Assembly: GCF_014524545.1 (NCBI RefSeq)
Contig: NZ_CP053557.1
Location: 2,753,501 to 2,817,500, forward strand
Origin: Exiguobacterium sp. Helios
GTDB taxonomy: Bacteria; Bacillota; Bacilli; Exiguobacteriales; Exiguobacteriaceae
DNA length: 64,000 nucleotides
Reading direction: 5' to 3'
Every line of letters begins with the position of its first letter. Within the stretch, counting starts at the first letter, position 1. The notes under the pieces are model-generated. The model was given only the letters and a program-made list of their open reading frames with translations, had not been told where the DNA came from and searched no databases. Shown one piece after another: positions 1 through 64,000 of this stretch. Position numbers and translations under genes: made by a program.

Positions 1-380
1 TTCCCGATGTCGACGGGCATCGTGTACCCTGTACAGATGACATCCATCGCACCCTCGATCGTCAAGGGAATCCGCATTGCCCGACCGAAATCATTGGTCG
101 TTCCGACCGGTAAGACACCCAGTTTTGGACGAACCGGATACGAGGCCATTCCACTGATTACTTCGTTTAACGTACCATCTCCACCTGCAGCAACGACAAG
201 GTCAAATTCGGCTTCGCAGGCCCGTGCTGCTTCATATGTCGCGTCACCGACCGCTTTCGTCGAATAGACGGAAGTCTCATAACCCGCTGCTTCCAGCCGG
301 TCTAAGATATACGGCAGATTACGCTTTACCATCTCTTTCCCGGAAGTCGGGTTATAAATCACTCGCGCTCTAGGTCTCAT
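1..380 (-). CDS. dagK: Diacylglycerol kinase, N-terminal part (runs off window)
   Basis: Lipid kinase that phosphorylates diacylglycerol, recycling it into phospholipid synthesis at the cytoplasmic face of the membrane. The 126 visible residues start MRPRARVIYNP and carry the nucleotide-binding GGDGT motif (VVAAGGDGTLNEVISG) typical of the DagK/YegS/DgkB catalytic domain. The C-terminal part lies outside the window. The ATG at 380 follows an AAAAAGGAGAAAATCTT ribosome site. It sits downstream of gatB on the same strand, the usual Bacillales order (gatCAB then dgkB/yerQ), but a terminator and its own promoter lie between them. Confidence 0.9.
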   Translation of the reverse strand, partial: MRPRARVIYNPTSGKEMVKRNLPYILDRLEAAGYETSVYSTKAVGDATYEAARACEAEFDLVVAAGGDGTLNEVISGMASYPVRPKLGVLPVGTTNDFGRAMRIPLTIEGAMDVICTGYTMPVDIG

Positions 381-431
381 AAGATTTTCTCCTTTTTTAC
401 TCAACCGATCCATTTGATACATAACTGTTTT

Positions 432-460
432 ATTTTACATGAAGTTCTGACACATTACAA
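432..460 (-). promoter_or_regulatory. Candidate sigma-A promoter of dagK
   Basis: On the minus strand TTGTAA (455-460) and TAAAAT (432-437) are separated by 17 bases, about 50 bases upstream of the dagK start and downstream of the gatB terminator. Confidence 0.55.
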
Positions 461-464
461 AGGC

Positions 465-518
465 AAAAAAAGAAGCACCGCTTCCTCCCCCTGATTTAAG
501 GAAGGAGACCGGTGCTTC
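465..518 (-). terminator. Intrinsic terminator of the gatCAB operon
   Basis: Inverted repeat GAAGCACCG (472-480) / CGGTGCTTC (510-518), with further pairing of purine and pyrimidine runs inside, followed on the minus strand by a run of seven T. It lies just after the gatB stop. Confidence 0.85.
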
Positions 519-526
519 AACAAAGC

Positions 527-1960
527 TTATTTTAATTTTTCGAGTTCTTCGTAGAACAGTTGATCGAGCAATGCCGGATTCGCCATTCCTTTTGTTTTTT
601 TCATGATTTGACCGATGACGAAACCTTTTTTCCGGTCACGGCCGTTGACAAGTTCTTCGACAACTGCCGGATTTGCTTCAAACATCTCGACGATAAGTCC
701 GCGAAGGAGTCCTTCGTCCGAAATTTGTGCGAGTCCTTGTTCTTCGACGTAAGCACGCGGCTCGACGCCTTGTTCGATGACAGCCGTGAAGACTTGTTTC
801 GCGATTTTCGATGAAATCGTTCCGCCGGCAATCAGTTCGATCATTTCGGCGAGACGGGCTGGTGTCAGCTTGATCGTATCAAACGTTTCCGTCGATTTGT
901 TCAAGTGACCTTGGACTTCCCCGACCGTCCAGTTGGCAGCGGCTTTCGGTTCAGCACCGGCTGCAATCGTTGCTTCGAAGTACTCGGCCATCTCACGTGT
1001 GACCGTCAATTGTTTCGCGTCATAGGCCGACAGACCAAGCGCTTCCTGGTAGCGGACACGACGGGCATCCGGTAATTCCGGAATGCCGGCGCGGATTGCT
1101 TCTTTCCAGTCATGATCGAGGACCAGCTTAACGAGATCCGGTTCCGGGAAGTAGCGGTAATCGGATGCGCCTTCTTTGACCCGCATCAGGACCGTTTGTT
1201 TTTTCGTTTCGTCAAAGCGGAGTGTCTCCTGACGCATGACGCCGCCGGATAACAACAGCTTGCGGTGACGGTCTTCTTCGAACTCAAGACCTTTTAAGAC
1301 ATTTCCGAACGAGTTCAAGTTCTTCAGTTCGGTTTTTGTACCGAACTTCTCTTGTCCGTAGGGACGGACGGAGATGTTACAGTCGCAACGTAACGACCCT
1401 TCTTCCATCTTAACGTCCGAGACGCCTGCATACTGCAGGACTTCTTTCAGACGCTCGAGGTAAGCGACCGCTTCTTTTGGTGAGCGCATGTCGGCTTCAC
1501 TGACGATCTCAATCAACGGTGCGCCGGTCCGGTTGAAGTCGACGACCGAATGGTTGGCGCCGGTGTGGTTCATCTTCCCGGCATCTTCTTCGAGGTGGAC
1601 GCGTTCAATCCGGAAACGTTTTGTTTCGCCGTCGACTTCCGCATCGATGTAGCCGTCAAAACCGATCGGCTGATCAAACTGCGAAATTTGATAGGCTTTT
1701 GGCGTATCCGGATAAAAATAGTTTTTCCGGTCGAATTTCGTTTGATCGGCAACGTGACAGTTCAAGGCCATGGCTGCACGAACGGCGAGTTCGACTGCTT
1801 TTTCATTGATTTTCGGCAGGACACCGGGATGTCCGAGACAGATCGGGCACGTCTTCGTGTTCGTTTCCGCTCCGTATTCCCGGGCACAGCCGCAAAACAT
1901 CTTTGTATTTGTATTTAATTCGGCATGGACTTCAATACCGATGACCGTTTCAAAGTTCAT
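527..1960 (-). CDS. gatB: Asp-tRNA(Asn)/Glu-tRNA(Gln) amidotransferase subunit B
   Basis: tRNA-binding subunit of the GatCAB complex. It activates the acyl group of mischarged Glu-tRNA(Gln) or Asp-tRNA(Asn), which is then amidated with ammonia from GatA. The 477-residue product begins [17 protein letters not shown], the conserved GatB start, with the CxC...CxxC zinc-site region ([16 protein letters not shown]) near residues 25-50 and the GatB/YqeY helical domain at the C-terminus. The ATG at 1960 follows AAAGGAGAATGCCTT; longer upstream reading would run back into gatA. It is third in gatC-gatA-gatB, 13 bases after gatA, so probably cotranscribed. Confidence 0.97.
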
Positions 1961-1973
1961 AAGGCATTCTCCT

Positions 1974-3416
1974 TTATAGCTTCGGAAGCGCAAATCCACC
2001 GGTCGCAAGCTCGAATGCATGCGCAGCACGATAAATCGTCGCCTCGTCAAAGTGTTTTCCGATGATTTGCAGACCGACCGGTAATCCGTCGACGAGACCG
2101 GCTGGAACCGAAATCGCCGGCACACCTGCCAAGTTGATTGGAATCGTCAGGATATCGTTGGCATACATCGTGACCGGATCATCGTTTTGTGCCCCGAGTT
2201 CAAAGGCAGGTGTCGGTGCAGTTGGTCCGATGATGACATCGTAGTTGGCAAGGACCTGGTCAAAGTCTTGTTTAATCAATGTCCGTGCTTGTTGTGCTTT
2301 TTTATAGTAGGCATCGTAGTAGCCTGAGCTGAGGGCATACGTTCCGAGCATGATCCGACGTTTGACTTCGTCGCCGAAACCTTGAGCGCGCGAATACTTG
2401 AAGACATCTTCAAGTGCATCGGCTTCGGCACGGACACCGTAACGGATACCGTCGAAACGGGCCAGGTTGGATGAAGCTTCTGAAGAAGCGAGTAAGTAAT
2501 ACGTCGCCAACGCATATTTCGAGTTCGGAAGTGACACTTCATCAACCGTCGCACCAAGCGACTCGAGTTTCTTGATGGCGGCACGGATATTTTCCTTGAC
2601 GCCTTCACTGATTCCTTCTCCGAAATATTCTTTCGGAACGGCAATCTTCAGTCCTTTGATATCCCCTGTCAGTGCTTGTGTGTAATCCGTCGGGTTGACG
2701 TTCGCTGACGTCGAATCCATGTCACAATGTCCGGCAATCGCACTCAATAAGTACGCATTGTCTTCGACCGTCCGTGTCAATGGACCGATTTGGTCAAGTG
2801 ACGAGGCGAAGGCAACGAGACCGTAACGCGAGACGAGACCATATGTTGGTTTTAAACCGACGACACCACAGTAAGCAGCCGGTTGACGGATCGAACCACC
2901 CGTATCAGAACCGAGGCTGAATAAGACTTCGCCTGCCGCGACAGCTGCTGCTGAGCCGCCTGACGAACCGCCTGGCACGTGTTTCGTATTCCATGGGTTG
3001 CGGACCGGTTTATAAGCCGAGTTTTCGTTTGATGAGCCCATCGCGAATTCATCCATGTTCAATTTCCCGATTGTGATGGCTCCTGCTTCATGCAGACGCT
3101 CGACGACCGTCGCATCATGCGCCGGAACGAAGTTTTCGAGGAACTTCGAACCACATGTCGTCGTCATCCCTTTCGTGACGATGTTGTCTTTGACACCAAT
3201 CGGTAACCCGAATAACGGGTTTGCTTCATGTTTTGCAATCTCGTCCATCCGTTTTGCCTGCTCGAAAGCATCTTCGTTCAACGATAAAAATGCGCCGATG
3301 TTTCCGTCCACGCGGTCAATCCGGTCAAACGATTCCTGGACAAGCTCGGATACTTTGACTTCTCCGTCTTTGACGAGTGTGTGTAAATTCTTTACACCAT
3401 GTTCAAAAAGTGACAT
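1974..3416 (-). CDS. gatA: Asp-tRNA(Asn)/Glu-tRNA(Gln) amidotransferase subunit A
   Basis: Amidase subunit of GatCAB that releases ammonia from glutamine and channels it to GatB. The 480-residue product carries the amidase signature with the catalytic serine region [14 protein letters not shown] and the downstream [14 protein letters not shown] motif of the Ser-cisSer-Lys triad. The chosen ATG ([10 protein letters not shown]) at 3416 follows a GGAGGAG ribosome site; longer starts would begin within the end of gatC. The gap to gatC is 16 bases. The length matches the family. Confidence 0.97.
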
Positions 3417-3432
3417 ATCGGTGGTCTCCTCC

Positions 3433-3723
3433 TTATTCGAATACTGCCGGGACACGGACTTGTCCGTCTTCCCAATCAGGTGAGAGTCGTTCTACTTCCA
3501 TGCGCGGAAGCGATGGACGTACTTCATCTTTACGCAAGACGTTTTTGAGATCGAGGACGTGTGTCGTCGGTTCGACGCCTGTCGTATCGAGCTCATTTAA
3601 TTGTTCAGCAAACCCGAGAATCTTCTCAAGTTGAACGGTAAATTGTTGGACTTCTTCATCTGTTACGGCGAGACGTGCTAAATGCGCCACATGGCGGACT
3701 TGTTCTTCATTAATCTTTGCCAT
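3433..3723 (-). CDS. gatC: Asp-tRNA(Asn)/Glu-tRNA(Gln) amidotransferase subunit C
   Basis: Small subunit that wraps around GatA and GatB and stabilises the amidotransferase. The 96-residue product has the family pattern: [18 protein letters not shown] at the N-terminus and the [18 protein letters not shown] block in the middle. The ATG at 3723 is preceded by CCGGAGGTGGAATCAG. It is the first gene of the gatCAB operon. No glnS or asnS is visible nearby, so which tRNA the enzyme serves cannot be told from this window. Confidence 0.95.
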
Positions 3724-3770
3724 CTGATTCCACCTCCGGAACTTTTTCAATATATTTTACACTATTTCTA

Positions 3771-3779
3771 ATCATAGCA
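3771..3779 (-). promoter_or_regulatory. Candidate extended -10 promoter of gatCAB
   Basis: The minus strand reads TGCTATGAT, an extended -10 element (TGn plus TATGAT), about 45 bases upstream of gatC. No good -35 is seen at the right distance, which fits an extended -10 promoter. Confidence 0.45.
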
Positions 3780-3793
3780 CTTTTTGTCCAGAC

Positions 3794-3836
3794 AAAAAAG
3801 ACGATGGTGCATCGGGGGGAGGTCCGCACCATCGTC
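3794..3836 (-). terminator. Intrinsic terminator downstream of mntH
   Basis: Perfect 11-base inverted repeat GACGATGGTGC (3800-3810) / GCACCATCGTC (3826-3836), followed on the minus strand by six T. It separates mntH from gatCAB. The 88 bases between the mntH stop and this stem hold further pairing (two AAGCTT copies around CCGGGCAG). Confidence 0.85.
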
Positions 3837-3924
3837 CTTATAGGGGTAGCAAAGCTTCCGGGCAGAAAGCTTCTAGTAATGAATTACCCGAGCTGCCGGT
3901 AAGCAAAACAAAAAATCTGATTAT

Positions 3925-5142
3925 TCAAAATAAAAGATCAGCTAACAGATAGACGTTGAAGATGATAACGATACTGACAATCGTCCAAGCGGAACCTTTC
4001 GTCAGCGGCCGATTTTTATATTTGCCCATGATCCGTTCACTTGATGTGGCACGAATTAATGGAATCAACGCAAACGGAATCCCGAACGATAAGGCGACCT
4101 GGCTCCAAATCAACGCGCGTGTCGGATCAAATCCGGATAACAGCAAGAGGATAGCCGGTAACATCGTGATACTGCGTCTGAGAAAAAGCGGAATCTCCAT
4201 CTTCAGGAAACCGCGCATGATGGCGTCGCCGGACATCGTGCCGACACTCGATGAAGCGAGTCCGGAAATCAACAGTGCTCCGCCAAACAGATAAGGTGCT
4301 GCACCGCCGAGTGACGTCCCGAGCCCGTGAAAAATACTTTCCAGCGTCTCTGCCTGTTGGCTCGTCCCGAAGAAAACGGTCGCCGCAATGACAAGCATCG
4401 CGGCATTGACTGCTCCCGCAATCAACATGGCCGCCCAAATGTCCATTTTCTGAATCCGTAATAATCCTTTTTTATCAGCGATGTTCCCCATCCGTCGTTT
4501 CGTTAAGTCGGAATGGAGATAAATCGCGTGTGGCATGACCGTTGCCCCGAGCATCCCCGCTGCGAGAACAATACTCGACGTCCCCGAAAATCCGGGAATC
4601 AATCCACCGGCAACATCCTGGAGAACCGGTCTGACTTCGATGACTTGGATCGCAAATGCGAGTGCGATGACAAGGACCAGGGTTCCGATGACGGCTTCAA
4701 AATGCCGTAATCCTTTTCGTTCGAATCCAAGGATGATGAACGAAGCAACCGCCGTCAGCAAGGCGGCGATTTTCAAATCGATGCCGAACAGCAGGTTAAA
4801 ACCGAGTGCCGCCCCGACGAATTCGGCCAAGTCCGTCGCCATGGCAACGAGTTCGGCCTGTGCCCAGTAAATGATCCGCATGACCGGCGATAATTCATCC
4901 CGAATCACTTCCGCGAGACTCGTATTGCTGACCAGCCCCAGTTTCGCTGACAGCGTCTGAATCATGACGGCCATCAAGTTTGCTGCGATGATCACCCACA
5001 GGAGTAAAAATCCGTACTGCGCTCCTGCCGTCATGTTTGTCGCAAAATTCCCCGGATCGAGGTAAGCGACGGCAGCCACGAACGCCGGTCCGATATAGTG
5101 TCTTTTTTTCAAACGCTCCACTGGAACGATCGGTTGACTCAT
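3925..5142 (-). CDS. mntH: NRAMP-family Mn2+/Fe2+ transporter
   Basis: Proton-coupled divalent metal importer in the cytoplasmic membrane, mainly for manganese. The 405-residue protein has about eleven predicted membrane segments, the DPGN metal-binding motif near residue 31 (AAVAYLDPGNFATN) and the second family motif MPHAIYLHS around residue 207. The ATG at 5142 follows AGAGGTGAGG; an in-frame GTG one codon earlier is an alternative. The gene is monocistronic, with a terminator behind it. Its promoter contains a palindrome that could be a metal-regulator operator. Confidence 0.93.
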   Translation of the reverse strand: MSQPIVPVERLKKRHYIGPAFVAAVAYLDPGNFATNMTAGAQYGFLLLWVIIAANLMAVMIQTLSAKLGLVSNTSLAEVIRDELSPVMRIIYWAQAELVAMATDLAEFVGAALGFNLLFGIDLKIAALLTAVASFIILGFERKGLRHFEAVIGTLVLVIALAFAIQVIEVRPVLQDVAGGLIPGFSGTSSIVLAAGMLGATVMPHAIYLHSDLTKRRMGNIADKKGLLRIQKMDIWAAMLIAGAVNAAMLVIAATVFFGTSQQAETLESIFHGLGTSLGGAAPYLFGGALLISGLASSSVGTMSGDAIMRGFLKMEIPLFLRRSITMLPAILLLLSGFDPTRALIWSQVALSFGIPFALIPLIRATSSERIMGKYKNRPLTKGSAWTIVSIVIIFNVYLLADLLF

Positions 5143-5170
5143 CACTTTGCCTCACCTCTCTTTAGTTGTT

Positions 5171-5198
5171 AGTATACGCTTTTTTTGCGTATAGGCAA
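5171..5198 (-). promoter_or_regulatory. mntH promoter with embedded palindrome (candidate MntR operator)
   Basis: On the minus strand TTGCCT (5193-5198) and TATACT (5171-5176) are 16 bases apart. The spacer and -10 are covered by the perfect inverted repeat TATACGC-N7-GCGTATA (5173-5193). Repression of mntH by MntR is established in Bacillus; that this palindrome is the MntR site is inference. Confidence 0.5.
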
Positions 5199-5245
5199 CA
5201 TATATGTTTTACGTAAAGATATGTTCACTTAGTTAGTTTCTTCTA

Positions 5246-5287
5246 TATAAAAAGAATGTCCGGCGCACGAGGCACCGGACATTCTTT
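5246..5287 (-). terminator. Intrinsic terminator of putP
   Basis: Stem AAAGAATGTCCGG (5251-5263) / CCGGACATTCTTT (5275-5287) with an 11-base loop, followed on the minus strand by TTTTTATATAG. Confidence 0.85.
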
Positions 5288-5296
5288 TCGTTATCA

Positions 5297-6808
5297 TCAT
5301 ACGACTTTCCGTTGTTGTTCTGCTCCTTTGAGTTGAGCTTGTACTTCATCGAATTCATCATACATCGCTTGACTCGGTGCTTTCGTCAAGAGACTGCCGA
5401 CAACAAGTGCGACGGTGGAAGCGATGAATGCAGGAATCATTTCATACATCTCCGAGATATAAAACGGAAGATCTTTGACATACACCTTCACCAAAATCCA
5501 GACGATGACGACGACTGTTCCTGTAATCATCGAGGCAAGAGCACCATGTTTGTTCATCCGGCGCCATAATAAACTGAACAAGACGACCGGTCCAAATGCA
5601 GCGCCGAATCCGGCCCACGCATATCCTACAAGTGTCAGAATGGATTTTTGAGCACCAAATGATAAGGCAATGGCAAGGAGTGCGACGACGAGAACCATGA
5701 TCCGTCCCATGACCATCAACTCTTTATCTGACGCATTTCGTTTCAGGAAACGCTGATAGAAATCATTAGTTGCGGCACTCGATGACACAAGCAGCTGCGT
5801 CGAAATCGTTGACATGATGGCAGCGAGCAATGCCGCCAGTAATAATCCCGTGATGAACCCCGGGAACAGATCACGTGACAGTTGAATGAAGACGTTCTCT
5901 GGATTTTCGAGTTTTCCACCTTGTTGCGTGAAATAAGCGTATCCGAATAGTCCGGTTACCATTGCCCCGACAATCGAAAACGTCATCCAGATCATCCCGA
6001 CCCGACGAGCCGCTTTCATTTCATGCAAGTTTCGAATCGCCATAAAACGGACGATGATGTGCGGTTGACCAAAGTAACCAAGTCCCCAGGCAAGCAGGGA
6101 AACGATACCGATCACAGTCGTTCCTTTGAACAGTTCAAGTTTCGAACCATCTGTCGAACGGATCGTCTCAAGCGTCTCATTAATCCCGCCGCTGAGCGCA
6201 AGCGTAACGGCTGGGACGATCAGCAAGGCGATGACCATGATCATTCCTTGGACGACGTCCGTCCAACTGACTGCGAGGAAACCACCGAGGAATACATACG
6301 CGATGACGACACCTGCCAAAATCCATAAGCCGGTTGTATACTCGAGTCCGAAGACCGATTCAAACAAACGACCGCCGGCGACAAAACCACTTGAAGCGTA
6401 CATTATAAAGAATATTAAGATAACTCCAGCTGAAACTGTACGCAGGACACCACTTTTATCGTGGAACCGCTTTTCAAAGTAGTCGGGAATCGTAATCGCA
6501 TCCCCGGCATGCGCCGTATAAGCACGTAAACGTGGTGCAACTAGCAACCAGTTGGCATACGCACCGAGTAGTAACCCGATGACAATCCATCCACTGGACA
6601 GACCAGTTGCAAACATAGCGCCTGGTAATCCCATCAATAACCATCCACTCATATCACTCGCTCCGGCTGAGAGCGCTGTGACGACCGGTCCGATCGTTCG
6701 TCCTCCAAGCATATAATCGTTCATGTTTTTTGTCCGATAATACGCGACGACGCCTAGTATGACCATCAAACCCAGATACAACAAAATCGCGAACCACATT
6801 CCGTTCAT
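5297..6808 (-). CDS. putP: Sodium/proline symporter
   Basis: Sodium-coupled proline importer of the SSS family in the cytoplasmic membrane. The 503-residue product has about 12-13 membrane segments and the family signatures GASDMSGWLLMGLPGA near residue 50 and the sodium-site region FMYASSGFVAGGRLFE. The ATG at 6808 (MNGMWFAILLYLG) follows AAAAGGGGGAGCACGAG; an upstream in-frame start would lie inside the preceding hairpin. It follows pruA on the same strand, so uptake and oxidation of proline are encoded together. A terminator-like hairpin lies between them. Confidence 0.93.
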   Translation of the reverse strand: MNGMWFAILLYLGLMVILGVVAYYRTKNMNDYMLGGRTIGPVVTALSAGASDMSGWLLMGLPGAMFATGLSSGWIVIGLLLGAYANWLLVAPRLRAYTAHAGDAITIPDYFEKRFHDKSGVLRTVSAGVILIFFIMYASSGFVAGGRLFESVFGLEYTTGLWILAGVVIAYVFLGGFLAVSWTDVVQGMIMVIALLIVPAVTLALSGGINETLETIRSTDGSKLELFKGTTVIGIVSLLAWGLGYFGQPHIIVRFMAIRNLHEMKAARRVGMIWMTFSIVGAMVTGLFGYAYFTQQGGKLENPENVFIQLSRDLFPGFITGLLLAALLAAIMSTISTQLLVSSSAATNDFYQRFLKRNASDKELMVMGRIMVLVVALLAIALSFGAQKSILTLVGYAWAGFGAAFGPVVLFSLLWRRMNKHGALASMITGTVVVIVWILVKVYVKDLPFYISEMYEMIPAFIASTVALVVGSLLTKAPSQAMYDEFDEVQAQLKGAEQQRKVV

Positions 6809-6830
6809 CTCGTGCTCCCCCTTTTCTAAA

Positions 6831-6861
6831 GAAAAACGGGTATGCAGGTCGCATACCCGTT
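6831..6861 (-). terminator. Hairpin terminator between pruA and putP
   Basis: Stem AACGGGTATGC (6835-6845) / GCATACCCGTT (6851-6861), then TTTTTC on the minus strand. It sits directly before the putP ribosome site with little room for another promoter, so it probably lowers rather than abolishes putP transcription from the pruA promoter. Confidence 0.75.
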
Positions 6862-6880
6862 TCATCTATTAAACATCATT

Positions 6881-8425
6881 TTAGAACATTTCAGAAGTAG
6901 TTTTTGCTTGAAGGTGTAAAGTCAAGTAATCCGGTCCGCCTGCTTTTGAATCCGTTCCTGACATGTTGAATCCGCCAAACGGTTGGTATCCAACGATTGC
7001 CCCTGTGCAACCACGGTTGAAGTACAAGTTACCGACATGGAAGTTCGCACGTGCGTATTCCTGGTTCGTACGATCCTGAGTGATGACAGCACCTGTCAAA
7101 CCATATTCCGTGTTGTTGGCGATATCGATTGCTTCTTTGAAGTCTTTTGCTTTTGTGAAGGCAACGACCGGTCCGAAGATTTCTTCCTGCATCAAGCGGT
7201 CAGTCGGTTGAACGTCAGCGACGATTGTCGGCGAGACGAAGTATCCTGTCGAATCATCCGCCGTACCACCCGCTGCAATCCGTCCTTCTTGTTTTGCGAC
7301 ATCGAAGTACGATGTGATTTTTTTGAAAGCTGCTGCATCGATGACAGGTCCTACGTTGTTCGTCACGTCGACCGGGTTACCGATACTAAGTTTGTTTGTG
7401 TTTTCGACGACTTTTGCGAGCAATTCGTCATAAACCGAATCAAGTGCGACGACACGTGAACAAGCTGAACATTTTTGTCCTGAGAAACCGAATGCCGCTT
7501 TTGTGATCATGTCTGCTGCGTAGTCAAGATCAGCTGACTCATCGATAACCATTGTATCTTTTCCGCCCATTTCCGCGATAACGCGTTTGAGCCAGATTTG
7601 ACCGTCGTTCAATTTAGAAGCCCGTTCGTTAATACGGAGGCCGACATCACGTGAACCCGTGAAGCTGATGAAACGTGTTTTCGGGTGATCGACGAGGTAA
7701 TCGCCGACTTCTGCACCTGGTCCCGGAATGAAGTTCAAGACGCCGGCCGGAAGACCAGCTTGTTCCATGACTTCAACGAATTTGGCAGCGACGACCGGTG
7801 TCGTCGATGCTGGTTTCAAGAGGATCGGGTTACCTGCCACGATCGCAGCAACCGCTGTTCCTGCCATGATGGCAAGCGGGAAGTTCCATGGTGAGATGAT
7901 GACACCGACACCCAGTGGAATGTAGTCGTACCGGTTGTATTCACCCGGACGGCTCTCGACTTTTTTACCTTCTTTTAGTACGAGCATCTGACGCGCATAG
8001 TATTCGAGGAAGTCGATTGCTTCTGCTGTATCCGCATCCGCTTCGTTCCATGGTTTACCTGCTTCTTTAACGAGATAAGCCGAGAATTCATGTTTGCGTT
8101 TGCGAATGATGTTTGCCGCTTTGAATAAGACGTCCGCACGAACACTCGGATTGACGAATTTCCACGTCTCAAATGCTTTGACTGCCGCTTGCATTGCATC
8201 TTCAGCGTGTGCTTGTGTCGCTTTCGAAACGCGTCCGACGATTTCTTCTTTGTTTGCCGGATTGACAGAAACGATTTTGTCCTCTGTCGTCACACGTTCT
8301 CCCCCGATGACGAGCGGATAATCTTTCCCAAGCTCTTTCGATACAAGTTCAAGCGCCTCTTCGAACGCTTTCTTGTTTGCTTCCTGTGAGAAGTCCGTGA
8401 ATGGTTCGTGTTTGTACGGAATCAT
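6881..8425 (-). CDS. pruA: 1-pyrroline-5-carboxylate dehydrogenase
   Basis: NAD-dependent dehydrogenase oxidising glutamate semialdehyde/pyrroline-5-carboxylate to glutamate, the second step of proline breakdown (also the end of arginine breakdown; called rocA in Bacillus subtilis). The 514 residues match the RocA-type family length. Visible motifs are the Rossmann [11 protein letters not shown], the FTGSRDVG glycine motif, the glutamate region EMGGKDTM and the catalytic cysteine in [11 protein letters not shown]. The ATG at 8425 follows AAAGGGGGAATAGAG. No proline dehydrogenase gene is seen in this window. A cre-like site lies in the leader. Confidence 0.95.
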
Positions 8426-8449
8426 CTCTATTCCCCCTTTTATACTTGC

Positions 8450-8499
8450 TTTTAATCGCTTACATTCTCCATTGTACAGAAGCATGTCGCCGCTTACAA
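8450..8499 (-). promoter_or_regulatory. pruA promoter with downstream cre-like site
   Basis: On the minus strand TTGTAA (8494-8499) and TACAAT (8471-8476) are spaced by 17 bases. Just downstream, ATGTAAGCGATTAAAA (8450-8465) matches the left half of the CcpA cre consensus, with one mismatch in the right half. This would place CcpA as a roadblock on pruA-putP when preferred carbon is available (inference). Confidence 0.55.
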
Positions 8500-8510
8500 T
8501 TATTCTGGAC

Positions 8511-8545
8511 AAAAAAATGAAGAAGACCGTGGAGGCCCTCTTCAT
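8511..8545 (-). terminator. Intrinsic terminator of the HesB-like gene
   Basis: Stem ATGAAGA (8517-8523) / TCTTCAT (8539-8545) followed by seven T on the minus strand. Confidence 0.75.
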
Positions 8546-8552
8546 TTGCGAT

Positions 8553-8840
8553 TCATTGCTTGGCCTGCGAGAAGACGATCTCTTCATTTTGAACAGATAC
8601 TTCGACATCCTGCCCCTGGAACAGCCAGTCATCCTGATCCGAGACGACGAAATGAATCCCGTCGACGGTTTCTTCAACCGCTGCCCGGTCGACGGTCTCC
8701 ATGTGTACGCCGACCGAAAACCCTTGCGTCAAATCGGTTGATCCACCGTATTTAGCGAAAAAGCGGATTGTATCGCCTTCTTTTGCTTCCATTTCTTCTT
8801 TGAAATACTGTAATGCTTCATCTGTTACGTGAATTTTCAT
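8553..8840 (-). CDS. HesB/IscA-like small protein (YneR type)
   Basis: The 95-residue protein begins [17 protein letters not shown] and contains IRFFAKYGG and GFSVGVHM, the pattern of the HesB/YadR/YfhF group in Bacillales. True IscA proteins bind iron-sulfur clusters through three cysteines. None of those is present here, so a cluster-carrier role is doubtful and the function is unknown. The ATG at 8840 follows AAAGGAGAGTGGGTTCAAC. It is a single gene with its own terminator, upstream of pruA. Confidence 0.75.
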
Positions 8841-8954
8841 GTTGAACCCACTCTCCTTTGTGATAGTGTACCTATTTCCTACTCAAAAAAGCGAATTTCC
8901 TGTATGGTGAAGACATAGATGATTGATGTTGTTCATATAGGAGGAACTGAAAAT

Positions 8955-9797
8955 ATGAAACGATTACTGACGGTACTCGTGTCAACGGGTATCATCCTTG
9001 CAGGGTGCGGAAATGATGCTGCACCGTCTACTGATACTGAATCCCCGAAGTCAACGGAAACGAAACAAACGAAGCAGGCAGGTCAAGACGTTCTTGACGT
9101 CTACAAGACGTATCAACAAACCGTTGGACAATCGGGTACGGCTGACGCCAAGGCACTTGCCCGGATTGAATATACCGGTGATGGAAAATTACTCCGTCCT
9201 GCCATGCTCGGTGCTAACAATTTAAACATCCGGCCGGGTAAGGTCGTCAAAAGCTTTCAGGAAGGTGATGTCGCCTATATCATCCATGAATTTAACGATG
9301 AGGACGGGTCTCCCTTACCGAACCGTGCTTCAAAACTGTTATTGAAACAGGACGGTGAATGGAAAATCGTCATCGTCCCGACGAAATTTGACCCTGAAGT
9401 CTTTACGACCCTCGCCTCCCTGTTCGAATCCTTTAATGCCGACGAGTACGGCGTCAACGCGAAAGCGGCGGAAGCGGTCGGCAACACGAAGGAAGACGAG
9501 CAGGATGAAGTTTTCACGCGGGTCAATGCCCAGACGGACTACATGGCGCTCGAGATGAACAGCAACATCCTTATGATTTACGGTCCTGCCCTTGGTAACA
9601 AAGGTAATCCGGAGACGCTCGTCAAGTATTATGAAGATTATGCCGACTGGTACCGCGAGGAACAGACCTTGCTGCTGAAGACAGCCAAGGCCGGGACCGA
9701 TTACGAAAAATACCTGATTGCGCTAGATCCGTTAAAGGAAAGTCTGCAGAAGAAACTCGAAAAATATGCTGACCAGTTGAACATGGAACTGGGTTGA
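8955..9797 (+). CDS. Putative lipoprotein of unknown function
   Basis: A 280-residue exported protein. The N-terminus MKRLLTVLVSTGIILAGC is a lipoprotein signal with lipobox LAGC and cysteine at residue 18; a Thr/Ser/Lys-rich linker follows. The folded part (about residues 45-275) has a region resembling small secreted domains of the NTF2-like kind (VAYIIHEFNDEDGSPLP, DGEWKIVIVPT) and an acidic helical C-terminus. I do not recognise the family. The ATG at 8955 follows ATAGGAGGAACTGAAAAT. The bcp gene starts 12 bases downstream, so the two are probably one operon, hinting at a role at the membrane under oxidative stress (weak inference). Confidence 0.75.
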   Translation: MKRLLTVLVSTGIILAGCGNDAAPSTDTESPKSTETKQTKQAGQDVLDVYKTYQQTVGQSGTADAKALARIEYTGDGKLLRPAMLGANNLNIRPGKVVKSFQEGDVAYIIHEFNDEDGSPLPNRASKLLLKQDGEWKIVIVPTKFDPEVFTTLASLFESFNADEYGVNAKAAEAVGNTKEDEQDEVFTRVNAQTDYMALEMNSNILMIYGPALGNKGNPETLVKYYEDYADWYREEQTLLLKTAKAGTDYEKYLIALDPLKESLQKKLEKYADQLNMELG

Positions 9798-9809
9798 GGA
9801 GGACCATTC

Positions 9810-10259
9810 ATGAGCACACTTGATTTTACACTGCCGAATGCACAGGGAGAGCCGATTACATTAAGTGATTACCGCGGAAAAAAAGTGATCGTCTACTTTT
9901 ATCCAAAAGACTCGACCCCCGGTTGTACGACGGAAGCCTGCGACTTCCGGGATGCTTCCGCAGCCTTCGCTGCGAAGAACACGGTCATCCTCGGTATTTC
10001 CGCTGACAGTCAGAAGCGTCACCAGAATTTTATCTCAAAATACGAACTTCCATTCGAATTATTGTCTGACGTCGACCATACCGTCTGTGAGCAATACGGG
10101 GTTTGGCAACTGAAGAAAAATTATGGAAAGGAATATTATGGAATCGTACGTTCCACTTTTTTAATCAATGAATCCGGCGAATTGATTCAGGAATGGCGTT
10201 CCGTTAAAGTCAAAGACCACGTCACAGAAGCACTTTCCTTCCTCGAACAACTGAACTGA
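9810..10259 (+). CDS. bcp: Thioredoxin-dependent peroxiredoxin (BCP/PrxQ)
   Basis: Peroxiredoxin reducing hydrogen peroxide and organic peroxides with electrons from thioredoxin. The 149-residue product shows the PrxQ motif DSTPGCTTEACDFRD: peroxidatic Cys39 and resolving Cys44 five residues later, the atypical 2-Cys arrangement. Start ATG at 9810 with GAGGAGGACCATTC upstream. Second gene after the lipoprotein; a strong terminator follows. Confidence 0.93.
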   Translation: MSTLDFTLPNAQGEPITLSDYRGKKVIVYFYPKDSTPGCTTEACDFRDASAAFAAKNTVILGISADSQKRHQNFISKYELPFELLSDVDHTVCEQYGVWQLKKNYGKEYYGIVRSTFLINESGELIQEWRSVKVKDHVTEALSFLEQLN

Positions 10260-10262
10260 TCG

Positions 10263-10300
10263 AATTAAAACACGCCATTTTATGTGCGTGTTTTAATTTT
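10263..10300 (+). terminator. Intrinsic terminator after bcp
   Basis: 13-base stem AATTAAAACACGC (10263-10275) / GCGTGTTTTAATT (10286-10298) with trailing T. Confidence 0.85.
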
Positions 10301-10390
10301 GGAATCATTTTTACCTCCCAATATTATCCTTCCCAAAAATTATTTTTACAAAAAAAACGTTGATATTACACGAAATTTTAATAAATTTGA

Positions 10391-10439
10391 AATAATCTGA
10401 AAATAAGCTATTGATTTTTCTGAATATTGTATTTATTAT
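10391..10439 (+). promoter_or_regulatory. oppA-like promoter with two CodY-like boxes
   Basis: TTGATT (10411-10416) and TATTAT (10434-10439) are 17 bases apart. AATAATCTGAAAATA (10391-10405) matches the CodY consensus AATTTTCWGAAAATT at 12 of 15 positions, and ATTTTTCTGAATATT (10414-10428), inside the spacer, at 13 of 15. CodY control of peptide uptake genes is established in Bacillus; its action here is inferred. Confidence 0.6.
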
Positions 10440-10451
10440 TGGTAACAAGTT

Positions 10452-10521
10452 GATCCGGTGCTTTCCTTCAACAAAATAAAAGGCGATGACCCCTCTTATT
10501 TTTTTAATAGGACACCGGATC
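10452..10521 (+). promoter_or_regulatory. Structured 5' leader of the oppA-like gene
   Basis: Just downstream of the predicted transcription start, GATCCGGTG (10452-10460) pairs perfectly with CACCGGATC (10513-10521). The 52 bases between can form a CCTT/AAGG hairpin and a second short arm, giving a possible three-way junction. I cannot match it to a riboswitch class I know. The rest of the 326-base gap from 10260 holds only the bcp terminator and AT-rich promoter DNA. Confidence 0.5.
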
Positions 10522-10585
10522 GCTATTCTAATCGGTACTCATTTTTCAATCATATATATTCATTCTTGGGAGGGAACTTATTATT

Positions 10586-12235
10586 ATGAAGACGAAAAAA
10601 ACACTTGCACTCGTTGGCGCCCTAGCTATCGCCGGATCAAGCCTTGCTGCTTGTTCATCGACAGATGATTCAAAAGATACTTCAGGATCGACAGACACGA
10701 AAAAGGCGTCGGACAAACAAGTCCTCAACCTGACAAGCGGTTCCGACATCCCGGCACTCAGCCCGACGGTCGCAACGGACTCGGTTTCATTCACGGTCTT
10801 AAATAACGTACAGGAAGGTCTTTTCCGACTTGATGACAAACAAGAGCCGACACCTGGTGTTGCTGAGAGTGTAGACGTCTCTGAAGATGGTCTTACATAC
10901 ACATTCAAACTACGTGATTCGAAATGGTCGGACGGCAGTGACGTCACGGCAAAAGACTTCGAATATGCTTGGAAACGTGTCCTTGATCCGAAAAGTGGAT
11001 CGCAATATGCATACATCATGTATATCATCGATGGTGCTGAAGCCTACAACACAGGAAAAGGAAAACCGGCTGACGTTGGTGTCAAAGCGGTTGACGACAA
11101 GACACTCGAAGTCAAACTGACACAACCGGCCGAGTACTTCAAAGCGTTGACTGGCTTCGGTTCATTCATGCCGCTGAAACAGGAATTCGTTGAAGAAAAA
11201 GGAAAAGATTTCGCAACAAATCCAGAGAACTTTCTCTACAACGGACCGTTCCAACTGACGGACTGGAAAACAGAAGTCGGCTGGAGCTACAAGAAAAACG
11301 ACCAGTACTGGGATGCCGATACGGTCAAACTGGAAGAAGTCAACTACAAGGTCGTTAAAGAAGTCTCGACTGCCGTCAACCTGTATGAAAAAGGTGACAT
11401 CGATACAGTCGGTCTGACAAGTGAATTCGTCGATCAGTACAAAGACAGCGAAGACTTCGATACACGTCTTGACGCTTCGATGTACTACATCCAAATGAAC
11501 TTCAAGAACGAACTGCTTAAAAACAAAGACATCCGTAAAGCAATCGATTCCGGGTATGACAAAGAGCAGATGGCGAAAGTCCTCTTAAACAATGGATCGA
11601 TCCCTGCTTACTACTATGTACCAAAAGAATTTGCTAAAGGTCCAGACGGAAAAGACTTCCGTGACGGCAACGAAGGATTCGGATCGTTTGATGCTTCGTC
11701 AGCTAAATCTTCGTTTGAAAAAGGCCTCAAAGATATCGGCAAAAAATCCGTCAAGCTTGAGCTTCTTTCATACGATGACGACAACTCGAAGAAAATCTCC
11801 GAGTACCTCAAAGGCGAGTGGGAGAAAAACCTTCCAGGTCTTGAAGTGACGATCAAACAACAACCGTTCAAAAACAAATTGGATCTCGAGTCTAAAGGTC
11901 AGTTCGAACTTTCATTCGCAGGATGGGGCCCTGACTACCAGGATCCAATGACATTCCTCGACATGTGGATGACTGGCGGACCGTACAACCGTGGTGGTTA
12001 CTCAAGCGACAAGTATGACTCCCTCATCAAGTCGGCGATGAAAGAAACAGATGCTGCAAAACGTTGGCAGTCACTGAAAGACGCTGAGAAAATCTTACTT
12101 GAAGACGATCAAGCTATCTCCGTTATGTACCAACGCGGTGCTTCCCTCTTACGTAAGCCTTACGTTAAAGGAATCGTTAACCACAAAGTCGGTGCGGATA
12201 CTTCGTTCAAATGGACGTATATCGAAGGAAAATAA
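10586..12235 (+). CDS. Oligopeptide ABC transporter substrate-binding lipoprotein
   Basis: Extracytoplasmic solute receptor of the SBP family 5 (OppA/DppA type) that captures oligopeptides for an ABC importer. The 549-residue protein has a lipoprotein signal with lipobox LAAC (cysteine at residue 23), a low-complexity Ser/Asp/Lys linker, then family blocks VLNNVQEGLFRLDDKQEPTP, YTFKLRDSKWSDGSDVTAKD and the late AGWGPDYQDPMTFLD. The ATG at 10586 follows a GGGAGGG site. No permease or ATPase gene is adjacent, so it is an orphan receptor feeding a transporter encoded elsewhere. It lies between terminators. Confidence 0.92.
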   Translation: MKTKKTLALVGALAIAGSSLAACSSTDDSKDTSGSTDTKKASDKQVLNLTSGSDIPALSPTVATDSVSFTVLNNVQEGLFRLDDKQEPTPGVAESVDVSEDGLTYTFKLRDSKWSDGSDVTAKDFEYAWKRVLDPKSGSQYAYIMYIIDGAEAYNTGKGKPADVGVKAVDDKTLEVKLTQPAEYFKALTGFGSFMPLKQEFVEEKGKDFATNPENFLYNGPFQLTDWKTEVGWSYKKNDQYWDADTVKLEEVNYKVVKEVSTAVNLYEKGDIDTVGLTSEFVDQYKDSEDFDTRLDASMYYIQMNFKNELLKNKDIRKAIDSGYDKEQMAKVLLNNGSIPAYYYVPKEFAKGPDGKDFRDGNEGFGSFDASSAKSSFEKGLKDIGKKSVKLELLSYDDDNSKKISEYLKGEWEKNLPGLEVTIKQQPFKNKLDLESKGQFELSFAGWGPDYQDPMTFLDMWMTGGPYNRGGYSSDKYDSLIKSAMKETDAAKRWQSLKDAEKILLEDDQAISVMYQRGASLLRKPYVKGIVNHKVGADTSFKWTYIEGK

Positions 12236-12244
12236 GTATGACTT

Positions 12245-12282
12245 AAGACCAGTCTCGCTCCATGCGGGTCTGGTCTTTTTTT
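12245..12282 (+). terminator. Intrinsic terminator after the oppA-like gene
   Basis: Stem AAGACCAG (12245-12252) / CTGGTCTT (12270-12277) with inner CGC/GCG pairing and a T run. Confidence 0.85.
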
Positions 12283-12504
12283 CCATATGAGACAAATGTA
12301 CTGTTTTTATCCTGTTCATTAAAAATTGGTAACATTCTGTTTTCATTTGAATTGCTTCCATTTATACTTAGCAGAAGAACGATTTTCACTTTATTTACAA
12401 TATTTCACGGTAATTATTCATAATTAATGGAAATGTGCCGATATATTCTATACAGAGGACTTTTGCCTCAAAAATTATGATTTATTAGGAAGGAGGACTC
12501 ACCT

Positions 12505-13155
12505 TTGAAACAACGTGTACTTACGAGTCAGCAAACGTGGACGGAAGAACAGCTTGAAATGATTCAAGCCATCCAAGCCTTAGGCGAACTCATTCAGGAT
12601 CGTCCCCGTCGGACGATTTATCGTCGTTATGCCATCGAACATGGCTGGCCGCAACCGGAGACCATCATTCGTCAGTTCGGTTCCTGGCCGGAAGCTTTAT
12701 CAGCAGCCGGTTACGAGTGGCATATCGATCAGCAGCCGGAAGAACTCGAGCGCGCTCCGAAATATACCAAAGATGAAATCCTGAAGTCGTTTCACCGGTA
12801 TGCCCAGGATGTTGGATCAACCATCACCTTAAAAAAATATCAAATCTGGCGAAAATCGGTTCATCATGCTCCGAGTCATTATCATATCGTAAAGATGTTC
12901 GGATCTTGGCATGATGCCTGTACAGCTGCCGGATTAGAAGCCAGTGTCACGTATTCCAAAGCAGAACTTGCCGCTTCACTCCGTCAAGCCATCGAGGAAG
13001 TCGGTTTCTCGCTTTCATTTGAAGCGTACCGCGAGTGGGCGAAACGAAACAATAAACCATCGACGAAAGCCTTGTTACACCGTTACGGTTCCTGGTCTGC
13101 TGCCATTCATGCCATCGAAAGTGAAATCCGCATCAGCAACCAACAGGCCCAGTAA
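12505..13155 (+). CDS. Protein of three homing-endonuclease-associated (HNHR) repeats
   Basis: The 216-residue protein is three copies of a module of about 55 residues at 12-69, 87-143 and 150-204. Each has an N-terminal helix, a Tyr/Trp-containing middle and ends FGSWPEALSAAG, FGSWHDACTAAG or YGSWSAAIHAI. This is the pattern of the HNH-repeat/homing-endonuclease-associated repeat, normally a DNA-binding accessory of HNH nucleases. No HNH or other nuclease motif is present here. The TTG start at 12505 is chosen because of AGGAAGGAGGACTCACC upstream. It stands alone with a terminator behind it. Sequence-specific DNA binding is inferred; targets are unknown. The 269 bases upstream are AT-rich with no other gene. 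Confidence 0.75.
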   Translation: MKQRVLTSQQTWTEEQLEMIQAIQALGELIQDRPRRTIYRRYAIEHGWPQPETIIRQFGSWPEALSAAGYEWHIDQQPEELERAPKYTKDEILKSFHRYAQDVGSTITLKKYQIWRKSVHHAPSHYHIVKMFGSWHDACTAAGLEASVTYSKAELAASLRQAIEEVGFSLSFEAYREWAKRNNKPSTKALLHRYGSWSAAIHAIESEIRISNQQAQ

Positions 13156-13205
13156 TCCAGCCTTCATCTTTTTTCTTATATTCCATCCCTTATACGTTAT
13201 AGCCG

Positions 13206-13239
13206 AGCCTCCTTCTCTTGCAGAACGAGGCTTTTTTTT
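13206..13239 (+). terminator. Intrinsic terminator after the HNHR gene
   Basis: AGCCTC (13206-13211) / GAGGCT (13227-13232) with inner TTCT/AGAA pairing and eight T. Confidence 0.8.
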
Positions 13240-13333
13240 CGTACGATTTGACGCCTCAGACAGCTTTTCGCCAGCGCCCTCCTCCACTGTATTCAAAATA
13301 CTCTCGACACGCTCTATCAGTCGCTAAGGCGTC

Positions 13334-13362
13334 AAAAAAAACCGCTGACAACGTCAACGGTT
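13334..13362 (-). terminator. Intrinsic terminator of the diguanylate cyclase gene
   Basis: AACCGCTGAC (13340-13349) / GTCAACGGTT (13353-13362), one wobble, followed by eight T on the minus strand. Confidence 0.85.
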
Positions 13363-13375
13363 CTTGCAGTGAAAG

Positions 13376-15073
13376 TTAGACAACACGTTCTTTCCATTCT
13401 TGGTAGGATGCGACACGGTCACGTCCTTGGAACTTCGCACCGATATACATCGCGCGGTCGGCGTTGCGGATCAGACTTGCTAAATCGCCCAACTCGTTTA
13501 ACGTATCGACACCGATACTTGCCGTAATCGTTAATGAATCCGCTCCCACTTGAATAGGATTCGCATGTAACGTCTCGCGAATCCGCTCTGCTACGATTTG
13601 GGCTGATTCCAGATCCGTGTTCGGTAACAAGACGACGAATTCCTCACCACCATACCGGGCGACGAGATCGGTGATCCGTGTCGCCTGCATCAACAGTTTA
13701 GCGACTTCAAACAGGACGACATCCCCGACCTCATGTCCATACGTATCATTGATTTGTTTAAAATGATCCAAATCGATCATCAAGGCAGAGAATGGATATA
13801 AATCACGTTGCCGAATCCGGCGGTCGCCCCATTCCTGTAACGCCCGGTAGTTTGGCAATTTCGTCATCGCATCTGTCCGGCTGTCCGTCAACAGACGTTC
13901 CCGTTCCTGTGCCCGTTCGACTGCCCACGATAGGACCCGTAAAGCCCGGTACAGCTCATATCCAAAGTCTTTTGTGAACTCTCCGCTTGCTTCAGAAGCC
14001 AAGAATAAGGAGCAATTGATTTTTTCCGTCGCTTCCGGTTGGATGAACAGAATCGATTGGGTTTCTTCCGGGACACAATCATATAAACGGATGTCCCACT
14101 CCTGTTGCATGCCGTACAGCAAAACTTCGTCTTTTTCTTCAATGATTTCTTCAATGATGATCCCACGGACATGGTCCGCCTTTAACTTCCGACCATCTTT
14201 CAACGAATAATAAATCGAATTCCCTTCACCAAAATCAAATTTAATCCAGGCGATGTCCGGACGAACAAAATGGTTCAACTGACGTAAATACCGTTCAATG
14301 ATGAACTGGGCATCGCCATCTTTCCAGGCCGCTTCTTTTAATCGTTCAATTTGCTCCCAGTGCTCGATCCGGTCACTGGCATGGACGGAACTGCCAAGCG
14401 ACCGTTTGATGATGAACAGCGCAAAGGCCGTCATGACAAGACCGCTGTTCCCGTTGTTTTGAACCATCAATGTACTGAAAATCCCGAATAACAATTCGGC
14501 AGCAATGACGACCGCCTCGAACCGAAGCAACGGTAGCATGACACTGCTTGGAATGTTTTCACCGAGTAAAAAATTCGATAACTTATACTGGAACAGTAAA
14601 ACGAGCCATAAAATCAAGACCATGACGAGTAACGGTCCGATGTTTCCGATTAACGCGAAGTCGTTCCCGTGCGTTCCACCTAACGCGTTGTAAGCGAGTC
14701 CCGCAGGTAAAATCAATAACAGCTCGAGCGTGACATTAAACGGATAGTTATGTAGCATACGCCGGCGGCCAATCGCTGTGTGGAACGTCCGCAATTGATA
14801 GATCAACATCGTCAATTGTCCGACACAGACGGCAGACAACAATCCATACGTCAAAAACGTAAATAACACGAATCCGAAATGGAACGTAAAGCTCATATGT
14901 CTTCTGCGGACCGGATCGACGACAAAGATCGTGGAGAGTGCAACAACAAGCGTGAACGTAAAAAAGTCGATGCTGAGGCTGTAGTCTCTTGATTTCGCCA
15001 GTAAATCGATTCCAATGACGACAAGAAAAAATACAATCCAGCTTCGAAGGAGATATTGTTGAAAGCGACGCAT
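13376..15073 (-). CDS. Membrane-bound diguanylate cyclase (GGDEF)
   Basis: Makes the second messenger c-di-GMP from two GTP. The 565-residue protein has an N-terminal block of about seven to eight hydrophobic segments (residues 10-225), a soluble middle region (about 240-385) that looks GAF-like, and a C-terminal GGDEF domain. The active site reads GGEEF at residues 475-479, and the product-inhibition I-site RITD (466-469) sits exactly five residues before it, so both catalysis and feedback look intact. The ATG at 15073 follows AGGAAGGGGAAGTCAAC. It is a single gene. An MHYT-EAL protein 8 kb away could oppose it. Confidence 0.9.
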   Translation of the reverse strand: MRRFQQYLLRSWIVFFLVVIGIDLLAKSRDYSLSIDFFTFTLVVALSTIFVVDPVRRRHMSFTFHFGFVLFTFLTYGLLSAVCVGQLTMLIYQLRTFHTAIGRRRMLHNYPFNVTLELLLILPAGLAYNALGGTHGNDFALIGNIGPLLVMVLILWLVLLFQYKLSNFLLGENIPSSVMLPLLRFEAVVIAAELLFGIFSTLMVQNNGNSGLVMTAFALFIIKRSLGSSVHASDRIEHWEQIERLKEAAWKDGDAQFIIERYLRQLNHFVRPDIAWIKFDFGEGNSIYYSLKDGRKLKADHVRGIIIEEIIEEKDEVLLYGMQQEWDIRLYDCVPEETQSILFIQPEATEKINCSLFLASEASGEFTKDFGYELYRALRVLSWAVERAQERERLLTDSRTDAMTKLPNYRALQEWGDRRIRQRDLYPFSALMIDLDHFKQINDTYGHEVGDVVLFEVAKLLMQATRITDLVARYGGEEFVVLLPNTDLESAQIVAERIRETLHANPIQVGADSLTITASIGVDTLNELGDLASLIRNADRAMYIGAKFQGRDRVASYQEWKERVV

Positions 15074-15201
15074 GTTGACTTCCCCTTCCTAACACATTTT
15101 GTATATATATGGAAAACAAAATCTGATTATCACTCATTTGAGCATTGAGGTCTATTTTTAATGCTTTGATTTGTTACACTAGCAATAGAGGTGATAAATC
15201 A

Positions 15202-15810
15202 GTGACTACACATTTTACGAAAGAAGCATTTGATACATTTGAGATTGAAGGACTGGAACAACGGATGGACGCGATCCGGGAACGGATTCAACCTGTCTTC
15301 AAACAAATCGGGCAAGAAGTATCACCGGATTTAACGGTCCATCTGGCAGAAGATATGTATGTGCATATTGCACAGCATGCCCGCCGGAAAGTAAATCCGC
15401 CGAAGGACACATGGATGGCTTTTTCCCCGAACAAACGCGGATACAAAAAACATCCGCATTTCCAAGTCGGCTTATTTGATGATCATCTGTTCATCTGGCT
15501 CGCTTACATTTACGAACTTCCGAATAAATCACAGTACGCTGCTAAACTACTGGATCACCAGGAGCTGTTGCATGCACTGCCGTCCGATTTTGTTGTTTCT
15601 TACGATCATATGAAGAAAGAGGCACAACGGATTGACGAGAACAGTCTAGAACAAGGACTCGTTCGGTTCCGCGATGTCAAGAAAGCAGAATTCTTAGTCG
15701 GCCGTCATGTCTCTGCGGAAGAAGTCAGTACGATGTCGCACGAGGATTTAGTAAAATTGATTCGAAATACCTACGAACAACTCGTGCCAATCTATAAAAA
15801 AATTCAATAA
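15202..15810 (+). CDS. DUF1054 family protein (YktB-like)
   Basis: A 202-residue cytoplasmic protein of the DUF1054/YktB family, common in Bacillales and of unknown biochemical function. Recognisable blocks are FTKEAFDTFEIEGLEQRM at the start, DLTVHLAEDMYVHIAQHARR and PPKDTWMAFSPNKRGYKKHP in the middle. The GTG at 15202 is preferred over a longer upstream reading because AGAGGTGATAAATCA lies directly before it and conservation begins there. Single gene facing the divergent cyclase gene; a shared terminator follows. Confidence 0.87.
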   Translation: MTTHFTKEAFDTFEIEGLEQRMDAIRERIQPVFKQIGQEVSPDLTVHLAEDMYVHIAQHARRKVNPPKDTWMAFSPNKRGYKKHPHFQVGLFDDHLFIWLAYIYELPNKSQYAAKLLDHQELLHALPSDFVVSYDHMKKEAQRIDENSLEQGLVRFRDVKKAEFLVGRHVSAEEVSTMSHEDLVKLIRNTYEQLVPIYKKIQ

Positions 15811-15837
15811 AAAGGATGGCCTAAAAGGTCATCCTTT
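15811..15837. terminator. Bidirectional terminator
   Basis: AAAGGATGGCCT / AGGTCATCCTTT, one wobble, 3-base loop, between the converging DUF1054 and secreted-protein genes. The T run is better on the minus strand (TTTTTATTG). Confidence 0.8.
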
Positions 15838-15842
15838 GTTCG

Positions 15843-16352
15843 TTAGTTATATTTTACTAGAATTGACATGACTTGTGTACGGTCAGAATTTAAATTTAGA
15901 TAAATGTTGACCTCTTTTGTTGAAACGGTCATCAAGTTAAAGTTTTTATCGAGTTGCGCAGTCGAGTATGCTTTTTTAACTTCTTTGACGGTAATCGTCC
16001 GGCCGATCATTTTCGGATTGTAGACGATGGCAGAGACTTTGGCTTTGCGATCAGGAACACCGAATGTCGAGCAATAATGAATAGCTTTGTTTGGCGCGAC
16101 CAGTCCTTTACCGCTCTGACACCACGTTGAATTTTTTTCCCCTTTGTACGCGCTATGTACTTGGGCTAATGTTGTTTTTTCTAATGTTACTTTTCCATCA
16201 AGTGACTTGGCTTTTGCGGCGGTCGTTTTGACTTGTTTCAGCCAATCGACATCCGTCGGCTTCGCTGCCTCGGCAGATTCGTTATATGAAGGACCTGAGA
16301 CAAGGCTCATGGTAAGTGCAGCAGTTAAAATAAGTCCGAAAAATTGTTTCAT
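15843..16352 (-). CDS. Secreted protein of unknown function
   Basis: A 169-residue exported protein. It has a signal peptide (MKQFFGLILTAALTMSLVSG) and a likely AEA-A cleavage near residue 32. The mature part starts around KPTDVDWLKQVKTTAAKAKSLDG and contains two cysteines (CQSGKG, HYCSTF) that could form a disulfide. The order of elements (a TLAQVHSAYKGE helix, then strands with IVYNPKMIGRTITVKEVKKAY) recalls the DUF4309/YjgB group, but that is a guess from pattern only. The ATG at 16352 follows CAAGGGGGAGCACATC. Single gene between terminators. Confidence 0.7.
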   Translation of the reverse strand: MKQFFGLILTAALTMSLVSGPSYNESAEAAKPTDVDWLKQVKTTAAKAKSLDGKVTLEKTTLAQVHSAYKGEKNSTWCQSGKGLVAPNKAIHYCSTFGVPDRKAKVSAIVYNPKMIGRTITVKEVKKAYSTAQLDKNFNLMTVSTKEVNIYLNLNSDRTQVMSILVKYN

Positions 16353-16446
16353 GATGTGCTCCCCCTTGAAATGCTTTGATAAATATCTCATTCCCCCATT
16401 TTAGAAATAATATTCACTTTAAATACATTTCTTTAAAAAATATTTC

Positions 16447-16482
16447 AAAAAAAAGTTGTTACCCGTCCGGGCAACAACTTTT
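16447..16482 (-). terminator. Intrinsic terminator of the pot operon
   Basis: AAAAGTTGTTACCC (16451-16464) / GGGCAACAACTTTT (16469-16482), one mismatch, with T run on the minus strand. Confidence 0.85.
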
Positions 16483-16486
16483 CTTG

Positions 16487-17560
16487 TTATTTCTTATGCA
16501 TTTTGAACTCTAAAAATAGTTCATTATAATGAGCGAGCATTTCCTTACCTAAGTTTTCATATACTTCGAGTGTATCCGTGACCTGTTTATCCGGATAAAA
16601 ACGTTTGTCTTCCCGCACGTCACGATCGAGCAATTTCAAAGCCGCTTCGTTTGGTGTCGAGTATCCGACATAGTCCGCATTTTTGGCGGCATTTTTCGGA
16701 TCCAACATGAAATTGATGAATTCATGGGCACCTTTTACATTTTTAGCCGTTTTCGGAATGACGATGTTATCGAACCAGACGTTCGATCCTTCCTTTGGAA
16801 TCACGTAGTTCAAATTTTCATTTTCACTCATGATTTCATTGGCATCACCGGACCAGACGACACCAATCCCTGCTTCTTCGTTTGCAAGCAACAACTTGAT
16901 TTCATCACCGACAATCGCCTTGACGTTCGGTGTCAGATCCATCAGGTTCGCTTTCGCTTTCTGCAGTTTGGTTTCATCGGTCTCGTTTAAGGAATAACCG
17001 AGACTGTTCAGACTCATCCCCATTACTTCACGTGCACCGTCTGCGAGAAGAATTTGATTTTTCAGCGCCGGATCCCACAAGTCCTTCCAACTGGTCGGTT
17101 TCTTTCCGTCAATCAACTTTTGATTGTAGACGATTCCGACCGTCCCCCAAAAATAAGGGATCGAGTACTTGTTGCCCGGATCAAACGATAAATCGAGGAA
17201 CCGCGGGTCGATATTTTTCAGATTTGGAATTTTTTTCTGATCAATCGGGACGACTAAATCTTCTTCGATCATCTTCGCGATTGCATAATCGGAAGGGACG
17301 GCGATATCATACGTCGTTCCGCCCTGTTCGATTTTCGTCAACATCGCTTCGTTCGAATCAAACGTTTGATAGACGACTTTGATGCCGGATTCCTTTTCGA
17401 ACTGATCAATCAATTCCGGATCGATGTAGTCGCCCCAGTTATAAATGTTCAAAACGTTTTTTCCGGAATACCCTTGTGTTGCATTCAACCGGTTCAAAGC
17501 AAACAAGATGATACCGGATATCAAAAAAATTGCGACAAATAATTGAATGAGCTTTTTCAT
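16487..17560 (-). CDS. potD: Spermidine/putrescine-binding protein
   Basis: Extracytoplasmic receptor of the PotABCD polyamine importer. The 357-residue protein shows the family start VLNIYNWGDYIDPELIDQFE, the YDIAVPSDYAIAKM block and IPYFWGTVGIVYN. The N-terminus MKKLIQLFVAIFLISGIILFALN is hydrophobic but has no cysteine, so no lipobox; the protein is anchored by an uncleaved segment or released, unlike classic lipoprotein receptors. The ATG at 17560 lies 3 bases after potC, so translation is probably coupled. Last gene of the operon; a terminator follows. Confidence 0.93.
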   Translation of the reverse strand: MKKLIQLFVAIFLISGIILFALNRLNATQGYSGKNVLNIYNWGDYIDPELIDQFEKESGIKVVYQTFDSNEAMLTKIEQGGTTYDIAVPSDYAIAKMIEEDLVVPIDQKKIPNLKNIDPRFLDLSFDPGNKYSIPYFWGTVGIVYNQKLIDGKKPTSWKDLWDPALKNQILLADGAREVMGMSLNSLGYSLNETDETKLQKAKANLMDLTPNVKAIVGDEIKLLLANEEAGIGVVWSGDANEIMSENENLNYVIPKEGSNVWFDNIVIPKTAKNVKGAHEFINFMLDPKNAAKNADYVGYSTPNEAALKLLDRDVREDKRFYPDKQVTDTLEVYENLGKEMLAHYNELFLEFKMHKK

Positions 17561-17563
17561 CGC

Positions 17564-18367
17564 TTATTTCACCTCCGGTCGGGACAGCTTCATGGCAGAA
17601 CGTTGGTTCAGGAAGTAGTAGCCGATGACGAGTAAGAACGTAAACAGGAAAATCACGGTCGACAAGGCATTAATTTTCATCGAAATTCCTTGGCGGGCAA
17701 GCGAATAGATTTCAACGGACAACGTCGTAAATCCATTCCCCGTGACGAAAAACGTCACCGCAAAATCATCCAGTGAATACGTCAATGCTGTGAAGAAGCC
17801 GGCGAAGATGCCGGGTGTGATGTACGGCAAGATGACTTTCGTCAGAACATCGAGTCGGCTCGCTCCCAAGTCACGTGCCGCATCGACGAGTGTCGGACTC
17901 ATTTCCTGCAGTTTCGGCAGGACTAAAATGACGACAATCGGGACGGAAAACGCGATATGTGACAACAGGACCGAGGTGAAGCCGAGTTGAATGCCGAGCA
18001 TCGTGAAAAAGATCAGGAACGACGCACCGATGATGACGTCGGGACTGACGATCAGGATGCTGTTCAGCGTCAACAGAGAGGTCTCGACCCGTTTTTTGCG
18101 GACCGCTTGAATCCCGATGGCCCCGAGGACACCGATGATCGTCGAGATTGCAGCGGACAGGAGCGCGATGACCAGCGTATTTAAGACGATGATCAAGAGA
18201 CGGGAATCCTGAAAGACTTCCTTATACCAATCCCACGTGAAGGAATCAAAATTCGTCATGTTATCGGCACTGTTGAACGAGTAGAAAGCCAGATAAAGAA
18301 TCGGTGCGTACAAGATGATGAAGACCCCGATCAAGTACAGATTTGCTAATTTTAATCGTTTCATCAT
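17564..18367 (-). CDS. potC: Spermidine/putrescine ABC transporter permease
   Basis: Second membrane subunit of the polyamine importer; 267 residues with six predicted membrane segments. The permease EAA-like loop reads EMSPTLVDAARDLGASRLDVLTKVILP, which contacts the ATPase PotA. The ATG at 18367 overlaps the potB stop as ATGA, indicating translational coupling. The N-terminal MMKRLKLANLYLIGVFIILYAPI is typical for PotC. Confidence 0.93.
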   Translation of the reverse strand: MMKRLKLANLYLIGVFIILYAPILYLAFYSFNSADNMTNFDSFTWDWYKEVFQDSRLLIIVLNTLVIALLSAAISTIIGVLGAIGIQAVRKKRVETSLLTLNSILIVSPDVIIGASFLIFFTMLGIQLGFTSVLLSHIAFSVPIVVILVLPKLQEMSPTLVDAARDLGASRLDVLTKVILPYITPGIFAGFFTALTYSLDDFAVTFFVTGNGFTTLSVEIYSLARQGISMKINALSTVIFLFTFLLVIGYYFLNQRSAMKLSRPEVK

Positions 18368-19170
18368 GTCGTCGCCCCTTTCTTCCGTTTCGTACTCGTC
18401 AACGCTAAAATGATTGCCATCGCAATAATCAGGAAGACGGCAATCGTCGCGCCCATGCCCCAGTTCTGCGTGACCAGAAATTGTTGTTCAATCGCTGTTC
18501 CGAGTGTGATGACCCGGTTACCGGCAATCAGACGCGTGATCATGAATAACGACAGCGCTGGAATGAAGACCAGTTGACAGCCCGATTTTACGCCGTCAAG
18601 CGTCAACGGAAAGACGACACGGCGGAACGTCATGAAGTTTGAAGCCCCGAGATCGCGGGCCGCAAAGACAAGCGACGGGTTCAGTTTTTCAATCGCATTA
18701 AAGATCGGTAAGATCATGAACGGAATAAAGATATAGACGGAAACGAACACGAAACTGAAGTCCGTGAACAAAATCTGTTTCCGGCCGATGCCGATTGCTT
18801 CAAGCGTCTGGTTTGCCCATCCATAAGTGCTGAATAAACCGATGAACGCATACGCTTTTAATAACAAGTTGATCCAGGTCGGCAGGATGATTAATAGTAA
18901 CCACAATTGTTTATGCTTCGTTTTCGTCAACAGGTAGGCGGTCGGATAACCGATGGCAAGTGAAAACAGTGTGATCAAAAAGGCATACCAAAATGAGCTG
19001 AGCGTCATCGTCAGATAGGTTGATGTAAAGAATTTCTGATAGTTGACGAGTGAAAAATGTCCTTCCAGGTCGAGGAACGAATAATAGACGACGAGGATAA
19101 TCGGTGCGATGACGAACAACGCAATCCAAAAACTATACGGAATCAGATACCAGTTGCGTGTCTTCTGCAT
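18364..19170 (-). CDS. potB: Spermidine/putrescine ABC transporter permease
   Basis: First membrane subunit of the polyamine importer; 268 residues with about six membrane segments. The coupling loop reads LNPSLVFAARDLGASNFMTFRRVVFPL. The ATG at 19170 shares its A with the potA stop (TGATG); a GTG one codon earlier is possible. It is coupled on both sides in the regulator-potA-potB-potC-potD operon. Confidence 0.93.
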   Translation of the reverse strand: MQKTRNWYLIPYSFWIALFVIAPIILVVYYSFLDLEGHFSLVNYQKFFTSTYLTMTLSSFWYAFLITLFSLAIGYPTAYLLTKTKHKQLWLLLIILPTWINLLLKAYAFIGLFSTYGWANQTLEAIGIGRKQILFTDFSFVFVSVYIFIPFMILPIFNAIEKLNPSLVFAARDLGASNFMTFRRVVFPLTLDGVKSGCQLVFIPALSLFMITRLIAGNRVITLGTAIEQQFLVTQNWGMGATIAVFLIIAMAIILALTSTKRKKGATT

Positions 19171-20267
19171 CACAACACCCCGTCATATGATTCAAGTCGT
19201 TTATCGAATTCCTCTTCCGTCTCATTCAGACGCATGACATGAATCGCTTCCGGATCAAACGTCAAGCCGATCTGTTCACCGACCGTTGCTTTTTTCGTAC
19301 TGTGGACAAGCCATTCGTTTCCGACTTCATCCATGCAGGCAATCTCATAATGGACGCCGCGGAACAACTGCGAATCGACCGTCACACGTAACTTACCTTG
19401 CGCGACACTCGTGATTTCCAAGTCTTCCGGACGGATGACGATTTCGACCGGTTCATTTAATTCGAGACCACGGTCGACACAATCAAATTCCTGTTCGGCG
19501 AATGAGACGCGGTAATCCATCACCATTCGTCCCGGAATGATATTTGACTCACCGATGAAATCAGCGACGAAGCGGTTGATCGGTTCGTCATAAATATCCG
19601 TCGGTGTCCCGGATTGTTGGATCAGACCATGATTGAGGACGAAGATTTCATCTGACATCGCGAGCGCTTCCTCTTGATCATGAGTGACGAAGATGAACGT
19701 GATGCCGAGACGCCGTTGTAAATCACGGAGCTCATACTGCATTTCTGTCCGCAGCTTTAAATCAAGTGCCGATAACGGTTCATCCAGCAGGATGACTTCC
19801 GGTTCGTTAACGATGGCACGGGCAATCGCGACCCGTTGGCGTTGTCCGCCTGACATCTCCGTAATTTCCCGATTCTCGTATCCTGATAAGTTGACGAACT
19901 TCAACGCATCAAGCACACGCGTCTTGATTTCCGCTTCCTTCATCTTTTTGATTCGCAATCCGAAGGCGATGTTTTCAAAAACGTTGAGGTGCGGAAACAA
20001 GGCATAATCTTGAAAAACGGTATTGACTTGCCGTTTGTTAGCCGGGACATCGTTGATCCGTTTTCCGTTAAACAGAATATCGCCTTCTGTCGCCTCGGTG
20101 AATCCGGCAATCAGCCGTAAGACTGTCGTCTTCCCGCAACCGGATGGTCCGAGCAACGTATAAAATTTCCCGCGTTCGATTTCAAAACTGACGCGTTCGA
20201 GAACCGTCTGATCGTCAAAACGCTTTGTCACGTCTGTAAATTGAATGATCGTATTGTTGTCTGCCAA
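19170..20267 (-). CDS. potA: Spermidine/putrescine ABC transporter ATPase
   Basis: Energises the polyamine importer. The 365-residue protein has Walker [10 protein letters not shown] (about residues 37-45), the ABC signature [14 protein letters not shown], Walker [13 protein letters not shown], the switch histidine in [13 protein letters not shown], and a C-terminal TOBE domain (residues 285-345). The start is TTG at 20267, supported by AAGGAGGAGTAAGA just upstream, 13 bases after the regulator stop. Confidence 0.94.
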
Positions 20268-20280
20268 ATCTTACTCCTCC

Positions 20281-20826
20281 TTATAAGTACGAATCCGTGG
20301 CCGTCACGAGTACTTTCGTTTCCGCCTCTGAATCATTTCGTAATTGATGAATTTCTGAAGCTTTATAATAAAGTGTCTCGCCTTGCGTTGCGACGAATGA
20401 TTCCCGACCAAGCTGTAATGTGACCGATCCTTCGAGCACATACACGAACGTTTCTGATCCGGACGGTTCGTATGCTTTGAAATGTCCGCCTGGTGCCAGG
20501 TGTAACAAGACCGGCTCCATTTCCTTTTCGTTCGATTCCGGAATCAACCATGTCACATGGTACCCTTGTTCCGGGTCCTCATAACGCGTGACATCTTTTT
20601 GCGAATAAACGACCTTTTGGTTTAATGTATCCTCATCAAAGAAATCCTTCGCCGAGATGCCGAGTACTTCCAGAAGACTGAACAGCGTCTCAATCGACGG
20701 TGAACTGATTTCACGTTCGATTTGCGAAATGTATCCTTTACTTAAATCCGTCCGTTCGCCAAGCTCCTCTTGCGTCAAGCCTTTTTGAAGACGCAGATTT
20801 TTGATTTTGTTTCCGATCGTCCGCAA
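20281..20826 (-). CDS. XRE-family regulator with C-terminal cupin (PuuR-like)
   Basis: DNA-binding regulator of 181 residues: an N-terminal HTH (IGNKIKNLRLQKGLTQEELGERTDLSKGYIS split over residues 4-34) and a C-terminal cupin (about 105-178; PGGHFKAYEPSGSETFVYVLEGSV) that probably binds a small ligand. As the first gene of the pot operon it most likely senses polyamines and controls uptake, and probably itself. The TTG start at 20826 is supported by AAAGGAGGGCGTGGA. The family (PuuR/SinR-cupin) is recognised; the ligand is inferred from context. Confidence 0.88.
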   Translation of the reverse strand: MRTIGNKIKNLRLQKGLTQEELGERTDLSKGYISQIEREISSPSIETLFSLLEVLGISAKDFFDEDTLNQKVVYSQKDVTRYEDPEQGYHVTWLIPESNEKEMEPVLLHLAPGGHFKAYEPSGSETFVYVLEGSVTLQLGRESFVATQGETLYYKASEIHQLRNDSEAETKVLVTATDSYL

Positions 20827-20853
20827 TCCACGCCCTCCTTTCCAAATAACAGT

Positions 20854-20920
20854 TTAGTATAAGACGACTTCAAGTTTACTAATCACGTACCGATTATAGC
20901 GTATTGTGCCAGTTAATCAA
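20854..20920 (-). promoter_or_regulatory. pot operon promoter and possible operator
   Basis: On the minus strand TTGATT (20915-20920) and TATAAT (20893-20898) are 16 bases apart. In the leader an imperfect inverted repeat with TTAGTA/TACTAA ends (20854-20882) is a candidate autoregulatory operator for the cupin regulator (inference). Confidence 0.5.
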
Positions 20921-20950
20921 CTAAAATCTTTAAAATTTTTAAAGGTTGAT

Positions 20951-20979
20951 TTGACAGCGATAACGCTTACAACTACAAT
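20951..20979 (+). promoter_or_regulatory. degV promoter with cre site in the spacer
   Basis: TTGACA (20951-20956) and TACAAT (20974-20979) with a 17-base spacer. The spacer holds TTGTAAGCGTTATCG on the minus strand (20958-20972), matching the cre consensus WTGNAANCGNWNNCW at all but the last position. Repression of degV by CcpA is inferred; the divergent pot promoter is 31 bases away. Confidence 0.65.
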
Positions 20980-21012
20980 TAATACCAGGTACTAAAATAA
21001 GGAGGTAACCGC

Positions 21013-21858
21013 ATGAAGATTGCATGGATTACAGATAGCACGACGATTTTGCCCGATTCGATTTCTCGGCACGAAGACTTGACCGTCGTCCCTCTTCTCG
21101 TCATGAAAGACGGTGAAAGTTTTACGGACGGCGTCGATGTCCAGGCCGAGACCGTCTATGAATGGATTGGTGCGAAGCACAAGGTCACGACCAGCCAACC
21201 GTCGATCGGTACGTTCACAGAACACTATGAACGGTTAAAAGAGCAGTATGATGTCGGCTTTGCCATCCATCTTTCAAGTGAATTGAGCGGGACGTATAAC
21301 GCTTCTGTTCAAGGTGCTGAAATTGCCGGATTCCGGTTGATTGCGATCGATTCCCGTTGCGGCATCTATCCGGCAGGTCAATTGCTGGCGGAAGCGATGC
21401 AACTGGCAGCAGACGGGATGTCAGTCGAAGAGATCGAGCAGTATATTCTCGAGCGCCGCTTCGACCATCATATCGAGTTCACGGTCGCGAACCTTGATCA
21501 GTTGCAGGCAGGTGGACGGATTTCCTCGACAAAAGCTTTTGTCGGTAATTTACTTCAGTTACGCCCGCTGTTTCATTTTGAAGAGGGCAAAATCGTTCCG
21601 TATCAGACGGTTCGAACCTTTAAGAAAGCCCACGCCAAGATTTATGATCACCTTGTCGAAATGCTTGAGAGTGGAACGGTCACCGATGTCTCGTTATTCC
21701 ACGCGACTGCCTATGATTTGGCACTTGAATGGAAAACGAATCTCGAAAAGCGGTTTGATGTCACGGTTCGCATCGATAACTTAACGCCTGTTCTCGGATC
21801 GCATACCGGTAATCCGGCCATCGGCATGTCCTTCCTAAACCCGACGAGCCGACGCTGA
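21013..21858 (+). CDS. DegV family fatty-acid-binding protein
   Basis: The 281-residue protein belongs to the DegV/FakB family, which binds a fatty acid for phosphorylation by a FakA-type kinase or for lipid transfer. Blocks seen: IAWITDSTTILPDS, TSQPSIGTFTEHYE, HLSSELSGTYNASVQGA (the lipid carboxylate-binding region) and GSHTGNPAIG near the C-terminus. No fakA is in the window. Start ATG at 21013 with AAGGAGGTAACCGC. The next gene's ribosome site is part of the terminator hairpin that follows. Confidence 0.92.
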   Translation: MKIAWITDSTTILPDSISRHEDLTVVPLLVMKDGESFTDGVDVQAETVYEWIGAKHKVTTSQPSIGTFTEHYERLKEQYDVGFAIHLSSELSGTYNASVQGAEIAGFRLIAIDSRCGIYPAGQLLAEAMQLAADGMSVEEIEQYILERRFDHHIEFTVANLDQLQAGGRISSTKAFVGNLLQLRPLFHFEEGKIVPYQTVRTFKKAHAKIYDHLVEMLESGTVTDVSLFHATAYDLALEWKTNLEKRFDVTVRIDNLTPVLGSHTGNPAIGMSFLNPTSRR

Positions 21859-21883
21859 TGTCTAAAGAGTCGACAATCCGGGT

Positions 21884-21914
21884 AAACCTCCTTTAGAGAT
21901 TAAAGGAGGTTTTT
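21884..21914 (+). terminator. Terminator hairpin containing the next gene's ribosome binding site
   Basis: Perfect 12-base inverted repeat AAACCTCCTTTA (21884-21895) / TAAAGGAGGTTT (21901-21912) with a 5-base loop and trailing T. The 3' arm is the AAAGGAGG Shine-Dalgarno of the TTG-started gene at 21918, so the hairpin should both end degV transcription and hide the next ribosome site in any read-through RNA. Confidence 0.75.
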
Positions 21915-21917
21915 GGA

Positions 21918-22646
21918 TTGAAAAACAAATGGATTTGGCTCAATTGGCTTGGTTTTGTCTTTACGATTGCCGTCAATGCACTCGACGGCGGAAAAACAGG
22001 TCGGATTTCGGATACGATCAGCACTTATTTTAAACCCGCAGGTTATGCTTTCTCGATTTGGGGACTCATCTATCTTGTGTTACTCGTTTGGCTCATCATG
22101 CAAACGATTCCGAAGTTCAAAGAACATGACATCGCCAAAAAAATCGGACCGTGGTTCTTGATCAGCTGTCTGTTCAATGCCGGTTGGATCGTTACGTTCT
22201 CATACAAACTGTTCCCGTTGTCTGTCGTCGTCATTGCCGGTCTTTTGATTTCACTGATCGTCATCTACTCAAAAATCGACCGCGAGACAAAAGCGTTACG
22301 TTTTAAATTACCGTTTTCACTTTATCTTGGCTGGGTCTCGGTCGCGACGATTGCGAATATCTTCTTGACGATCGACACTGAAAACATCAACTCATGGCTC
22401 GGAATCGGAGATGCCGGTTGGACGATGATCATGCTTGGTGTCGGTGTCGTTCTCGCCTTGTTATTCATGTTCGCCAATCGCGATCCGATTTATCCACTCG
22501 TCTTCGTCTGGGCGTATATCGCGATCAACTTCCAGTCGGATAACGGACTTGTCGATACGGTCGTTCTCGGAAGTGTCGTCGTTCTGCTTGCCGGATATGT
22601 CTTCCTGCTCGTCCGGATGCGTCGTCAGGTTCAACTGAGCAAGTAA
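21918..22646 (+). CDS. TspO/MBR-like integral membrane protein
   Basis: A 242-residue membrane protein with about seven hydrophobic segments. The segment KPAGYAFSIWGLIYLVL and several Trp-rich helices resemble the larger bacterial tryptophan-rich sensory (TspO/MBR-related) proteins. Ligand and role are unknown here. The TTG at 21918 follows AAAGGAGGTTTTTGGA, which is also the 3' arm of a stable hairpin. I see no clear promoter between the hairpin and the start, so expression may depend on read-through from degV or on conditional unfolding. Confidence 0.65.
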   Translation: MKNKWIWLNWLGFVFTIAVNALDGGKTGRISDTISTYFKPAGYAFSIWGLIYLVLLVWLIMQTIPKFKEHDIAKKIGPWFLISCLFNAGWIVTFSYKLFPLSVVVIAGLLISLIVIYSKIDRETKALRFKLPFSLYLGWVSVATIANIFLTIDTENINSWLGIGDAGWTMIMLGVGVVLALLFMFANRDPIYPLVFVWAYIAINFQSDNGLVDTVVLGSVVVLLAGYVFLLVRMRRQVQLSK

Positions 22647-22697
22647 CGTTATTTTCAATCTGATTCGTCGTATACTGGTATCAAAGGAGTGAATGTC

Positions 22698-23045
22698 ATG
22701 AAGATTACATTTACAGAAGCCGCTCTTAATCGGATCGATCAATTACGCGGTGATACGGAAGGTCAATTGCATCTTTATTACGATACAGAAGGATGCGGTT
22801 GCGGGAACTCAGGTATCTTCAGTATTCGTCTTGTCTCCGCCGCAACGGATGAAGATATGACAATTGATTCGAATGTCGGACCTGTCCTTGTCAAACGGTG
22901 GTCAAGTCATTTCCTCGATCAGGAAATGACGCTTGATTATAATTCCGAGAAAAAATCGTTGATCTTAAAAAGTGATGGTCAATACTTCAATACGAACGTC
23001 CTCGTTACCGATCAGACCGGCTGCCAGCTGACAGCCAACCGGTAA
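22698..23045 (+). CDS. Iron-sulfur-cluster-assembly-like protein (YqkB/HesB type)
   Basis: A 115-residue protein of the HesB-like YqkB group. It begins MKITFTEAALNRIDQLRG and has the cysteine motif EGCGCGNSGIFSIRL (near residues 32-46) plus a late TDQTGCQL. The cysteine pattern could hold iron or a cluster, but the partner is unknown. The ATG at 22698 is preferred over an in-frame GTG nine bases earlier because AAAGGAGTGAATGTC then has normal spacing. Single gene. Confidence 0.8.
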   Translation: MKITFTEAALNRIDQLRGDTEGQLHLYYDTEGCGCGNSGIFSIRLVSAATDEDMTIDSNVGPVLVKRWSSHFLDQEMTLDYNSEKKSLILKSDGQYFNTNVLVTDQTGCQLTANR

Positions 23046-23048
23046 GAC

Positions 23049-23255
23049 GACAAAAAAAAGGCAGCTTCCCTCGTGGAAAGCTGCCTTTGTAATGTGATGG
23101 ACAGACAGGTACTGGATTGAGTAGAGAGCTGAGCAACCATCGAAATGTACGGCGATTCTGTCTGCATCTTGCACAAGTCGAACAAATTCCTGCCCGGAAT
23201 TCGTTCACGAAGCCATTGCGTCCCCCATGATCGCACACATATTCCTCGTGTGCTT
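23049..23255 (-). ncRNA. Candidate small RNA with three hairpins and a terminator
   Basis: No convincing reading frame lies in these 200 bases. On the minus strand TATACT (23260-23265) is followed by a GCACAC/GTGTGC hairpin (23233-23253), a GAAC-A-AATTCC / GGAATT-C-GTTC hairpin (23180-23206), a CAGACAG/CTGTCTG stem (23102-23164) and a terminator: AAAGGCAGCTT/AAGCTGCCTTT (about 23059-23090) with eight T. The T run fits the minus strand much better than the plus strand. It could instead be a long 3' untranslated region of the MHYT-EAL gene. No known RNA family is recognised. Confidence 0.45.
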
Positions 23256-23302
23256 ATCCAGTATACGTAAAAAGACACGGATTGGATTGAACGGATGTGC
23301 TG

Positions 23303-25345
23303 TCAGCCCACATCCAGGACAGTTCGTTCAATCGTCTGCTGGTCGAGATCCTTGACCTTGACCGGACGGCTGTAATAATAACCCTGCCCATAGTCACATC
23401 CGAGTCGTTTCAGGAATTCATGCTGCTCAAGCGTCTCGACGCCTTCCGCCACCACTTCAATCCCAAGACTCTTCGCCAACTGGATGATCATTTCGGTAAT
23501 CGCCGTTCCCCGCTCATCATGCGGTACTTCATCAATGAATGATTTATCAATCTTCAAGATATCGATCGGTAAATGCTTTAAATGCGTCAGCGAGGACAGT
23601 CCTGTCCCGAAGTCATCGAGCGCAATCGTCAAACTCAATTGCTTTAATTCTCCGAGCATCAATAAGGCCCGTTCGAGATTTTCCATGACGGATGTCTCCG
23701 TAATTTCCAGTTGAAGTTGCAATTCTCCGCCGTTCTTCAACGAATGATGAACGATTTCCTTGATCATCAGATTATGCGATTCCGACCGGAAATGCATCGC
23801 TGACAGGTTGACGGAGACTTGACGGATGAAGTGATCCTCTTCCCGCCAGACTTCCATTTGCTTGACAGTTTCCTGCAGTACCCACTGGGTCAGCCGATGG
23901 ATCAGACTGTACTTTTCAGCGAGTGGAATGAATTCCGCCGGTGAAATGAAACCGAATTTCGGATGATTCCAGCGAATCAGGACTTCTGCCTGCTCGACCT
24001 TGCCTGTTGCCAGCGCAATTTTCGGTTGATAGACGAGATTAAACTCTTTAAAGTCCGTCATGGCCCGACGGAGGGAACCGACGATTTGTTGTTCCCGGCG
24101 ATCCGAATGGAGCAGTTCATCGTAGATGACAAAACGGTCCCGTCCTTCATTTTTCCCTGCACGCAGGGCGCTTTCCATCTGACCAATCCGCATTTCCAGT
24201 GTATCCGTAATATTCGGAACGATGATGCCGATGGTCGCAGTCAAATGAATCTCCTGCCCGTCGAGAAAAATCGGTTGCCGGATTGCTTCCAGGACATCCG
24301 TGAAGGCCTCTTCGAGCAGATCGGGATGGATGTTTTGAATCAGGAAAAATTGGGTTCCATTGTAACGGATACAAGCTTCATCTTCTTGAAGTAACGCTTT
24401 GATCCGGTCCGAGAATTGCCGAATGACGATGTCTCCCTGATCGAAACCAAACGTATCATTGATCCATTTGTACCCGTCCAGATCGAGCAACGCCATCGTC
24501 ATCCGCTTTTTCGTCCGGCTGTATTGTCCGTCGACTTTTGACATATGATGATCCAGCCAACGGCGATTGTGCAATCCGGTCAAATGATCCGTATACGCCA
24601 TCATCTGTAAGGCCCGCCGTTCCAGGTGAATATAGAGTCCGACGATCAACAGAACGATTAAAAAGACCGGAACTGCCACGTCGCTTAAGATATTTGATGT
24701 GACGGGGCTGGCTGAGACGTCCACTCCCGAAGCACCGGGAACACAAAACGTCGTCCCGAGCATTCCGACATAGTGCATCGTTGAAATACCAAACCCCATT
24801 AAGATGGCAACGGGAATCAAAATTCGTTTTTTATCGACATGCCGTGTCATATACAGCAACAGGAGGGCGACATAAGCGACCGTGATGGCAATCACAATCG
24901 ATAACGTGAATAACGCCGCATCATAGCGGACATCCCCATCGAACTGCATCGCAACCATACCAAGATAATGCATCATGGCGATTCCCATCCCCATTAACGT
25001 TCCGGCAATGATGACTTTTTTCCGTGTCAGCTCCGAATAATATAAGAGATAAAAGGCAATCCAGGCAGCCGTCACGGCGGGGACGATTGACAGGAACATC
25101 AGCACCCAGTCGTATTTGACCGGTACCGCCAACTCAAATGCCCCCATGCCAACGAAGTGCATACCCCAAATGGATAATCCCATCGTCAAGGAAGAGACGA
25201 ACAATGCTCTTTTCTTTAAAGATACGGCTTTTGCCAACCGGCGATTTAATTCAAGTGAGGCATAGGATCCGACAATGGCCACGATGACCGATAGGATGAC
25301 CAGTGTCTCTTCGTAATGTTTCGTTAAGGTGATCCATTCATTCAT
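23303..25345 (-). CDS. MHYT-GGDEF-EAL protein, probable c-di-GMP phosphodiesterase
   Basis: A 680-residue membrane protein. The N-terminal MHYT sensor (residues 15-240) has three motif copies: MHFVGM 62-67, MHYLGM 125-130 and MHYVGM 190-195, thought to bind metal or gas. The GGDEF domain (about 250-410) is degenerate: the active-site loop reads RYNGTQF (327-333), so it should not make c-di-GMP. The EAL domain (about 420-670) keeps EVLIR (454-458) and DDFGTG, so hydrolysis is likely intact. The layout is like YkoW of Bacillus subtilis. The ATG at 25345 follows AGAGAGGCAC. Single gene. Confidence 0.9.
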   Translation of the reverse strand: MNEWITLTKHYEETLVILSVIVAIVGSYASLELNRRLAKAVSLKKRALFVSSLTMGLSIWGMHFVGMGAFELAVPVKYDWVLMFLSIVPAVTAAWIAFYLLYYSELTRKKVIIAGTLMGMGIAMMHYLGMVAMQFDGDVRYDAALFTLSIVIAITVAYVALLLLYMTRHVDKKRILIPVAILMGFGISTMHYVGMLGTTFCVPGASGVDVSASPVTSNILSDVAVPVFLIVLLIVGLYIHLERRALQMMAYTDHLTGLHNRRWLDHHMSKVDGQYSRTKKRMTMALLDLDGYKWINDTFGFDQGDIVIRQFSDRIKALLQEDEACIRYNGTQFFLIQNIHPDLLEEAFTDVLEAIRQPIFLDGQEIHLTATIGIIVPNITDTLEMRIGQMESALRAGKNEGRDRFVIYDELLHSDRREQQIVGSLRRAMTDFKEFNLVYQPKIALATGKVEQAEVLIRWNHPKFGFISPAEFIPLAEKYSLIHRLTQWVLQETVKQMEVWREEDHFIRQVSVNLSAMHFRSESHNLMIKEIVHHSLKNGGELQLQLEITETSVMENLERALLMLGELKQLSLTIALDDFGTGLSSLTHLKHLPIDILKIDKSFIDEVPHDERGTAITEMIIQLAKSLGIEVVAEGVETLEQHEFLKRLGCDYGQGYYYSRPVKVKDLDQQTIERTVLDVG

Positions 25346-25481
25346 GATAAGTGCCTCTCTTTTTTGACTGACATTCCTATTAGTATCGTCTGCTTACCGG
25401 TATTTTTTCAGTCTTCTGAAGAAATTTCATTAGAATGCGTGTGCTTTTTTCTAAAAGAGGCGGATATACTCGAAAAACGAA

Positions 25482-25515
25482 CAAAAAAAGGGATGCTGTT
25501 GATATCGCATCCCCT
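25482..25515 (-). terminator. Intrinsic terminator of the sigma/anti-sigma operon
   Basis: AGGGATGC (25489-25496) / GCATCCC (25507-25513) followed by seven T on the minus strand. Confidence 0.8.
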
Positions 25516-25541
25516 TACTGTTATCTCTCATTCACTGATTG

Positions 25542-26300
25542 TTATAACGCGACGGAAGCCACGACTTCGCCGGTCGGTTTTTCTAAATCCGGTTCAGGTT
25601 CGACTGTGATGGCGACCGCATCAATTGTTCCGTCTCCTTTGATCGGGAAGACAGCTGCCGCTTCCCCGTCCTGTTCGATGACCCCGTTCGCACGAGGCGT
25701 ATCACCTTGAATCGTCCAAAGTTGATACAACTCACCCTTCTTCAGCGGCGGTAAATCTTTCAGTTGGACAAGCATGAATTCCTGATCATCTTTTGTAAAA
25801 ATCATGCTTGACCCCTTAATTGAGGCCGTACTTTCAAAGTTGCCCATTCCTTTGACTTCGTCCATCGCAAACTCTTCCGCCGGAGAAGACTCGTCTTGCG
25901 ACAAGAAGTAGGCGTTGGCACCAAGTGACAGGATCAAGGCGGCTGCGATACTCATCAACCATCCGAGCGGCACAGACCGTTTTTTCTCTTTCTTCGATCG
26001 TACTGCGTCGAGGTCAGACAAGTGCGTCTCCTCTACAGCCGGTTTTTCAACTGCTGCTTGCACCGGTTTTTGTCCTTGTTTCGTCGATCCAAGGACTTCA
26101 CCGAGAATTCTTGACTTCATGCCGGTTGGTATCGGTCGTTCCGGAAGTGATTCCGCGATGGGCAGCATCAAGTCTTGCATCTCTTGGAGCGCCTGTTTGC
26201 AGTCATCACAAGTCGCCAAGTGTGCCTCGAACGCGTCGCGATCGGCAGCTGATAATGTTCCGTTGAAGTAATCGATTAAATCATGACAACGTTCTTCCAT
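25542..26300 (-). CDS. Membrane anti-sigma factor (RskA-like)
   Basis: A 252-residue anti-sigma factor. Residues 1-45 form a zinc-binding anti-sigma domain with the H-x3-C-x2-C motif HLATCDDCKQ; a linker leads to one membrane segment (about 112-132), and the extracytoplasmic part (140-250) resembles the RskA C-terminal domain (ELYQLWTIQGDTPRANGV). It should hold the upstream-encoded ECF sigma factor inactive until an envelope or redox signal. The ATG at 26300 shares its A with the sigma stop (TGATG), so the two are translated together. The signal is unknown. Confidence 0.9.
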   Translation of the reverse strand: MEERCHDLIDYFNGTLSAADRDAFEAHLATCDDCKQALQEMQDLMLPIAESLPERPIPTGMKSRILGEVLGSTKQGQKPVQAAVEKPAVEETHLSDLDAVRSKKEKKRSVPLGWLMSIAAALILSLGANAYFLSQDESSPAEEFAMDEVKGMGNFESTASIKGSSMIFTKDDQEFMLVQLKDLPPLKKGELYQLWTIQGDTPRANGVIEQDGEAAAVFPIKGDGTIDAVAITVEPEPDLEKPTGEVVASVAL

Positions 26301-26845
26301 CAACGTTCCCTCCCGTCTAGTAATTTCCGGAGTGCCTGGATAGCACTCCTTATTCTGGTTTTCACCGTTCCAAGCGGTAAATTTAGCTGCTCTGAAATTT
26401 GTTGTTGTGTCAGTCCTTTAAAATAAACGAGTTCAATTAACTCTTGTTGATCAGGTTTCAGTTCATTGACGGCATCGCGGACTTCCGTCGCCGTTTCCCG
26501 CTGCATGACCGTCCGTTCGACCGGTTCATCATATCCGCCGTCCCGCTCCTCGACTTCAATCGTCGGTTGGCGTTTCTCGCGTCTCAGACAGTCGAGCGCT
26601 GCATTGCGGGTAATCGTTAATATCCAAGAGGAGAACTTTCCTTTATCGGTATTAAAATCGACCCGTCCGTTCCAAATCTTCATCCAGACTTCCTGGATGA
26701 CTTCTTCTGATAAACGATCATTGTTCGTAAAGCGATGAGCGAATGAGAACAATAGCCTTTCATACTTGTCATACAGTACTTCGAGAGCTTGTTCATCTCC
26801 ACTGCGCATCTGATGATAAAGCGATTCATCGGATTGAGTATGCAT
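26300..26845 (-). CDS. ECF-family RNA polymerase sigma factor
   Basis: A 181-residue extracytoplasmic-function sigma factor with region 2 (FAHRFTNNDRLSEEVIQEVWMKIW, about residues 35-60, split motif) and region 4 (LIELVYFKGLTQQQISEQLNLPLGTVKTR, about 135-165, split motif), which reads the -35. The ATG at 26845 follows AAGGAGGAGAAGG. It is paired with the RskA-like anti-sigma factor. A TAAAAC-N17-CGTA element upstream suggests it activates its own operon. The subgroup is not resolved. Confidence 0.92.
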   Translation of the reverse strand: MHTQSDESLYHQMRSGDEQALEVLYDKYERLLFSFAHRFTNNDRLSEEVIQEVWMKIWNGRVDFNTDKGKFSSWILTITRNAALDCLRREKRQPTIEVEERDGGYDEPVERTVMQRETATEVRDAVNELKPDQQELIELVYFKGLTQQQISEQLNLPLGTVKTRIRSAIQALRKLLDGRER

Positions 26846-26886
26846 CCTTCTCCTCCTTGGTGATCAGTCAGCCTTATCATATAGTA

Positions 26887-26913
26887 TACGCAAGCTGACG
26901 CAAAATCGTTTTA
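26887..26913 (-). promoter_or_regulatory. Candidate ECF-type autoregulated promoter
   Basis: On the minus strand TAAAAC (26908-26913), a 17-base spacer and CGTA (26887-26890) closely match the TGAAAC-N16/17-CGTA pattern of Bacillus ECF promoters. A sigma-A-like TTGCGT-N16-TATGAT also overlaps. Confidence 0.5.
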
Positions 26914-26997
26914 GTTTTTTCACTTTATTTCATTTTTTTGTCCACCACATCCATATTCCCTATTCCACTGAAAAATATAGCTTAAAAAGCGGTTAGA

Positions 26998-27027
26998 TTG
27001 ACAGCAATACCACGATGGGCATAGCAT
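26998..27027 (+). promoter_or_regulatory. cstR-like gene promoter and possible operator
   Basis: TTGACA (26998-27003) with a weak -10 (TAGCAT, 27022-27027, spacing 18). The spacer contains ATACCACGATGGGCAT (27007-27022), a pseudo-palindrome with the ATACC...GG core seen in CsoR/CstR operators. Autorepression is inferred. Confidence 0.4.
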
Positions 27028-27073
27028 AAAGATATCGAACAGGCGGATTGCATCTTAGAATGGAGGAAAATGA

Positions 27074-27337
27074 ATGGATTACGATCGTAAAATGAAGAAC
27101 CGGGTCAGCCGGATCGAAGGACAACTTCGCGGTATCTTGCGGATGATGGAAGAAGGACAGGATTGCCGTGATGTTATCACCCAACTGTCGGCTGCCCGCT
27201 CCGCCATCGACCGGACGATTGGTGTCGTCGTCAGCTCCAATCTGATCGAGTGTGTCAAAGAAGCCGAACAATCCGGCGAAGGACAGACCGAAGAATTGGT
27301 CAAAGAAGCCGTTAACTTACTGGTGAAAAGCCGCTAA
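27074..27337 (+). CDS. CsoR-family repressor, CstR-like (persulfide sensing)
   Basis: An 87-residue all-helical repressor of the CsoR/FrmR/RcnR (DUF156) family. Cys31 (GQDCRDVI) and Cys60 (NLIEC) are at exactly the CstR positions. The copper-ligand histidine of CsoR is replaced by Asn56 (SSNLIEC). This combination fits CstR/YrkD, which forms inter-subunit di- or trisulfide links when it meets reactive sulfur species, rather than a copper sensor. The ATG at 27074 follows GGAGGAAAATGA. A terminator separates it from yceI. Target genes cannot be read from this window. Confidence 0.85.
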   Translation: MDYDRKMKNRVSRIEGQLRGILRMMEEGQDCRDVITQLSAARSAIDRTIGVVVSSNLIECVKEAEQSGEGQTEELVKEAVNLLVKSR

Positions 27338-27360
27338 TCGATTCCTTGGAATCGTTGATA

Positions 27361-27397
27361 GTCTTGCTCTGCTTGGATGCGGTGCAAGACTTATTTT
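27361..27397 (+). terminator. Terminator after the cstR-like gene
   Basis: GTCTTGC (27361-27367) / GCAAGAC (27384-27390) followed by TTATTTTTG. Confidence 0.65.
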
Positions 27398-27486
27398 TGT
27401 TTCTCACCGTATGTTTTGGAATCGAGATAAAAAGGAACAATAAAAAGCATGACTAAAAGTGAATTGAACATGAGGAGGAACCGAAC

Positions 27487-28011
27487 ATGGCTACGTATCA
27501 ACTCGATCAGGACCACAGCTCCATTACATTCTCAGTCAAACACATGATGATTTCAAAAGTTAAAGGAGAATTCCGTGACTTTACCTTTGAGGTCAGCGGT
27601 GAAGCACATGATTTGGAGAACGCCTCTGCTGTCGTAACGATTCCGGTCGCTTCGATTGACACACGCAGTACGGATCGCGATACCCATTTGAAATCAGCTG
27701 ATTTCTTTGATGTCGAACAGTATCCGAACATTACTTACCGTGTGACTTCGTTTAAAAAACACTCCGGTGACGAATATGAAGTAACCGGTGACTTGACGAT
27801 TAAGGATGTCACGCGGACAGAAACGTTTAAGGTCGAGTATGAAGGTAGCGGTGTTGACCCTTGGGGTAATACGCGCTCCGGTTTTGAAGTTGATGGGAAA
27901 ATCAAACGGGAAGACTACAATCTCACCTGGAACGTCGCGCTCGAAGCCGGAGGTGTTCTGGTCGGCAGTGATGTGAAGTTCCAATTGCACCTCGAGTTCA
28001 TTCACGGATAA
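27487..28011 (+). CDS. YceI family protein
   Basis: A 174-residue lipocalin-like beta-barrel protein of the YceI family, which binds polyisoprenoid-like lipids. It has the usual start YQLDQDHSSITFSVKHMMIS, then VTIPVASIDTRSTDRDTHLKSADFFDVEQYP (two adjacent motifs) and ends with VGSDVKFQLHLEF. There is no signal peptide, so unlike E. coli YceI it should be cytoplasmic, as in other Firmicutes. The ATG at 27487 follows GAGGAGGAACCGAAC. The SMP-30 gene follows after 36 bases and may be cotranscribed. Confidence 0.93.
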   Translation: MATYQLDQDHSSITFSVKHMMISKVKGEFRDFTFEVSGEAHDLENASAVVTIPVASIDTRSTDRDTHLKSADFFDVEQYPNITYRVTSFKKHSGDEYEVTGDLTIKDVTRTETFKVEYEGSGVDPWGNTRSGFEVDGKIKREDYNLTWNVALEAGGVLVGSDVKFQLHLEFIHG

Positions 28012-28047
28012 TTAATAGAGATCATAGGAAATGTAGGGGGAAATCAG

Positions 28048-28851
28048 ATGACAGTTTCACTTTTTATTGATGTTGCATGTAAGACCGGGGAATCACCGGT
28101 GTACGACGCTAAAACCAAACGATTTTATTTCGTCGATATTCCGGGCAAGCTTCTTTTTTCATATGATTTAACAACAGAGGCTTTAAAACCTTATCAGTTA
28201 CCAAGCCCCATCACATCGATTGCTTTGACGGATGCGCCGGACTTTCTGCGCGTCACGTCAGCACACGGTTTTGGAACGTTTGATTTAAAAGAAGGACATC
28301 TCTCACTGGAAAACCAGTTGACGCTCCCTGACTCCGACCGGATGAACGACGGGAAGCTTGATCCGTCGGGTCAGTATGTGGCCGGAAGCATCAATGAAGA
28401 GGACGGCGAGACCGCTTCCCTCTATCGTCTGCGTCATGACGGTTCCGTCGACGTTCTCCTTGAGAACTTGACGAACTCGAACGGACTTGTCTGGTCCGAG
28501 GACGGTAAGACACTTTATCACATCGATACGCCAACGAAAAAAGTCTATGCCTTCGACTATGCTGCGGATCAACCTTTGACGAACCGTCGGGTGGCCATCG
28601 ACTTAGAGGACGAAGACGGTTTCCCGGATGGTATGACCAAAGACACGGAAGGTCATGTCTTCATCGCCCATTATGCCGGATCATGCTTAACACGCTGGAA
28701 TCTTGAAACCGGTGAAAAACTCGCCCAGATTGATTTCCCGGTTTCGAACCCGACTTGTCCGATTCTGTACGAAGACCGTCTACTGGTCACGACAGCAGCA
28801 GACGGGGACGATTCCGAACATGCCGGAGCCGTTTTCGAAGTGACGTATTAA
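28048..28851 (+). CDS. SMP-30/gluconolactonase family protein
   Basis: A 267-residue six-bladed beta-propeller of the SMP-30/gluconolactonase/LRE family, which hydrolyses sugar lactones using a divalent metal. The expected ligands are visible: Glu15 (TGESPVYD), Asn100 (RMNDGKLDPSG), Asn145 (NSNGLVW) and Asp194 (FPDGMTKD). Substrate unknown. The ATG at 28048 follows TAGGGGGAAATCAG. It may share a transcript with yceI; a strong terminator ends it. Confidence 0.9.
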   Translation: MTVSLFIDVACKTGESPVYDAKTKRFYFVDIPGKLLFSYDLTTEALKPYQLPSPITSIALTDAPDFLRVTSAHGFGTFDLKEGHLSLENQLTLPDSDRMNDGKLDPSGQYVAGSINEEDGETASLYRLRHDGSVDVLLENLTNSNGLVWSEDGKTLYHIDTPTKKVYAFDYAADQPLTNRRVAIDLEDEDGFPDGMTKDTEGHVFIAHYAGSCLTRWNLETGEKLAQIDFPVSNPTCPILYEDRLLVTTAADGDDSEHAGAVFEVTY

Positions 28852-28859
28852 CACATTTG

Positions 28860-28884
28860 CTCCCTCACGAGAGGGAGTTTTTTT
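28860..28884 (+). terminator. Intrinsic terminator after the SMP-30 gene
   Basis: CTCCCTC / GAGGGAG with a 4-base loop and seven T. Confidence 0.9.
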
Positions 28885-28953
28885 GTAGACGTCTGTACTA
28901 AAACAGGCGATACTAAAACAGAAGTGTATATTATGACGAGGGAGTGTAATCGG

Positions 28954-29682
28954 ATGCATATTTCGACGATCGAACGACTTCATCAACTGCAAACAACGCC
29001 GTCCTTCTTCCCGGTCAACTGTTACTTATTTGAAGAAGCGGACAGCCTCACCCTGATTGATACGGGGATTTCACTGAATGCCAAAGCGATTTATTCCGTC
29101 ATCAAGTCGTTTGACAAACCGTTACAGTCCATCATCCTGACTCATGCGCATGCCGATCACGTCGGATCCCTTGATTTTTTAGCAAGTGCTTTCCCGCTTG
29201 CCGAAGTCTCGATCAGTTACCGGGATGCGGCTCTCCTCAGCGGGGATGAGTCGTTGCGCGAAGGCGAGACGACACCGCTGAAAGGCGGCATTCCAAAAAA
29301 CATCAAAACCCGTCCGGACCGGTTGCTCGAAAGCGGTCAACAGATCGGCAGTTTAAGTGTCATTGCTTCTCCGGGACACACACCGGGTTCCATCTCCCTG
29401 TGGCATGAAGGCAGTCGGACGTTGATTGCCGGTGACGCTTTCCAAACTCAGGGTGGTCTGGCGGTTTCGGGGGACACGCGTTGGCAGTTCCCCTTCCCGT
29501 CACTTGCGACCTGGGATAAGGAAGTCGCCCTCCAATCGGCACATCAGTTGACGGAATTGACACCGGACGTCCTGGCAGTCGGTCACGGACCGCTCGTCGT
29601 CGCACCAAGCTTCGATATGCGCCAGGCAGTCGACCGGTTCGAACAGCTCTTATCCTCGAAAAAGCGCAACGGCTATACGTAA
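28954..29682 (+). CDS. MBL-fold metallo-hydrolase
   Basis: A 242-residue metallo-beta-lactamase-fold hydrolase. Metal ligands: HAHADH motif (LTHAHADHVGSLD, near residue 68), a later histidine in SPGHTPGS, the aspartate in IAGDAFQT and the last histidine in AVGHGPL. The specific substrate is not evident; the fold covers thioesterases, lactonases and persulfide dioxygenases. The ATG at 28954 (MHISTIERL) is chosen because GAGGGAGTGTAATCGG precedes it. It lies three genes from a CstR-like regulator, but a link is only speculation. Confidence 0.88.
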   Translation: MHISTIERLHQLQTTPSFFPVNCYLFEEADSLTLIDTGISLNAKAIYSVIKSFDKPLQSIILTHAHADHVGSLDFLASAFPLAEVSISYRDAALLSGDESLREGETTPLKGGIPKNIKTRPDRLLESGQQIGSLSVIASPGHTPGSISLWHEGSRTLIAGDAFQTQGGLAVSGDTRWQFPFPSLATWDKEVALQSAHQLTELTPDVLAVGHGPLVVAPSFDMRQAVDRFEQLLSSKKRNGYT

Positions 29683-29700
29683 AAAAATCAGCTGGTTCAA

Positions 29701-29764
29701 AAAAATCCGGACATTTCCTGCTCCTCATTTAGAAATGAAGAGTAGAAGATGTCCGGATTTTTTC
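29701..29764. terminator. Bidirectional terminator
   Basis: 14-base arms AAAAATCCGGACAT (29701-29714) / ATGTCCGGATTTTT (29749-29762) between the converging MBL and glucosidase genes. Confidence 0.85.
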
Positions 29765-29783
29765 TGTTGACCGTCGCCGCCAG

Positions 29784-31394
29784 TTAAGGCATCTCATATT
29801 GGTACAATCGGGCTTCGTACGGTGCCAATCGATTGATGTCCGCGGTCTCATAATTCGTCAGAATCAACTGTTCTTCCGGTAAACCAAACGTCGTCGTCAC
29901 CGGTTCATCATGGACGTTCAAGACGATCCGCCAAACCACTCCGCCCAGGACCCGTTCATAGACATACAGGTACGGATCCTGAATCGCCAAATCACGATAA
30001 CCTCCGTAAACCATGACCGGATGAGTCTTCCGTAAATCAATCAGTTGCCGGTAAAACACCAGCACGGAATGCGGATCCTGTTCCGCTGTTTCGACGTTGA
30101 TGTCACGGTAGTTCGGATTGACCGTCATCCATGGCGTCGCTGCGGTGAATCCGGCTGCTTTGCCGGTATTCCACTGCATCGGTGTCCGTGAATTATCTCG
30201 CGCCCGCAACTGCATCGAGGACAGGACGGTTCCGGGTGATTCGCCGGCGGCAATCCGTTCGGCGTATTGATTCCGAAATGCGACGTCCTGATAAGACTCG
30301 GGATCAGAAAAACGAATGCCGGTCATGCCGATTTCTTCACCCTGATAAATGTACGGGATGCCCGGTAACGTGTGGAGCATCAAGCCCAGTAGCTTGGCAC
30401 TTTCGACACGATACCGTTCGCTTCCGAACCGGGTCACCTGACGGGTGTGGTCATGGTTATTCAAAAACTGTGACGCGACTCCGCTCGGATAAAGCGCTTC
30501 GTACCAGCGCTTCTGGATTTGTTTGAAGCGCGGTAAATCCATCGTCTCCATGTCATCCGCGACTTCGAAGTGAAACAGCGTCCGCAACTCATTCCGTTCC
30601 TCACCGACATACAGTAACCCGTCTTCCGGGCCGACGAACGGAATCTCACCGACGGTAAAGAGATCGGTTCCCGCCAGTACTTCCTGGTGCATCTCCTGCA
30701 AGAATTCATGAATGCCCGGCTGGTTCCCTAAGTAGGATAAATTCAGAGGATCTGCGACATCATCATACGTCGCCCGTTTCTTGATCAGGTTGATGACATC
30801 CATCCTGAAGCCGTCGATTCCTTTATCGGCCCACCACCGCATCATCGTATATACGGCCTGCCGGACAGCAGGATGTTCCCAGTTCAAGTCCGGTTGCTCC
30901 GATGCAAAGGAATGGAAGTAATACTGCTGGCGTGTCTCATCCCACGTCCAAGGGCTCGGCGCAAAATACGACCGCCAATTGTTCGGCGGTGTTCCTTTGA
31001 CCCCGTCCCGCCAAATGTACCAATCGGCTTTCTCGTTTGTCCGACTGCTGCGGGATTCTTTAAACCACGTGTGTTGATCACTCGTATGATTGACGACCAA
31101 ATCAAGAATCAGTTTCAGTCCCCGTTCATGGGCGGACGCAATCAGTTCTTCCAGATCCGACATCGTTCCCGCCTTCGGCATAATCGAGTAATAATCCGAA
31201 ATGTCGTATCCGTTATCGACATCCGGTGATGTATAACAGGGATTTAACCAGATGACATCGACACCAAGGGAAGCGATGTAATCGAGTTTTTCAATTACTC
31301 CGCGTAAATCGCCCATCCCGTCTCCGTTCGAATCTTTAAAACTGCGCCAATACACTTGATAGACAACGGCTTCTTTCCACCAGGCCCGATTCAT
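29784..31394 (-). CDS. malL: Oligo-1,6-glucosidase / alpha-glucosidase (GH13)
   Basis: A cytoplasmic glycoside hydrolase of family 13 subfamily 31, releasing glucose from short alpha-glucosides. In 536 residues the catalytic set is visible: nucleophile Asp199 (GFRMDVINLI), acid/base Glu250 (TVGEIPF) and Asp315 (NNHDHTR), plus QPDLNWEHP. The residue after the nucleophile is Val200; in this subfamily Val is tied to alpha-1,6 (isomaltose) activity, Thr to alpha-1,4. The ATG at 31394 (MNRAWWKEAVVYQVYW) follows AAAGGAGATGATGGG. Single gene, divergent from the mtnE-like gene. Confidence 0.92.
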   Translation of the reverse strand: MNRAWWKEAVVYQVYWRSFKDSNGDGMGDLRGVIEKLDYIASLGVDVIWLNPCYTSPDVDNGYDISDYYSIMPKAGTMSDLEELIASAHERGLKLILDLVVNHTSDQHTWFKESRSSRTNEKADWYIWRDGVKGTPPNNWRSYFAPSPWTWDETRQQYYFHSFASEQPDLNWEHPAVRQAVYTMMRWWADKGIDGFRMDVINLIKKRATYDDVADPLNLSYLGNQPGIHEFLQEMHQEVLAGTDLFTVGEIPFVGPEDGLLYVGEERNELRTLFHFEVADDMETMDLPRFKQIQKRWYEALYPSGVASQFLNNHDHTRQVTRFGSERYRVESAKLLGLMLHTLPGIPYIYQGEEIGMTGIRFSDPESYQDVAFRNQYAERIAAGESPGTVLSSMQLRARDNSRTPMQWNTGKAAGFTAATPWMTVNPNYRDINVETAEQDPHSVLVFYRQLIDLRKTHPVMVYGGYRDLAIQDPYLYVYERVLGGVVWRIVLNVHDEPVTTTFGLPEEQLILTNYETADINRLAPYEARLYQYEMP

Positions 31395-31502
31395 CCCATC
31401 ATCTCCTTTGTGATTCAATCGTATTCTAGTTCAGTGTATCAAAAACACGAAAGCCATCGGTTCTTTTTCCCAATTATCAGCAATTATTAAAAAACTCTTT
31501 TC

Positions 31503-31517
31503 TTTTTTCTGAAAATT
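31503..31517 (+). promoter_or_regulatory. CodY-like box upstream of the mtnE-like gene
   Basis: TTTTTTCTGAAAATT matches the CodY consensus AATTTTCWGAAAATT at 13 of 15 positions, 41 bases before the start codon and in the divergent region with malL. CodY binding is inferred. Confidence 0.45.
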
Positions 31518-31557
31518 CGTTATCCTTGACGACAATACCCAACAAGGAGGAAGACAG

Positions 31558-32745
31558 ATGAAACATTTCGCCCCATCGATTGCGATTGATCGGTTACCCG
31601 CTCCGGTCTTCGCCGAGCTCGCCCAGCGGATCGGTGCCGTCAAGGCTGCTGGTCATGACGTCATCACGCTTGGTCAGGGAACACCGGATCAGACGACACC
31701 CGTACATATTCTGGATGCCTTGAAAGAAGCAATCAATGACGCTTCAAACCTCCAGTACCCGCCATTTCGCGGACACGATTTCCTCAAACAGGCTGTCGCG
31801 GATTTTTATCAGTCAGAGTTTGGCGTAAACATCGATCCGGCCTCTGAAGTCGCCATTTTGCTCGGCAGCAAAGCCGGTATCGTCGCTTTACCGCAAACGA
31901 TCGTCAATCCCGGTGAAGGTGTCATTGTTCCTGATCCCGGATACCCGGATTACTTATCCGGCGCCGCCCTTGCCGGAGCTTACCCGATCACATTGCCGCT
32001 CCTTGCGGAAAATGCTTTTTTACCTGACTACACGTTACTTGATACGACAGATGTCGAACGGGCCCGGATGTTGTTCCTCAACTACCCGAGCAATCCGACC
32101 GGGGCGACGGCAACAGCGGAAGCCTTCGAGCAAACGGTTTCCTTCGCTGATGCGAACGACATTTGCGTCGTCCACGACCTCGCCTACGGCGGAATCAGCT
32201 TCGACGGTCCGACCCGCAGTTTCCTCCAGACGGAAGGCGCAAAAGACGTCGGAATCGAACTGTTTTCATTATCGAAACGTTTTAACATGTCCGGTTTCCG
32301 AATCGCCTTCGCCATCGGGAATCCGTCCGTCATCGCAAGTATCGAGACGTACCAGGAACACTTATACGTCAGTGCTTTCACACCGATTCAACAGGCAGCA
32401 ACCGTCGCTCTTTCAAGCGATCAGACGTGTGTCCGCGAACTGAGCGCTCTGTATGAAGCGCGGCGTGATGCCTTGTTCGGCAAGTTACAGGAAATCAGTT
32501 GGGACGGACCGATCCCGGGCGGTTCGTTCTTCGTCTGGTTGCCGGTCCCGTCCGGCTACACGTCCCAAAGCTTTACCGATCACCTGCTCGACGAAGCGCA
32601 TGTCGCCGTTACACCGGGACATTTCTTCGGCGAATACGGGGAAGGTTACGTCCGGATCAGCCTGATTGCTGACGCCGAACGACTCGTCGAAGCAGCTGAA
32701 CGGATTGGTCAATTGAATCTGTTTCGCCAGACCGTTGCGGAATAA
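31558..32745 (+). CDS. mtnE: PLP-dependent aminotransferase, MtnE-like
   Basis: Class I/II aminotransferase of 395 residues, very similar in layout to YkrV/MtnE of Bacillus subtilis, which converts 2-keto-4-methylthiobutyrate to methionine in the salvage pathway. Motifs: DVITLGQGTPDQTTPVHI, VPDPGYPDYLSGA, LNYPSNPTGA (PLP and substrate sites) and the PLP lysine in SLSKRFNMSGFRI. The ATG at 31558 follows ACAAGGAGGAAGACAG. The SAM riboswitch and metNIQ directly downstream support a methionine role. No other mtn gene is in the window, so a different amino-acid substrate remains possible. Confidence 0.82.
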   Translation: MKHFAPSIAIDRLPAPVFAELAQRIGAVKAAGHDVITLGQGTPDQTTPVHILDALKEAINDASNLQYPPFRGHDFLKQAVADFYQSEFGVNIDPASEVAILLGSKAGIVALPQTIVNPGEGVIVPDPGYPDYLSGAALAGAYPITLPLLAENAFLPDYTLLDTTDVERARMLFLNYPSNPTGATATAEAFEQTVSFADANDICVVHDLAYGGISFDGPTRSFLQTEGAKDVGIELFSLSKRFNMSGFRIAFAIGNPSVIASIETYQEHLYVSAFTPIQQAATVALSSDQTCVRELSALYEARRDALFGKLQEISWDGPIPGGSFFVWLPVPSGYTSQSFTDHLLDEAHVAVTPGHFFGEYGEGYVRISLIADAERLVEAAERIGQLNLFRQTVAE

Positions 32746-32759
32746 TTCTGAAAAAACGT

Positions 32760-32789
32760 TTGACAAATGGGAATGATTTCCGTTACAGT
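32760..32789 (+). promoter_or_regulatory. metNIQ promoter
   Basis: TTGACA (32760-32765) and TACAGT (32784-32789) spaced by 18 bases, just upstream of the S-box aptamer. Confidence 0.6.
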
Positions 32790-32808
32790 AAGTCCCAACA
32801 GCATATCT

Positions 32809-32910
32809 ACTTATCGAGAGCGACCGAGGGATTAGGCCCAACGACGTCCGGCAACCACCTTTAAGGAACGGTGCCACATCCTACAGAATGTTTCATTCTG
32901 AGAGATAAGT
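32809..32910 (+). promoter_or_regulatory. SAM-I (S-box) riboswitch aptamer
   Basis: Classic S-box sequence: closing stem ACTTATC (32809-32815) / GATAAGT (32904-32910), the GAGAGcGACCGAGGGA left side, GGCCCAACGACGTCCGGCAACC and GGTGCCACATCC with the final GAGAGATAAG. It binds S-adenosylmethionine and should shut off metNIQ when SAM is plentiful. All conserved helices P1-P4 can be drawn. Confidence 0.97.
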
Positions 32911-32929
32911 TACGAAATCTTACACTTCG

Positions 32930-32974
32930 TCGCTTTTTTCTGGTTGCTCTTAACTGGAAAAAGGCGATTTTTTT
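32930..32974 (+). terminator. Riboswitch expression-platform terminator
   Basis: TCGCTTTTTTC (32930-32940) pairs with GAAAAAGGCGA (32957-32967), one wobble, followed by seven T, 20 bases downstream of the S-box closing stem. It ends just before the metN ribosome site. Confidence 0.85.
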
Positions 32975-32994
32975 GTATAGGGAGGAAACGACAG

Positions 32995-34008
32995 ATGATT
33001 GAATTTAAAGGGATCACTAAACGGTTCGTTCGTGACCGGACACCCATTTTTGCCTTACGTGACGTCAATTTAACGATTCAGCAAGGTGAAATCTTTGGCA
33101 TCATCGGTGAATCCGGTGCCGGAAAAAGCACCCTGCTCCGTCTGATCAACGGACTGGAGACACCGACACAAGGAACGGTTAAAGTATCGGGCACTAATCT
33201 GTCCGGCCTCTCCAAAGGCAGCTTACGTGAACTGCGTTTGAACATCGGGATGATCTTTCAACACTTCCAATTGATTCAATCCCGGAACGTCGCCGATAAT
33301 ATCGCCTTCGCCTTAAAGGCTGCCGGCGTCAAACGGACTGACTTCCCGCAACGGATCAAAGAGCTCGTCTCCCTGGTCGGACTCGAAGGCTTCGAGACGA
33401 ATTTCCCGAGTCAGCTCAGCGGCGGTCAAAAGCAACGGGTCGGGATTGCCCGCGCCCTTGCGAATAATCCGAGTGTCCTGTTATGTGACGAAGCGACGTC
33501 CGCTCTTGATCCGGTCACGACGCTGCAAATTCTCGAACTGCTGAAAGACTTGAATGAACGGCTTGGCCTGACGATCATTCTCATTACCCATGAAATCGAT
33601 GTCGTCAAACAGATTTGTCACCGGGTTGCCGTCATGGCGCAAGGTGAAGTCGTTGAAGTCGCCCGTACATACGACCTGTTCAGTCAGCCGGCACATGATG
33701 TCACGAAACATTATGTCGATACGGCACTCCAGATCGAGTTACCGGAACGGATCTTGCGAACGACACCGGGAAAAATTATCCGCCTGCAATTCACAGGTGA
33801 AAAGACCGGTGAAAGTACGTTATCGGAAGCAATTAAACAGTTTGATATTTCCGTCAGCATCCTCCACGGTAAGGTCGACTATATCCAGAACGTCGCTTTC
33901 GGAGTGCTGATTGTCAGTTTGACCGGTCCGACCCTTCACGTGAACCGCTCCTTGACGTGGCTCGAAGAACAACTTCACACGCTTGAGGTGATCCAGGATG
34001 TGGCTTGA
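32995..34008 (+). CDS. metN: Methionine ABC transporter ATPase
   Basis: Energises methionine import. The 337-residue protein has Walker A GESGAGKST, signature LSGGQKQRVGIARA, Walker B VLLCDEATSALD and a C-terminal NIL domain (about residues 260-335) that binds methionine and trans-inhibits transport. The start ATG at 32995 (MIEFKGITKRF) follows GGGAGGAAACGACAG; a longer reading would begin inside the riboswitch terminator. It overlaps metI by 11 bases. Confidence 0.96.
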   Translation: MIEFKGITKRFVRDRTPIFALRDVNLTIQQGEIFGIIGESGAGKSTLLRLINGLETPTQGTVKVSGTNLSGLSKGSLRELRLNIGMIFQHFQLIQSRNVADNIAFALKAAGVKRTDFPQRIKELVSLVGLEGFETNFPSQLSGGQKQRVGIARALANNPSVLLCDEATSALDPVTTLQILELLKDLNERLGLTIILITHEIDVVKQICHRVAVMAQGEVVEVARTYDLFSQPAHDVTKHYVDTALQIELPERILRTTPGKIIRLQFTGEKTGESTLSEAIKQFDISVSILHGKVDYIQNVAFGVLIVSLTGPTLHVNRSLTWLEEQLHTLEVIQDVA

Positions 34009-34663
34009 ACGGATTGAAACCATGTTACCGGATCTTGCGAAAGCGTTAGCGGAAACGGCTTTGATGGTCGGAATCTCACTCGGCTTCGCCCTCATCATCG
34101 GGATTCCACTCGGGATCTTACTGTTCATCACGGACCGGGGACTATTTTTCCAAAACGTCGTCGTTCGCAGCATCTTGGACTTTTTCGTTAATATGGTCCG
34201 TTCGTTACCGTTCATCATCCTGCTCGTCGCGTTGATTCCGCTGACACAACTGTTACTCGATAATACAATTGGACCGACTGCTGCTTCCGTCAGCCTGAGT
34301 GTCGCCGCCATTCCGTTTCTCGCCCGACTGGTCGAGACATCGCTCCGTGAGATTCCACCGGGATTAATCGAAGCAGCAGAAGCCTGTGGTGCGACACCGT
34401 TTCGGATCATCATCAGTGCACTCTTACCGGAAGCCCTTCCCGGCATCATTCAAGCCGTCACTTTGACGACCATCAGTCTGATCGGATTTTCCGCCATGGC
34501 CGGTATCGTCGGTGGTGGCGGCGTCGGTGACCTGGCCATCCGCTTCGGCTATTACCGGTACGACAATGTCGTCATGATTGTGACGATCGTCGTCCTCGTT
34601 ATCATTGTTCAAAGTATTCAAGGGCTCGGCAATGTTCTGGCCCGTCGTGCTGATAAGCGTTAA
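33998..34663 (+). CDS. metI: Methionine ABC transporter permease
   Basis: Membrane subunit of the methionine importer; 221 residues with five predicted membrane segments. The coupling loop reads EIPPGLIEAAEACGATPFRII, and the C-terminal GGGGVGDLAIRFGYYRYD is a MetI hallmark. The ATG at 33998 lies inside the end of metN (11-base overlap), so translation is coupled. Confidence 0.95.
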   Translation: MWLERIETMLPDLAKALAETALMVGISLGFALIIGIPLGILLFITDRGLFFQNVVVRSILDFFVNMVRSLPFIILLVALIPLTQLLLDNTIGPTAASVSLSVAAIPFLARLVETSLREIPPGLIEAAEACGATPFRIIISALLPEALPGIIQAVTLTTISLIGFSAMAGIVGGGGVGDLAIRFGYYRYDNVVMIVTIVVLVIIVQSIQGLGNVLARRADKR

Positions 34664-34697
34664 CCAAAAATAGAGAATCGTAAGGGAGAGAATGAAT

Positions 34698-35513
34698 ATG
34701 AAAAAACGTTATGCCTTTTTAGCAACAGGACTACTCGGAGCCGGTATTCTTGCCGGTTGCGGCGACAGCAGCGCCAAAGAAGACAACAAATCGATCAAGA
34801 TCGGGGCAACGAGCGGACCTTACAGCGACATGGTCAAAGAAGCGATCCAACCCGGGCTTGAAAAGAAAGGCTACGACGTCGAAATCGTCGAGTTCGGGGA
34901 TTATATTCAACCGAACATCGCACTTGGCAGTGGCGACATCGACGCCAACTTGTTCCAACACTCGATCTACCTGAAGACATTTGCGAAGGAAAAGAACCTC
35001 GACCTTAAAGGACTGATTACTGTCCCAACGGCGCCGATGGGTTTATACAGCAAATCCTATAAATCGCTGGATGACGTCAAGACGGGAGCTGAAGTCGCGA
35101 CACCAAACGATCCAACGAACCAGGCCCGGGCACTGAACCTGCTCGCTGACCAAGGTTGGATTGAACTGAAAGCCGACGTGGATCCACTGACAGTCTCCGA
35201 AAAAGATATCGTCAAAAATCCGAAGAAACTGGTCATCAAACCGCTCGAAGCTGCCCAACTGCCGCGTGCCATTGACAGTGTCGATATTTCTGCCGTTCCG
35301 GGAAACTTTGCGTTAGCCGCGAAGTTTGATTTACTGGATGCACTGGCACTCGAAAAAATGGACGAGCAGTACCGGAATCTGGTCGCTATCAAAACATCGA
35401 ATGCCGATAAACAACTGGCGAAAGATTTGACGGCTGTCGTCAAATCGGATGACTTTAATAACGTTATCGAAAAATCATTCAAAGGATTCAGTAAACCGGA
35501 CTGGGCAAACTAA
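34698..35513 (+). CDS. metQ: Methionine-binding lipoprotein
   Basis: Extracytoplasmic methionine receptor (NlpA/MetQ family), 271 residues. It has a lipoprotein signal with lipobox LAGC (Cys21), then IKIGATSGPYSDMVKEAI, VEFGDYIQPNIALGSGDIDAN and ATPNDPTNQARALNLL, the family ligand-site blocks. The ATG at 34698 is favoured over one two codons earlier because TAAGGGAG then has normal spacing. Last gene of metNIQ; a terminator follows. Confidence 0.95.
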   Translation: MKKRYAFLATGLLGAGILAGCGDSSAKEDNKSIKIGATSGPYSDMVKEAIQPGLEKKGYDVEIVEFGDYIQPNIALGSGDIDANLFQHSIYLKTFAKEKNLDLKGLITVPTAPMGLYSKSYKSLDDVKTGAEVATPNDPTNQARALNLLADQGWIELKADVDPLTVSEKDIVKNPKKLVIKPLEAAQLPRAIDSVDISAVPGNFALAAKFDLLDALALEKMDEQYRNLVAIKTSNADKQLAKDLTAVVKSDDFNNVIEKSFKGFSKPDWAN

Positions 35514-35553
35514 CATAACTCTTTTTGTATATCAGTTTATCTAAAAATGATAT

Positions 35554-35614
35554 AAAACCCCTGAAATAGCTGCCTCCCTTTACAAAAAAGAGGTGGAACG
35601 GTTTCAGGGGTTTT
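35554..35614 (+). terminator. Intrinsic terminator of metNIQ
   Basis: AAAACCCCTGAAA (35554-35566) / TTTCAGGGGTTTT (35602-35614). Confidence 0.8.
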
Positions 35615-35644
35615 CCATTGAATGATGACTCTTGGAGAAGTCAC

Positions 35645-35764
35645 GTCTTCCGCTCGACTTCTACGGGAAAAGGAAGCTTCGCTTCCGTCAGGAACAGGCG
35701 AGACCCGGTCATCAAACAATGACCGCGGCTTGCGTTCCGCCCGAGAAAAGCGAGCTGAGAAGAC
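35645..35764. repeat. Structured palindromic intergenic element of about 120 bp
   Basis: GTCTTC (35645-35650) / GAAGAC (35759-35764) close a long imperfect palindrome: GCTCG pairs with CGAGC, CTTCTaCGGG with CCCGAGAAa, and inside are GGAAGC/GCTTCC and GGAAC.../GTTCC arms around GGTC/GACC. Its text (CGGGAA, GGCGAGACCC, GCGTTCCGC, AAAGCGA) resembles an abundant structured intergenic repeat that I recall from several Bacillales genomes. There is one copy here. A further AAGGCTT/AAGCCTT hairpin (35765-35787) follows. Nothing else fills the 407-base gap from 35514 except the flanking terminators. Confidence 0.6.
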
Positions 35765-35851
35765 AAGGCTTCGTCAATCAAAAGCCTTCTCTCATTTTTC
35801 AAGATAGGATTTAACTCTAGGTGGTGCGTCATCCATCTACAGATTGATTCA

Positions 35852-35890
35852 CACAAAAGAACCCCAATTTCTCTTTCGCGAAATCGGGGT
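35852..35890 (-). terminator. Intrinsic terminator of the CAP-domain gene
   Basis: ACCCCAATTT (35861-35870) / AAATCGGGGT (35881-35890), one wobble, with a TTCTTTTG tail on the minus strand. Confidence 0.7.
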
Positions 35891-35920
35891 GATACGTATA
35901 TTTTCGTTTTAAATGTTACT

Positions 35921-36799
35921 TCAGGGCGTCCGGAAATTAATCGTAAAGTACGGTGCATTGTCACGGAACGCGACACCGGTATCCGCCTGTTCGAAGGTCT
36001 TGTTCATGATGTTATCACGGTGTCCTTTGGAGTTCATCAAGCCCCAGTGCGCTGCAAAGACATTCGGATAGCCCATCGACAGATTTTCTCCGGCTGCCGA
36101 GAAGCGGATTCCGTTTTCTTTCATCCGGTCAAACGGATCACGCCCTTCCGGATCGGTATGAGAGAAGAAATTATTCTTCGCCATGTTCTCACTGTGCGCG
36201 CGCGTGATCGGTTTTAAAGTACTGTACGGCGTCAGTGCTCCGAGGTTATAATCGGCCCGGTCCCAGTTCATCAAACGCAACATCAGCTTCTCATCCGTCG
36301 TCCGCAAGGCAGTGGACGCCTTGCCGTAAAATCCACTCTTCTTCGCTTCGACCTCTTTCGGTATCGCGAGTGTCGCTTTGACTTTGTTGCCATCGTGCTG
36401 GTCAAAGAAGTAGGTCACATACCGATCCTTTTTTTCATAGACGGCGGCATGATCGAGATTCAGCAAATAGTTCGTATTGCCTTTCCGGTACGACTTGACG
36501 GCTTTCCAGCCTTTTTTCGCAAGGGTCGTTTCCGTGTCTTTATTTAAGACGGCCCCTTGCGTCGTCACACCGTTTTTCGAACGGTACTTTCCGTAATCCT
36601 TGCCGTCTTTCGTCAACGCCACGAACTCTTCCGTCGCCGTCCGTCTGACTTCCCAGTCATAACCCGGATATTCACTTGTATATCGATCAATCAGCGTTCC
36701 GCCGCTTTTCGGATAATCTGCTTCTGCTTGTTCCATCGGGGTATTTTCATAACTAAAGAAAGCGACCGCTGCTACTCCGAGTACTAACCACTTTTTCAT
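35921..36799 (-). CDS. Secreted CAP-domain (SCP/PR-1) protein
   Basis: A 292-residue exported protein: signal peptide (residues 1-27; cleavage likely near AEA-D), a CAP-associated N-terminal domain (about 40-150) and a CAP/SCP domain (about 165-290) with the motifs ITRAHSENMAKNNFFSHTD, AAGENLSMGY and GHRDNIMNKTFEQADTGVAF. CAP proteins of this kind in Bacillales (YkwD, YlbC) are secreted or wall-associated with unknown activity. The ATG at 36799 follows GAGGAGGCAAGCAG. A perfect palindrome CTGTTCGAACAG lies about 50 bases upstream. Confidence 0.9.
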   Translation of the reverse strand: MKKWLVLGVAAVAFFSYENTPMEQAEADYPKSGGTLIDRYTSEYPGYDWEVRRTATEEFVALTKDGKDYGKYRSKNGVTTQGAVLNKDTETTLAKKGWKAVKSYRKGNTNYLLNLDHAAVYEKKDRYVTYFFDQHDGNKVKATLAIPKEVEAKKSGFYGKASTALRTTDEKLMLRLMNWDRADYNLGALTPYSTLKPITRAHSENMAKNNFFSHTDPEGRDPFDRMKENGIRFSAAGENLSMGYPNVFAAHWGLMNSKGHRDNIMNKTFEQADTGVAFRDNAPYFTINFRTP

Positions 36800-37154
36800 C
36801 TGCTTGCCTCCTCGGTTCTTCTATTGACTTCATTTTAAAAGAAACCTGTCTGTTCGAACAGTCTAAGCTATCGTTTCAAGTGAAATCACACGATTCCCTG
36901 TTCCGCTTCACAGTTTTGACACATCTCAGATTTTTTGTGCAAAAGAGGTCTGACGTCTTTATTTATGGCATTCTCACACCATTATCATACATAAAATAAA
37001 CTATTCTTTCCCTGTTGTTAAAATGTGTGAACATTCTTTTATTTTTATTCCCTTTAAATGTTGTTGCCGTTCCTGAAAACCCTCGCTATCATTAGAACTC
37101 GTAAGGAAAAAATAAGGAAATTCCATATAATATTCACTTCCAAAGGAGTATGCC
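36800..37154. other. Divergent intergenic region with palindrome and promoter
   Basis: AT-rich, 355 bases, no gene seen. CTGTTCGAACAG (36850-36861) is a perfect 12-base palindrome just upstream of a TAAAAT-like -10 for the CAP gene on the minus strand, so it could be an operator. On the plus strand TATAAT (37126-37131) is a likely -10 for the small membrane protein at 37155, without a clear -35. Confidence 0.4.
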
Positions 37155-37511
37155 ATGATTCTACTTTATTTTATCTATGAATCGATTACGTTTTTACCGA
37201 TTCAGCAGTATCTGTTTTCCGGATGGCTCATTTTAGTTTTGTTGACTGTCTCATTCAGTCTCGCTAATGCCCATGAAGAAGTCCATATCAGTCAACGGTT
37301 CGGTTTCGAACTCCTTGTCCCGGGTGTCGGTCATCTGTTACGCAAACAATTTCTTCCCGGTCTTGCCATTATCCTGTTATTGATCATCATTCATTTTACG
37401 TACATGTTCCGTGTCATCCCGTTAAACCTCGCGTTACTGCTTACCCTCACGATTAGTCTGCTGTCCTTTTTCTCTCTCTTTATCCGAATACACAAAAAAG
37501 CGGACAATTAA
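37155..37511 (+). CDS. Small membrane protein of unknown function
   Basis: A 118-residue protein with three to four hydrophobic segments (about residues 8-40, 55-75 and 78-110). A short polar stretch, ANAHEEVHISQRFGFE, lies in the middle and a basic tail, RIHKKADN, at the end. The ATG at 37155 is preceded by AAAGGAG at good spacing. The stop codon is inside the following terminator. I do not recognise a family. Confidence 0.65.
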   Translation: MILLYFIYESITFLPIQQYLFSGWLILVLLTVSFSLANAHEEVHISQRFGFELLVPGVGHLLRKQFLPGLAIILLLIIIHFTYMFRVIPLNLALLLTLTISLLSFFSLFIRIHKKADN

Positions 37512-37522
37512 GTCCGCTTTTT
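37494..37522. terminator. Bidirectional terminator
   Basis: AAAAAGCGGAC / GTCCGCTTTTT with a 6-base loop, serving both the small membrane protein (plus) and the nuclease gene (minus). Confidence 0.88.
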
Positions 37523-37534
37523 CAATAAAGTTGC

Positions 37535-40282
37535 TTAGTATTTCGTTGTTTCTTTTAATTTGTACCCATTCGACAGTTCAAGCCAAATCGTTTTTCCTTT
37601 TTTCGTCTTCACCTGGATATACGGACGACCTTGGGAAACACGTAATTCGAGTAGCTCACCTTGTTGATCGGCATGTGTTTCACTTGCCTTGTCCCACTTC
37701 CCGGCAAGTTGACGCTCGATGAAGATATGCTTTCCTTTTTGGACAGCACGCCATTTTCCGATTTCTGCTTTTCCGTTGACCGCAACGGCACTTTCCATCC
37801 CTTGAATCGAGATGATGGCTGGATCGTGGTCACTCGCGCTGCCGTCCGCTTCCATATAATCCGAGTTGATGTTGACGATATCAGACGATGTATACGGCTT
37901 CAGGTTTTTCGAAATCAAGACATGGTCGAGCACCTGAGCGTTTCCGTTATAAACATAAGAGTAACGCTCCGATTTCGGGAGATCATCGACCGTATTCCAA
38001 AGGTTGTCCCCTTTTAAGATATCAAGTGTTTTCGAGAACTGGAAGTCATTCAAGTCACCGAGTACGACGACGTTTGAATCCTTAACTTCTGTTTCCAGTT
38101 CATTGACGAAGTTTTGGACGATGCCAGCGATTGCGTGACGCTGTACTTCACTCTTACGAACGACCGGCTGGTTTTTACCAAAGTCCGCTCCATCGCCGCC
38201 TTTAGAGTTAAAGTGGTTAACGATGACGTGATACGATTCGCCTTTAAAGATGAATTCGCCGACGAGCGGTTTCCGTGAGCTGTCAAAGTTTGGATCGTTC
38301 GGTTGAATGCGACCCGGGTTGTTCGTCAGCTTACCGTTTTCAACGGCAACAGCTTCTGTCGCTGTTCCTTTTTCACCTGGTGCAAGTGAAACACGAGCCG
38401 GGTTGTATAAGAAACCGACACGGATATTTCCGCCCGGTTGTCCGCCGTCTTTTTTATCTTCCGGTGCGATATCCGTATACGCATAACGGACACCTGTTTT
38501 CGCTTCGATTGCTGTAATCAATGTCTCAAATGATTTCGATGCATCGACTGTGCCGCTGTCTGTCGCCCCATCGTTATCCTGCATCTCTGTCAAACCGACG
38601 ATATCCGGTGTTTTCAGGAATGTCGCGATTCCTTCCGAGACACGGTCGACTTTTCCGGCATCCGCCGTTGAAGCAAAGTTTTCCACGTTATACGAAGCAA
38701 CCGTCAAACGTGAATCGCCTGTTTCAATGTTCGTCGGTTGACGATCGACTTCACTTGTAATCAGTTTCGGTAAGTCTGCTGCTTTCGCTAACACTTTATA
38801 CGCTGAGTAATTATAGCTCATGACTCCTTCGATTGTTCCTTCGAAACGGTCCCCTGATTTCGCGCGGTACGAGCTGCTGCCCATCTCGACGAACAGACGC
38901 TCCGGATTGGCATTATCCGCTGTCAGAATCGGTGTGCCGCGTTTCGTGTAGACTTTATCCGCTGTTTGCGTACGGACCGGAATCGTCCGGTTGGCCTGCG
39001 GTCCCGTGACGATGGCATTTGGAAGCGCGACACGCATTCCTTCGACACTTTCGTATAAATCGATTGCATCTTCAGCCGGATCAAACTCAGCAAATGAATC
39101 GTTGTCGATGACTTTCGTCGGAATCAAGACACCGTTTTCCCCGAGAACGATACTTGCCGGCAATCCTGAGTTCAATGCACCTTTAACAAGATTAACGGTA
39201 CTGATTTCCGTCACCGCGAGATCCGTATCGAACTTGTCACTGTATCCGCCAAGCAACCATTCTTTGACGTATCCTGTAGTTGAGACAGTCTGTCCGACTG
39301 CTGCACCGTGGTTTTTCGCGTAGACCAGCACTCCTTCAGACGTTTTACTGTTGTTATCCGGATTTGGATCCTGCATGTAGAAGTTGTTGGCATCGACGAT
39401 ATATGTGACGACACCCGTCGTCCGGACAAGTTGATCCGCGTATGGTGATGTATGCGCGACTCCTTGAATGCTGCTGATTTTCGTGATTGGAGGTGCGATG
39501 TAGTATTTGAATGTCGAAACAGCAGACGTTTTTCCGTCTTTGACGGCCACTGCCTGAATCGTCATTTCTTCATTAATTGTAATCGGACCGGAGTAGACCG
39601 GACTTTCAGCAGTCGGTGTTGATCCGTCGACGGTATAGTGGATCGTACCTTCTCCGTTTAACGTCACTTGATCGCCGCGATCGACTTCTCCGACCGGTGA
39701 CGCCGTCGGTGCGACTAAAATGTCTCCGGCTTCAGCAGCGTGCGTCCCGAGATTCGTTAACGTGTCGACCGGGAAGCTTGTCCATTGTGATGGTTCGTAT
39801 GTTTTCGAACCGGCTGTTACGTTTGAGTTCCGAACGAGTGTCGTATCTTTCGCGAAATCAGCACTTGAGCCGACCGGACCGATAATATCGAGGACGACAT
39901 CGCCTTTTTTCAAGGCAACAGGATCATTTCCGTTAAAGTTTAGTGAACCTGTTGTTTGCTGAGCTTTTCCTTTAATGTCTGCATTCGCACTTGAATTGGC
40001 AATGACAAATGTTTTTCCCGGCTCAAGCGTTCCCGACAGTGTAATTTTTGACTCCGTCGGTCCACCATTCGTATATTGAACAAGCGTGTAATCTGAAAGA
40101 TTGATGATTTGACCCGAACCATTATAAATTTCAATCGCTTTGTTGTTGCTTGACCCCTCTATGTACTCGGACAAGATGACGCCTTCGCCTTCTGCCCCGA
40201 CCGTAATGCCTGCTTGTGGAAGAATTCCTGCTGTTAATGCTCCGACCAATGCCCACTTCCCAAACGTACTGACGTTCTTCAT
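37535..40282 (-). CDS. Large secreted modular nuclease (LTD / endonuclease-exonuclease-phosphatase)
   Basis: A 915-residue exported protein. After a signal peptide (cleavage near VGA-E, residue 30) come a lamin-tail-like domain (about 32-145; ILSEYIEGSSNNKAIEIYN), a chitobiase C-terminal-like beta domain (about 195-262; IHYTVDGSTPTAESPVYSGP), a YhcR-like OB-fold segment (about 268-500) and an endonuclease/exonuclease/phosphatase domain (about 525-820) with SYNVENFA, GLTEMQDND, VNHFNSKGG, LGDLNDFQ and SDHDPAI. The C-terminal 90 residues look like a small wall- or carbohydrate-binding module. It probably degrades extracellular DNA or nucleotides for phosphate or biofilm control. Start ATG at 40282 with AGGGGGTCAACATC. 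Confidence 0.88.
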   Translation of the reverse strand: MKNVSTFGKWALVGALTAGILPQAGITVGAEGEGVILSEYIEGSSNNKAIEIYNGSGQIINLSDYTLVQYTNGGPTESKITLSGTLEPGKTFVIANSSANADIKGKAQQTTGSLNFNGNDPVALKKGDVVLDIIGPVGSSADFAKDTTLVRNSNVTAGSKTYEPSQWTSFPVDTLTNLGTHAAEAGDILVAPTASPVGEVDRGDQVTLNGEGTIHYTVDGSTPTAESPVYSGPITINEEMTIQAVAVKDGKTSAVSTFKYYIAPPITKISSIQGVAHTSPYADQLVRTTGVVTYIVDANNFYMQDPNPDNNSKTSEGVLVYAKNHGAAVGQTVSTTGYVKEWLLGGYSDKFDTDLAVTEISTVNLVKGALNSGLPASIVLGENGVLIPTKVIDNDSFAEFDPAEDAIDLYESVEGMRVALPNAIVTGPQANRTIPVRTQTADKVYTKRGTPILTADNANPERLFVEMGSSSYRAKSGDRFEGTIEGVMSYNYSAYKVLAKAADLPKLITSEVDRQPTNIETGDSRLTVASYNVENFASTADAGKVDRVSEGIATFLKTPDIVGLTEMQDNDGATDSGTVDASKSFETLITAIEAKTGVRYAYTDIAPEDKKDGGQPGGNIRVGFLYNPARVSLAPGEKGTATEAVAVENGKLTNNPGRIQPNDPNFDSSRKPLVGEFIFKGESYHVIVNHFNSKGGDGADFGKNQPVVRKSEVQRHAIAGIVQNFVNELETEVKDSNVVVLGDLNDFQFSKTLDILKGDNLWNTVDDLPKSERYSYVYNGNAQVLDHVLISKNLKPYTSSDIVNINSDYMEADGSASDHDPAIISIQGMESAVAVNGKAEIGKWRAVQKGKHIFIERQLAGKWDKASETHADQQGELLELRVSQGRPYIQVKTKKGKTIWLELSNGYKLKETTKY

Positions 40283-40392
40283 GATGTTGACCCCCTATGA
40301 ATTTTCTGACACTTCTTTATATTATCAGATTAATTCATGAATAGTGTATGTTTTATGTAAAAAAAGATGTTAATATTCGTAAAAGAATAACT

Positions 40393-40407
40393 TGTTAACG
40401 CTTACAA
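40393..40407 (-). promoter_or_regulatory. Perfect cre site upstream of the secreted nuclease
   Basis: TTGTAAGCGTTAACA on the minus strand matches the CcpA consensus WTGNAANCGNWNNCW at every position, 110 bases before the nuclease start. Direction of control (repression or activation) is not certain. Confidence 0.7.
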
Positions 40408-40483
40408 AAATTAATTATTCGTCTTTCAGGATGGAATGCTCAGCTTCCGTAGTCATATTTATGAAAAAACGGCATAAAAAAAA

Positions 40484-40640
40484 CGCCTTTTCAGCGTGTC
40501 TGTTTTTTAGGTGTCATGAGAATCGAGGATACAGGTGATCAAAACACCTGAAACGACGAAAGCCCTACCTCTCTTTCGTTGTTACGGCTCCTTGGCCGCG
40601 CCAGCTGAATCAAGCGTTTTAGCAAGAATCAAGTTACGCG
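40484..40640. other. Structured intergenic region, candidate RNA element
   Basis: Part of a 758-base stretch (40283-41040) without a credible gene. Adjacent hairpins: CAGGTG/CACCTG (40532-40550), AACGACGAAAG/CTTTCGTTGTT (40552-40583) and CGGC/GCCG (40585-40598). In the second stem the odd pair is G-U if read on the plus strand and A-C on the minus strand, favouring a plus transcript. An ACGC/GCGT hairpin (near 40488-40500) followed by eight T favours the minus strand. The orientation is unresolved and no RNA family is recognised. The remaining DNA is AT-rich. Confidence 0.4.
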
Positions 40641-40991
40641 TTGGGTTGCGTATTTACTGGGATTTTTAGAATTTCGCTCGGAAATGAGCTGAAAAGTATC
40701 GAATGGAAGGTTTATCTTGCTGGGTCAACTTCTTCTCGTTCAACAGAAGAAGGACAAAATAAAAGCGATGACTTATGTCTGACTCATTTGTCAGTAAGGT
40801 CTAAAAATCCTGACCTGATTATTAAATTGTGTATTTTTGTGATGGATTCTCACATGAGTGATCATCCCCGATTCATGACAAAATTTAATATACCACGTTT
40901 TATTTTATAAAGTCAATCTTTTTTAAGAAACTTCTATTTTGGATACGGGTCCTTTTGTTGATTCATCTCCCGAACACCGGTATCGTTAAGG

Positions 40992-41019
40992 TTATCAAAA
41001 GACGACTGACTATTACTAT
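40992..41019 (+). promoter_or_regulatory. Candidate promoter of the YyaL-like gene
   Basis: TTATCA (40992-40997) and TACTAT (41014-41019), 16 bases apart, 22 bases before the start codon. Confidence 0.35.
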
Positions 41020-41040
41020 AGAAGAAACGAGGTTTTAGAG

Positions 41041-43074
41041 ATGGCGACGAATCGACTGATCAATGAAAAAAGTCCTTATTTACTCCAACACGCCACCAAT
41101 CCGGTTGATTGGTATCCATGGGGGGAAGAAGCGTTTGCCGCTGCCCGTTCGGCGAACAAACCGATTTTCCTGTCGATTGGCTATTCGACCTGTCATTGGT
41201 GCCATGTTTTGGCACACGAAAGCTTCGAAGACGAAGAAACGGCCCGGATGCTGAATGACTGGTTCATCTCGATCAAAGTCGACCGGGAAGAACGACCGGA
41301 TATCGATCAGATTTATATGACGGCGGCCCAACTGATGAACGGACAGGGCGGTTGGCCGCTCAGCGTCTTCATGTCCCCGGATCAGACACCTTTTTACATC
41401 GGTACCTATTTTCCGAAGACACCGCAATTCAACCGCCCGAGCTTCCGACAGGTTCTTTTGCAGCTCAGTGAACACTACCGGACCGATCCGGGCAAAATCA
41501 AACGGGTCGGACAGGAAATCATTCAGGCGTTAACGGCGGTCACGACCTTCGACTCAGAGGATCCACTGGATGAGGCATTGGTCCACGAGACATTTGATCA
41601 GGCAATGCGTCAGTTTGATGTGGAGAACGGCGGGTTTGGCACAGCTCCTAAGTTCCCATCGCCTTCGTTGCTGACTTTCCTGCTCGATTATTACCGGTTC
41701 GCAGAAGATGAGACCGCCTTGCAAATGGTCATGCGGACCTTAACCGCGATGCGGGATGGCGGAATCACCGATCACGTTGGATTCGGTCTTTACCGGTATA
41801 CGGTCGATGAACGCTGGGAAATCCCGCATTTTGAAAAAATGTTGTATGACAATGCCTTATTTGCGACATTATGTATCGAAACGTATCAAGTATCGGGCAG
41901 AGAACGGTTTAAACAATATGCGGAAGAAATTTTTGCGTACATCGAACGCGATTTGTCCTCTCCGGACGGTGCGTTTTATTCGGCAGAAGATGCGGACAGC
42001 GAAGGTCGCGAAGGTCTTTTTTATACGTTCACATTCGATGAACTGACGGATTTACTCGGACAAGACGCCGTTTTCCCACTTCTCTATCAAGCCACGCCTC
42101 AAGGAAACTTCGAAGGGCGGATTGTTTTTCGGCGGACCGGTCAATCGATTCAGCAACTCTCGGCTGATCGAAATACCGCTGTCCAAGATATCCTGATCCA
42201 ACTCGAGCAGGAGCGCCGGACCTTGTTGCTCTTCCGTAGTCAAAGGACCCGTCCGTTCCGTGACGATAAGGTCTTAACGTCTTGGAACGCCTTGATGATT
42301 TCTGCCTATGCGAAAGCAGGACGTGTTTTTAACGATGAGCGGTATACAGAGCGTGCCCGACAGGCTTTGACGTTCCTTGAGACCCATTTGATGGACGACG
42401 ACCGGTTACACGTCCGGTACCGTCAAGGTCATATTCAAGGAAACGGTTATCTCGATGACTACAGTTTCTTGACGGAAGCTTATCTCGAGCTGCATCAAAC
42501 GACACAGCACATCCCCTATCTCAAACAGGCAATCCGGCTGACAGAGCGGATGATCGGGGACTTCTCTGACGAAGACGGCAGCTTTTTCTTTACTTCATTT
42601 GAGGACGAGACGTTACTCATGCGGCCGAAAGATGTTTATGACGGCGTCAAACCGGCCGGTAACAGCACGGCTGTCTCGAATCTGCTTCGTTTATCCCAGC
42701 TGACAGGCCGGACCGACTACCGGGATCAGGCCCAGCGGAACTTCTCGACGCTTGCTTCCGAAATTAAATCTCAACCGACCGGTTTCGCCCGTCTTCTGAG
42801 TGTCTACACGCGGACGTTGATGGAACCAAAGGAGTTGATCTTGTTGACGGAATCTTACACGGACGTCGCCTCGTTTCTGACGCAGCTCCATCAGCGCCGC
42901 CTGCCTGAACTTTCACTGCTCGTCGGTTCAAAAACGGACTTGCTCGAAATCGCTCCATTCCTTGCCACGTACGATGCTCCGACTCGACAGGCGACAGCCT
43001 ATCTTTGTCATGATTTTCAATGCGACCGACCGACGACTAATCTGTCGGAACTTTTTCAAAAAATCATGATATGA
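41041..43074 (+). CDS. Thioredoxin-domain protein, YyaL/DUF255 family
   Basis: A 677-residue protein of the YyaL/SSP411 family: an N-terminal thioredoxin-like DUF255 domain (residues 1-165) followed by an alpha/alpha toroid similar to glycan epimerases and glycosidases (about 190-560). The family redox motif is seen as STCHWCHVL (near residue 50); WYPWGEEAF and [12 protein letters not shown] are other conserved blocks. The biochemical role is not established. The ATG at 41041 follows GAGGTTTTAGAG. Single gene with a strong terminator. Confidence 0.92.
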
Positions 43075-43081
43075 CTTAATT

Positions 43082-43112
43082 CCCTTCTGTTTCCTAAAAC
43101 AGAAGGGTTTTT
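43082..43112 (+). terminator. Intrinsic terminator after the YyaL-like gene
   Basis: CCCTTCTGTTT (43082-43092) / AAACAGAAGGG (43097-43107) with five T. Confidence 0.88.
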
Positions 43113-43272
43113 AAAAAAACTAAACCCCTTTTTTCAAAAAAAATCTAAATATACTGTAGATAAATGTTTTATTGTCGATAGTAAGTATAGGCAAATTAAT
43201 TTCACATCTTAGAATTGACATCCTAGAGCCCGAAACGTCTTCGGACGAATTCTAACTAGGAGGATACGATCT

Positions 43273-46200
43273 TTGAACACGACACTATTCACGAAACCCT
43301 TGAAGATGCTGGTCAGCTTTATCCTGGTCCTCGGCATATTTGTTTCTTACAGCCCTTCACTCGAAGCTGCGACGACCAAAGCAACGACCTACCGTCTGTC
43401 TGCCGATACTTATCTGTATGACAAGACGACATCTTCACGGAAACGCTTGTTGACGATCAAGACCGGAACTATCGTTTCATCCACGTATGAGTCGTCTTCT
43501 GGCTATTTCAGAAGAGTAGCATACGGCGGAAAAACGGGATATGTCGCGTCAAAATATCTAACAGCATTTGATCAGAAAGAAACGATTAAAGGACAACGGT
43601 TCCTCGTTTCGAAAAAGACGCCCCTTTATACATCAGCGTCGGCGACAGCTCCTGTCATCGCTACTTTAAATGAACAGGATGCGTACTACAGTTCACAAAA
43701 AATCACGAATTCGGTTGGCGAAATCTTTTATCGTGTCAAATATGACGGCAAGACGGTTTATGCCCGTGCCTTAAACGCGACACCGATTGCCTACACGAAA
43801 ATGTCGAAGACTGCTTTAAAAACGACAGACGGTTACATCCTCCGTCAATATGCCGGTACAGCCTATCCGCGGCAGATTGTCGTTCCAACAGGGACTTCCC
43901 TGCAAACGACCGGACGAATCGGTGACTGGTACAACGTCACTTATGCAGGTAAGTCAGGTTATATGCATAAAGGTGCGTTCACCGGCTCTTCTAAACAAGA
44001 GGTAACAACGATTCCGGAAACCGCATTCCAGACGAAATCGGCTCTTGTCCTGTACGACACGACGGACGGAACAAAACGACCGCTTGTCACGATTCCAAAA
44101 GGAGCAATCGTCAAATCGACTGCTCGTTCTGGTCTCTATCACCGCATCACGTATGACGGCAAAACAGGTTATGTCTTGACTGCTGCTTTAAATGAATACA
44201 CGGCGAAGGTCAAGTTAGCCTCGTCACGCTTCCTGTTGTCGAATTCGGTTGAAATCAAAGCTACACCGGTTTCTTCCGCTGCGACACTTGCCAGCCTGCA
44301 AACAGGAAACGTCTACTACACGACGCAACTTGTGACAAATCCGCTTGGCGAGCAATGGCATAAAGTCTCAAAAGATGGCAAAACCGGTTATGTCAAAGTC
44401 AATCAGGGAAAAACGATCAAGTATTATACGGTCCATGATCTTTCTCTAAAGACAACGACAGCAACGGCCTTGCACTCGTATGCCGGTCCTTCGTACGGTG
44501 TCATTAAAACGATTCCAAACGGGACCGTCGTCAAAATCCAAGGACAGATCGGCAACTGGTATAAAGTCTCTTATGACGGAAAATCAGGTTACGCAGCCGG
44601 TACGACCTTTACGGATTATGTGACGACACAACCGATTCCGGCGACCGATATCCAACTTGAAACGGATGTCGCGATGAAAGCAGTACCGAAAGCCAACGCT
44701 GCGACCGTCACGATGTTCAAGGCAAAGGATATCTATCAAACGAATCAACTCGTCACGAATGGTTCGTCTAAATGGCATCGTGTCATAAAAGACGGTCAGA
44801 CAGGATACATCCCGGTCGATCAAGGGACACCTGTCGATTACAGTTCAGAGAACATGGCAATGAAAGCGACAGAAACGACTGTACTGCGTACATATGCAGG
44901 AAATTCATATGCGACTGTCGCAACCATCGCGACAGGTACGAACGTTCAGGTCATCGGAAAAATTCAAGATTGGTATAAAGTATCGGCTAACGGGAAAACC
45001 GGTTATGTTGTTGCGGATACGATGACTGAATTGATTACAAAAAAAACACTGCCGGCTTCACGATTCGTCTTATCGAAGTCAGTCGACGTAAAGAAATCGC
45101 ACCACTCGACAGCCGATACGTTGACGACACTCTCGGTAAATGACGTCTACTACACGACACAACTCGTCACGAACGGCCGGTCGGAACAGTGGCACCGGAT
45201 GACAATCGACGGAAAAACCGGTTACGTTCGCGTCAACCAGGGAACATCGATCGACTATCAGGCATTACCGGCTACAAAATATAAAACATCAGCTTCAACA
45301 CCGCTCCGGTCATATGCCGGACCATCGTACGCTTCGGTCACGACCATTCCGAACGGAACAGTCGTCACGGTGACAGGAAAAATCGGCAACTGGATGAAAA
45401 TCACCTATGCCGGTAAAAGCGGTTATGCAGCTACTTCCACTTTGACGGAGTTCTCGGACACAACGACGATTGCAGAAGTCCGCTTCTTACTCGACGCTCC
45501 GGTCGCTGTCAAAAGTGATGCAAAAGATACGGCAACAACAATCGCCAACTTAAACAAAGGCAATGTCTACTCGACGAAAACCCTTGTCACGACATCCGTC
45601 AACGGACAGTGGCATCAAGTCACTGTCAACGGAAAAACAGGTTACATCAAACTCGGTCAACCGACTTCACCGATCGCTTATGAGCCGATTGAAAAATCAT
45701 TCGTCCGGGCAACCGGTACGACTTCGCTCCGGTCTTACGTCGGGGATGCCTATCAGCTCGTCGCTTCCATTCCGGTGAACACGATTTTACCGGTCACCGG
45801 TAAAATCGGCAGCTGGTACGAAGTTTCTTATGAAGGGAAGACGCTTTATGCGTACAACGGAACCATGGTCATGACATCAGCCAAGCTGAACGTCTATAAT
45901 TCGGTCGCCACTCCGTATACGTTTGACAGCTTCATCAGTGCCCAAATGAAACTGAATCCGCCACCGCAAACTGATTTATATGCTTCGAAACTGATGTATG
46001 TCAGTTCGGATTACGTTCGCCTCGGCGGTGCACTTGATCCTGTCAACGGAACGATTGCCACTGTCACGGCAACGACACCGCTGAACATCCGCTCCGGTGC
46101 GACGACTGCCAGTCACGTCTATGGTCAGTTCAAACCGAACGTGATGATTAAGGTCTACCAAAACGTCAGCGGATTCTATACGACCTATCCGCGTGTCTAT

Positions 46201-46857
46201 ACATCGACTACACGCTATTCAACGATTTATTGGTTGAACGCTCTTGAAGCCGATGTCCGGAATGCGGCCGACCCGTTAAAAGTCGACCGTCAATCCTCTG
46301 CCTATTACCAGTTCCTTGATCTATCCAAATCAACAGGTGCTTCAGCCGCGACGCTGAACAATATCCTCGCGACAAAAGGAATCTTCGGTAAATGTACGAC
46401 AGGCAGCTGCGGCCAAGCTTTCATCGATGCCGGTGCGAAGTATTCGGTTAACGAAGCGTACCTCATCTCACATGCTTTACTTGAGACAGGGAACGGGACG
46501 TCGAAACTTGCGACAGGCGTCACTTGGAACGGACGCACGGTCTACAACATGTACGGAATCGGCGCGTATGACTACGATGCCATCAATACAGGTGCTGCAT
46601 ATGCGTACAGCAAAGGATGGTTCACACCGGAAGCCGCCATCGTCGGTGGTGCTGAATTCATCAGTACGACATACATCCACAATGCTTACGATCAAAACAC
46701 ACTCTACAAAATGCGTTGGAGTCCGATGCGTCCCGGTGTTCACCAGTACGCGACGGATATGGGCTGGGCGGTCAAACAAACAACCCAAATCTACAAGCTG
46801 TATGAACAGATGGACAGCTATACGGCCGTCTTTGATATTCCAGTCTTTACGCGTTAA
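43273..46857 (+). CDS. Giant SH3b-repeat autolysin (N-acetylglucosaminidase)
   Basis: A 1194-residue secreted wall hydrolase. Signal peptide at residues 1-33 (cleavage near LEA-A). Then about twelve SH3b-like modules of 60-65 residues (35-870), mostly alternating two types: one ending in ...YAGKSGY after an LRSYAGPSY-like start, the other starting RFLLS and containing TTQLVTN. A further SH3-like segment (about 920-990, LNIRSGATTAS) precedes the C-terminal glucosaminidase (about 1025-1190). The catalytic Glu1071 is in SHALLETGNGTS, with YNMYGIGAYD and GWFTPEAAIVGG as in LytD-type enzymes. TTG start at 43273 with TAGGAGGATACGATC. Probably cuts peptidoglycan glycan strands during growth or separation. 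Confidence 0.92.
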   Translation: MNTTLFTKPLKMLVSFILVLGIFVSYSPSLEAATTKATTYRLSADTYLYDKTTSSRKRLLTIKTGTIVSSTYESSSGYFRRVAYGGKTGYVASKYLTAFDQKETIKGQRFLVSKKTPLYTSASATAPVIATLNEQDAYYSSQKITNSVGEIFYRVKYDGKTVYARALNATPIAYTKMSKTALKTTDGYILRQYAGTAYPRQIVVPTGTSLQTTGRIGDWYNVTYAGKSGYMHKGAFTGSSKQEVTTIPETAFQTKSALVLYDTTDGTKRPLVTIPKGAIVKSTARSGLYHRITYDGKTGYVLTAALNEYTAKVKLASSRFLLSNSVEIKATPVSSAATLASLQTGNVYYTTQLVTNPLGEQWHKVSKDGKTGYVKVNQGKTIKYYTVHDLSLKTTTATALHSYAGPSYGVIKTIPNGTVVKIQGQIGNWYKVSYDGKSGYAAGTTFTDYVTTQPIPATDIQLETDVAMKAVPKANAATVTMFKAKDIYQTNQLVTNGSSKWHRVIKDGQTGYIPVDQGTPVDYSSENMAMKATETTVLRTYAGNSYATVATIATGTNVQVIGKIQDWYKVSANGKTGYVVADTMTELITKKTLPASRFVLSKSVDVKKSHHSTADTLTTLSVNDVYYTTQLVTNGRSEQWHRMTIDGKTGYVRVNQGTSIDYQALPATKYKTSASTPLRSYAGPSYASVTTIPNGTVVTVTGKIGNWMKITYAGKSGYAATSTLTEFSDTTTIAEVRFLLDAPVAVKSDAKDTATTIANLNKGNVYSTKTLVTTSVNGQWHQVTVNGKTGYIKLGQPTSPIAYEPIEKSFVRATGTTSLRSYVGDAYQLVASIPVNTILPVTGKIGSWYEVSYEGKTLYAYNGTMVMTSAKLNVYNSVATPYTFDSFISAQMKLNPPPQTDLYASKLMYVSSDYVRLGGALDPVNGTIATVTATTPLNIRSGATTASHVYGQFKPNVMIKVYQNVSGFYTTYPRVYTSTTRYSTIYWLNALEADVRNAADPLKVDRQSSAYYQFLDLSKSTGASAATLNNILATKGIFGKCTTGSCGQAFIDAGAKYSVNEAYLISHALLETGNGTSKLATGVTWNGRTVYNMYGIGAYDYDAINTGAAYAYSKGWFTPEAAIVGGAEFISTTYIHNAYDQNTLYKMRWSPMRPGVHQYATDMGWAVKQTTQIYKLYEQMDSYTAVFDIPVFTR

Positions 46858-46864
46858 GAAATAC

Positions 46865-46912
46865 AAAAAAATCCAGACACTGAATCAATCGATTCGTGGT
46901 CTGGATTTTTTT
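46865..46912. terminator. Bidirectional terminator
   Basis: AAAAAAATCCAGAC / GTCTGGATTTTTTT arms with an inner GAATC/GATTC stem, between the converging autolysin and kdpD genes. Confidence 0.9.
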
Positions 46913-46977
46913 GTGTGCTTTGACCGCCACCATCTGACGGAAGACGTCCCCTGCATTTACGCGGAAGAGACACCCTG

Positions 46978-48063
46978 TCAGACTTGATCATCAGCGACGA
47001 TTTGCAAATCAATGCCCCGGTTTTGGCGCATGATTTGATTGACGATCGAACCGCGCCGGATTTCCTGCCACCGGGTCCGTGCGGATTGACCGAGCACGAT
47101 TTGTGTAATGCGGTGATGTTTTGCGGCCGCCGTGATGGTCTCCGCAATCGAACGTTCTCCTTGAATCCGAATTAAAACTTCTGCGTCAAACAGGGCACCA
47201 CTTTCCCGTAACATCGCCAGTACTTCTTTTTGAAATGCCGGCAACTGGTTTTCCGGTTTGGGTAGAATCGTCAAGATATAGAGATCCGCTTTCATCCGGC
47301 TCGCCATCCGAAATCCACGATAGATTAACTTTCGTGCATTTTCGTTCAACTGGACACAGACCAAAATTCGTTCCTGTAATAATGTCGGATCTTTTTCAAT
47401 CAGCAGACGGGCTTGATACACTTGATCGTCGACTTCATCTGCGACTTGCCGGAGCGATAACTCCCGTAAGCTCGCTAAGTTTTGTAAGGAGAAAAAAGAA
47501 TTCAAGCTTTGTTCAATCTTCTCTTTTTTATAAATTTTCCCGTGTTCCAACCGCTCGCGCAATGTTTGCGGCGTCACGTCCACGAGTAGAATCTCATCCG
47601 CCTCCCCGAGAAAGGGATCCGGAATCCGCTCCCGGACTTCGACCCCTGTCATTTCTTTCACCTTAAACAGCAGGCTTTCGAAATGCTGGATGTTGACAGC
47701 CGAATAGACATTGATTCCCGCTTCAAGCAGGACAGAGACATCCTGGTACCGTTTTTTTCGAACCGAACCCGGCGCATTCGTATGTGCCAGTTCGTCAATC
47801 AACACAATATCCGGCTTGCGGGAAATGATCGCTTCGACGTTCACCTCAAGAAACACTTTCTCTTTATAATGGACGTCGAGTAACGGCACCTGCTCGAGCC
47901 GTCCAATCATCTCTGCCGTATCGCGTCGGCCGTGCGTCTCAATCAAGCCGATGACGACGTCCTTCCCTTCCCCGACTAACGCATGTGCATCCGCGAGCAT
48001 TTTATACGTCTTCCCGACACCTGGAGCCGAGCCGATGTACAGCTTCAGCTTTCCGCGTGTCAT
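46978..48063 (-). CDS. kdpD: Truncated KdpD: sensor/USP half only, no histidine kinase
   Basis: A 361-residue protein matching only the cytoplasmic N-terminal half of the KdpD sensor kinase: a KdpD domain (residues 1-210) with Walker A GSAPGVGKTYKML and Walker-B-like IVLIDELAHTNAPGS, then a universal-stress-like domain (about 230-355; ERILVCVQLNENARKLIYRG ... GQSARTRWQE). The four membrane segments, GAF and kinase domains are absent, and no kdpE follows. The gene ends cleanly before a terminator, so this is a settled short form, as known from some other bacteria, not a recent break. It overlaps kdpC by ATGA. Confidence 0.92.
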   Translation of the reverse strand: MTRGKLKLYIGSAPGVGKTYKMLADAHALVGEGKDVVIGLIETHGRRDTAEMIGRLEQVPLLDVHYKEKVFLEVNVEAIISRKPDIVLIDELAHTNAPGSVRKKRYQDVSVLLEAGINVYSAVNIQHFESLLFKVKEMTGVEVRERIPDPFLGEADEILLVDVTPQTLRERLEHGKIYKKEKIEQSLNSFFSLQNLASLRELSLRQVADEVDDQVYQARLLIEKDPTLLQERILVCVQLNENARKLIYRGFRMASRMKADLYILTILPKPENQLPAFQKEVLAMLRESGALFDAEVLIRIQGERSIAETITAAAKHHRITQIVLGQSARTRWQEIRRGSIVNQIMRQNRGIDLQIVADDQV

Positions 48064-48581
48064 GATGGACTCCGATCAAGCTTCAGATTCAACATCAGAA
48101 CGTTCACATATTGATTGTTCCCTGCTTCCTGATCAACTAATCGTCGAACGGCATCAGGCGAGAGGTTTCGTTCCGTTGCAATCCGTTTCACCTGGGCCCG
48201 TGCATAATCGAGCGAGATGTGCGGATCGAAGCCAGAACCGGATGTCACGCGGGCATCGTCCGGAAGCGAAGCGCCGTCCACCTGATTCTGTTTTTCGTAT
48301 TCCGCCATCTGCTTGCCAAGCTCCGGGTTTGACGCGGCCAGGTTATCCCCGGCAGAAGCTCCCGCTAATTGATCCACCGCTGACGGACGTCCGTGAAAAT
48401 ACTGTTTCGACGTGAACGGTTGAGCGATCAATTCCGATCCGATGAATTTTCCGTTTTCCTGCAGCAAAGAACCGGCTGCTTTGTCCGGGACGAGTAACTG
48501 ACCGAATAAGGTCAGCAAAGCGGGAAAGACAATCCCGCACAACGCGGTGACGAAAACCGTCACACGAATGGCCTGTTTCAT
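48060..48581 (-). CDS. kdpC: K+-transporting ATPase subunit C
   Basis: Single-span subunit that aids ATP binding by KdpB. The 173-residue product has one N-terminal membrane helix (MKQAIRVTVFVTALCGIVFP) and the family blocks IGQ-type LIAQPFTSKQYFHGRPSAV, GASAGDNLAASNPEL and VTSGSGFDPHISLDYA. The ATG at 48581 follows AAGGAGAACAGAATC, 13 bases after kdpB. It overlaps kdpD by 4 bases. Confidence 0.96.
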   Translation of the reverse strand: MKQAIRVTVFVTALCGIVFPALLTLFGQLLVPDKAAGSLLQENGKFIGSELIAQPFTSKQYFHGRPSAVDQLAGASAGDNLAASNPELGKQMAEYEKQNQVDGASLPDDARVTSGSGFDPHISLDYARAQVKRIATERNLSPDAVRRLVDQEAGNNQYVNVLMLNLKLDRSPS

Positions 48582-48594
48582 GATTCTGTTCTCC

Positions 48595-50658
48595 TTATAG
48601 GATGCTTGCGAGCAAGACATCAATGATTTTAATGCCGATGAACGGGACGATGACGCCGCCGAGACCATAGATGAGTAAATTCCGACCAAGTAGCTGATCC
48701 GCTGTCATCGGTTTATACGAGACACCTTTCATCGCGAGCGGAATCAGCATTGGGATGATAATCGCGTTAAAGATCAAGGCCGAGAGAATCGCGGTCGTCG
48801 GCGAATCGAGTCGCATGATGTTGAGCAGTTCCATTTGGGGAATCGCGACCATGAAGATTGCCGGAATAATCGCAAAGTATTTCGCGACATCATTGGCAAT
48901 CGAAAACGTCGTCAACGCGCCGCGTGTCATCAGCAACTGTTTCCCGATTTCGACGACTTCGATAATTTTCGTCGGATTGGAATCGAGATCAATCATGTTG
49001 GCTGCTTCTTTTGCTGCCTGTGTCCCGCTGTTCATCGCAAGACCGACATCGGCCTGAGCGAGCGCCGGCGCATCGTTCGTTCCGTCCCCCGTCATCGCGA
49101 CCAGGTGTCCTGCGTCCTGCTCGCGTTTGATGACCCGGATCTTATCTTCCGGTGTACATTCGGCGACGAAGTCATCGACTCCGGCTTCCCGGGCAATCGT
49201 CGCTGCCGTCAATGGATTGTCGCCGGTACACATGACGGTTTTAATCCCCATCTCCCGCAGGCGGTCAAATCGTTCCCGCATGCCGGGTTTGACCGTGTCT
49301 TTCAAGTAAATGACACCTAAGATCGTCGAATCGATGGCAATGACGAGCGGCGTGCCGCCGAGACGGGAAATCTGCTCGACCGTTTCCTGAAGATTGCCGG
49401 GGATGTCTCCCCCTTGATCAACGACCCACTGTTGAATCGCTTGACCGGCCCCTTTTCGAACGCGGCGACCGTCTGCTAAATCAAGTCCCGACATCCGTGT
49501 TTCCGCGCGGAACGGAATGATTTCCGCACCTTGCAAACGGTCATGTTCGATCGTCATGTTTCGCAGTTCGGCAAGTTCCAGAACCGAGCGGCCTTCCGGT
49601 GTCTCGTCGGCAAGTGATGAGAGCGTCGCGCCGGCAAAGGTGGCTTCCGTCGTTGCGTCACCGACCGGTAAAATGTCAGATGCCATCCGGTTCCCGAATG
49701 TAATCGTTCCGGTTTTATCGAGGATAATCGTTTGGATGTCGCCTGCCGCTTCGACCGCCTTCCCGCTCATCGCGATGACGTTGAACCGGGTCACCCGGTC
49801 CATTCCGGCAATTCCGATTGCTGATAACAATCCGCCGATCGTCGTCGGAATCAAACAGACGAGCAGTGCAATCAGGATCGGACCCGATAAGCTGAATCCT
49901 AAATAATTCGTAAAGACAGGCAGTGTCATGACGACGAGTAAAAAGATCAGCGTCAAGCTTGTCAGTAAAGTCGACAGCGCCAACTCGTTTGGTGTTTTTT
50001 GCCGGCTTGCCCCTTCAACGAGCGCAATCATCTGATCGAGGAATGACTCGCCGGGATTGCTCGTGATCCGGACTTCAATTTCATCACTGACGACTAACGT
50101 TCCGCCGATGACGGACGAAAAATCGCCCCCTGCTTCTTTAATGACAGGTGCTGACTCACCTGTGATTGCCGACTCATCGATTGAAGCAAGCCCTTTGATG
50201 ATTTCGCCGTCCCCCGGTACATATTCACCGGTCCGGACGAAAACGATATCACCTTTACGCAGTGTCGCCGAGGACACGTTCTCGATCATTTGACCGACCC
50301 GTTTCCGTGCCATGACATCGGCTTTCGAGGCTTTCAAGGAATCCGCCTGTGCTTTCCCGCGTCCTTCGGCAATCGATTCGGCAAAATTCGCGAACAAGAC
50401 AGTCAGGAATAGGATGATACTGACGGCTAGGTTAAAGCCGCGCATCTCATCGATGAAAACCGTATAGCCGATTGCAAGCAGGCAACCGATCCAGACGACG
50501 AACATGATCGGTTGTTTCACCATATGAACCGGGTTTAGTTTCTTCAAGGCATCCAGTGTCGCTTGTTTCGCAATCGATGGATTGACAGTTGCTGTTGCTT
50601 CTTTTTCCGGAACGTTCGGTTTCTGCCCAGTAGGTTGATCTTTGATTGGTTCCATCAT
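48595..50658 (-). CDS. kdpB: K+-transporting ATPase subunit B
   Basis: P-type ATPase subunit that powers high-affinity potassium uptake. In 687 residues: seven membrane segments, the actuator motif [10 protein letters not shown], the phosphorylation site [12 protein letters not shown], and the hinge [18 protein letters not shown]. The start ATG ATG at 50658 follows CAGGAGATAATGAAAG, after a 17-base gap from kdpA. Confidence 0.97.
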
Positions 50659-50675
50659 CTTTCATTATCTCCTGT

Positions 50676-52316
50676 TCACATCGTCAGCCAATCCGCGATA
50701 GGTCCAAGCACGAGCACTGGCAGGAATGTCAGTGCACCGACGAGTACGACCGTACCGAGGAAAACTGTACCGAAAAGTGGGGTATCTGTTTTAAAAGAAA
50801 ATTCATCCTGTGGAACAGCCGGTTTCGCTTTTAACGATCCGGCAATCGCAAGCATCAGGATTAACGGGATGTAACGACCGAAGAATAAGGCAAACGACGT
50901 TGAGACATTCCAGTAGACGTTCGCATCGCCAAGTCCTTCAAAGCCGGAACCGTTGTTGGCCGTCGCCGAGGTGAACTCATATAGAACTTGGGATAGACCA
51001 TGGTAGCCGGGATTGGAAATCGCTCCGACACCCGGTGCGACGTACATCGAAATCGCGGTTCCGACCAGAATCAGAAACGGCGGAACGAGTAACGTAATTG
51101 CCATCAGCTTGACCTCAAACGTCTCGAGCTTTTTGCCGAGGAAGGTCGGCGTCCGCCCGATCAATAGTCCGGTCAGGAAGACCGCGACAAACGCATACAG
51201 CAGTACGTTCAGGAAACCGGCACCCGTTCCGCCGTAGACGACATTCAGCATCATGTTTCCGAGCTGGATTAATCCGGCAAGCGGATGAAGCGAATCGTGC
51301 ATCGCATTGACAGCACCTGTTTCAGCCGCTGTCGTAATGGAACTGTACAAGACAGTTCCGACTTGACCGAACCGGAGTTCCTGACCGTGTGCGGTCGGAT
51401 TCGCAAACAAACTGCCCGCCATCCCGAACGTCATCAGCATAAACAGGATGGTCATGACACCGAGGAAAAGGCGGCCTTGTTTTGCTGAGCCGATCAGTTT
51501 TCCGTAAGCGATTGGAAGTGACATCGGAATCAGCAGCATCAAAAACATCTGGATAAAGTTGACGTACTGGTTCGGGTTTTCAAACGGGTGGGCGCCGTTC
51601 GCCCCGAAGAATCCGCCACCGTTGTTCCCCAGCTGTTTAATGACTTCAAAAGCAGCGACCGGTCCGCGGTAAATCAACTGCTTCGCGCCTTCGAGTGTCG
51701 TCACCGTCACGGCACCGCCAAACGTCTGCGGGACGCCGAGTAAAATCAGCAACACGCCAAATACGAAAGACACCGGAAGTAGGACACGGATGATGAAACG
51801 AACGAAGTCCGCATAAAAGTTCCCGAGCGGCTGATTCGCCAGGCCGCGGATGACGGCGATGCAGACTGTAAAGGCCATCGTCGGTGCGACGAACAGCATC
51901 GTTCCGAGGACAAACGTCTGTGACAGATAGGATAATGCTTCACCGGAGTAATGCTGTTGATCCGTATTCGTCATGAAACTGATGGTCGTATGCAGGGCAG
52001 TCGACCAGTCAAGATTAGCGGCACCGTTCGGATTCAAAGGCAGGATGCCTTGAAAACGGAGTAACACGTATCCTCCGACGAAGAACAACAGATTGACGAG
52101 CAGCAGACTTTTCGCATAACCGACCCATGACTGGTCCTGTTTTCGTTCGTCGACGCCGAGCAACAACAAGAGTCGTCGTTCCACCTTACCGATCCAGTCG
52201 TTTTTTCGAATGGCCACAGGTGCAAAGACCGTTCCGATGTACCGTCCAAGCAAAACGGCCGCTCCCAGGGTGATGATCAGTAAAATCCAAAATTGAATTA
52301 AAAATTGAGTCCACAT
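50676..52316 (-). CDS. kdpA: K+-transporting ATPase subunit A
   Basis: Potassium channel-like subunit of the Kdp complex; 546 residues and about ten membrane segments. It contains the four pore-loop type selectivity regions, e.g. TTISFMTNTDQQHYSGE, QLGNNGGGFFGANGAHPFENP and ATANNGSGFEGLGDAN. The ATG at 52316 follows TAGGAGAAACAAATC, 20 bases after kdpF. Confidence 0.97.
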   Translation of the reverse strand: MWTQFLIQFWILLIITLGAAVLLGRYIGTVFAPVAIRKNDWIGKVERRLLLLLGVDERKQDQSWVGYAKSLLLVNLLFFVGGYVLLRFQGILPLNPNGAANLDWSTALHTTISFMTNTDQQHYSGEALSYLSQTFVLGTMLFVAPTMAFTVCIAVIRGLANQPLGNFYADFVRFIIRVLLPVSFVFGVLLILLGVPQTFGGAVTVTTLEGAKQLIYRGPVAAFEVIKQLGNNGGGFFGANGAHPFENPNQYVNFIQMFLMLLIPMSLPIAYGKLIGSAKQGRLFLGVMTILFMLMTFGMAGSLFANPTAHGQELRFGQVGTVLYSSITTAAETGAVNAMHDSLHPLAGLIQLGNMMLNVVYGGTGAGFLNVLLYAFVAVFLTGLLIGRTPTFLGKKLETFEVKLMAITLLVPPFLILVGTAISMYVAPGVGAISNPGYHGLSQVLYEFTSATANNGSGFEGLGDANVYWNVSTSFALFFGRYIPLILMLAIAGSLKAKPAVPQDEFSFKTDTPLFGTVFLGTVVLVGALTFLPVLVLGPIADWLTM

Positions 52317-52336
52317 GATTTGTTTCTCCTATGCGA

Positions 52337-52417
52337 TTAGAATTTTTCTGGATAAATCAAACAATAACTCAGATACAAAAAGACAACACAACCGGTAGCC
52401 AGCAAAAACCAGGTCAT
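52337..52417 (-). CDS. kdpF: KdpF small membrane subunit
   Basis: A 26-residue single-span peptide, MTWFLLATGCVVF then LYLSYCLIYPEKF, with the typical KdpF ending YLxYxLxxPEKF. It stabilises the KdpABC complex. The ATG at 52417 overlaps the stop of the upstream 35-residue reading frame as ATGA, so translation is coupled. It sits directly before kdpA. Confidence 0.9.
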   Translation of the reverse strand: MTWFLLATGCVVFLYLSYCLIYPEKF

Positions 52418-52521
52418 TTCCGGTCACCTGCCCGCCATTGAATCCGTTCAATCAAACCAATCATCAAAAACGAACTTCCGAAAAACAATGCGAGTAACAA
52501 GACACTCCAAAGGTCCTCCAT
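52414..52521 (-). CDS. 35-residue membrane peptide, first gene of the kdp operon
   Basis: A small reading frame, MEDLWSVLLLALFFGSSFL then MIGLIERIQWRAGDRK: one hydrophobic helix followed by a basic tail. It has its own strong ribosome site (TATGGAGGTAATTTCAAC) and overlaps kdpF by ATGA, both signs of real translation. It lies after the riboswitch terminator, so it is the first product of the kdp transcript. I do not know a named function; a regulatory or assembly role in Kdp is inferred from position. Confidence 0.75.
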   Translation of the reverse strand: MEDLWSVLLLALFFGSSFLMIGLIERIQWRAGDRK

Positions 52522-52569
52522 GTTGAAATTACCTCCATATTATTCAATATTTTTACAATTGAGCACGGC

Positions 52570-52608
52570 AAAAAGACGATGTGAGGCAGTAACGGCCCCA
52601 GCATCGCC
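52570..52608 (-). terminator. c-di-AMP riboswitch expression-platform terminator
   Basis: On the minus strand GGCGATG pairs with CATCGTC (52602-52608 / 52575-52581), one wobble, with an inner GGGGC/GCCTC stem and five T. It lies between the ydaO aptamer and the first kdp reading frame. Confidence 0.8.
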
Positions 52609-52651
52609 TAAAAAAATTGGCATCACTGAATAAGAGTCGTTCCCTCCTAAA

Positions 52652-52781
52652 ACGCCTGCGAGGTTAGCTGTCGGATTCGGGCATACCTAGGATTTCGCCC
52701 TACTTCTCTTACCTGAGAAGATTCACCCCGTGTCACGTGTCGTGACGGTTGGGTCCCCCGCTTCAATCATGAATTCGGCGT
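52652..52781 (-). promoter_or_regulatory. c-di-AMP (ydaO-yuaA) riboswitch aptamer
   Basis: On the minus strand the conserved ydaO blocks occur in order: ACGCCGAATTC (closing stem and first GAA), GCGGGGGACCCA, CGGGGTGAATC, GTAGGGC, GCCCGAATCCGACAGC, TAACC and AGGCGT (closing stem). The RNA binds c-di-AMP and in known cases ends transcription when the messenger is high. Here it controls kdp, fitting the general rule that c-di-AMP, rising with K+, turns off potassium uptake. Confidence 0.95.
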
Positions 52782-52828
52782 ACTTTGAGATCGAAGCATT
52801 AACATGTTAGTGTTCGTTGATGAGATGG

Positions 52829-52857
52829 ATATTACTCCGATTATTCAAGCTTGTAAA
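52829..52857 (-). promoter_or_regulatory. kdp operon promoter
   Basis: On the minus strand TTTACA (52852-52857) and TAATAT (52829-52834) spaced by 17 bases, about 45 bases upstream of the ydaO aptamer. With the leader, this fills the 508-base gap between the kdp reading frames and the small gene at 53030. Confidence 0.6.
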
Positions 52858-52942
52858 TAGAATTTCTAAAAAAAATATAGTCAGACTTTTTGATGACTTA
52901 CTTTATAAAAATAGTGTTTTTACGACCTATGTTATAGAAGGA

Positions 52943-53016
52943 AAAAAACCGCAGGAACCGGTTCCTTCATCTGAATGGAAACACTCCTTCAGCAGGAACT
53001 CGGACTGCGGTTTTTT
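52943..53016. terminator. Large hairpin terminator
   Basis: 12-base arms AAAAAACCGCAG (52943-52954) / CTGCGGTTTTTT (53005-53016) enclosing the self-complementary GGAACCGGTTCC and other short arms. It is the likely terminator of the small gene at 53030-53224 (minus). Confidence 0.75.
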
Positions 53017-53029
53017 GAATCAACATCGG

Positions 53030-53224
53030 TTATGATTGCTCATTCAGTTTGGCCTGGACCGTCAAAGGAGCTAGCATCGTCACCCACAGGGCGACCACTC
53101 CAGAAACAAGAATCACAATATCACGTTCGAATCCGAGGGTCAGCAGTGTAACAACACTTGCAACCAAGACGAGACAAAGCGTCGCGATCATGACAAAACG
53201 CGATTGTTTCAACATCTTTCTCAT
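53030..53224 (-). CDS. Small two-helix membrane protein
   Basis: A 64-residue protein with two hydrophobic segments (about residues 9-28 and 34-55), a basic N-terminus MRKMLKQSRF and tail VQAKLNEQS. The ATG at 53224 follows AAAGGAGAGATGCCAC. Function unknown; I see no family signature. It stands alone between the kdp promoter region and the divergent gpx gene, with a large terminator hairpin behind it. Confidence 0.6.
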   Translation of the reverse strand: MRKMLKQSRFVMIATLCLVLVASVVTLLTLGFERDIVILVSGVVALWVTMLAPLTVQAKLNEQS

Positions 53225-53391
53225 GTGGCATCTCTCCTTTCTTTCCAAAGTCTTTTGTATTTTATCAAATTTTATAATTGTTCCGGGCGTCTGACACCGG
53301 ATTGTGAAGGAATTGTCATCTGATGACCGTTTTTCAGGCGAAAGCCGGACGCATTTGATACACTGATGGTAAGACCATAAGGGGGAATTTT

Positions 53392-53871
53392 ATGTTACAG
53401 GAACAGACGTTTCAGCGGATTGATGGTACGGAAGCAACGTTAAAAGATTATCCGGGACAGGCTTGGCTGATTGTCAACACAGCGAGTAAATGCGGCTTGA
53501 CGCCACAGTTCGAAGGGCTTGAACAACTCCATCAGGATTACCGGAAACAAGGACTCGTCGTCCTCGGTTTTCCGTGTAATCAGTTTGCCGGACAGGATCC
53601 GGGAACGGACGAAGAAATTCAAAGCTTTTGCCAAATGAACTACGGCGTGACGTTCCCTGTCTTCTCAAAAATCGAAGTCAACGGAGAAGGAACACATCCA
53701 TTGTTCGCAGAACTGAAGGCACTTGCGCCAAACACGACAGGCGAGCAGGATGTCGAATGGAACTTCACAAAATTTTTAGTGACGCGCGACGGGGAAGTGA
53801 CACGGTTTGCTCCAAAAACCAATCCGATGGATCTTGTCGCAGCCATCGAACGGATTGTCGTTGCGGTCTAA
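53392..53871 (+). CDS. Glutathione peroxidase-like thiol peroxidase
   Basis: A 159-residue peroxidase of the GPx family (BsaA type). In bacteria without glutathione it uses thioredoxin or another low-molecular-weight thiol to reduce peroxides. Catalytic residues: Cys34 in ASKCGLTPQFEGLE, Gln in the LGFPCNQFAGQDPG block (which has the resolving-type Cys) and Trp/Asn in VEWNFTKFLV. It uses cysteine, not selenocysteine. The ATG at 53392 follows AAGGGGGAATTTT. Single gene. Confidence 0.93.
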   Translation: MLQEQTFQRIDGTEATLKDYPGQAWLIVNTASKCGLTPQFEGLEQLHQDYRKQGLVVLGFPCNQFAGQDPGTDEEIQSFCQMNYGVTFPVFSKIEVNGEGTHPLFAELKALAPNTTGEQDVEWNFTKFLVTRDGEVTRFAPKTNPMDLVAAIERIVVAV

Positions 53872-53936
53872 AATCGATGAACAAGAGTTACGTATCACAC
53901 ACACATAACGGGCTGACTCAACGGTCAGTTTTACAA

Positions 53937-53975
53937 AGACAAGGGTGGCAGATTACAATTCTGCCACCCTCGTCT
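53937..53975. terminator. Hairpin between converging genes
   Basis: AGAC-A-AGGGTGGCAGA / TCTGCCACCCT-C-GTCT with a 7-base loop. There is no strong T run, but the stem is very stable and lies between gpx (plus) and the gene at 54032 (minus). Confidence 0.55.
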
Positions 53976-54031
53976 CGTTCAAAAAAGAATCACTTGCTTC
54001 ACGTAATTTTTGCGTGATGACGTGCCGTACA

Positions 54032-54601
54032 TCAAGGTGTCCCCGGCTCCAAGTGCCCTTTAATCATTTCTTCCGCCAATACTTTCACGTCCTCGACATC
54101 CCGCATTTCCGTAAACGGATGTCCCCAGACATCAAGCCATTCGATTTCTTCAATCGGCTGGGTCCGGAAACGTTTTCCGGTCGGCTCAAATGATCCGGCT
54201 GCCGTCGATTCGAAGGCGGCATACTTCAACAGCCATGGTTTATCGAGCAACAGTTTTGCCGTCTGTTTCGGGTTTTTGAACATGACGTCTCCGACCAGGA
54301 CGACCGGATCAAACCGTTCGTGGAGCGGATGCGTGTATTGAACGGACACAATCAGCGCATGATTCGAGACTTTTTCATTTTGACGTGTGTAAGACCGGGT
54401 CAAAAAATGCGGAACCAGTGACTCCGCGCTGTCTTTCGTCTGATGAATGCTGATGCCGTGTTCCGTTTGGACGACATCCGGTAAAATCGGTTCGTACCCC
54501 CGATTGGCGAGTTGTTGATCGAGCTCCTTGAATAACAATAATGTATGTTCGACGAGTGCCCGGACTTGTCGAAATGACAGTTGAATCGACTGATTGATCA
54601 T
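54032..54601 (-). CDS. Hypothetical protein of 189 residues
   Basis: I do not recognise a family. The protein is soluble, without signal peptide or membrane segment. The N-terminus is helical (FRQVRALVEHTLLLFKELDQQLANRG); a mixed strand region contains ALIVSVQYTHPLHERFDPVVLVGDVMF, and the acidic C-terminus contains IEEIEWLDVWGHPFTEMRDVEDVKVLAEEMIKG. Codon use matches its neighbours. The ATG at 54601 follows GGCAGGTCACCACC. The upstream glycerate kinase gene is on the same strand, 104 bases away; cotranscription is possible but there is an AAGCGC/GCGCTT hairpin in between. Confidence 0.65.
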   Translation of the reverse strand: MINQSIQLSFRQVRALVEHTLLLFKELDQQLANRGYEPILPDVVQTEHGISIHQTKDSAESLVPHFLTRSYTRQNEKVSNHALIVSVQYTHPLHERFDPVVLVGDVMFKNPKQTAKLLLDKPWLLKYAAFESTAAGSFEPTGKRFRTQPIEEIEWLDVWGHPFTEMRDVEDVKVLAEEMIKGHLEPGTP

Positions 54602-54705
54602 GGTGGTGACCTGCCTTCCAATTGATAGAGTAGTATAGTTTCTTTTACCCTAAGCGCCAGCGCTTCATTCCTTTTCCAGTCAACCATTTCCCTAAATTAG
54701 AAAAG

Positions 54706-55773
54706 TCATTTCAGGTTTAAACGCCGGACGATTTGTTCTGCCCGTCGCGCCAACCGTTGTTTCGTGATGAATGGATCGAGTGTCTTCCCTTCACCCGGAT
54801 CATGAATTGCTTCGCAGATCCACGCCTGTTCCAATCGTTCCGTGACTTCTCCTGCCAGGACGATACAAGGAACATCCGCACGATCAGCTAATGCGCTGAC
54901 TTGTGAAGGAAGCTTTCCCATCGCGGTTTGACGGTCGACCCGTCCTTCCCCTGTCCAGACATAAGCGGCTCGTTCGATTCGTCCCTGCGCATGAATCATC
55001 CGGAGGACAAACGATGCTCCGGATTCGATTGAAGCGCCGAGCGCATATGCCGCTCCACCAAGTCCTCCGGCAGCCCCTGCCCCTTTGATATGGTCGATGT
55101 GAAGTTGGCTTCCAATCTCTTTTAACCGGTCATCGAGTAAATTGATGTCGGATGTGATCAGTCCTTTTTGAGGTCCGAAGACGTAAGCAGCTCCTTGTTC
55201 GCCGGCATACGAAGCCGTAACGTCGGCCAATACGTGTAAGGAACCGGACCTTGCCGGCAAACGGATTTGTTTCGTTTCCATCAACGGATTCGTTTGCCAT
55301 GGAATCGGCGCACCGGTTTGTGTCAGCAAGTCAGCCCCCAGTTCCGCCAAAAAACCAAGTCCGCCATCGGTCGTCGCCGTACCGCCCAAGGCAAGAAAGA
55401 CATCCGATACACCAGTCGCCAAAATCTGCCGGACGAGACGCCCGACTCCTCGTGTATGAACTGAAAACGCATCATCCTCCGGACGTTTCAAATGCAACCC
55501 ACAGATTGTCGCCACCTCAATCACGGCAATCCGGTCTTTTTGAGCATAGGACATTTCAATCGGCCGACCGGCTAAATCGATTGTCGGAGCAACGATTTTC
55601 TCAAATCCGTTGGCGGATAACACGTCAATCGTACCTTCTCCACCGTCCGCGACAGGGCTCCAATCAATCGTCGCGTCAGGATCGGCGTGTAAAATACCCC
55701 GTTCGATGGCATGTGCTGCATCCGACGAGCTGATGCAGCCTTTGAAGCTGTCGATACAGATGAAATGATGCAT
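54706..55773 (-). CDS. glxK: Glycerate kinase
   Basis: Phosphorylates D-glycerate, feeding it into glycolysis. The 355-residue protein belongs to the GlxK/GarK family (glycerate kinase type 1): DSFKGCISSSDAAHAIERG at the N-terminus, PVADGGEGTIDVL, LALGGTATTDGGLGFLAELG and the late WTGEGRVDRQTAMGKLP, all family blocks. The ATG at 55773 follows TACAGGAGGCAATCAAG. Divergent from the teichoic-acid-type gene. Confidence 0.93.
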   Translation of the reverse strand: MHHFICIDSFKGCISSSDAAHAIERGILHADPDATIDWSPVADGGEGTIDVLSANGFEKIVAPTIDLAGRPIEMSYAQKDRIAVIEVATICGLHLKRPEDDAFSVHTRGVGRLVRQILATGVSDVFLALGGTATTDGGLGFLAELGADLLTQTGAPIPWQTNPLMETKQIRLPARSGSLHVLADVTASYAGEQGAAYVFGPQKGLITSDINLLDDRLKEIGSQLHIDHIKGAGAAGGLGGAAYALGASIESGASFVLRMIHAQGRIERAAYVWTGEGRVDRQTAMGKLPSQVSALADRADVPCIVLAGEVTERLEQAWICEAIHDPGEGKTLDPFITKQRLARRAEQIVRRLNLK

Positions 55774-55803
55774 CTTGATTGCCTCCTGTAACTTGTCTTT
55801 ATT

Positions 55804-55832
55804 TTGACCATCTAAAAAAAGTAAAATATGAT
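55804..55832 (+). promoter_or_regulatory. Promoter of the CDP-glycerol transferase gene
   Basis: TTGACC (55804-55809) and TATGAT (55827-55832) spaced by 17 bases. Confidence 0.6.
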
Positions 55833-55859
55833 ATGATAATTGTCATGCACACGACACGT

Positions 55860-55896
55860 TCTGTTTGTTTTCGCCGTCGAAAACAGACGATTTTTT
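55860..55896 (+). terminator. Leader hairpin with T run (candidate attenuator)
   Basis: GTTTTCG (55867-55873) / CGAAAAC (55878-55884), or alternatively TCTGTTT (55860-55866) / AAACAGA (55881-55887), followed by six T (55891-55896). It lies between the promoter and the ribosome site of the gene at 55915, so it would act on transcripts that have just started. Confidence 0.55.
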
Positions 55897-55914
55897 ATGA
55901 GGAGGTTCTACCCC

Positions 55915-58900
55915 GTGAGTCTTTCCAAGACATTATTACGGATGGCACGATTCGGAAAAACGATTTTGCCAGCACCGAAAAAAAACAGTCCAAAACGATC
56001 GAATTTCAAACAATTCCTGCAACTGGATTCCACATTCCAAGAACAGACCCTTTCAGGAAAACTTTCTGATACTACAGTGACGGTCGAAGCCTTACTTGTT
56101 CGCGATCGTCTTTTAAACGAAGTAATCGCCTTACCTAACACGCACAGCTCAGGAGGACATCAGTTTTCCTTTTCGTTGACGCATGACATACTTCCTGCCC
56201 TCGTCAATCGTGTCCTCGAAAATCAGGAACTGACCGAGCAGGAACAGCCGTTGCTTTTGAAAGAGGCTGAAGACACGTTAGAAAGCTTAGAGACAGATGC
56301 TTCTGGCGACACGACTGAAGAGGAGACAGAACTCCCTTCCGGACGTTTCTCGCTCTGGCTCAAATTCTCGAAAAGCGTCACTGATTTCCAACCTGCGACG
56401 CTCGAGAAATGGGAAACAAACGGCTTACCGAGTCACGCCACGATTATTGATGATCTCTTCACACGTGAAATCATTCTCGGCCGGTTCTTGGAGACCCGGA
56501 TCGCCGCGCCATTAAAACCACTGCTTGATGCGGACTTCCAACATGTTGCCCACCTGTATACGGATTTAAAAGGGAATCTTCGCCTGTTATTAAATAAGGA
56601 ACCAAAGGTCAAACCGAAGATGCAGATTGATGCGATTGATTCTCCAGTCGCCGATCAAACGGAAATCAAAGGGAAAATCTTTACCCGGCATGCTTTCATC
56701 CGAAAAGGAACGTTACAACTCGTGCACCGCGAGACGGGTGAGCAAATCCCGGTCCCGATTGATTGGGTATACGATAACGCCCGGAGTGCCGAAAAATTTG
56801 GTCTCTACCGGTATACGTACCGGACAGTCATCAATTGGACACGTCTGCATCAGGAGCATCAACTTTTACAAGAAGGCATTTATGATGCTTTCGTTGCTCT
56901 GGACTATTACCACCGTTCTGCCCCAACGTTGCTTCGCCTTGGACGGGCACGTTATATCACCCGTCAATTGACCCCCGAAACACGGGGGCAAGGAGATGCG
57001 ACGACGATGCATATCATCCCGTACTTTACGGTCGGACACCGGAATCTGTCGTTCGAAATGACGGAATTTACGAATGACAACTATGCCTATTTGAATCATA
57101 TGATGAAGTTTGCTCCGCTCTATCGACTGTTTGCCGAAAAGAATACATGGCTCGTCGGCGAACGTCCTTACAAAGCACAAGACAACGGTTATCATTTCTT
57201 TAAATACATGCGCGAGACGTATCCCGATCGTCCTGTCTATTACGTGATTGATCCTGAGTCCAATGAATATTCGCAAGTCGAACAGCTAGGACATGCGTTA
57301 CCGTTCAAGTCAAAGGAACATATTTATCATTCACTGATGTCGAAAAAAGTCATCGGGACGCATCATGCTGAATATCTTTATCCGCTCCGGTCGGAAGCCT
57401 TCAAACGGAAGATGAAAGCTGATCGTGTCTTTATCCAGCACGGTGTCCTTGGGACGAAAAACATGGACGACCAGTACGGCAAATTCGCACCGGCGTTCGA
57501 TACGGATTTATTCCTTGTCAGTTCAGAACGGGAAAAACGTCTTGTGACTCAGGACATGGGGTATCCGGAACGGGAAGTCCGGATTACCGGTCTGTCCCGC
57601 TTCGATGCTTTGCTTGCAAAAGATGTCGAAGTCAAACGACAAATGTTGATCATCCCGACATGGCGTTCTTGGTTACAGACACCGCTTCAATTCTTTGAAT
57701 CCGAGTATTATCAACAATATCAGACGTTGCTGACAAGTGAACGATTACACCGATTCGCGGACGAACATCAGCTCGAAATCGTCTTTTGCCTGCATCCGAA
57801 CATGCAACAATATACGAGTCACTTCGAAGACTTGCCGATCACGGTCATCCATCAGGGTGAACGGGACGTACAAGGATTAATGAAGGAAAGTCTGCTCCTT
57901 GTGACCGATTATTCGAGTGTCGCGTTCGACTTTAGTTTCTTGAATCGTCCGGTTCACTATTTCCAATTTGACCCGGTCCGGTTCATCGGACCAAAGGGTT
58001 CTTATCTGGATCTGGAACAGGAATTACCGGGACCGATCTCATCGACACTCGATGAGTTGTTTGATGATCTCGACGCGACGGCTGCCCGTTCGTTCGCGAT
58101 GGCGCCGGAATATCAGGCACGTGCTGCAGCCTTCTTGCAACCCGTCGAGTCTTCGTATTCGGAGAAAATTCTTCAAACAATCGTCGATTTTAAGAAGGAA
58201 CGGAATTGGATCGAACAAATCCAGACGGCGGAAGCCGCCAATATTCTCTTCCGTCTGTATCGCCGAAGCCGGTTCTACTTCCCTTCAATGAAACTGGCCT
58301 ATCGTTTAATGCAACGGTTGCCGGTCGACCCGAAACTTGTCGTGTTTGAAAGTGGACTCGGTAAACAGTATTCCGACAGCCCGCGTTATATCTATGAAGA
58401 ATTAAAACGACGTGATCTCGATTATAAAGTCGTCTGGGTCTACCATAAGCGTCTGTATCTCGGGGATCCGAATGCCAAAGTCATCAAACGTCTGTCACCT
58501 GCTTACTTCTATTACCTGGCAACGGCGAAGTTCTGGGTCAACAACCAGAACTTCCCGCATTACTTCACACGCCGGAAAGAGACGACCTATATTCAGACGT
58601 GGCACGGCACACCGCTCAAGAAGATGTTGTTCGATTTGGACGAGATTCACGGACGGGACGAGGGATACATCGACCGGGTCACGAACTCGATCAAGCAGTG
58701 GAGCGTCTTGTTGTCTCCGAGTGCTTATGCCTCGACGATTTTCAAAAGTGCCTTCCGGTATGATGGACCGATTTTTGAATCCGGTTATCCGCGCAATGAC
58801 TTGTTCTTCTCGAACAATCAGCCGAAGACAATCGAAAGCATCCGGACGAAACTCCAATTGTCAGATGATAAGAAAGTCATTTTATATGCTCCGACTTTCC

Positions 58901-59460
58901 GCGATCATCAGTCGCTCGGAAACGGAAAGTTCTTCTTTGACTATCCGTTCGATTTCAACCGCGTCGCTGAAGCGCTCGGAGACGAGTACGTCTTCTTAAT
59001 CCGGACCCATGTCCTTGTGACGAAGAAACCGCGGATTCCTGCCGAACACCGGGAACGTTTCATCGATGTCACGAGTTATCCGGATATTCAGGAACTCTAT
59101 TTGATCACGGATTTATTGATTACCGACTATTCGTCCGTCTTCTTTGATTTCGCGAATATGAACCGGCCGATGTTCTTTTATGCTTACGATCTTGATTTAT
59201 ACCGCGATACGTTACGCGGTTTCTATCTTGATTACTACAAAGACTTACCGGGACCGATTCTTGAGACCGAAGATGCCTTTATTGAGGCCTTGGCGAATAT
59301 CCCGCAATTGACGAACGACTACCAGTCGCGACTCGATTCCTTCCGGGAAGCGTATTGTGCGATGGAAGATGGTTCGGCGGCTTCACGTGTCGTCGACAGC
59401 TATTTTGCGAAAGACACACTCGAGTTAACCGAGCAATCGGACGGCAGTTATTCCGTCTAA
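55915..59460 (+). CDS. CDP-glycerol glycerophosphotransferase with two catalytic domains (TagF-like)
   Basis: An 1181-residue wall-polymer enzyme. The N-terminal 400 residues are of mixed character. Residues about 410-690 form one CDP-glycerol glycerophosphotransferase domain (NTWLVGERPYKAQDNGYHFF, IQHGVLGTK near 507, TDYSSVAFDFSFLNRP near 664). Residues about 790-1150 form a second copy (TWHGTPLKKM near 895, ESGYPRNDLF, LYAPTFRD, TDYSSVFFDFANMNRP near 1072). The His in each H-G motif and the SSV...D motif are retained, so both may be active. It should add glycerol-phosphate units to teichoic acid on the cytoplasmic face. GTG at 55915 follows AGGAGGTTCTACCCC; an upstream in-frame ATG overlaps the ribosome site. 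Confidence 0.88.
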   Translation: MSLSKTLLRMARFGKTILPAPKKNSPKRSNFKQFLQLDSTFQEQTLSGKLSDTTVTVEALLVRDRLLNEVIALPNTHSSGGHQFSFSLTHDILPALVNRVLENQELTEQEQPLLLKEAEDTLESLETDASGDTTEEETELPSGRFSLWLKFSKSVTDFQPATLEKWETNGLPSHATIIDDLFTREIILGRFLETRIAAPLKPLLDADFQHVAHLYTDLKGNLRLLLNKEPKVKPKMQIDAIDSPVADQTEIKGKIFTRHAFIRKGTLQLVHRETGEQIPVPIDWVYDNARSAEKFGLYRYTYRTVINWTRLHQEHQLLQEGIYDAFVALDYYHRSAPTLLRLGRARYITRQLTPETRGQGDATTMHIIPYFTVGHRNLSFEMTEFTNDNYAYLNHMMKFAPLYRLFAEKNTWLVGERPYKAQDNGYHFFKYMRETYPDRPVYYVIDPESNEYSQVEQLGHALPFKSKEHIYHSLMSKKVIGTHHAEYLYPLRSEAFKRKMKADRVFIQHGVLGTKNMDDQYGKFAPAFDTDLFLVSSEREKRLVTQDMGYPEREVRITGLSRFDALLAKDVEVKRQMLIIPTWRSWLQTPLQFFESEYYQQYQTLLTSERLHRFADEHQLEIVFCLHPNMQQYTSHFEDLPITVIHQGERDVQGLMKESLLLVTDYSSVAFDFSFLNRPVHYFQFDPVRFIGPKGSYLDLEQELPGPISSTLDELFDDLDATAARSFAMAPEYQARAAAFLQPVESSYSEKILQTIVDFKKERNWIEQIQTAEAANILFRLYRRSRFYFPSMKLAYRLMQRLPVDPKLVVFESGLGKQYSDSPRYIYEELKRRDLDYKVVWVYHKRLYLGDPNAKVIKRLSPAYFYYLATAKFWVNNQNFPHYFTRRKETTYIQTWHGTPLKKMLFDLDEIHGRDEGYIDRVTNSIKQWSVLLSPSAYASTIFKSAFRYDGPIFESGYPRNDLFFSNNQPKTIESIRTKLQLSDDKKVILYAPTFRDHQSLGNGKFFFDYPFDFNRVAEALGDEYVFLIRTHVLVTKKPRIPAEHRERFIDVTSYPDIQELYLITDLLITDYSSVFFDFANMNRPMFFYAYDLDLYRDTLRGFYLDYYKDLPGPILETEDAFIEALANIPQLTNDYQSRLDSFREAYCAMEDGSAASRVVDSYFAKDTLELTEQSDGSYSV

Positions 59461-59482
59461 GAACATGAAAGTTTCATATGAG

Positions 59483-59521
59483 AAAGGATTCTTTCCACAC
59501 CCGTGGAAAGAATCCTTTTTT
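59483..59521 (+). terminator. Intrinsic terminator after the CDP-glycerol transferase gene
   Basis: 16-base perfect stem AAAGGATTCTTTCCAC / GTGGAAAGAATCCTTT with T run. Confidence 0.92.
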
Positions 59522-59561
59522 CTGTTCAGCCGAACAACTACCGCCTTCAGCCAATTGCTTT

Positions 59562-59590
59562 TTGATTTGATTTCCAATTAATGTTATTCT
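59562..59590 (+). promoter_or_regulatory. Promoter of the zinc-ribbon/lipoprotein pair
   Basis: TTGATT (59562-59567) and TATTCT (59585-59590), 17-base spacer. Confidence 0.5.
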
Positions 59591-59659
59591 AAATTAGAAT
59601 TTCAAAAATATTATTCGACACAAAAAATATTATGTCATTTTACTTAGGAGGGATGGTTC

Positions 59660-60349
59660 ATGGAACGTTGTTCACTTTGCGGAACACCATTGGAAACAGA
59701 AGCGACAGCATGTTCCTACTGCAAACATCCTGTCCTCAAAAAACAACGCTTCGATGAGGAATTACCGGTCACGCCGGTCAAATCCAGCCGTCACATCTTA
59801 TCTTTCATTATCGTTTTCGCGTTAGCGGTTGGATCGATCGGGACATGGTATGCCTTGACGCAAACCGACTCAGCCCGCACGACGCTGGCGGCGCCCGTTC
59901 AAGCCTTACCTTTGTCGGATTGGTCCGATGAGACATCCGCCTACAATCAAACCTATTCGTCGGAAAACCCTCCGGCCTCTTACGATATCTTGAAGTTCGT
60001 CCGTCAATATACACAAACGGTTCCGGAAACGGCCAATTATTCAAAAGCGACGGATACACTGGAAACGTTCTCCGCCATCCAGTTCGCGACCTTGGATGCC
60101 TTTCAGTCAGAAGTCGGGGCGTTACGGACGATCCATGCCGCTTCCGACAGTCCGATTCCACCGCGCCTCCAGACAGTTGACTTTAAGGGGTTCGTCTCAA
60201 AAGGAGATTCCTATCAGGTAAGGACGATTGAAACGTATCAACTTCCTGCCGGTCATCAGCTCGTCACGTACGTTGTCCGTTACAGTGTTCGGTTACATAC
60301 GGATCACCTGCAGATCACGCACATCGTCCGGACGGAGGTGCCCGCATGA
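59660..60349 (+). CDS. Zinc-ribbon membrane protein of unknown function
   Basis: A 229-residue protein with an N-terminal zinc ribbon (Cys4-x2-Cys7 and Cys18-x2-Cys21), one membrane segment at about residues 45-66 and an extracytoplasmic part (70-229). This topology, a cytoplasmic zinc ribbon and an outside domain, is shared with TcaA/YvbJ-type proteins of Firmicutes, but sequence identity to those is not evident. The ATG at 59660 follows AGGAGGGATGGTTC. It overlaps the next lipoprotein gene by ATGA, so the two are made together and probably act together at the membrane. Confidence 0.7.
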   Translation: MERCSLCGTPLETEATACSYCKHPVLKKQRFDEELPVTPVKSSRHILSFIIVFALAVGSIGTWYALTQTDSARTTLAAPVQALPLSDWSDETSAYNQTYSSENPPASYDILKFVRQYTQTVPETANYSKATDTLETFSAIQFATLDAFQSEVGALRTIHAASDSPIPPRLQTVDFKGFVSKGDSYQVRTIETYQLPAGHQLVTYVVRYSVRLHTDHLQITHIVRTEVPA

Positions 60350-60978
60350 GAGTGTTCGCCATACTTCTTTTATGCAGTCTGCTGATGGGGTGTTCCCAGG
60401 AGCCGTCACGTATCCAGGACGAACTGGACATGGGACAATATACGAAAGCCGTCGATCAATCGACCCGTCAGGACCCGATGGATGAAGCAGCTCAGTTGAT
60501 GGTTCGCTTGGAAACGCAATTTGCGAGTTACCATTTTCATGACGCCGTCACTACTGCCCGAAAGATTGAACAGTTGCCGTTAACACAAGATAATTCGGTT
60601 CGCTTGCAGGCAAAGTCGATTCAACTCAGTGCCGAAGCGATGATCGAGCGCTTAAAACAAGCAGCGGGTACTTATCAAATCGAGCGCAGTATTCTCGATG
60701 ACGGGCTGCAAGAACAATCCTTCCCTGCCACAGGTCAAGTGAAAGTATCATTCGGTAAACCACACACGTTGCTGGCAACGATCCAGTATCAACAGTTCGG
60801 AACGACTGATGCAACCCGGAGTGATACAGAGACAGTCCGCTTCGAACCGGATTTATCGGCCCGCCTCGCCCAATCCGAAGGGCTCGTCAGTTATGTCTTC
60901 AGCCGGGCAGGTCTTACCGTCACCTTCGAAGGTACGGGCGGGAAACGAATCTATCAATTAAAAAAAGCTGATCAGTAA
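60346..60978 (+). CDS. Lipoprotein partner of the zinc-ribbon protein
   Basis: A 210-residue lipoprotein: signal MRVFAILLLCSLLMGC with lipobox LMGC (Cys16). The mature part starts with a helical region (about 20-100; QDELDMGQYTKAVDQSTRQD looks like a short tetratricopeptide-like unit) and ends in a beta-rich domain (110-205). No family recognised. ATG overlaps the upstream stop by 4 bases. A bidirectional terminator follows. Confidence 0.7.
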   Translation: MRVFAILLLCSLLMGCSQEPSRIQDELDMGQYTKAVDQSTRQDPMDEAAQLMVRLETQFASYHFHDAVTTARKIEQLPLTQDNSVRLQAKSIQLSAEAMIERLKQAAGTYQIERSILDDGLQEQSFPATGQVKVSFGKPHTLLATIQYQQFGTTDATRSDTETVRFEPDLSARLAQSEGLVSYVFSRAGLTVTFEGTGGKRIYQLKKADQ

Positions 60979-60981
60979 ACG

Positions 60982-61031
60982 AAAAAAACGAACGCCGTCT
61001 CTTGATGATTCAAGAGGCAGCGTTCGTTTTT
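60982..61031. terminator. Bidirectional terminator
   Basis: AACGAACGC (60987-60995) / GCGTTCGTT (61020-61028) with an inner CTCTT/AAGAG stem and T runs on both sides. Confidence 0.88.
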
Positions 61032-61049
61032 ACTTACATAAAAAAAGAA

Positions 61050-61958
61050 TTACAATGCATCCAGTCGACTGACGATTTCCGCACACAGCTCGTGCGTCGC
61101 CAGGCTATCTTTCCCCGTGACAGATGCTGACGGATGTCCGTGGACGGTTTCGATGAACGCATCTACCATCTCAACGAATCCGCGACGGTGAAGCGTCGGC
61201 TCCCAGTTATCGAGCGGAAGACGCAACGTACCGGCTTTCGTCAGCCGTTCCACCGACGTCACATCTGTCGCAATCCGTTTTTCATTTGGTCCCATTACTT
61301 CGACGCGTTCTTCCGTCACGCCGTTGTTCCGGTTCATGATGCCGATCGCCGTGATACCGTTCGATTCGAATTGAATCGTCACGTGATGCAACAACCCATC
61401 GACTTTTTTACCGCGGACTTGCAACTGTTCGATTTCACCTCGTCCCGTCAGGAATCGAAGTGTATCCGCGACATGGACGAAGTCATCAAAAATGAAGGTC
61501 TTCGCATCTTCGATGAAGGATGTCCGGTTTTTTTGCATGACGACCAGATTCGGTTCTTCGACTTCAAGTAAAGTTCGATGTGCTGATGCAAACCGGCGAT
61601 TGAAGCCGGTGATGAAATGCAGTCCTTGTTCTTCCGCCTGTTCTGTTAAGGCCCGGACTTCCGCGACTTCGAGCGAGACCGGTTTATCAATGTAGAGATG
61701 GACACCTGCCGTCAGCAGCTGTTTCGCTTGTTCCGCGTGGGCTTTCGTTGCTGAGTGAATCATCGCGACTTGAATCCCCTCTTTGATCACGTCTTCGAGT
61801 GAAGACAATGTTCCGGCAAACCGGTAAGCGTTCCGTAACCGTTCTGCTTTTTCCTGATCCGTTGAAACAAGATAGACCTCTAAGTCCGTCCGCTCCGCAT
61901 AGACCGGTAAATATGCCTTTTGAGCGATATCGCCTAAACCAATTATTGCAATCTTCAT
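61050..61958 (-). CDS. Gfo/Idh/MocA family oxidoreductase
   Basis: An NAD(P)-dependent oxidoreductase of 302 residues. The N-terminal Rossmann motif reads IIGLGDIAQKAYLP, the family (E)KP motif reads YIDKPVSLE near residue 94, and the D-x3-H catalytic-type motif is DDFVHVADTLRF. Sugar or sugar-derivative substrates are usual for the family; the real one is unknown. It resembles the MviM/YceM-type branch. The ATG at 61958 follows CAAGGAGGAATTTAG. Single gene. Confidence 0.9.
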   Translation of the reverse strand: MKIAIIGLGDIAQKAYLPVYAERTDLEVYLVSTDQEKAERLRNAYRFAGTLSSLEDVIKEGIQVAMIHSATKAHAEQAKQLLTAGVHLYIDKPVSLEVAEVRALTEQAEEQGLHFITGFNRRFASAHRTLLEVEEPNLVVMQKNRTSFIEDAKTFIFDDFVHVADTLRFLTGRGEIEQLQVRGKKVDGLLHHVTIQFESNGITAIGIMNRNNGVTEERVEVMGPNEKRIATDVTSVERLTKAGTLRLPLDNWEPTLHRRGFVEMVDAFIETVHGHPSASVTGKDSLATHELCAEIVSRLDAL

Positions 61959-62117
61959 CTAAATTCCTCCTTGGACACGTCTTTTGCTCTCATACCCTAT
62001 GTTAGCGGTTTTCATACACTTCGTGTAACTAAAGTATTTTTTTAAAAAAGAAGATAATTTCCTTTTTTTGTTTTATGATAAGAACATATTTTGCAAAAGG
62101 AGGGAATGAGTTTTTTT

Positions 62118-63371
62118 ATGAAATCATTATTCAGGATTGGTTTGACGCTCGTCCTACTTATTACGTTATGTCTCCCGGCCGTTCCTGCCCAAGCAGCAAG
62201 CTACCAGGTCATCGTCACGTCGACGATTGGAGCGAACATCCGGTCGAAGCCGAGTACAAGCTCATCTGCAACCATTACCCGTCGTGCTCCGTATAAAGCT
62301 AAATTCACAGCGGTCTCCTATTCGAACGGTTGGTACAAAATCAAAGATGGAAGTGCCTATCGGTATCTGTCGAATCAAGTCGCTAAAAAGGTGACAACAA
62401 GTTCCGTCAAGACATATAAAATCATCATTTACTCGACGGCCGGCGCAAACGTCCGCACGTCACCAAGTACAGCTTCCTCTAAAAATATCAAGCGGCATGC
62501 TACATACAAGTCAAAGTTCAATGCCGTTTCCTATTCGAATGGCTGGTATAAGGTCAAAGGGAAAACGAACTACTATTATGTTTCGAACCAAGTCGCCAGA
62601 AAGCTGACGACGAGCTCTCCTGCTCCAGCGAGCGGCAGTTATCCGGTTGCTTCGATGCGTTATTTCAAGCTTGGATCATCCGGTTATGAACTGACGAAAG
62701 AAAGCTTTGCCCGCCGTTACCCTGCGAGTACGACAAAATTATTGACGGCCCTTGTCGCTTATGACGCGGCTGCAAAAAAGGGGACACTCGATCAGACATT
62801 TACACTGACGTATTCGATGTTGTCTGTTCCTGCCGGCAGCAGCTCCGCTGGTTTCCGATCGGGTGACAAAGTCACGATGCGTCAACTGTTAAACGGGATG
62901 CTGATCCGGTCAGGCAACGATGCCGCGAAAGCCATCGCGGTCCGTACGGGCGGTTCGGAGTCGAACTTCGTTTCCATGATGAACAGCCGAGCGAAAGCAA
63001 TCGGCATGTCGGCCAGTCATTTCATGAATCCACACGGCTTCTATCATCCAAGCCACTATACGACGGCGGCGGATATGCAGAAGCTTGCCAATACCTATGC
63101 CAAGTACAGTTATCTGATGACGGTCAGCGGACGTAAGTCGTTCCAGACGACCGTTAAAGGACCGTATGCCCGGACGTTGACGTGGTATCACACGAACACG
63201 TCACTTCCAGGTGATACGCGTGTCTATGCAAGCAAGACCGGTTACACTCCGGAATCTGCTTATACACGGGTCTTCTTCATTAAAAAAGGTTCAACACGTT
63301 ACGGTCTCGTCACGTTAAAAGGGACCCTTCCTCAAACAGAAACGACGTTACGTTCCGTCCTTAATCGTTAA
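62118..63371 (+). CDS. D-alanyl-D-alanine carboxypeptidase with two SH3-like domains
   Basis: A secreted serine peptidase trimming the terminal D-Ala of peptidoglycan stems. In 417 residues: signal peptide (cleavage AQA-A near residue 26), two SH3-like repeats (about 27-85 and 92-150; both with FxAVSYSNGWYK), and a DacA-type catalytic domain (170-400) with Ser204-x-x-Lys (ASTTK), SGN at 265 and KTG starting at Lys373. The ATG at 62118 has a ribosome site (AAAGGAGGG) spaced 14 bases, a little far. An in-frame ATG at 62106 is too close, so the start is uncertain by four codons. Confidence 0.9.
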   Translation: MKSLFRIGLTLVLLITLCLPAVPAQAASYQVIVTSTIGANIRSKPSTSSSATITRRAPYKAKFTAVSYSNGWYKIKDGSAYRYLSNQVAKKVTTSSVKTYKIIIYSTAGANVRTSPSTASSKNIKRHATYKSKFNAVSYSNGWYKVKGKTNYYYVSNQVARKLTTSSPAPASGSYPVASMRYFKLGSSGYELTKESFARRYPASTTKLLTALVAYDAAAKKGTLDQTFTLTYSMLSVPAGSSSAGFRSGDKVTMRQLLNGMLIRSGNDAAKAIAVRTGGSESNFVSMMNSRAKAIGMSASHFMNPHGFYHPSHYTTAADMQKLANTYAKYSYLMTVSGRKSFQTTVKGPYARTLTWYHTNTSLPGDTRVYASKTGYTPESAYTRVFFIKKGSTRYGLVTLKGTLPQTETTLRSVLNR

Positions 63372-63375
63372 GAAC

Positions 63376-63424
63376 AGACTCTCGGATCCGCTTTCTTCGG
63401 AAAGTGGAATCGCGAGTCTTTTTT
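63376..63424 (+). terminator. Intrinsic terminator after the carboxypeptidase gene
   Basis: AGACTC (63376-63381) / GAGTCT (63414-63419) with inner GCTTTC/GAAAGT pairing around a ttcg loop, then six T. Confidence 0.88.
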
Positions 63425-63449
63425 GTTGATTTTCTCTTAAAAATTTCAC

Positions 63450-63506
63450 TTGCAATGGAAGAGAATTCATCATATGGTGGAGATAACAATCAGACGTCTG
63501 ACGTCT
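63450..63506 (+). promoter_or_regulatory. Promoter and repeated GACGTCT operator-like site of the AmiS/UreI gene
   Basis: TTGCAA (63450-63455) and TATGGT (63473-63478) spaced by 17. Just downstream lies the palindrome CAGACGTCTG (63491-63500), followed by a second GACGTCT in direct repeat (to 63506), before the ribosome site. The repeat may be a regulator site. Confidence 0.45.
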
Positions 63507-63522
63507 TAATGGAGGAATTCAC

Positions 63523-64000
63523 GTGGGAAATGTAAGTTTGTTATTCGGAGGCGTCGCCCTCTTTTTAAATAGTCTGTCGCTGTTCGGTAAAGTCGATTTG
63601 AAGAGTGCAGGCCTGTTCAGTCTGTTGACCGGATTACTGCAGACGTTCATCGCGACCTGGCTCGTCATCGGGGCAGCCGGAGATCCGGCATTGACGTTCG
63701 GCTATGCGAGCATCTATTTATTTGCGTTTACGTACCTCTATGTCGGCATCACCTTTTTATTTGGTCTTGATGGGAGCGGCGTCGGCTGGTTCTCGCTGTT
63801 TGTCGCCATCTCCGCGCTGTTTTATGCAGGGGTCAGCTTTAGTACCGGCGATTTCATGGGTGGTGCGACGTGGTTATTTTGGGTCATCCTGTGGGGATTA
63901 TTTTTCCTCGGGATGGGATTAAACATCAGCATCGATGCTCTGACGGCACGGGTTGCGATTGTCCTCAGCTGGCTGACGCTAATCGTTCCGGCTCTCGTCG
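63523..64000 (+). CDS. AmiS/UreI family channel or transporter (runs off window)
   Basis: The first 159 residues of a membrane protein with about six hydrophobic helices. It begins with GTG at 63523 (MGNVSLLFGGVALFLNSLSLFG) after GGAGGAATTCAC. The features WLVIGAAGDPALTFGYASIYLF (in two blocks) and the repeated Trp/Gly-rich helices ATWLFWVILWGLFFLGMGLN fit the AmiS/UreI family of urea or short-chain amide channels. No urease or amidase gene is visible before the window ends. Confidence 0.8.
   Translation, partial: MGNVSLLFGGVALFLNSLSLFGKVDLKSAGLFSLLTGLLQTFIATWLVIGAAGDPALTFGYASIYLFAFTYLYVGITFLFGLDGSGVGWFSLFVAISALFYAGVSFSTGDFMGGATWLFWVILWGLFFLGMGLNISIDALTARVAIVLSWLTLIVPALV

What the first reader, a model, noticed from the sequence alone, without database searches (positions are those of the whole stretch)
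52414..52521. An unannotated 35-residue membrane peptide ahead of kdpF
It has a strong ribosome site, a hydrophobic helix with a basic tail (IERIQWRAGDRK) and an ATGA overlap with kdpF. It is the first product of the transcript freed by the riboswitch and is too small for most gene finders. Small peptides in this place could set the stability of Kdp or link it to the truncated KdpD.
Basis: partly seen in the sequence, partly recalled or inferred. Interest (0 to 1): 0.55.

Follow-up and report, generated by a model that had tools for sequence, protein, structure and literature searches.

The report
Overlooked conserved small protein beside kdpF
A tiny one-helix membrane protein, missing from the curated family libraries searched, is encoded next to kdpF in most bacterial potassium-pump (Kdp) operons examined but was not found beside the E. 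coli genes, so it may be a pump component or regulator that studies of E. coli could not have seen.

Summary
The 35-codon frame at 52521..52414 (-) is real and is under selection as a protein. All 16 genus genomes with kdpA encode it and the 3 without kdpA lack it; dN/dS is 0.11 against 0.86 for column-shuffled controls. It is not peculiar to this genome. A single-helix ORF of about 26-38 residues, M-x-[DE]...FF......[DE]R, lies beside kdpF in 177 of 198 kdp loci read, from Bacillota, Pseudomonadota, Acidobacteriota, Chloroflexota, Myxococcota, Actinomycetota and others. Profiles built separately from Bacilli and non-Bacilli members match each other (hhalign 95.5%), not KdpF. In a whole-genome search of 398 Bacilli, 130 of the 131 best matches lie directly upstream of kdpA. 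Pfam and NCBIfam have no model for it; RefSeq names one member 'potassium ABC transporter ATPase'. It was not found beside the kdp genes of E. coli, Listeria, Lactiplantibacillus or Halobacterium. Order changes (F-X-A in Burkholderia, B-X-F-A-C in Deinococcus) and two loci that keep it without kdpF argue for a trans-acting protein rather than a leader peptide. Best reading: a second one-helix accessory subunit or modulator of the KdpFABC pump, predicted N-out/C-in. That it is part of the pump is inferred, not shown.

The parts
52414..52521 (-). the small one-helix membrane protein (called X here), 35 aa, ATG start, TGA stop
52532..52536 (-). GGAGG, Shine-Dalgarno-like site of X, 10 nt before its ATG
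   Evidence: read; same place in relatives
52424..52429 (-). AGGTGA, Shine-Dalgarno-like site of kdpF, inside the last codons of X (..A-G-D..)
   Evidence: read; 57 of 65 overlapping loci have such a site inside X
52337..52417 (-). kdpF, 26 aa, start overlaps the X stop (ATGA)
50676..52316 (-). kdpA
   Evidence: PF03814 663.8 bits
48595..50658 (-). kdpB
   Evidence: TIGR01497 1069.6 bits
48060..48581 (-). kdpC; start taken at an internal ATG of the longer frame listed to 48689
   Evidence: PF02669; start inferred
46978..48063 (-). short kdpD: KdpD domain plus Usp domain, no histidine-kinase domain
   Evidence: only KdpD-domain match over cut-off in the genome
52638..52790 (-). c-di-AMP riboswitch aptamer (ydaO/yuaA)
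   Evidence: in 16 of 16 genus and 4 of 4 sister-genus loci
52574..52609 (-). terminator-like hairpin followed by a U run, between riboswitch and X

Best explanation
X is a second one-helix accessory protein of the KdpFABC potassium pump, beside KdpF. Shown by sequence: a selected, single-helix coding frame in the kdp operon, of a family spread over many phyla and, in Bacilli, confined to kdp loci. Predicted: one membrane helix with N terminus outside and C terminus inside. Inferred: it inserts with or next to KdpF at the KdpA/KdpB membrane domain, helping assembly, stability or the set point of the pump, and is made first so that it is present as KdpF and KdpA are inserted. When K+ and c-di-AMP fall, the terminator reads through, X is the first product, and its translation hands ribosomes on to kdpF through the ATGA overlap. 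E. coli, source of the solved complexes as I recall, did not show X beside its kdp genes.
For: Purifying selection. Co-occurrence with kdpA: same 16 of 19 genomes. Family by profile: 177 of 198 loci, all on the coding strand (most of these loci helped to train the profiles); of 10 later loci not used in training 9 match, 17 to 48 bits. Independent Bacilli and non-Bacilli profiles: hhalign 95.5%; genus against Bacilli 95.7%; genus against KdpF 0.3%. Location: 130 of the 131 best whole-genome matches in 398 Bacilli lie upstream of a KdpA match (one search set against by eye; the 31 training rows of the profile come from this class). Order changes: F-X-A in two Burkholderia, B-X-F-A-C in three Deinococcus, X kept without kdpF at L045 and L102. 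Charge: more K+R in the C flank than the N flank in 136 of 148 distinct X. KdpA tree: 6 changes of X state, shuffled mean 17.2.
Against: No experiment and no complex model: nothing here shows that X touches the pump. Kdp systems without X exist (E. coli L221, Listeria L133 and others), so X is not needed for the basic pump. The genus against non-Bacilli profile match is modest (72%), the window peptide scores only 3.3-3.9 bits with the non-Bacilli profile, and 13 of 1000 core-only shuffles reach its score with the Bacilli profile. The KdpF-tail association is not significant once relatedness is allowed for (about 3 of 6 pairs agree, none oppose, p about 0.25).
Confidence: 0.6

Rival explanations
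1. X is a cis-acting leader: translating it opens or couples the kdpF ribosome site, and its amino-acid sequence matters little.
For: ATGA overlap in 63 of 167 picks; kdpF Shine-Dalgarno inside X codons in 57 of 65 overlapping loci; first ORF after the riboswitch.
Against: Amino-acid sequence conserved and profile shared across phyla; many members end 1-32 nt before kdpF with no overlap; X lies after kdpF in Burkholderia; X remains where kdpF is missing. Coupling may be an added role in overlapping loci.
Confidence: 0.12
2. X is a separate regulator, such as a partner of KdpD or of a membrane protease, that sets Kdp signalling or turnover without being a stable subunit, much as MgrB or SafA act on PhoQ.
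For: KdpF of Mycobacterium binds KdpD in a two-hybrid assay (passages of PMC3618439), so small Kdp peptides can meet the sensor.
Against: This genome has only a short KdpD lacking a histidine kinase, yet X is kept; the family occurs beside kdp in many phyla and so is probably not tied to one regulator type (inference; KdpD type was not scored per locus).
Confidence: 0.23
3. Not a gene: a chance frame held open by the kdpF ribosome site and base composition.
For: The frame is short and short open frames are common.
Against: all speak against it.
Confidence: 0.02

Closest known systems
KdpF (PF09604 / TIGR02115), one-helix subunit of KdpFABC
   Same: one helix, about 25-35 aa, same operon, often overlapping or adjacent
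   Different: no profile similarity (0.3-25.6%); different ends (KdpF ...AL..PE[KR]F; X M.[DE]...FF....[DE]R); both occur together, order X-F-A, in 174 of 198 loci
RefSeq WP_212667346.1, 'potassium ABC transporter ATPase' (34 aa, Mycetohabitans endofungorum)
   Same: a member: same place before kdpF, 31.1 bits with the non-Bacilli profile
   Different: only a misleading database name; no description of it was found (one paper with that phrase, on saliva integrons)
Small one-helix subunits overlooked at first: CydX, AcrZ, subunit IIa of B-type oxidases
   Same: tiny helix that goes with a membrane complex (titles and abstracts in the listings)
   Different: no sequence link tested; X is not shown to bind anything
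Regulators of animal P-type pumps (phospholamban, sarcolipin, FXYD proteins)
   Same: one-helix proteins that accompany P-type ATPases (passages of PMC10654040)
   Different: analogy of form alone; no homology tested; X is bacterial and goes with the P1A pump
c-di-AMP riboswitch kdp operon of Bacillus thuringiensis BMB171
   Same: same kind of riboswitch, terminator, kdpFABC and short kdpD; terminator 143 bp before kdpF, room for an X (passages of PMC6488665)
   Different: the passages read describe a 370-nt untranslated leader to kdpF and name no ORF in it; that locus was not read here

Membership tests
KdpF (PF09604, TIGR02115) | match to the family model | tested here: not met
   no Pfam or NCBIfam match for the window X; X against KdpF profiles 0.3, 25.6 and 23.7%; a KdpF is present next door
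KdpF (PF09604, TIGR02115) | one short hydrophobic helix in the kdp operon | tested here: met
KdpF (PF09604, TIGR02115) | bound in the KdpFABC complex | not testable with these tools
   no structure of a relative: no PDB match for the X profile
X family (proposed here) | profile match shared by independent lineages | tested here: met
   genus against Bacilli 95.7%, Bacilli against non-Bacilli 95.5%; whole-genome search
X family (proposed here) | place beside kdpF or kdpA in a kdp operon | tested here: met
   177 of 198 loci; 9 of 10 later loci
X family (proposed here) | coding selection | tested here: met
   tested in the genus alone
Cis-acting leader peptide | fixed place upstream of the regulated gene, with coupling | tested here: not met
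   F-X-A order in L140 and L281; gaps of up to 32 nt
Cis-acting leader peptide | translation of X alters kdpF expression | not tested
   needs reporter fusions
Known Pfam or NCBIfam family | match at curated cut-off | tested here: not met
   20 X sequences in all (the window's, 9 other Bacilli, 10 from elsewhere): no match reaches a cut-off

The most novel reading that the evidence does not exclude
The Kdp pump of most bacteria is a five-part complex: besides KdpF, A, B and C it carries a second one-helix subunit, near-universal outside a few lineages, that was missed because E. coli does not encode it beside kdp and because it is too small to annotate. It would sit on the pump as phospholamban or FXYD proteins do on animal P-type ATPases.
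Probability: 0.5. Interest if true: 0.87.

Novelty: new variant of a known kind. Interest (0 to 1): 0.74.

Why it matters
KdpFABC is a textbook ion pump, and the solved KdpA chains are of one 557-residue kind (3 distinct sequences in 25 entries), which I recall to be E. coli's. If a one-helix protein accompanies the pump in most other bacteria, the standard model lacks a part, annotation misses a gene in many genomes, and how small helices tune P-type pumps becomes testable in simple organisms. Deinococcus and Rhizobium members give ready test systems.

Tried and rejected
Considered and rejected: (1) X as a duplicate of KdpF: no profile match. (2) X as a genus-only invention: refuted. (3) Conservation of the tail as evidence of protein function: the last codons hold the kdpF ribosome site, so the tail's low dN/dS (0.042, codons 29-35) is not counted as strong evidence. 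(4) KdpF ending PE.[FY] as a sign of contact with X: 170 and 6 against 3 and 15 loci, Fisher p 4e-15, but only about 3 of 6 tree-independent pairs agree, p about 0.25; kept as a hint. (5) A tie to the short KdpD or the riboswitch: not supported.

Rows dropped: first picks at L040, L109 and L133 do not resemble X and were left out of training and of the charge, length and Shine-Dalgarno counts; those loci do not reach 12 bits. L072 is below 12 bits and is counted as absent but as present. L187 and L198 were left out of the KdpA tree, as were rows under 480 residues. L128, a 201-base stretch inside kdpA, and L266 and L267, kdpA stretches whose upstream was not read, were fetched and not used.

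Led nowhere: the literature. The ten paper searches gave no paper in the listings that describes the ORF; most subscription journals are not in that library and supplements could not be read.

Full report
What was found. The frame at 52521..52414 (-) reads MEDLWSVLLLALFFGSSFLMIGLIERIQWRAGDRK. It follows a c-di-AMP riboswitch and a terminator-like hairpin, has GGAGG 10 nt before its ATG, and overlaps kdpF by ATGA. Downstream come kdpA, kdpB, kdpC and a short kdpD with KdpD and Usp domains alone; no other KdpD-domain protein over cut-off is in the genome. I call the product X.

Is it coding? Of 19 genus genomes 16 have X and the same 16 have kdpA. All 16 keep 35 codons, ATG, an SD-like site and the overlap. 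Changes fall on third codon positions (29 of 36 variable, against 16 and 13). Pooled pairwise dN/dS is 0.113 (codons 2-28: 0.121; codons 29-35: 0.042), against 0.087 for kdpF and 0.060 for the first 300 codons of kdpA. When alignment columns are permuted the mean is 0.86 and none of 300 is as low; both other forward frames have stops in 16 of 16 rows.

Beyond the genus. KdpA (PF03814) is in 143 of 398 Bacilli genomes. I read 89 upstream regions there, 4 of them from the sister genus, 16 of the genus, 13 of plasmid records and 80 named contigs found with a KdpA alignment. A short helix ORF before kdpF stood in most of them. Examples: Bradyrhizobium MLDLVMLVLAAAFFAAGIGYAYACERL; Myxococcus MDLVLVLVTVGFFALGWAYTHGCERL; an acidobacterium MPDLAFVSITVLFFVVAWAFVKGCDRL; a Bacilli genus MGDVISILLYLAVFAMFLGLFRAFDRA.

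Profile tests. Profiles were built from 76 distinct non-Bacilli X and, apart, from 57 distinct Bacilli X without the genus. In a pool of 4581 six-frame ORFs each found the other's members; most of the highest-scoring 'controls' proved to be X that my picking rule had missed (L148, L163, L139, L140, L121, L045, L104 and others), though a few chance frames reached 8-15 bits. Among KdpF sequences the best scores were 9.4 and 9.9 bits, medians near 1. The window X scored 17.2 bits (E 8e-4) with the Bacilli profile but only 3.3 with the non-Bacilli one. Profile against profile: genus-Bacilli 95.7%, Bacilli-non-Bacilli 95.5%, genus-non-Bacilli 72%, X-KdpF 0.3 to 25.6%. Full shuffles of the peptide never reached the real score with the Bacilli profile (0 of 1000); core-only shuffles did in 13 of 1000. 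So for the window X the case rests on profile, place and selection together.

Counts. At 12 bits X is present in 177 of 198 loci, every one on the coding strand: genus 16 of 16, sister genus 3 of 4, other Bacilli 75 of 85, plasmid records 7 of 13, contigs 76 of 80. Most of these loci trained the profiles. Ten later loci did not: 9 match at 17 to 48 bits (L222, L223, L278, L279, L280, L281, L283, L284, L285) and L282, a Salmonella plasmid, does not. Loci without X include E. coli, Listeria, Lactiplantibacillus, Halobacterium, two Deinococcus plasmids, some Bacilli families, a Corallococcus and a Desulfosporosinus. On a KdpA tree of 143 rows X changes state 6 times, against 17.2 for shuffled labels: old, widespread and lost several times is the simplest reading.

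Specificity. A profile of 31 genus, sister-genus and other Bacilli X was run over all 398 Bacilli genomes. I compared its list with the KdpA places by eye. Of the first 131 matches (E up to 0.0026), 130 lie within about 350 bases upstream of a KdpA match, one of them beside a broken kdpA fragment (G297); the exception (G053) lies in a 258-residue frame. Below that level matches are mostly noise in long frames. In Bacilli, then, X is a kdp gene. This was not tested outside Bacilli.

Protein or leader? Coupling is likely where X overlaps kdpF: 63 of 167 picks overlap by four bases, and in 57 of 65 overlapping loci the kdpF Shine-Dalgarno lies inside X codons. But lengths of non-overlapping members cluster at 26-28 residues (81 of 99), which suggests a core of that size with a tail that reaches kdpF in some lineages. 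X lies between kdpF and kdpA in two Burkholderia (L140, L281), follows kdpB in three Deinococcus (L223, L283, L284), and stands directly before kdpA with no kdpF between at L045 and L102. A cis leader for kdpF would not be expected to survive this; a protein would.

Form. One helix, residues 2-33, pLDDT 92.9. K+R are commoner in the C flank in 136 of 148 distinct members (1.89 against 0.11 on average), so N-out/C-in by the positive-inside rule. KdpF in the mycobacterial two-hybrid work was judged N-in/C-out (passages of PMC3618439), so the two helices may run antiparallel; this is inference across species.

Known or new? Of 20 X sequences (the window's and 19 relatives) none reaches a cut-off in Pfam or NCBIfam, and no PDB chain matches the profile. 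The annotation tables of eleven annotated records with X do not list it (L132, L135, L136, L137, L139, L278, L279, L280, L283, L284, L285); four of these tables (L278, L279, L280, L283) omit kdpF as well, and PLSDB tables are incomplete. The table for Mycetohabitans lists it, as 'potassium ABC transporter ATPase'. The B. thuringiensis study drew kdpF as the first gene, with a terminator 143 bp before it (passages of PMC6488665). Ten searches of an open-access library gave no listing that describes the ORF. I therefore file it as a new family of a known kind: a one-helix accessory protein of a membrane complex.

Limits. No evidence of translation, binding or phenotype was available. The statistics treat related genomes as separate except. 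Membership of the pump is an inference from genomic company.

Noticed in passing
window 46978..48063 (-) with 52638..52790 (-): Short KdpD (KdpD plus Usp, no histidine kinase) together with a c-di-AMP riboswitch: the fully c-di-AMP-controlled Kdp arrangement described in print for other species (passages of PMC6488665 and PMC11018627).
   Followed up: partly
L222 1251-1355: RefSeq calls a 34-residue X 'potassium ABC transporter ATPase', a misleading name.
   Followed up: partly
L045 and L102, just before kdpA: X abuts kdpA directly and no kdpF lies between; kdpF may be lost or elsewhere.
   Followed up: no
L158, L160, L164, L170, L171, L176, L177, L211, about -140 to -4 from the kdpA match: Bradyrhizobium-type loci have a third short hydrophobic ORF between kdpF and kdpA (such as MLGQLLVADAALTILLVGVLAVLLRSKPIRKV).
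   Followed up: no
L139 1288-1428; L285 2607-2780: Further small 'hypothetical' genes inside kdp operons: 46 aa between kdpF and kdpA in Acidithiobacillus, 57 aa between kdpA and kdpB in Phyllobacterium.
   Followed up: no
L130, L131 between kdpF and kdpA: Two Deinococcus plasmids have a different short helix ORF after kdpF (0.5 and 4.1 bits with the X profiles): diverged X or something else.
   Followed up: no
KdpF C termini in 194 loci: KdpF ends PE.[FY] where X is present (170 of 176) and rarely where it is absent (3 of 18), but the tree-corrected test is not significant.
   Followed up: yes
window 53030..53248 (-): A 72-residue hydrophobic ORF upstream of the riboswitch with no family match over any cut-off.
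   Followed up: no
genus and sister genus: kdp is patchy: 16 of 19 genus and 4 of 19 sister-genus genomes have kdpA.
   Followed up: no
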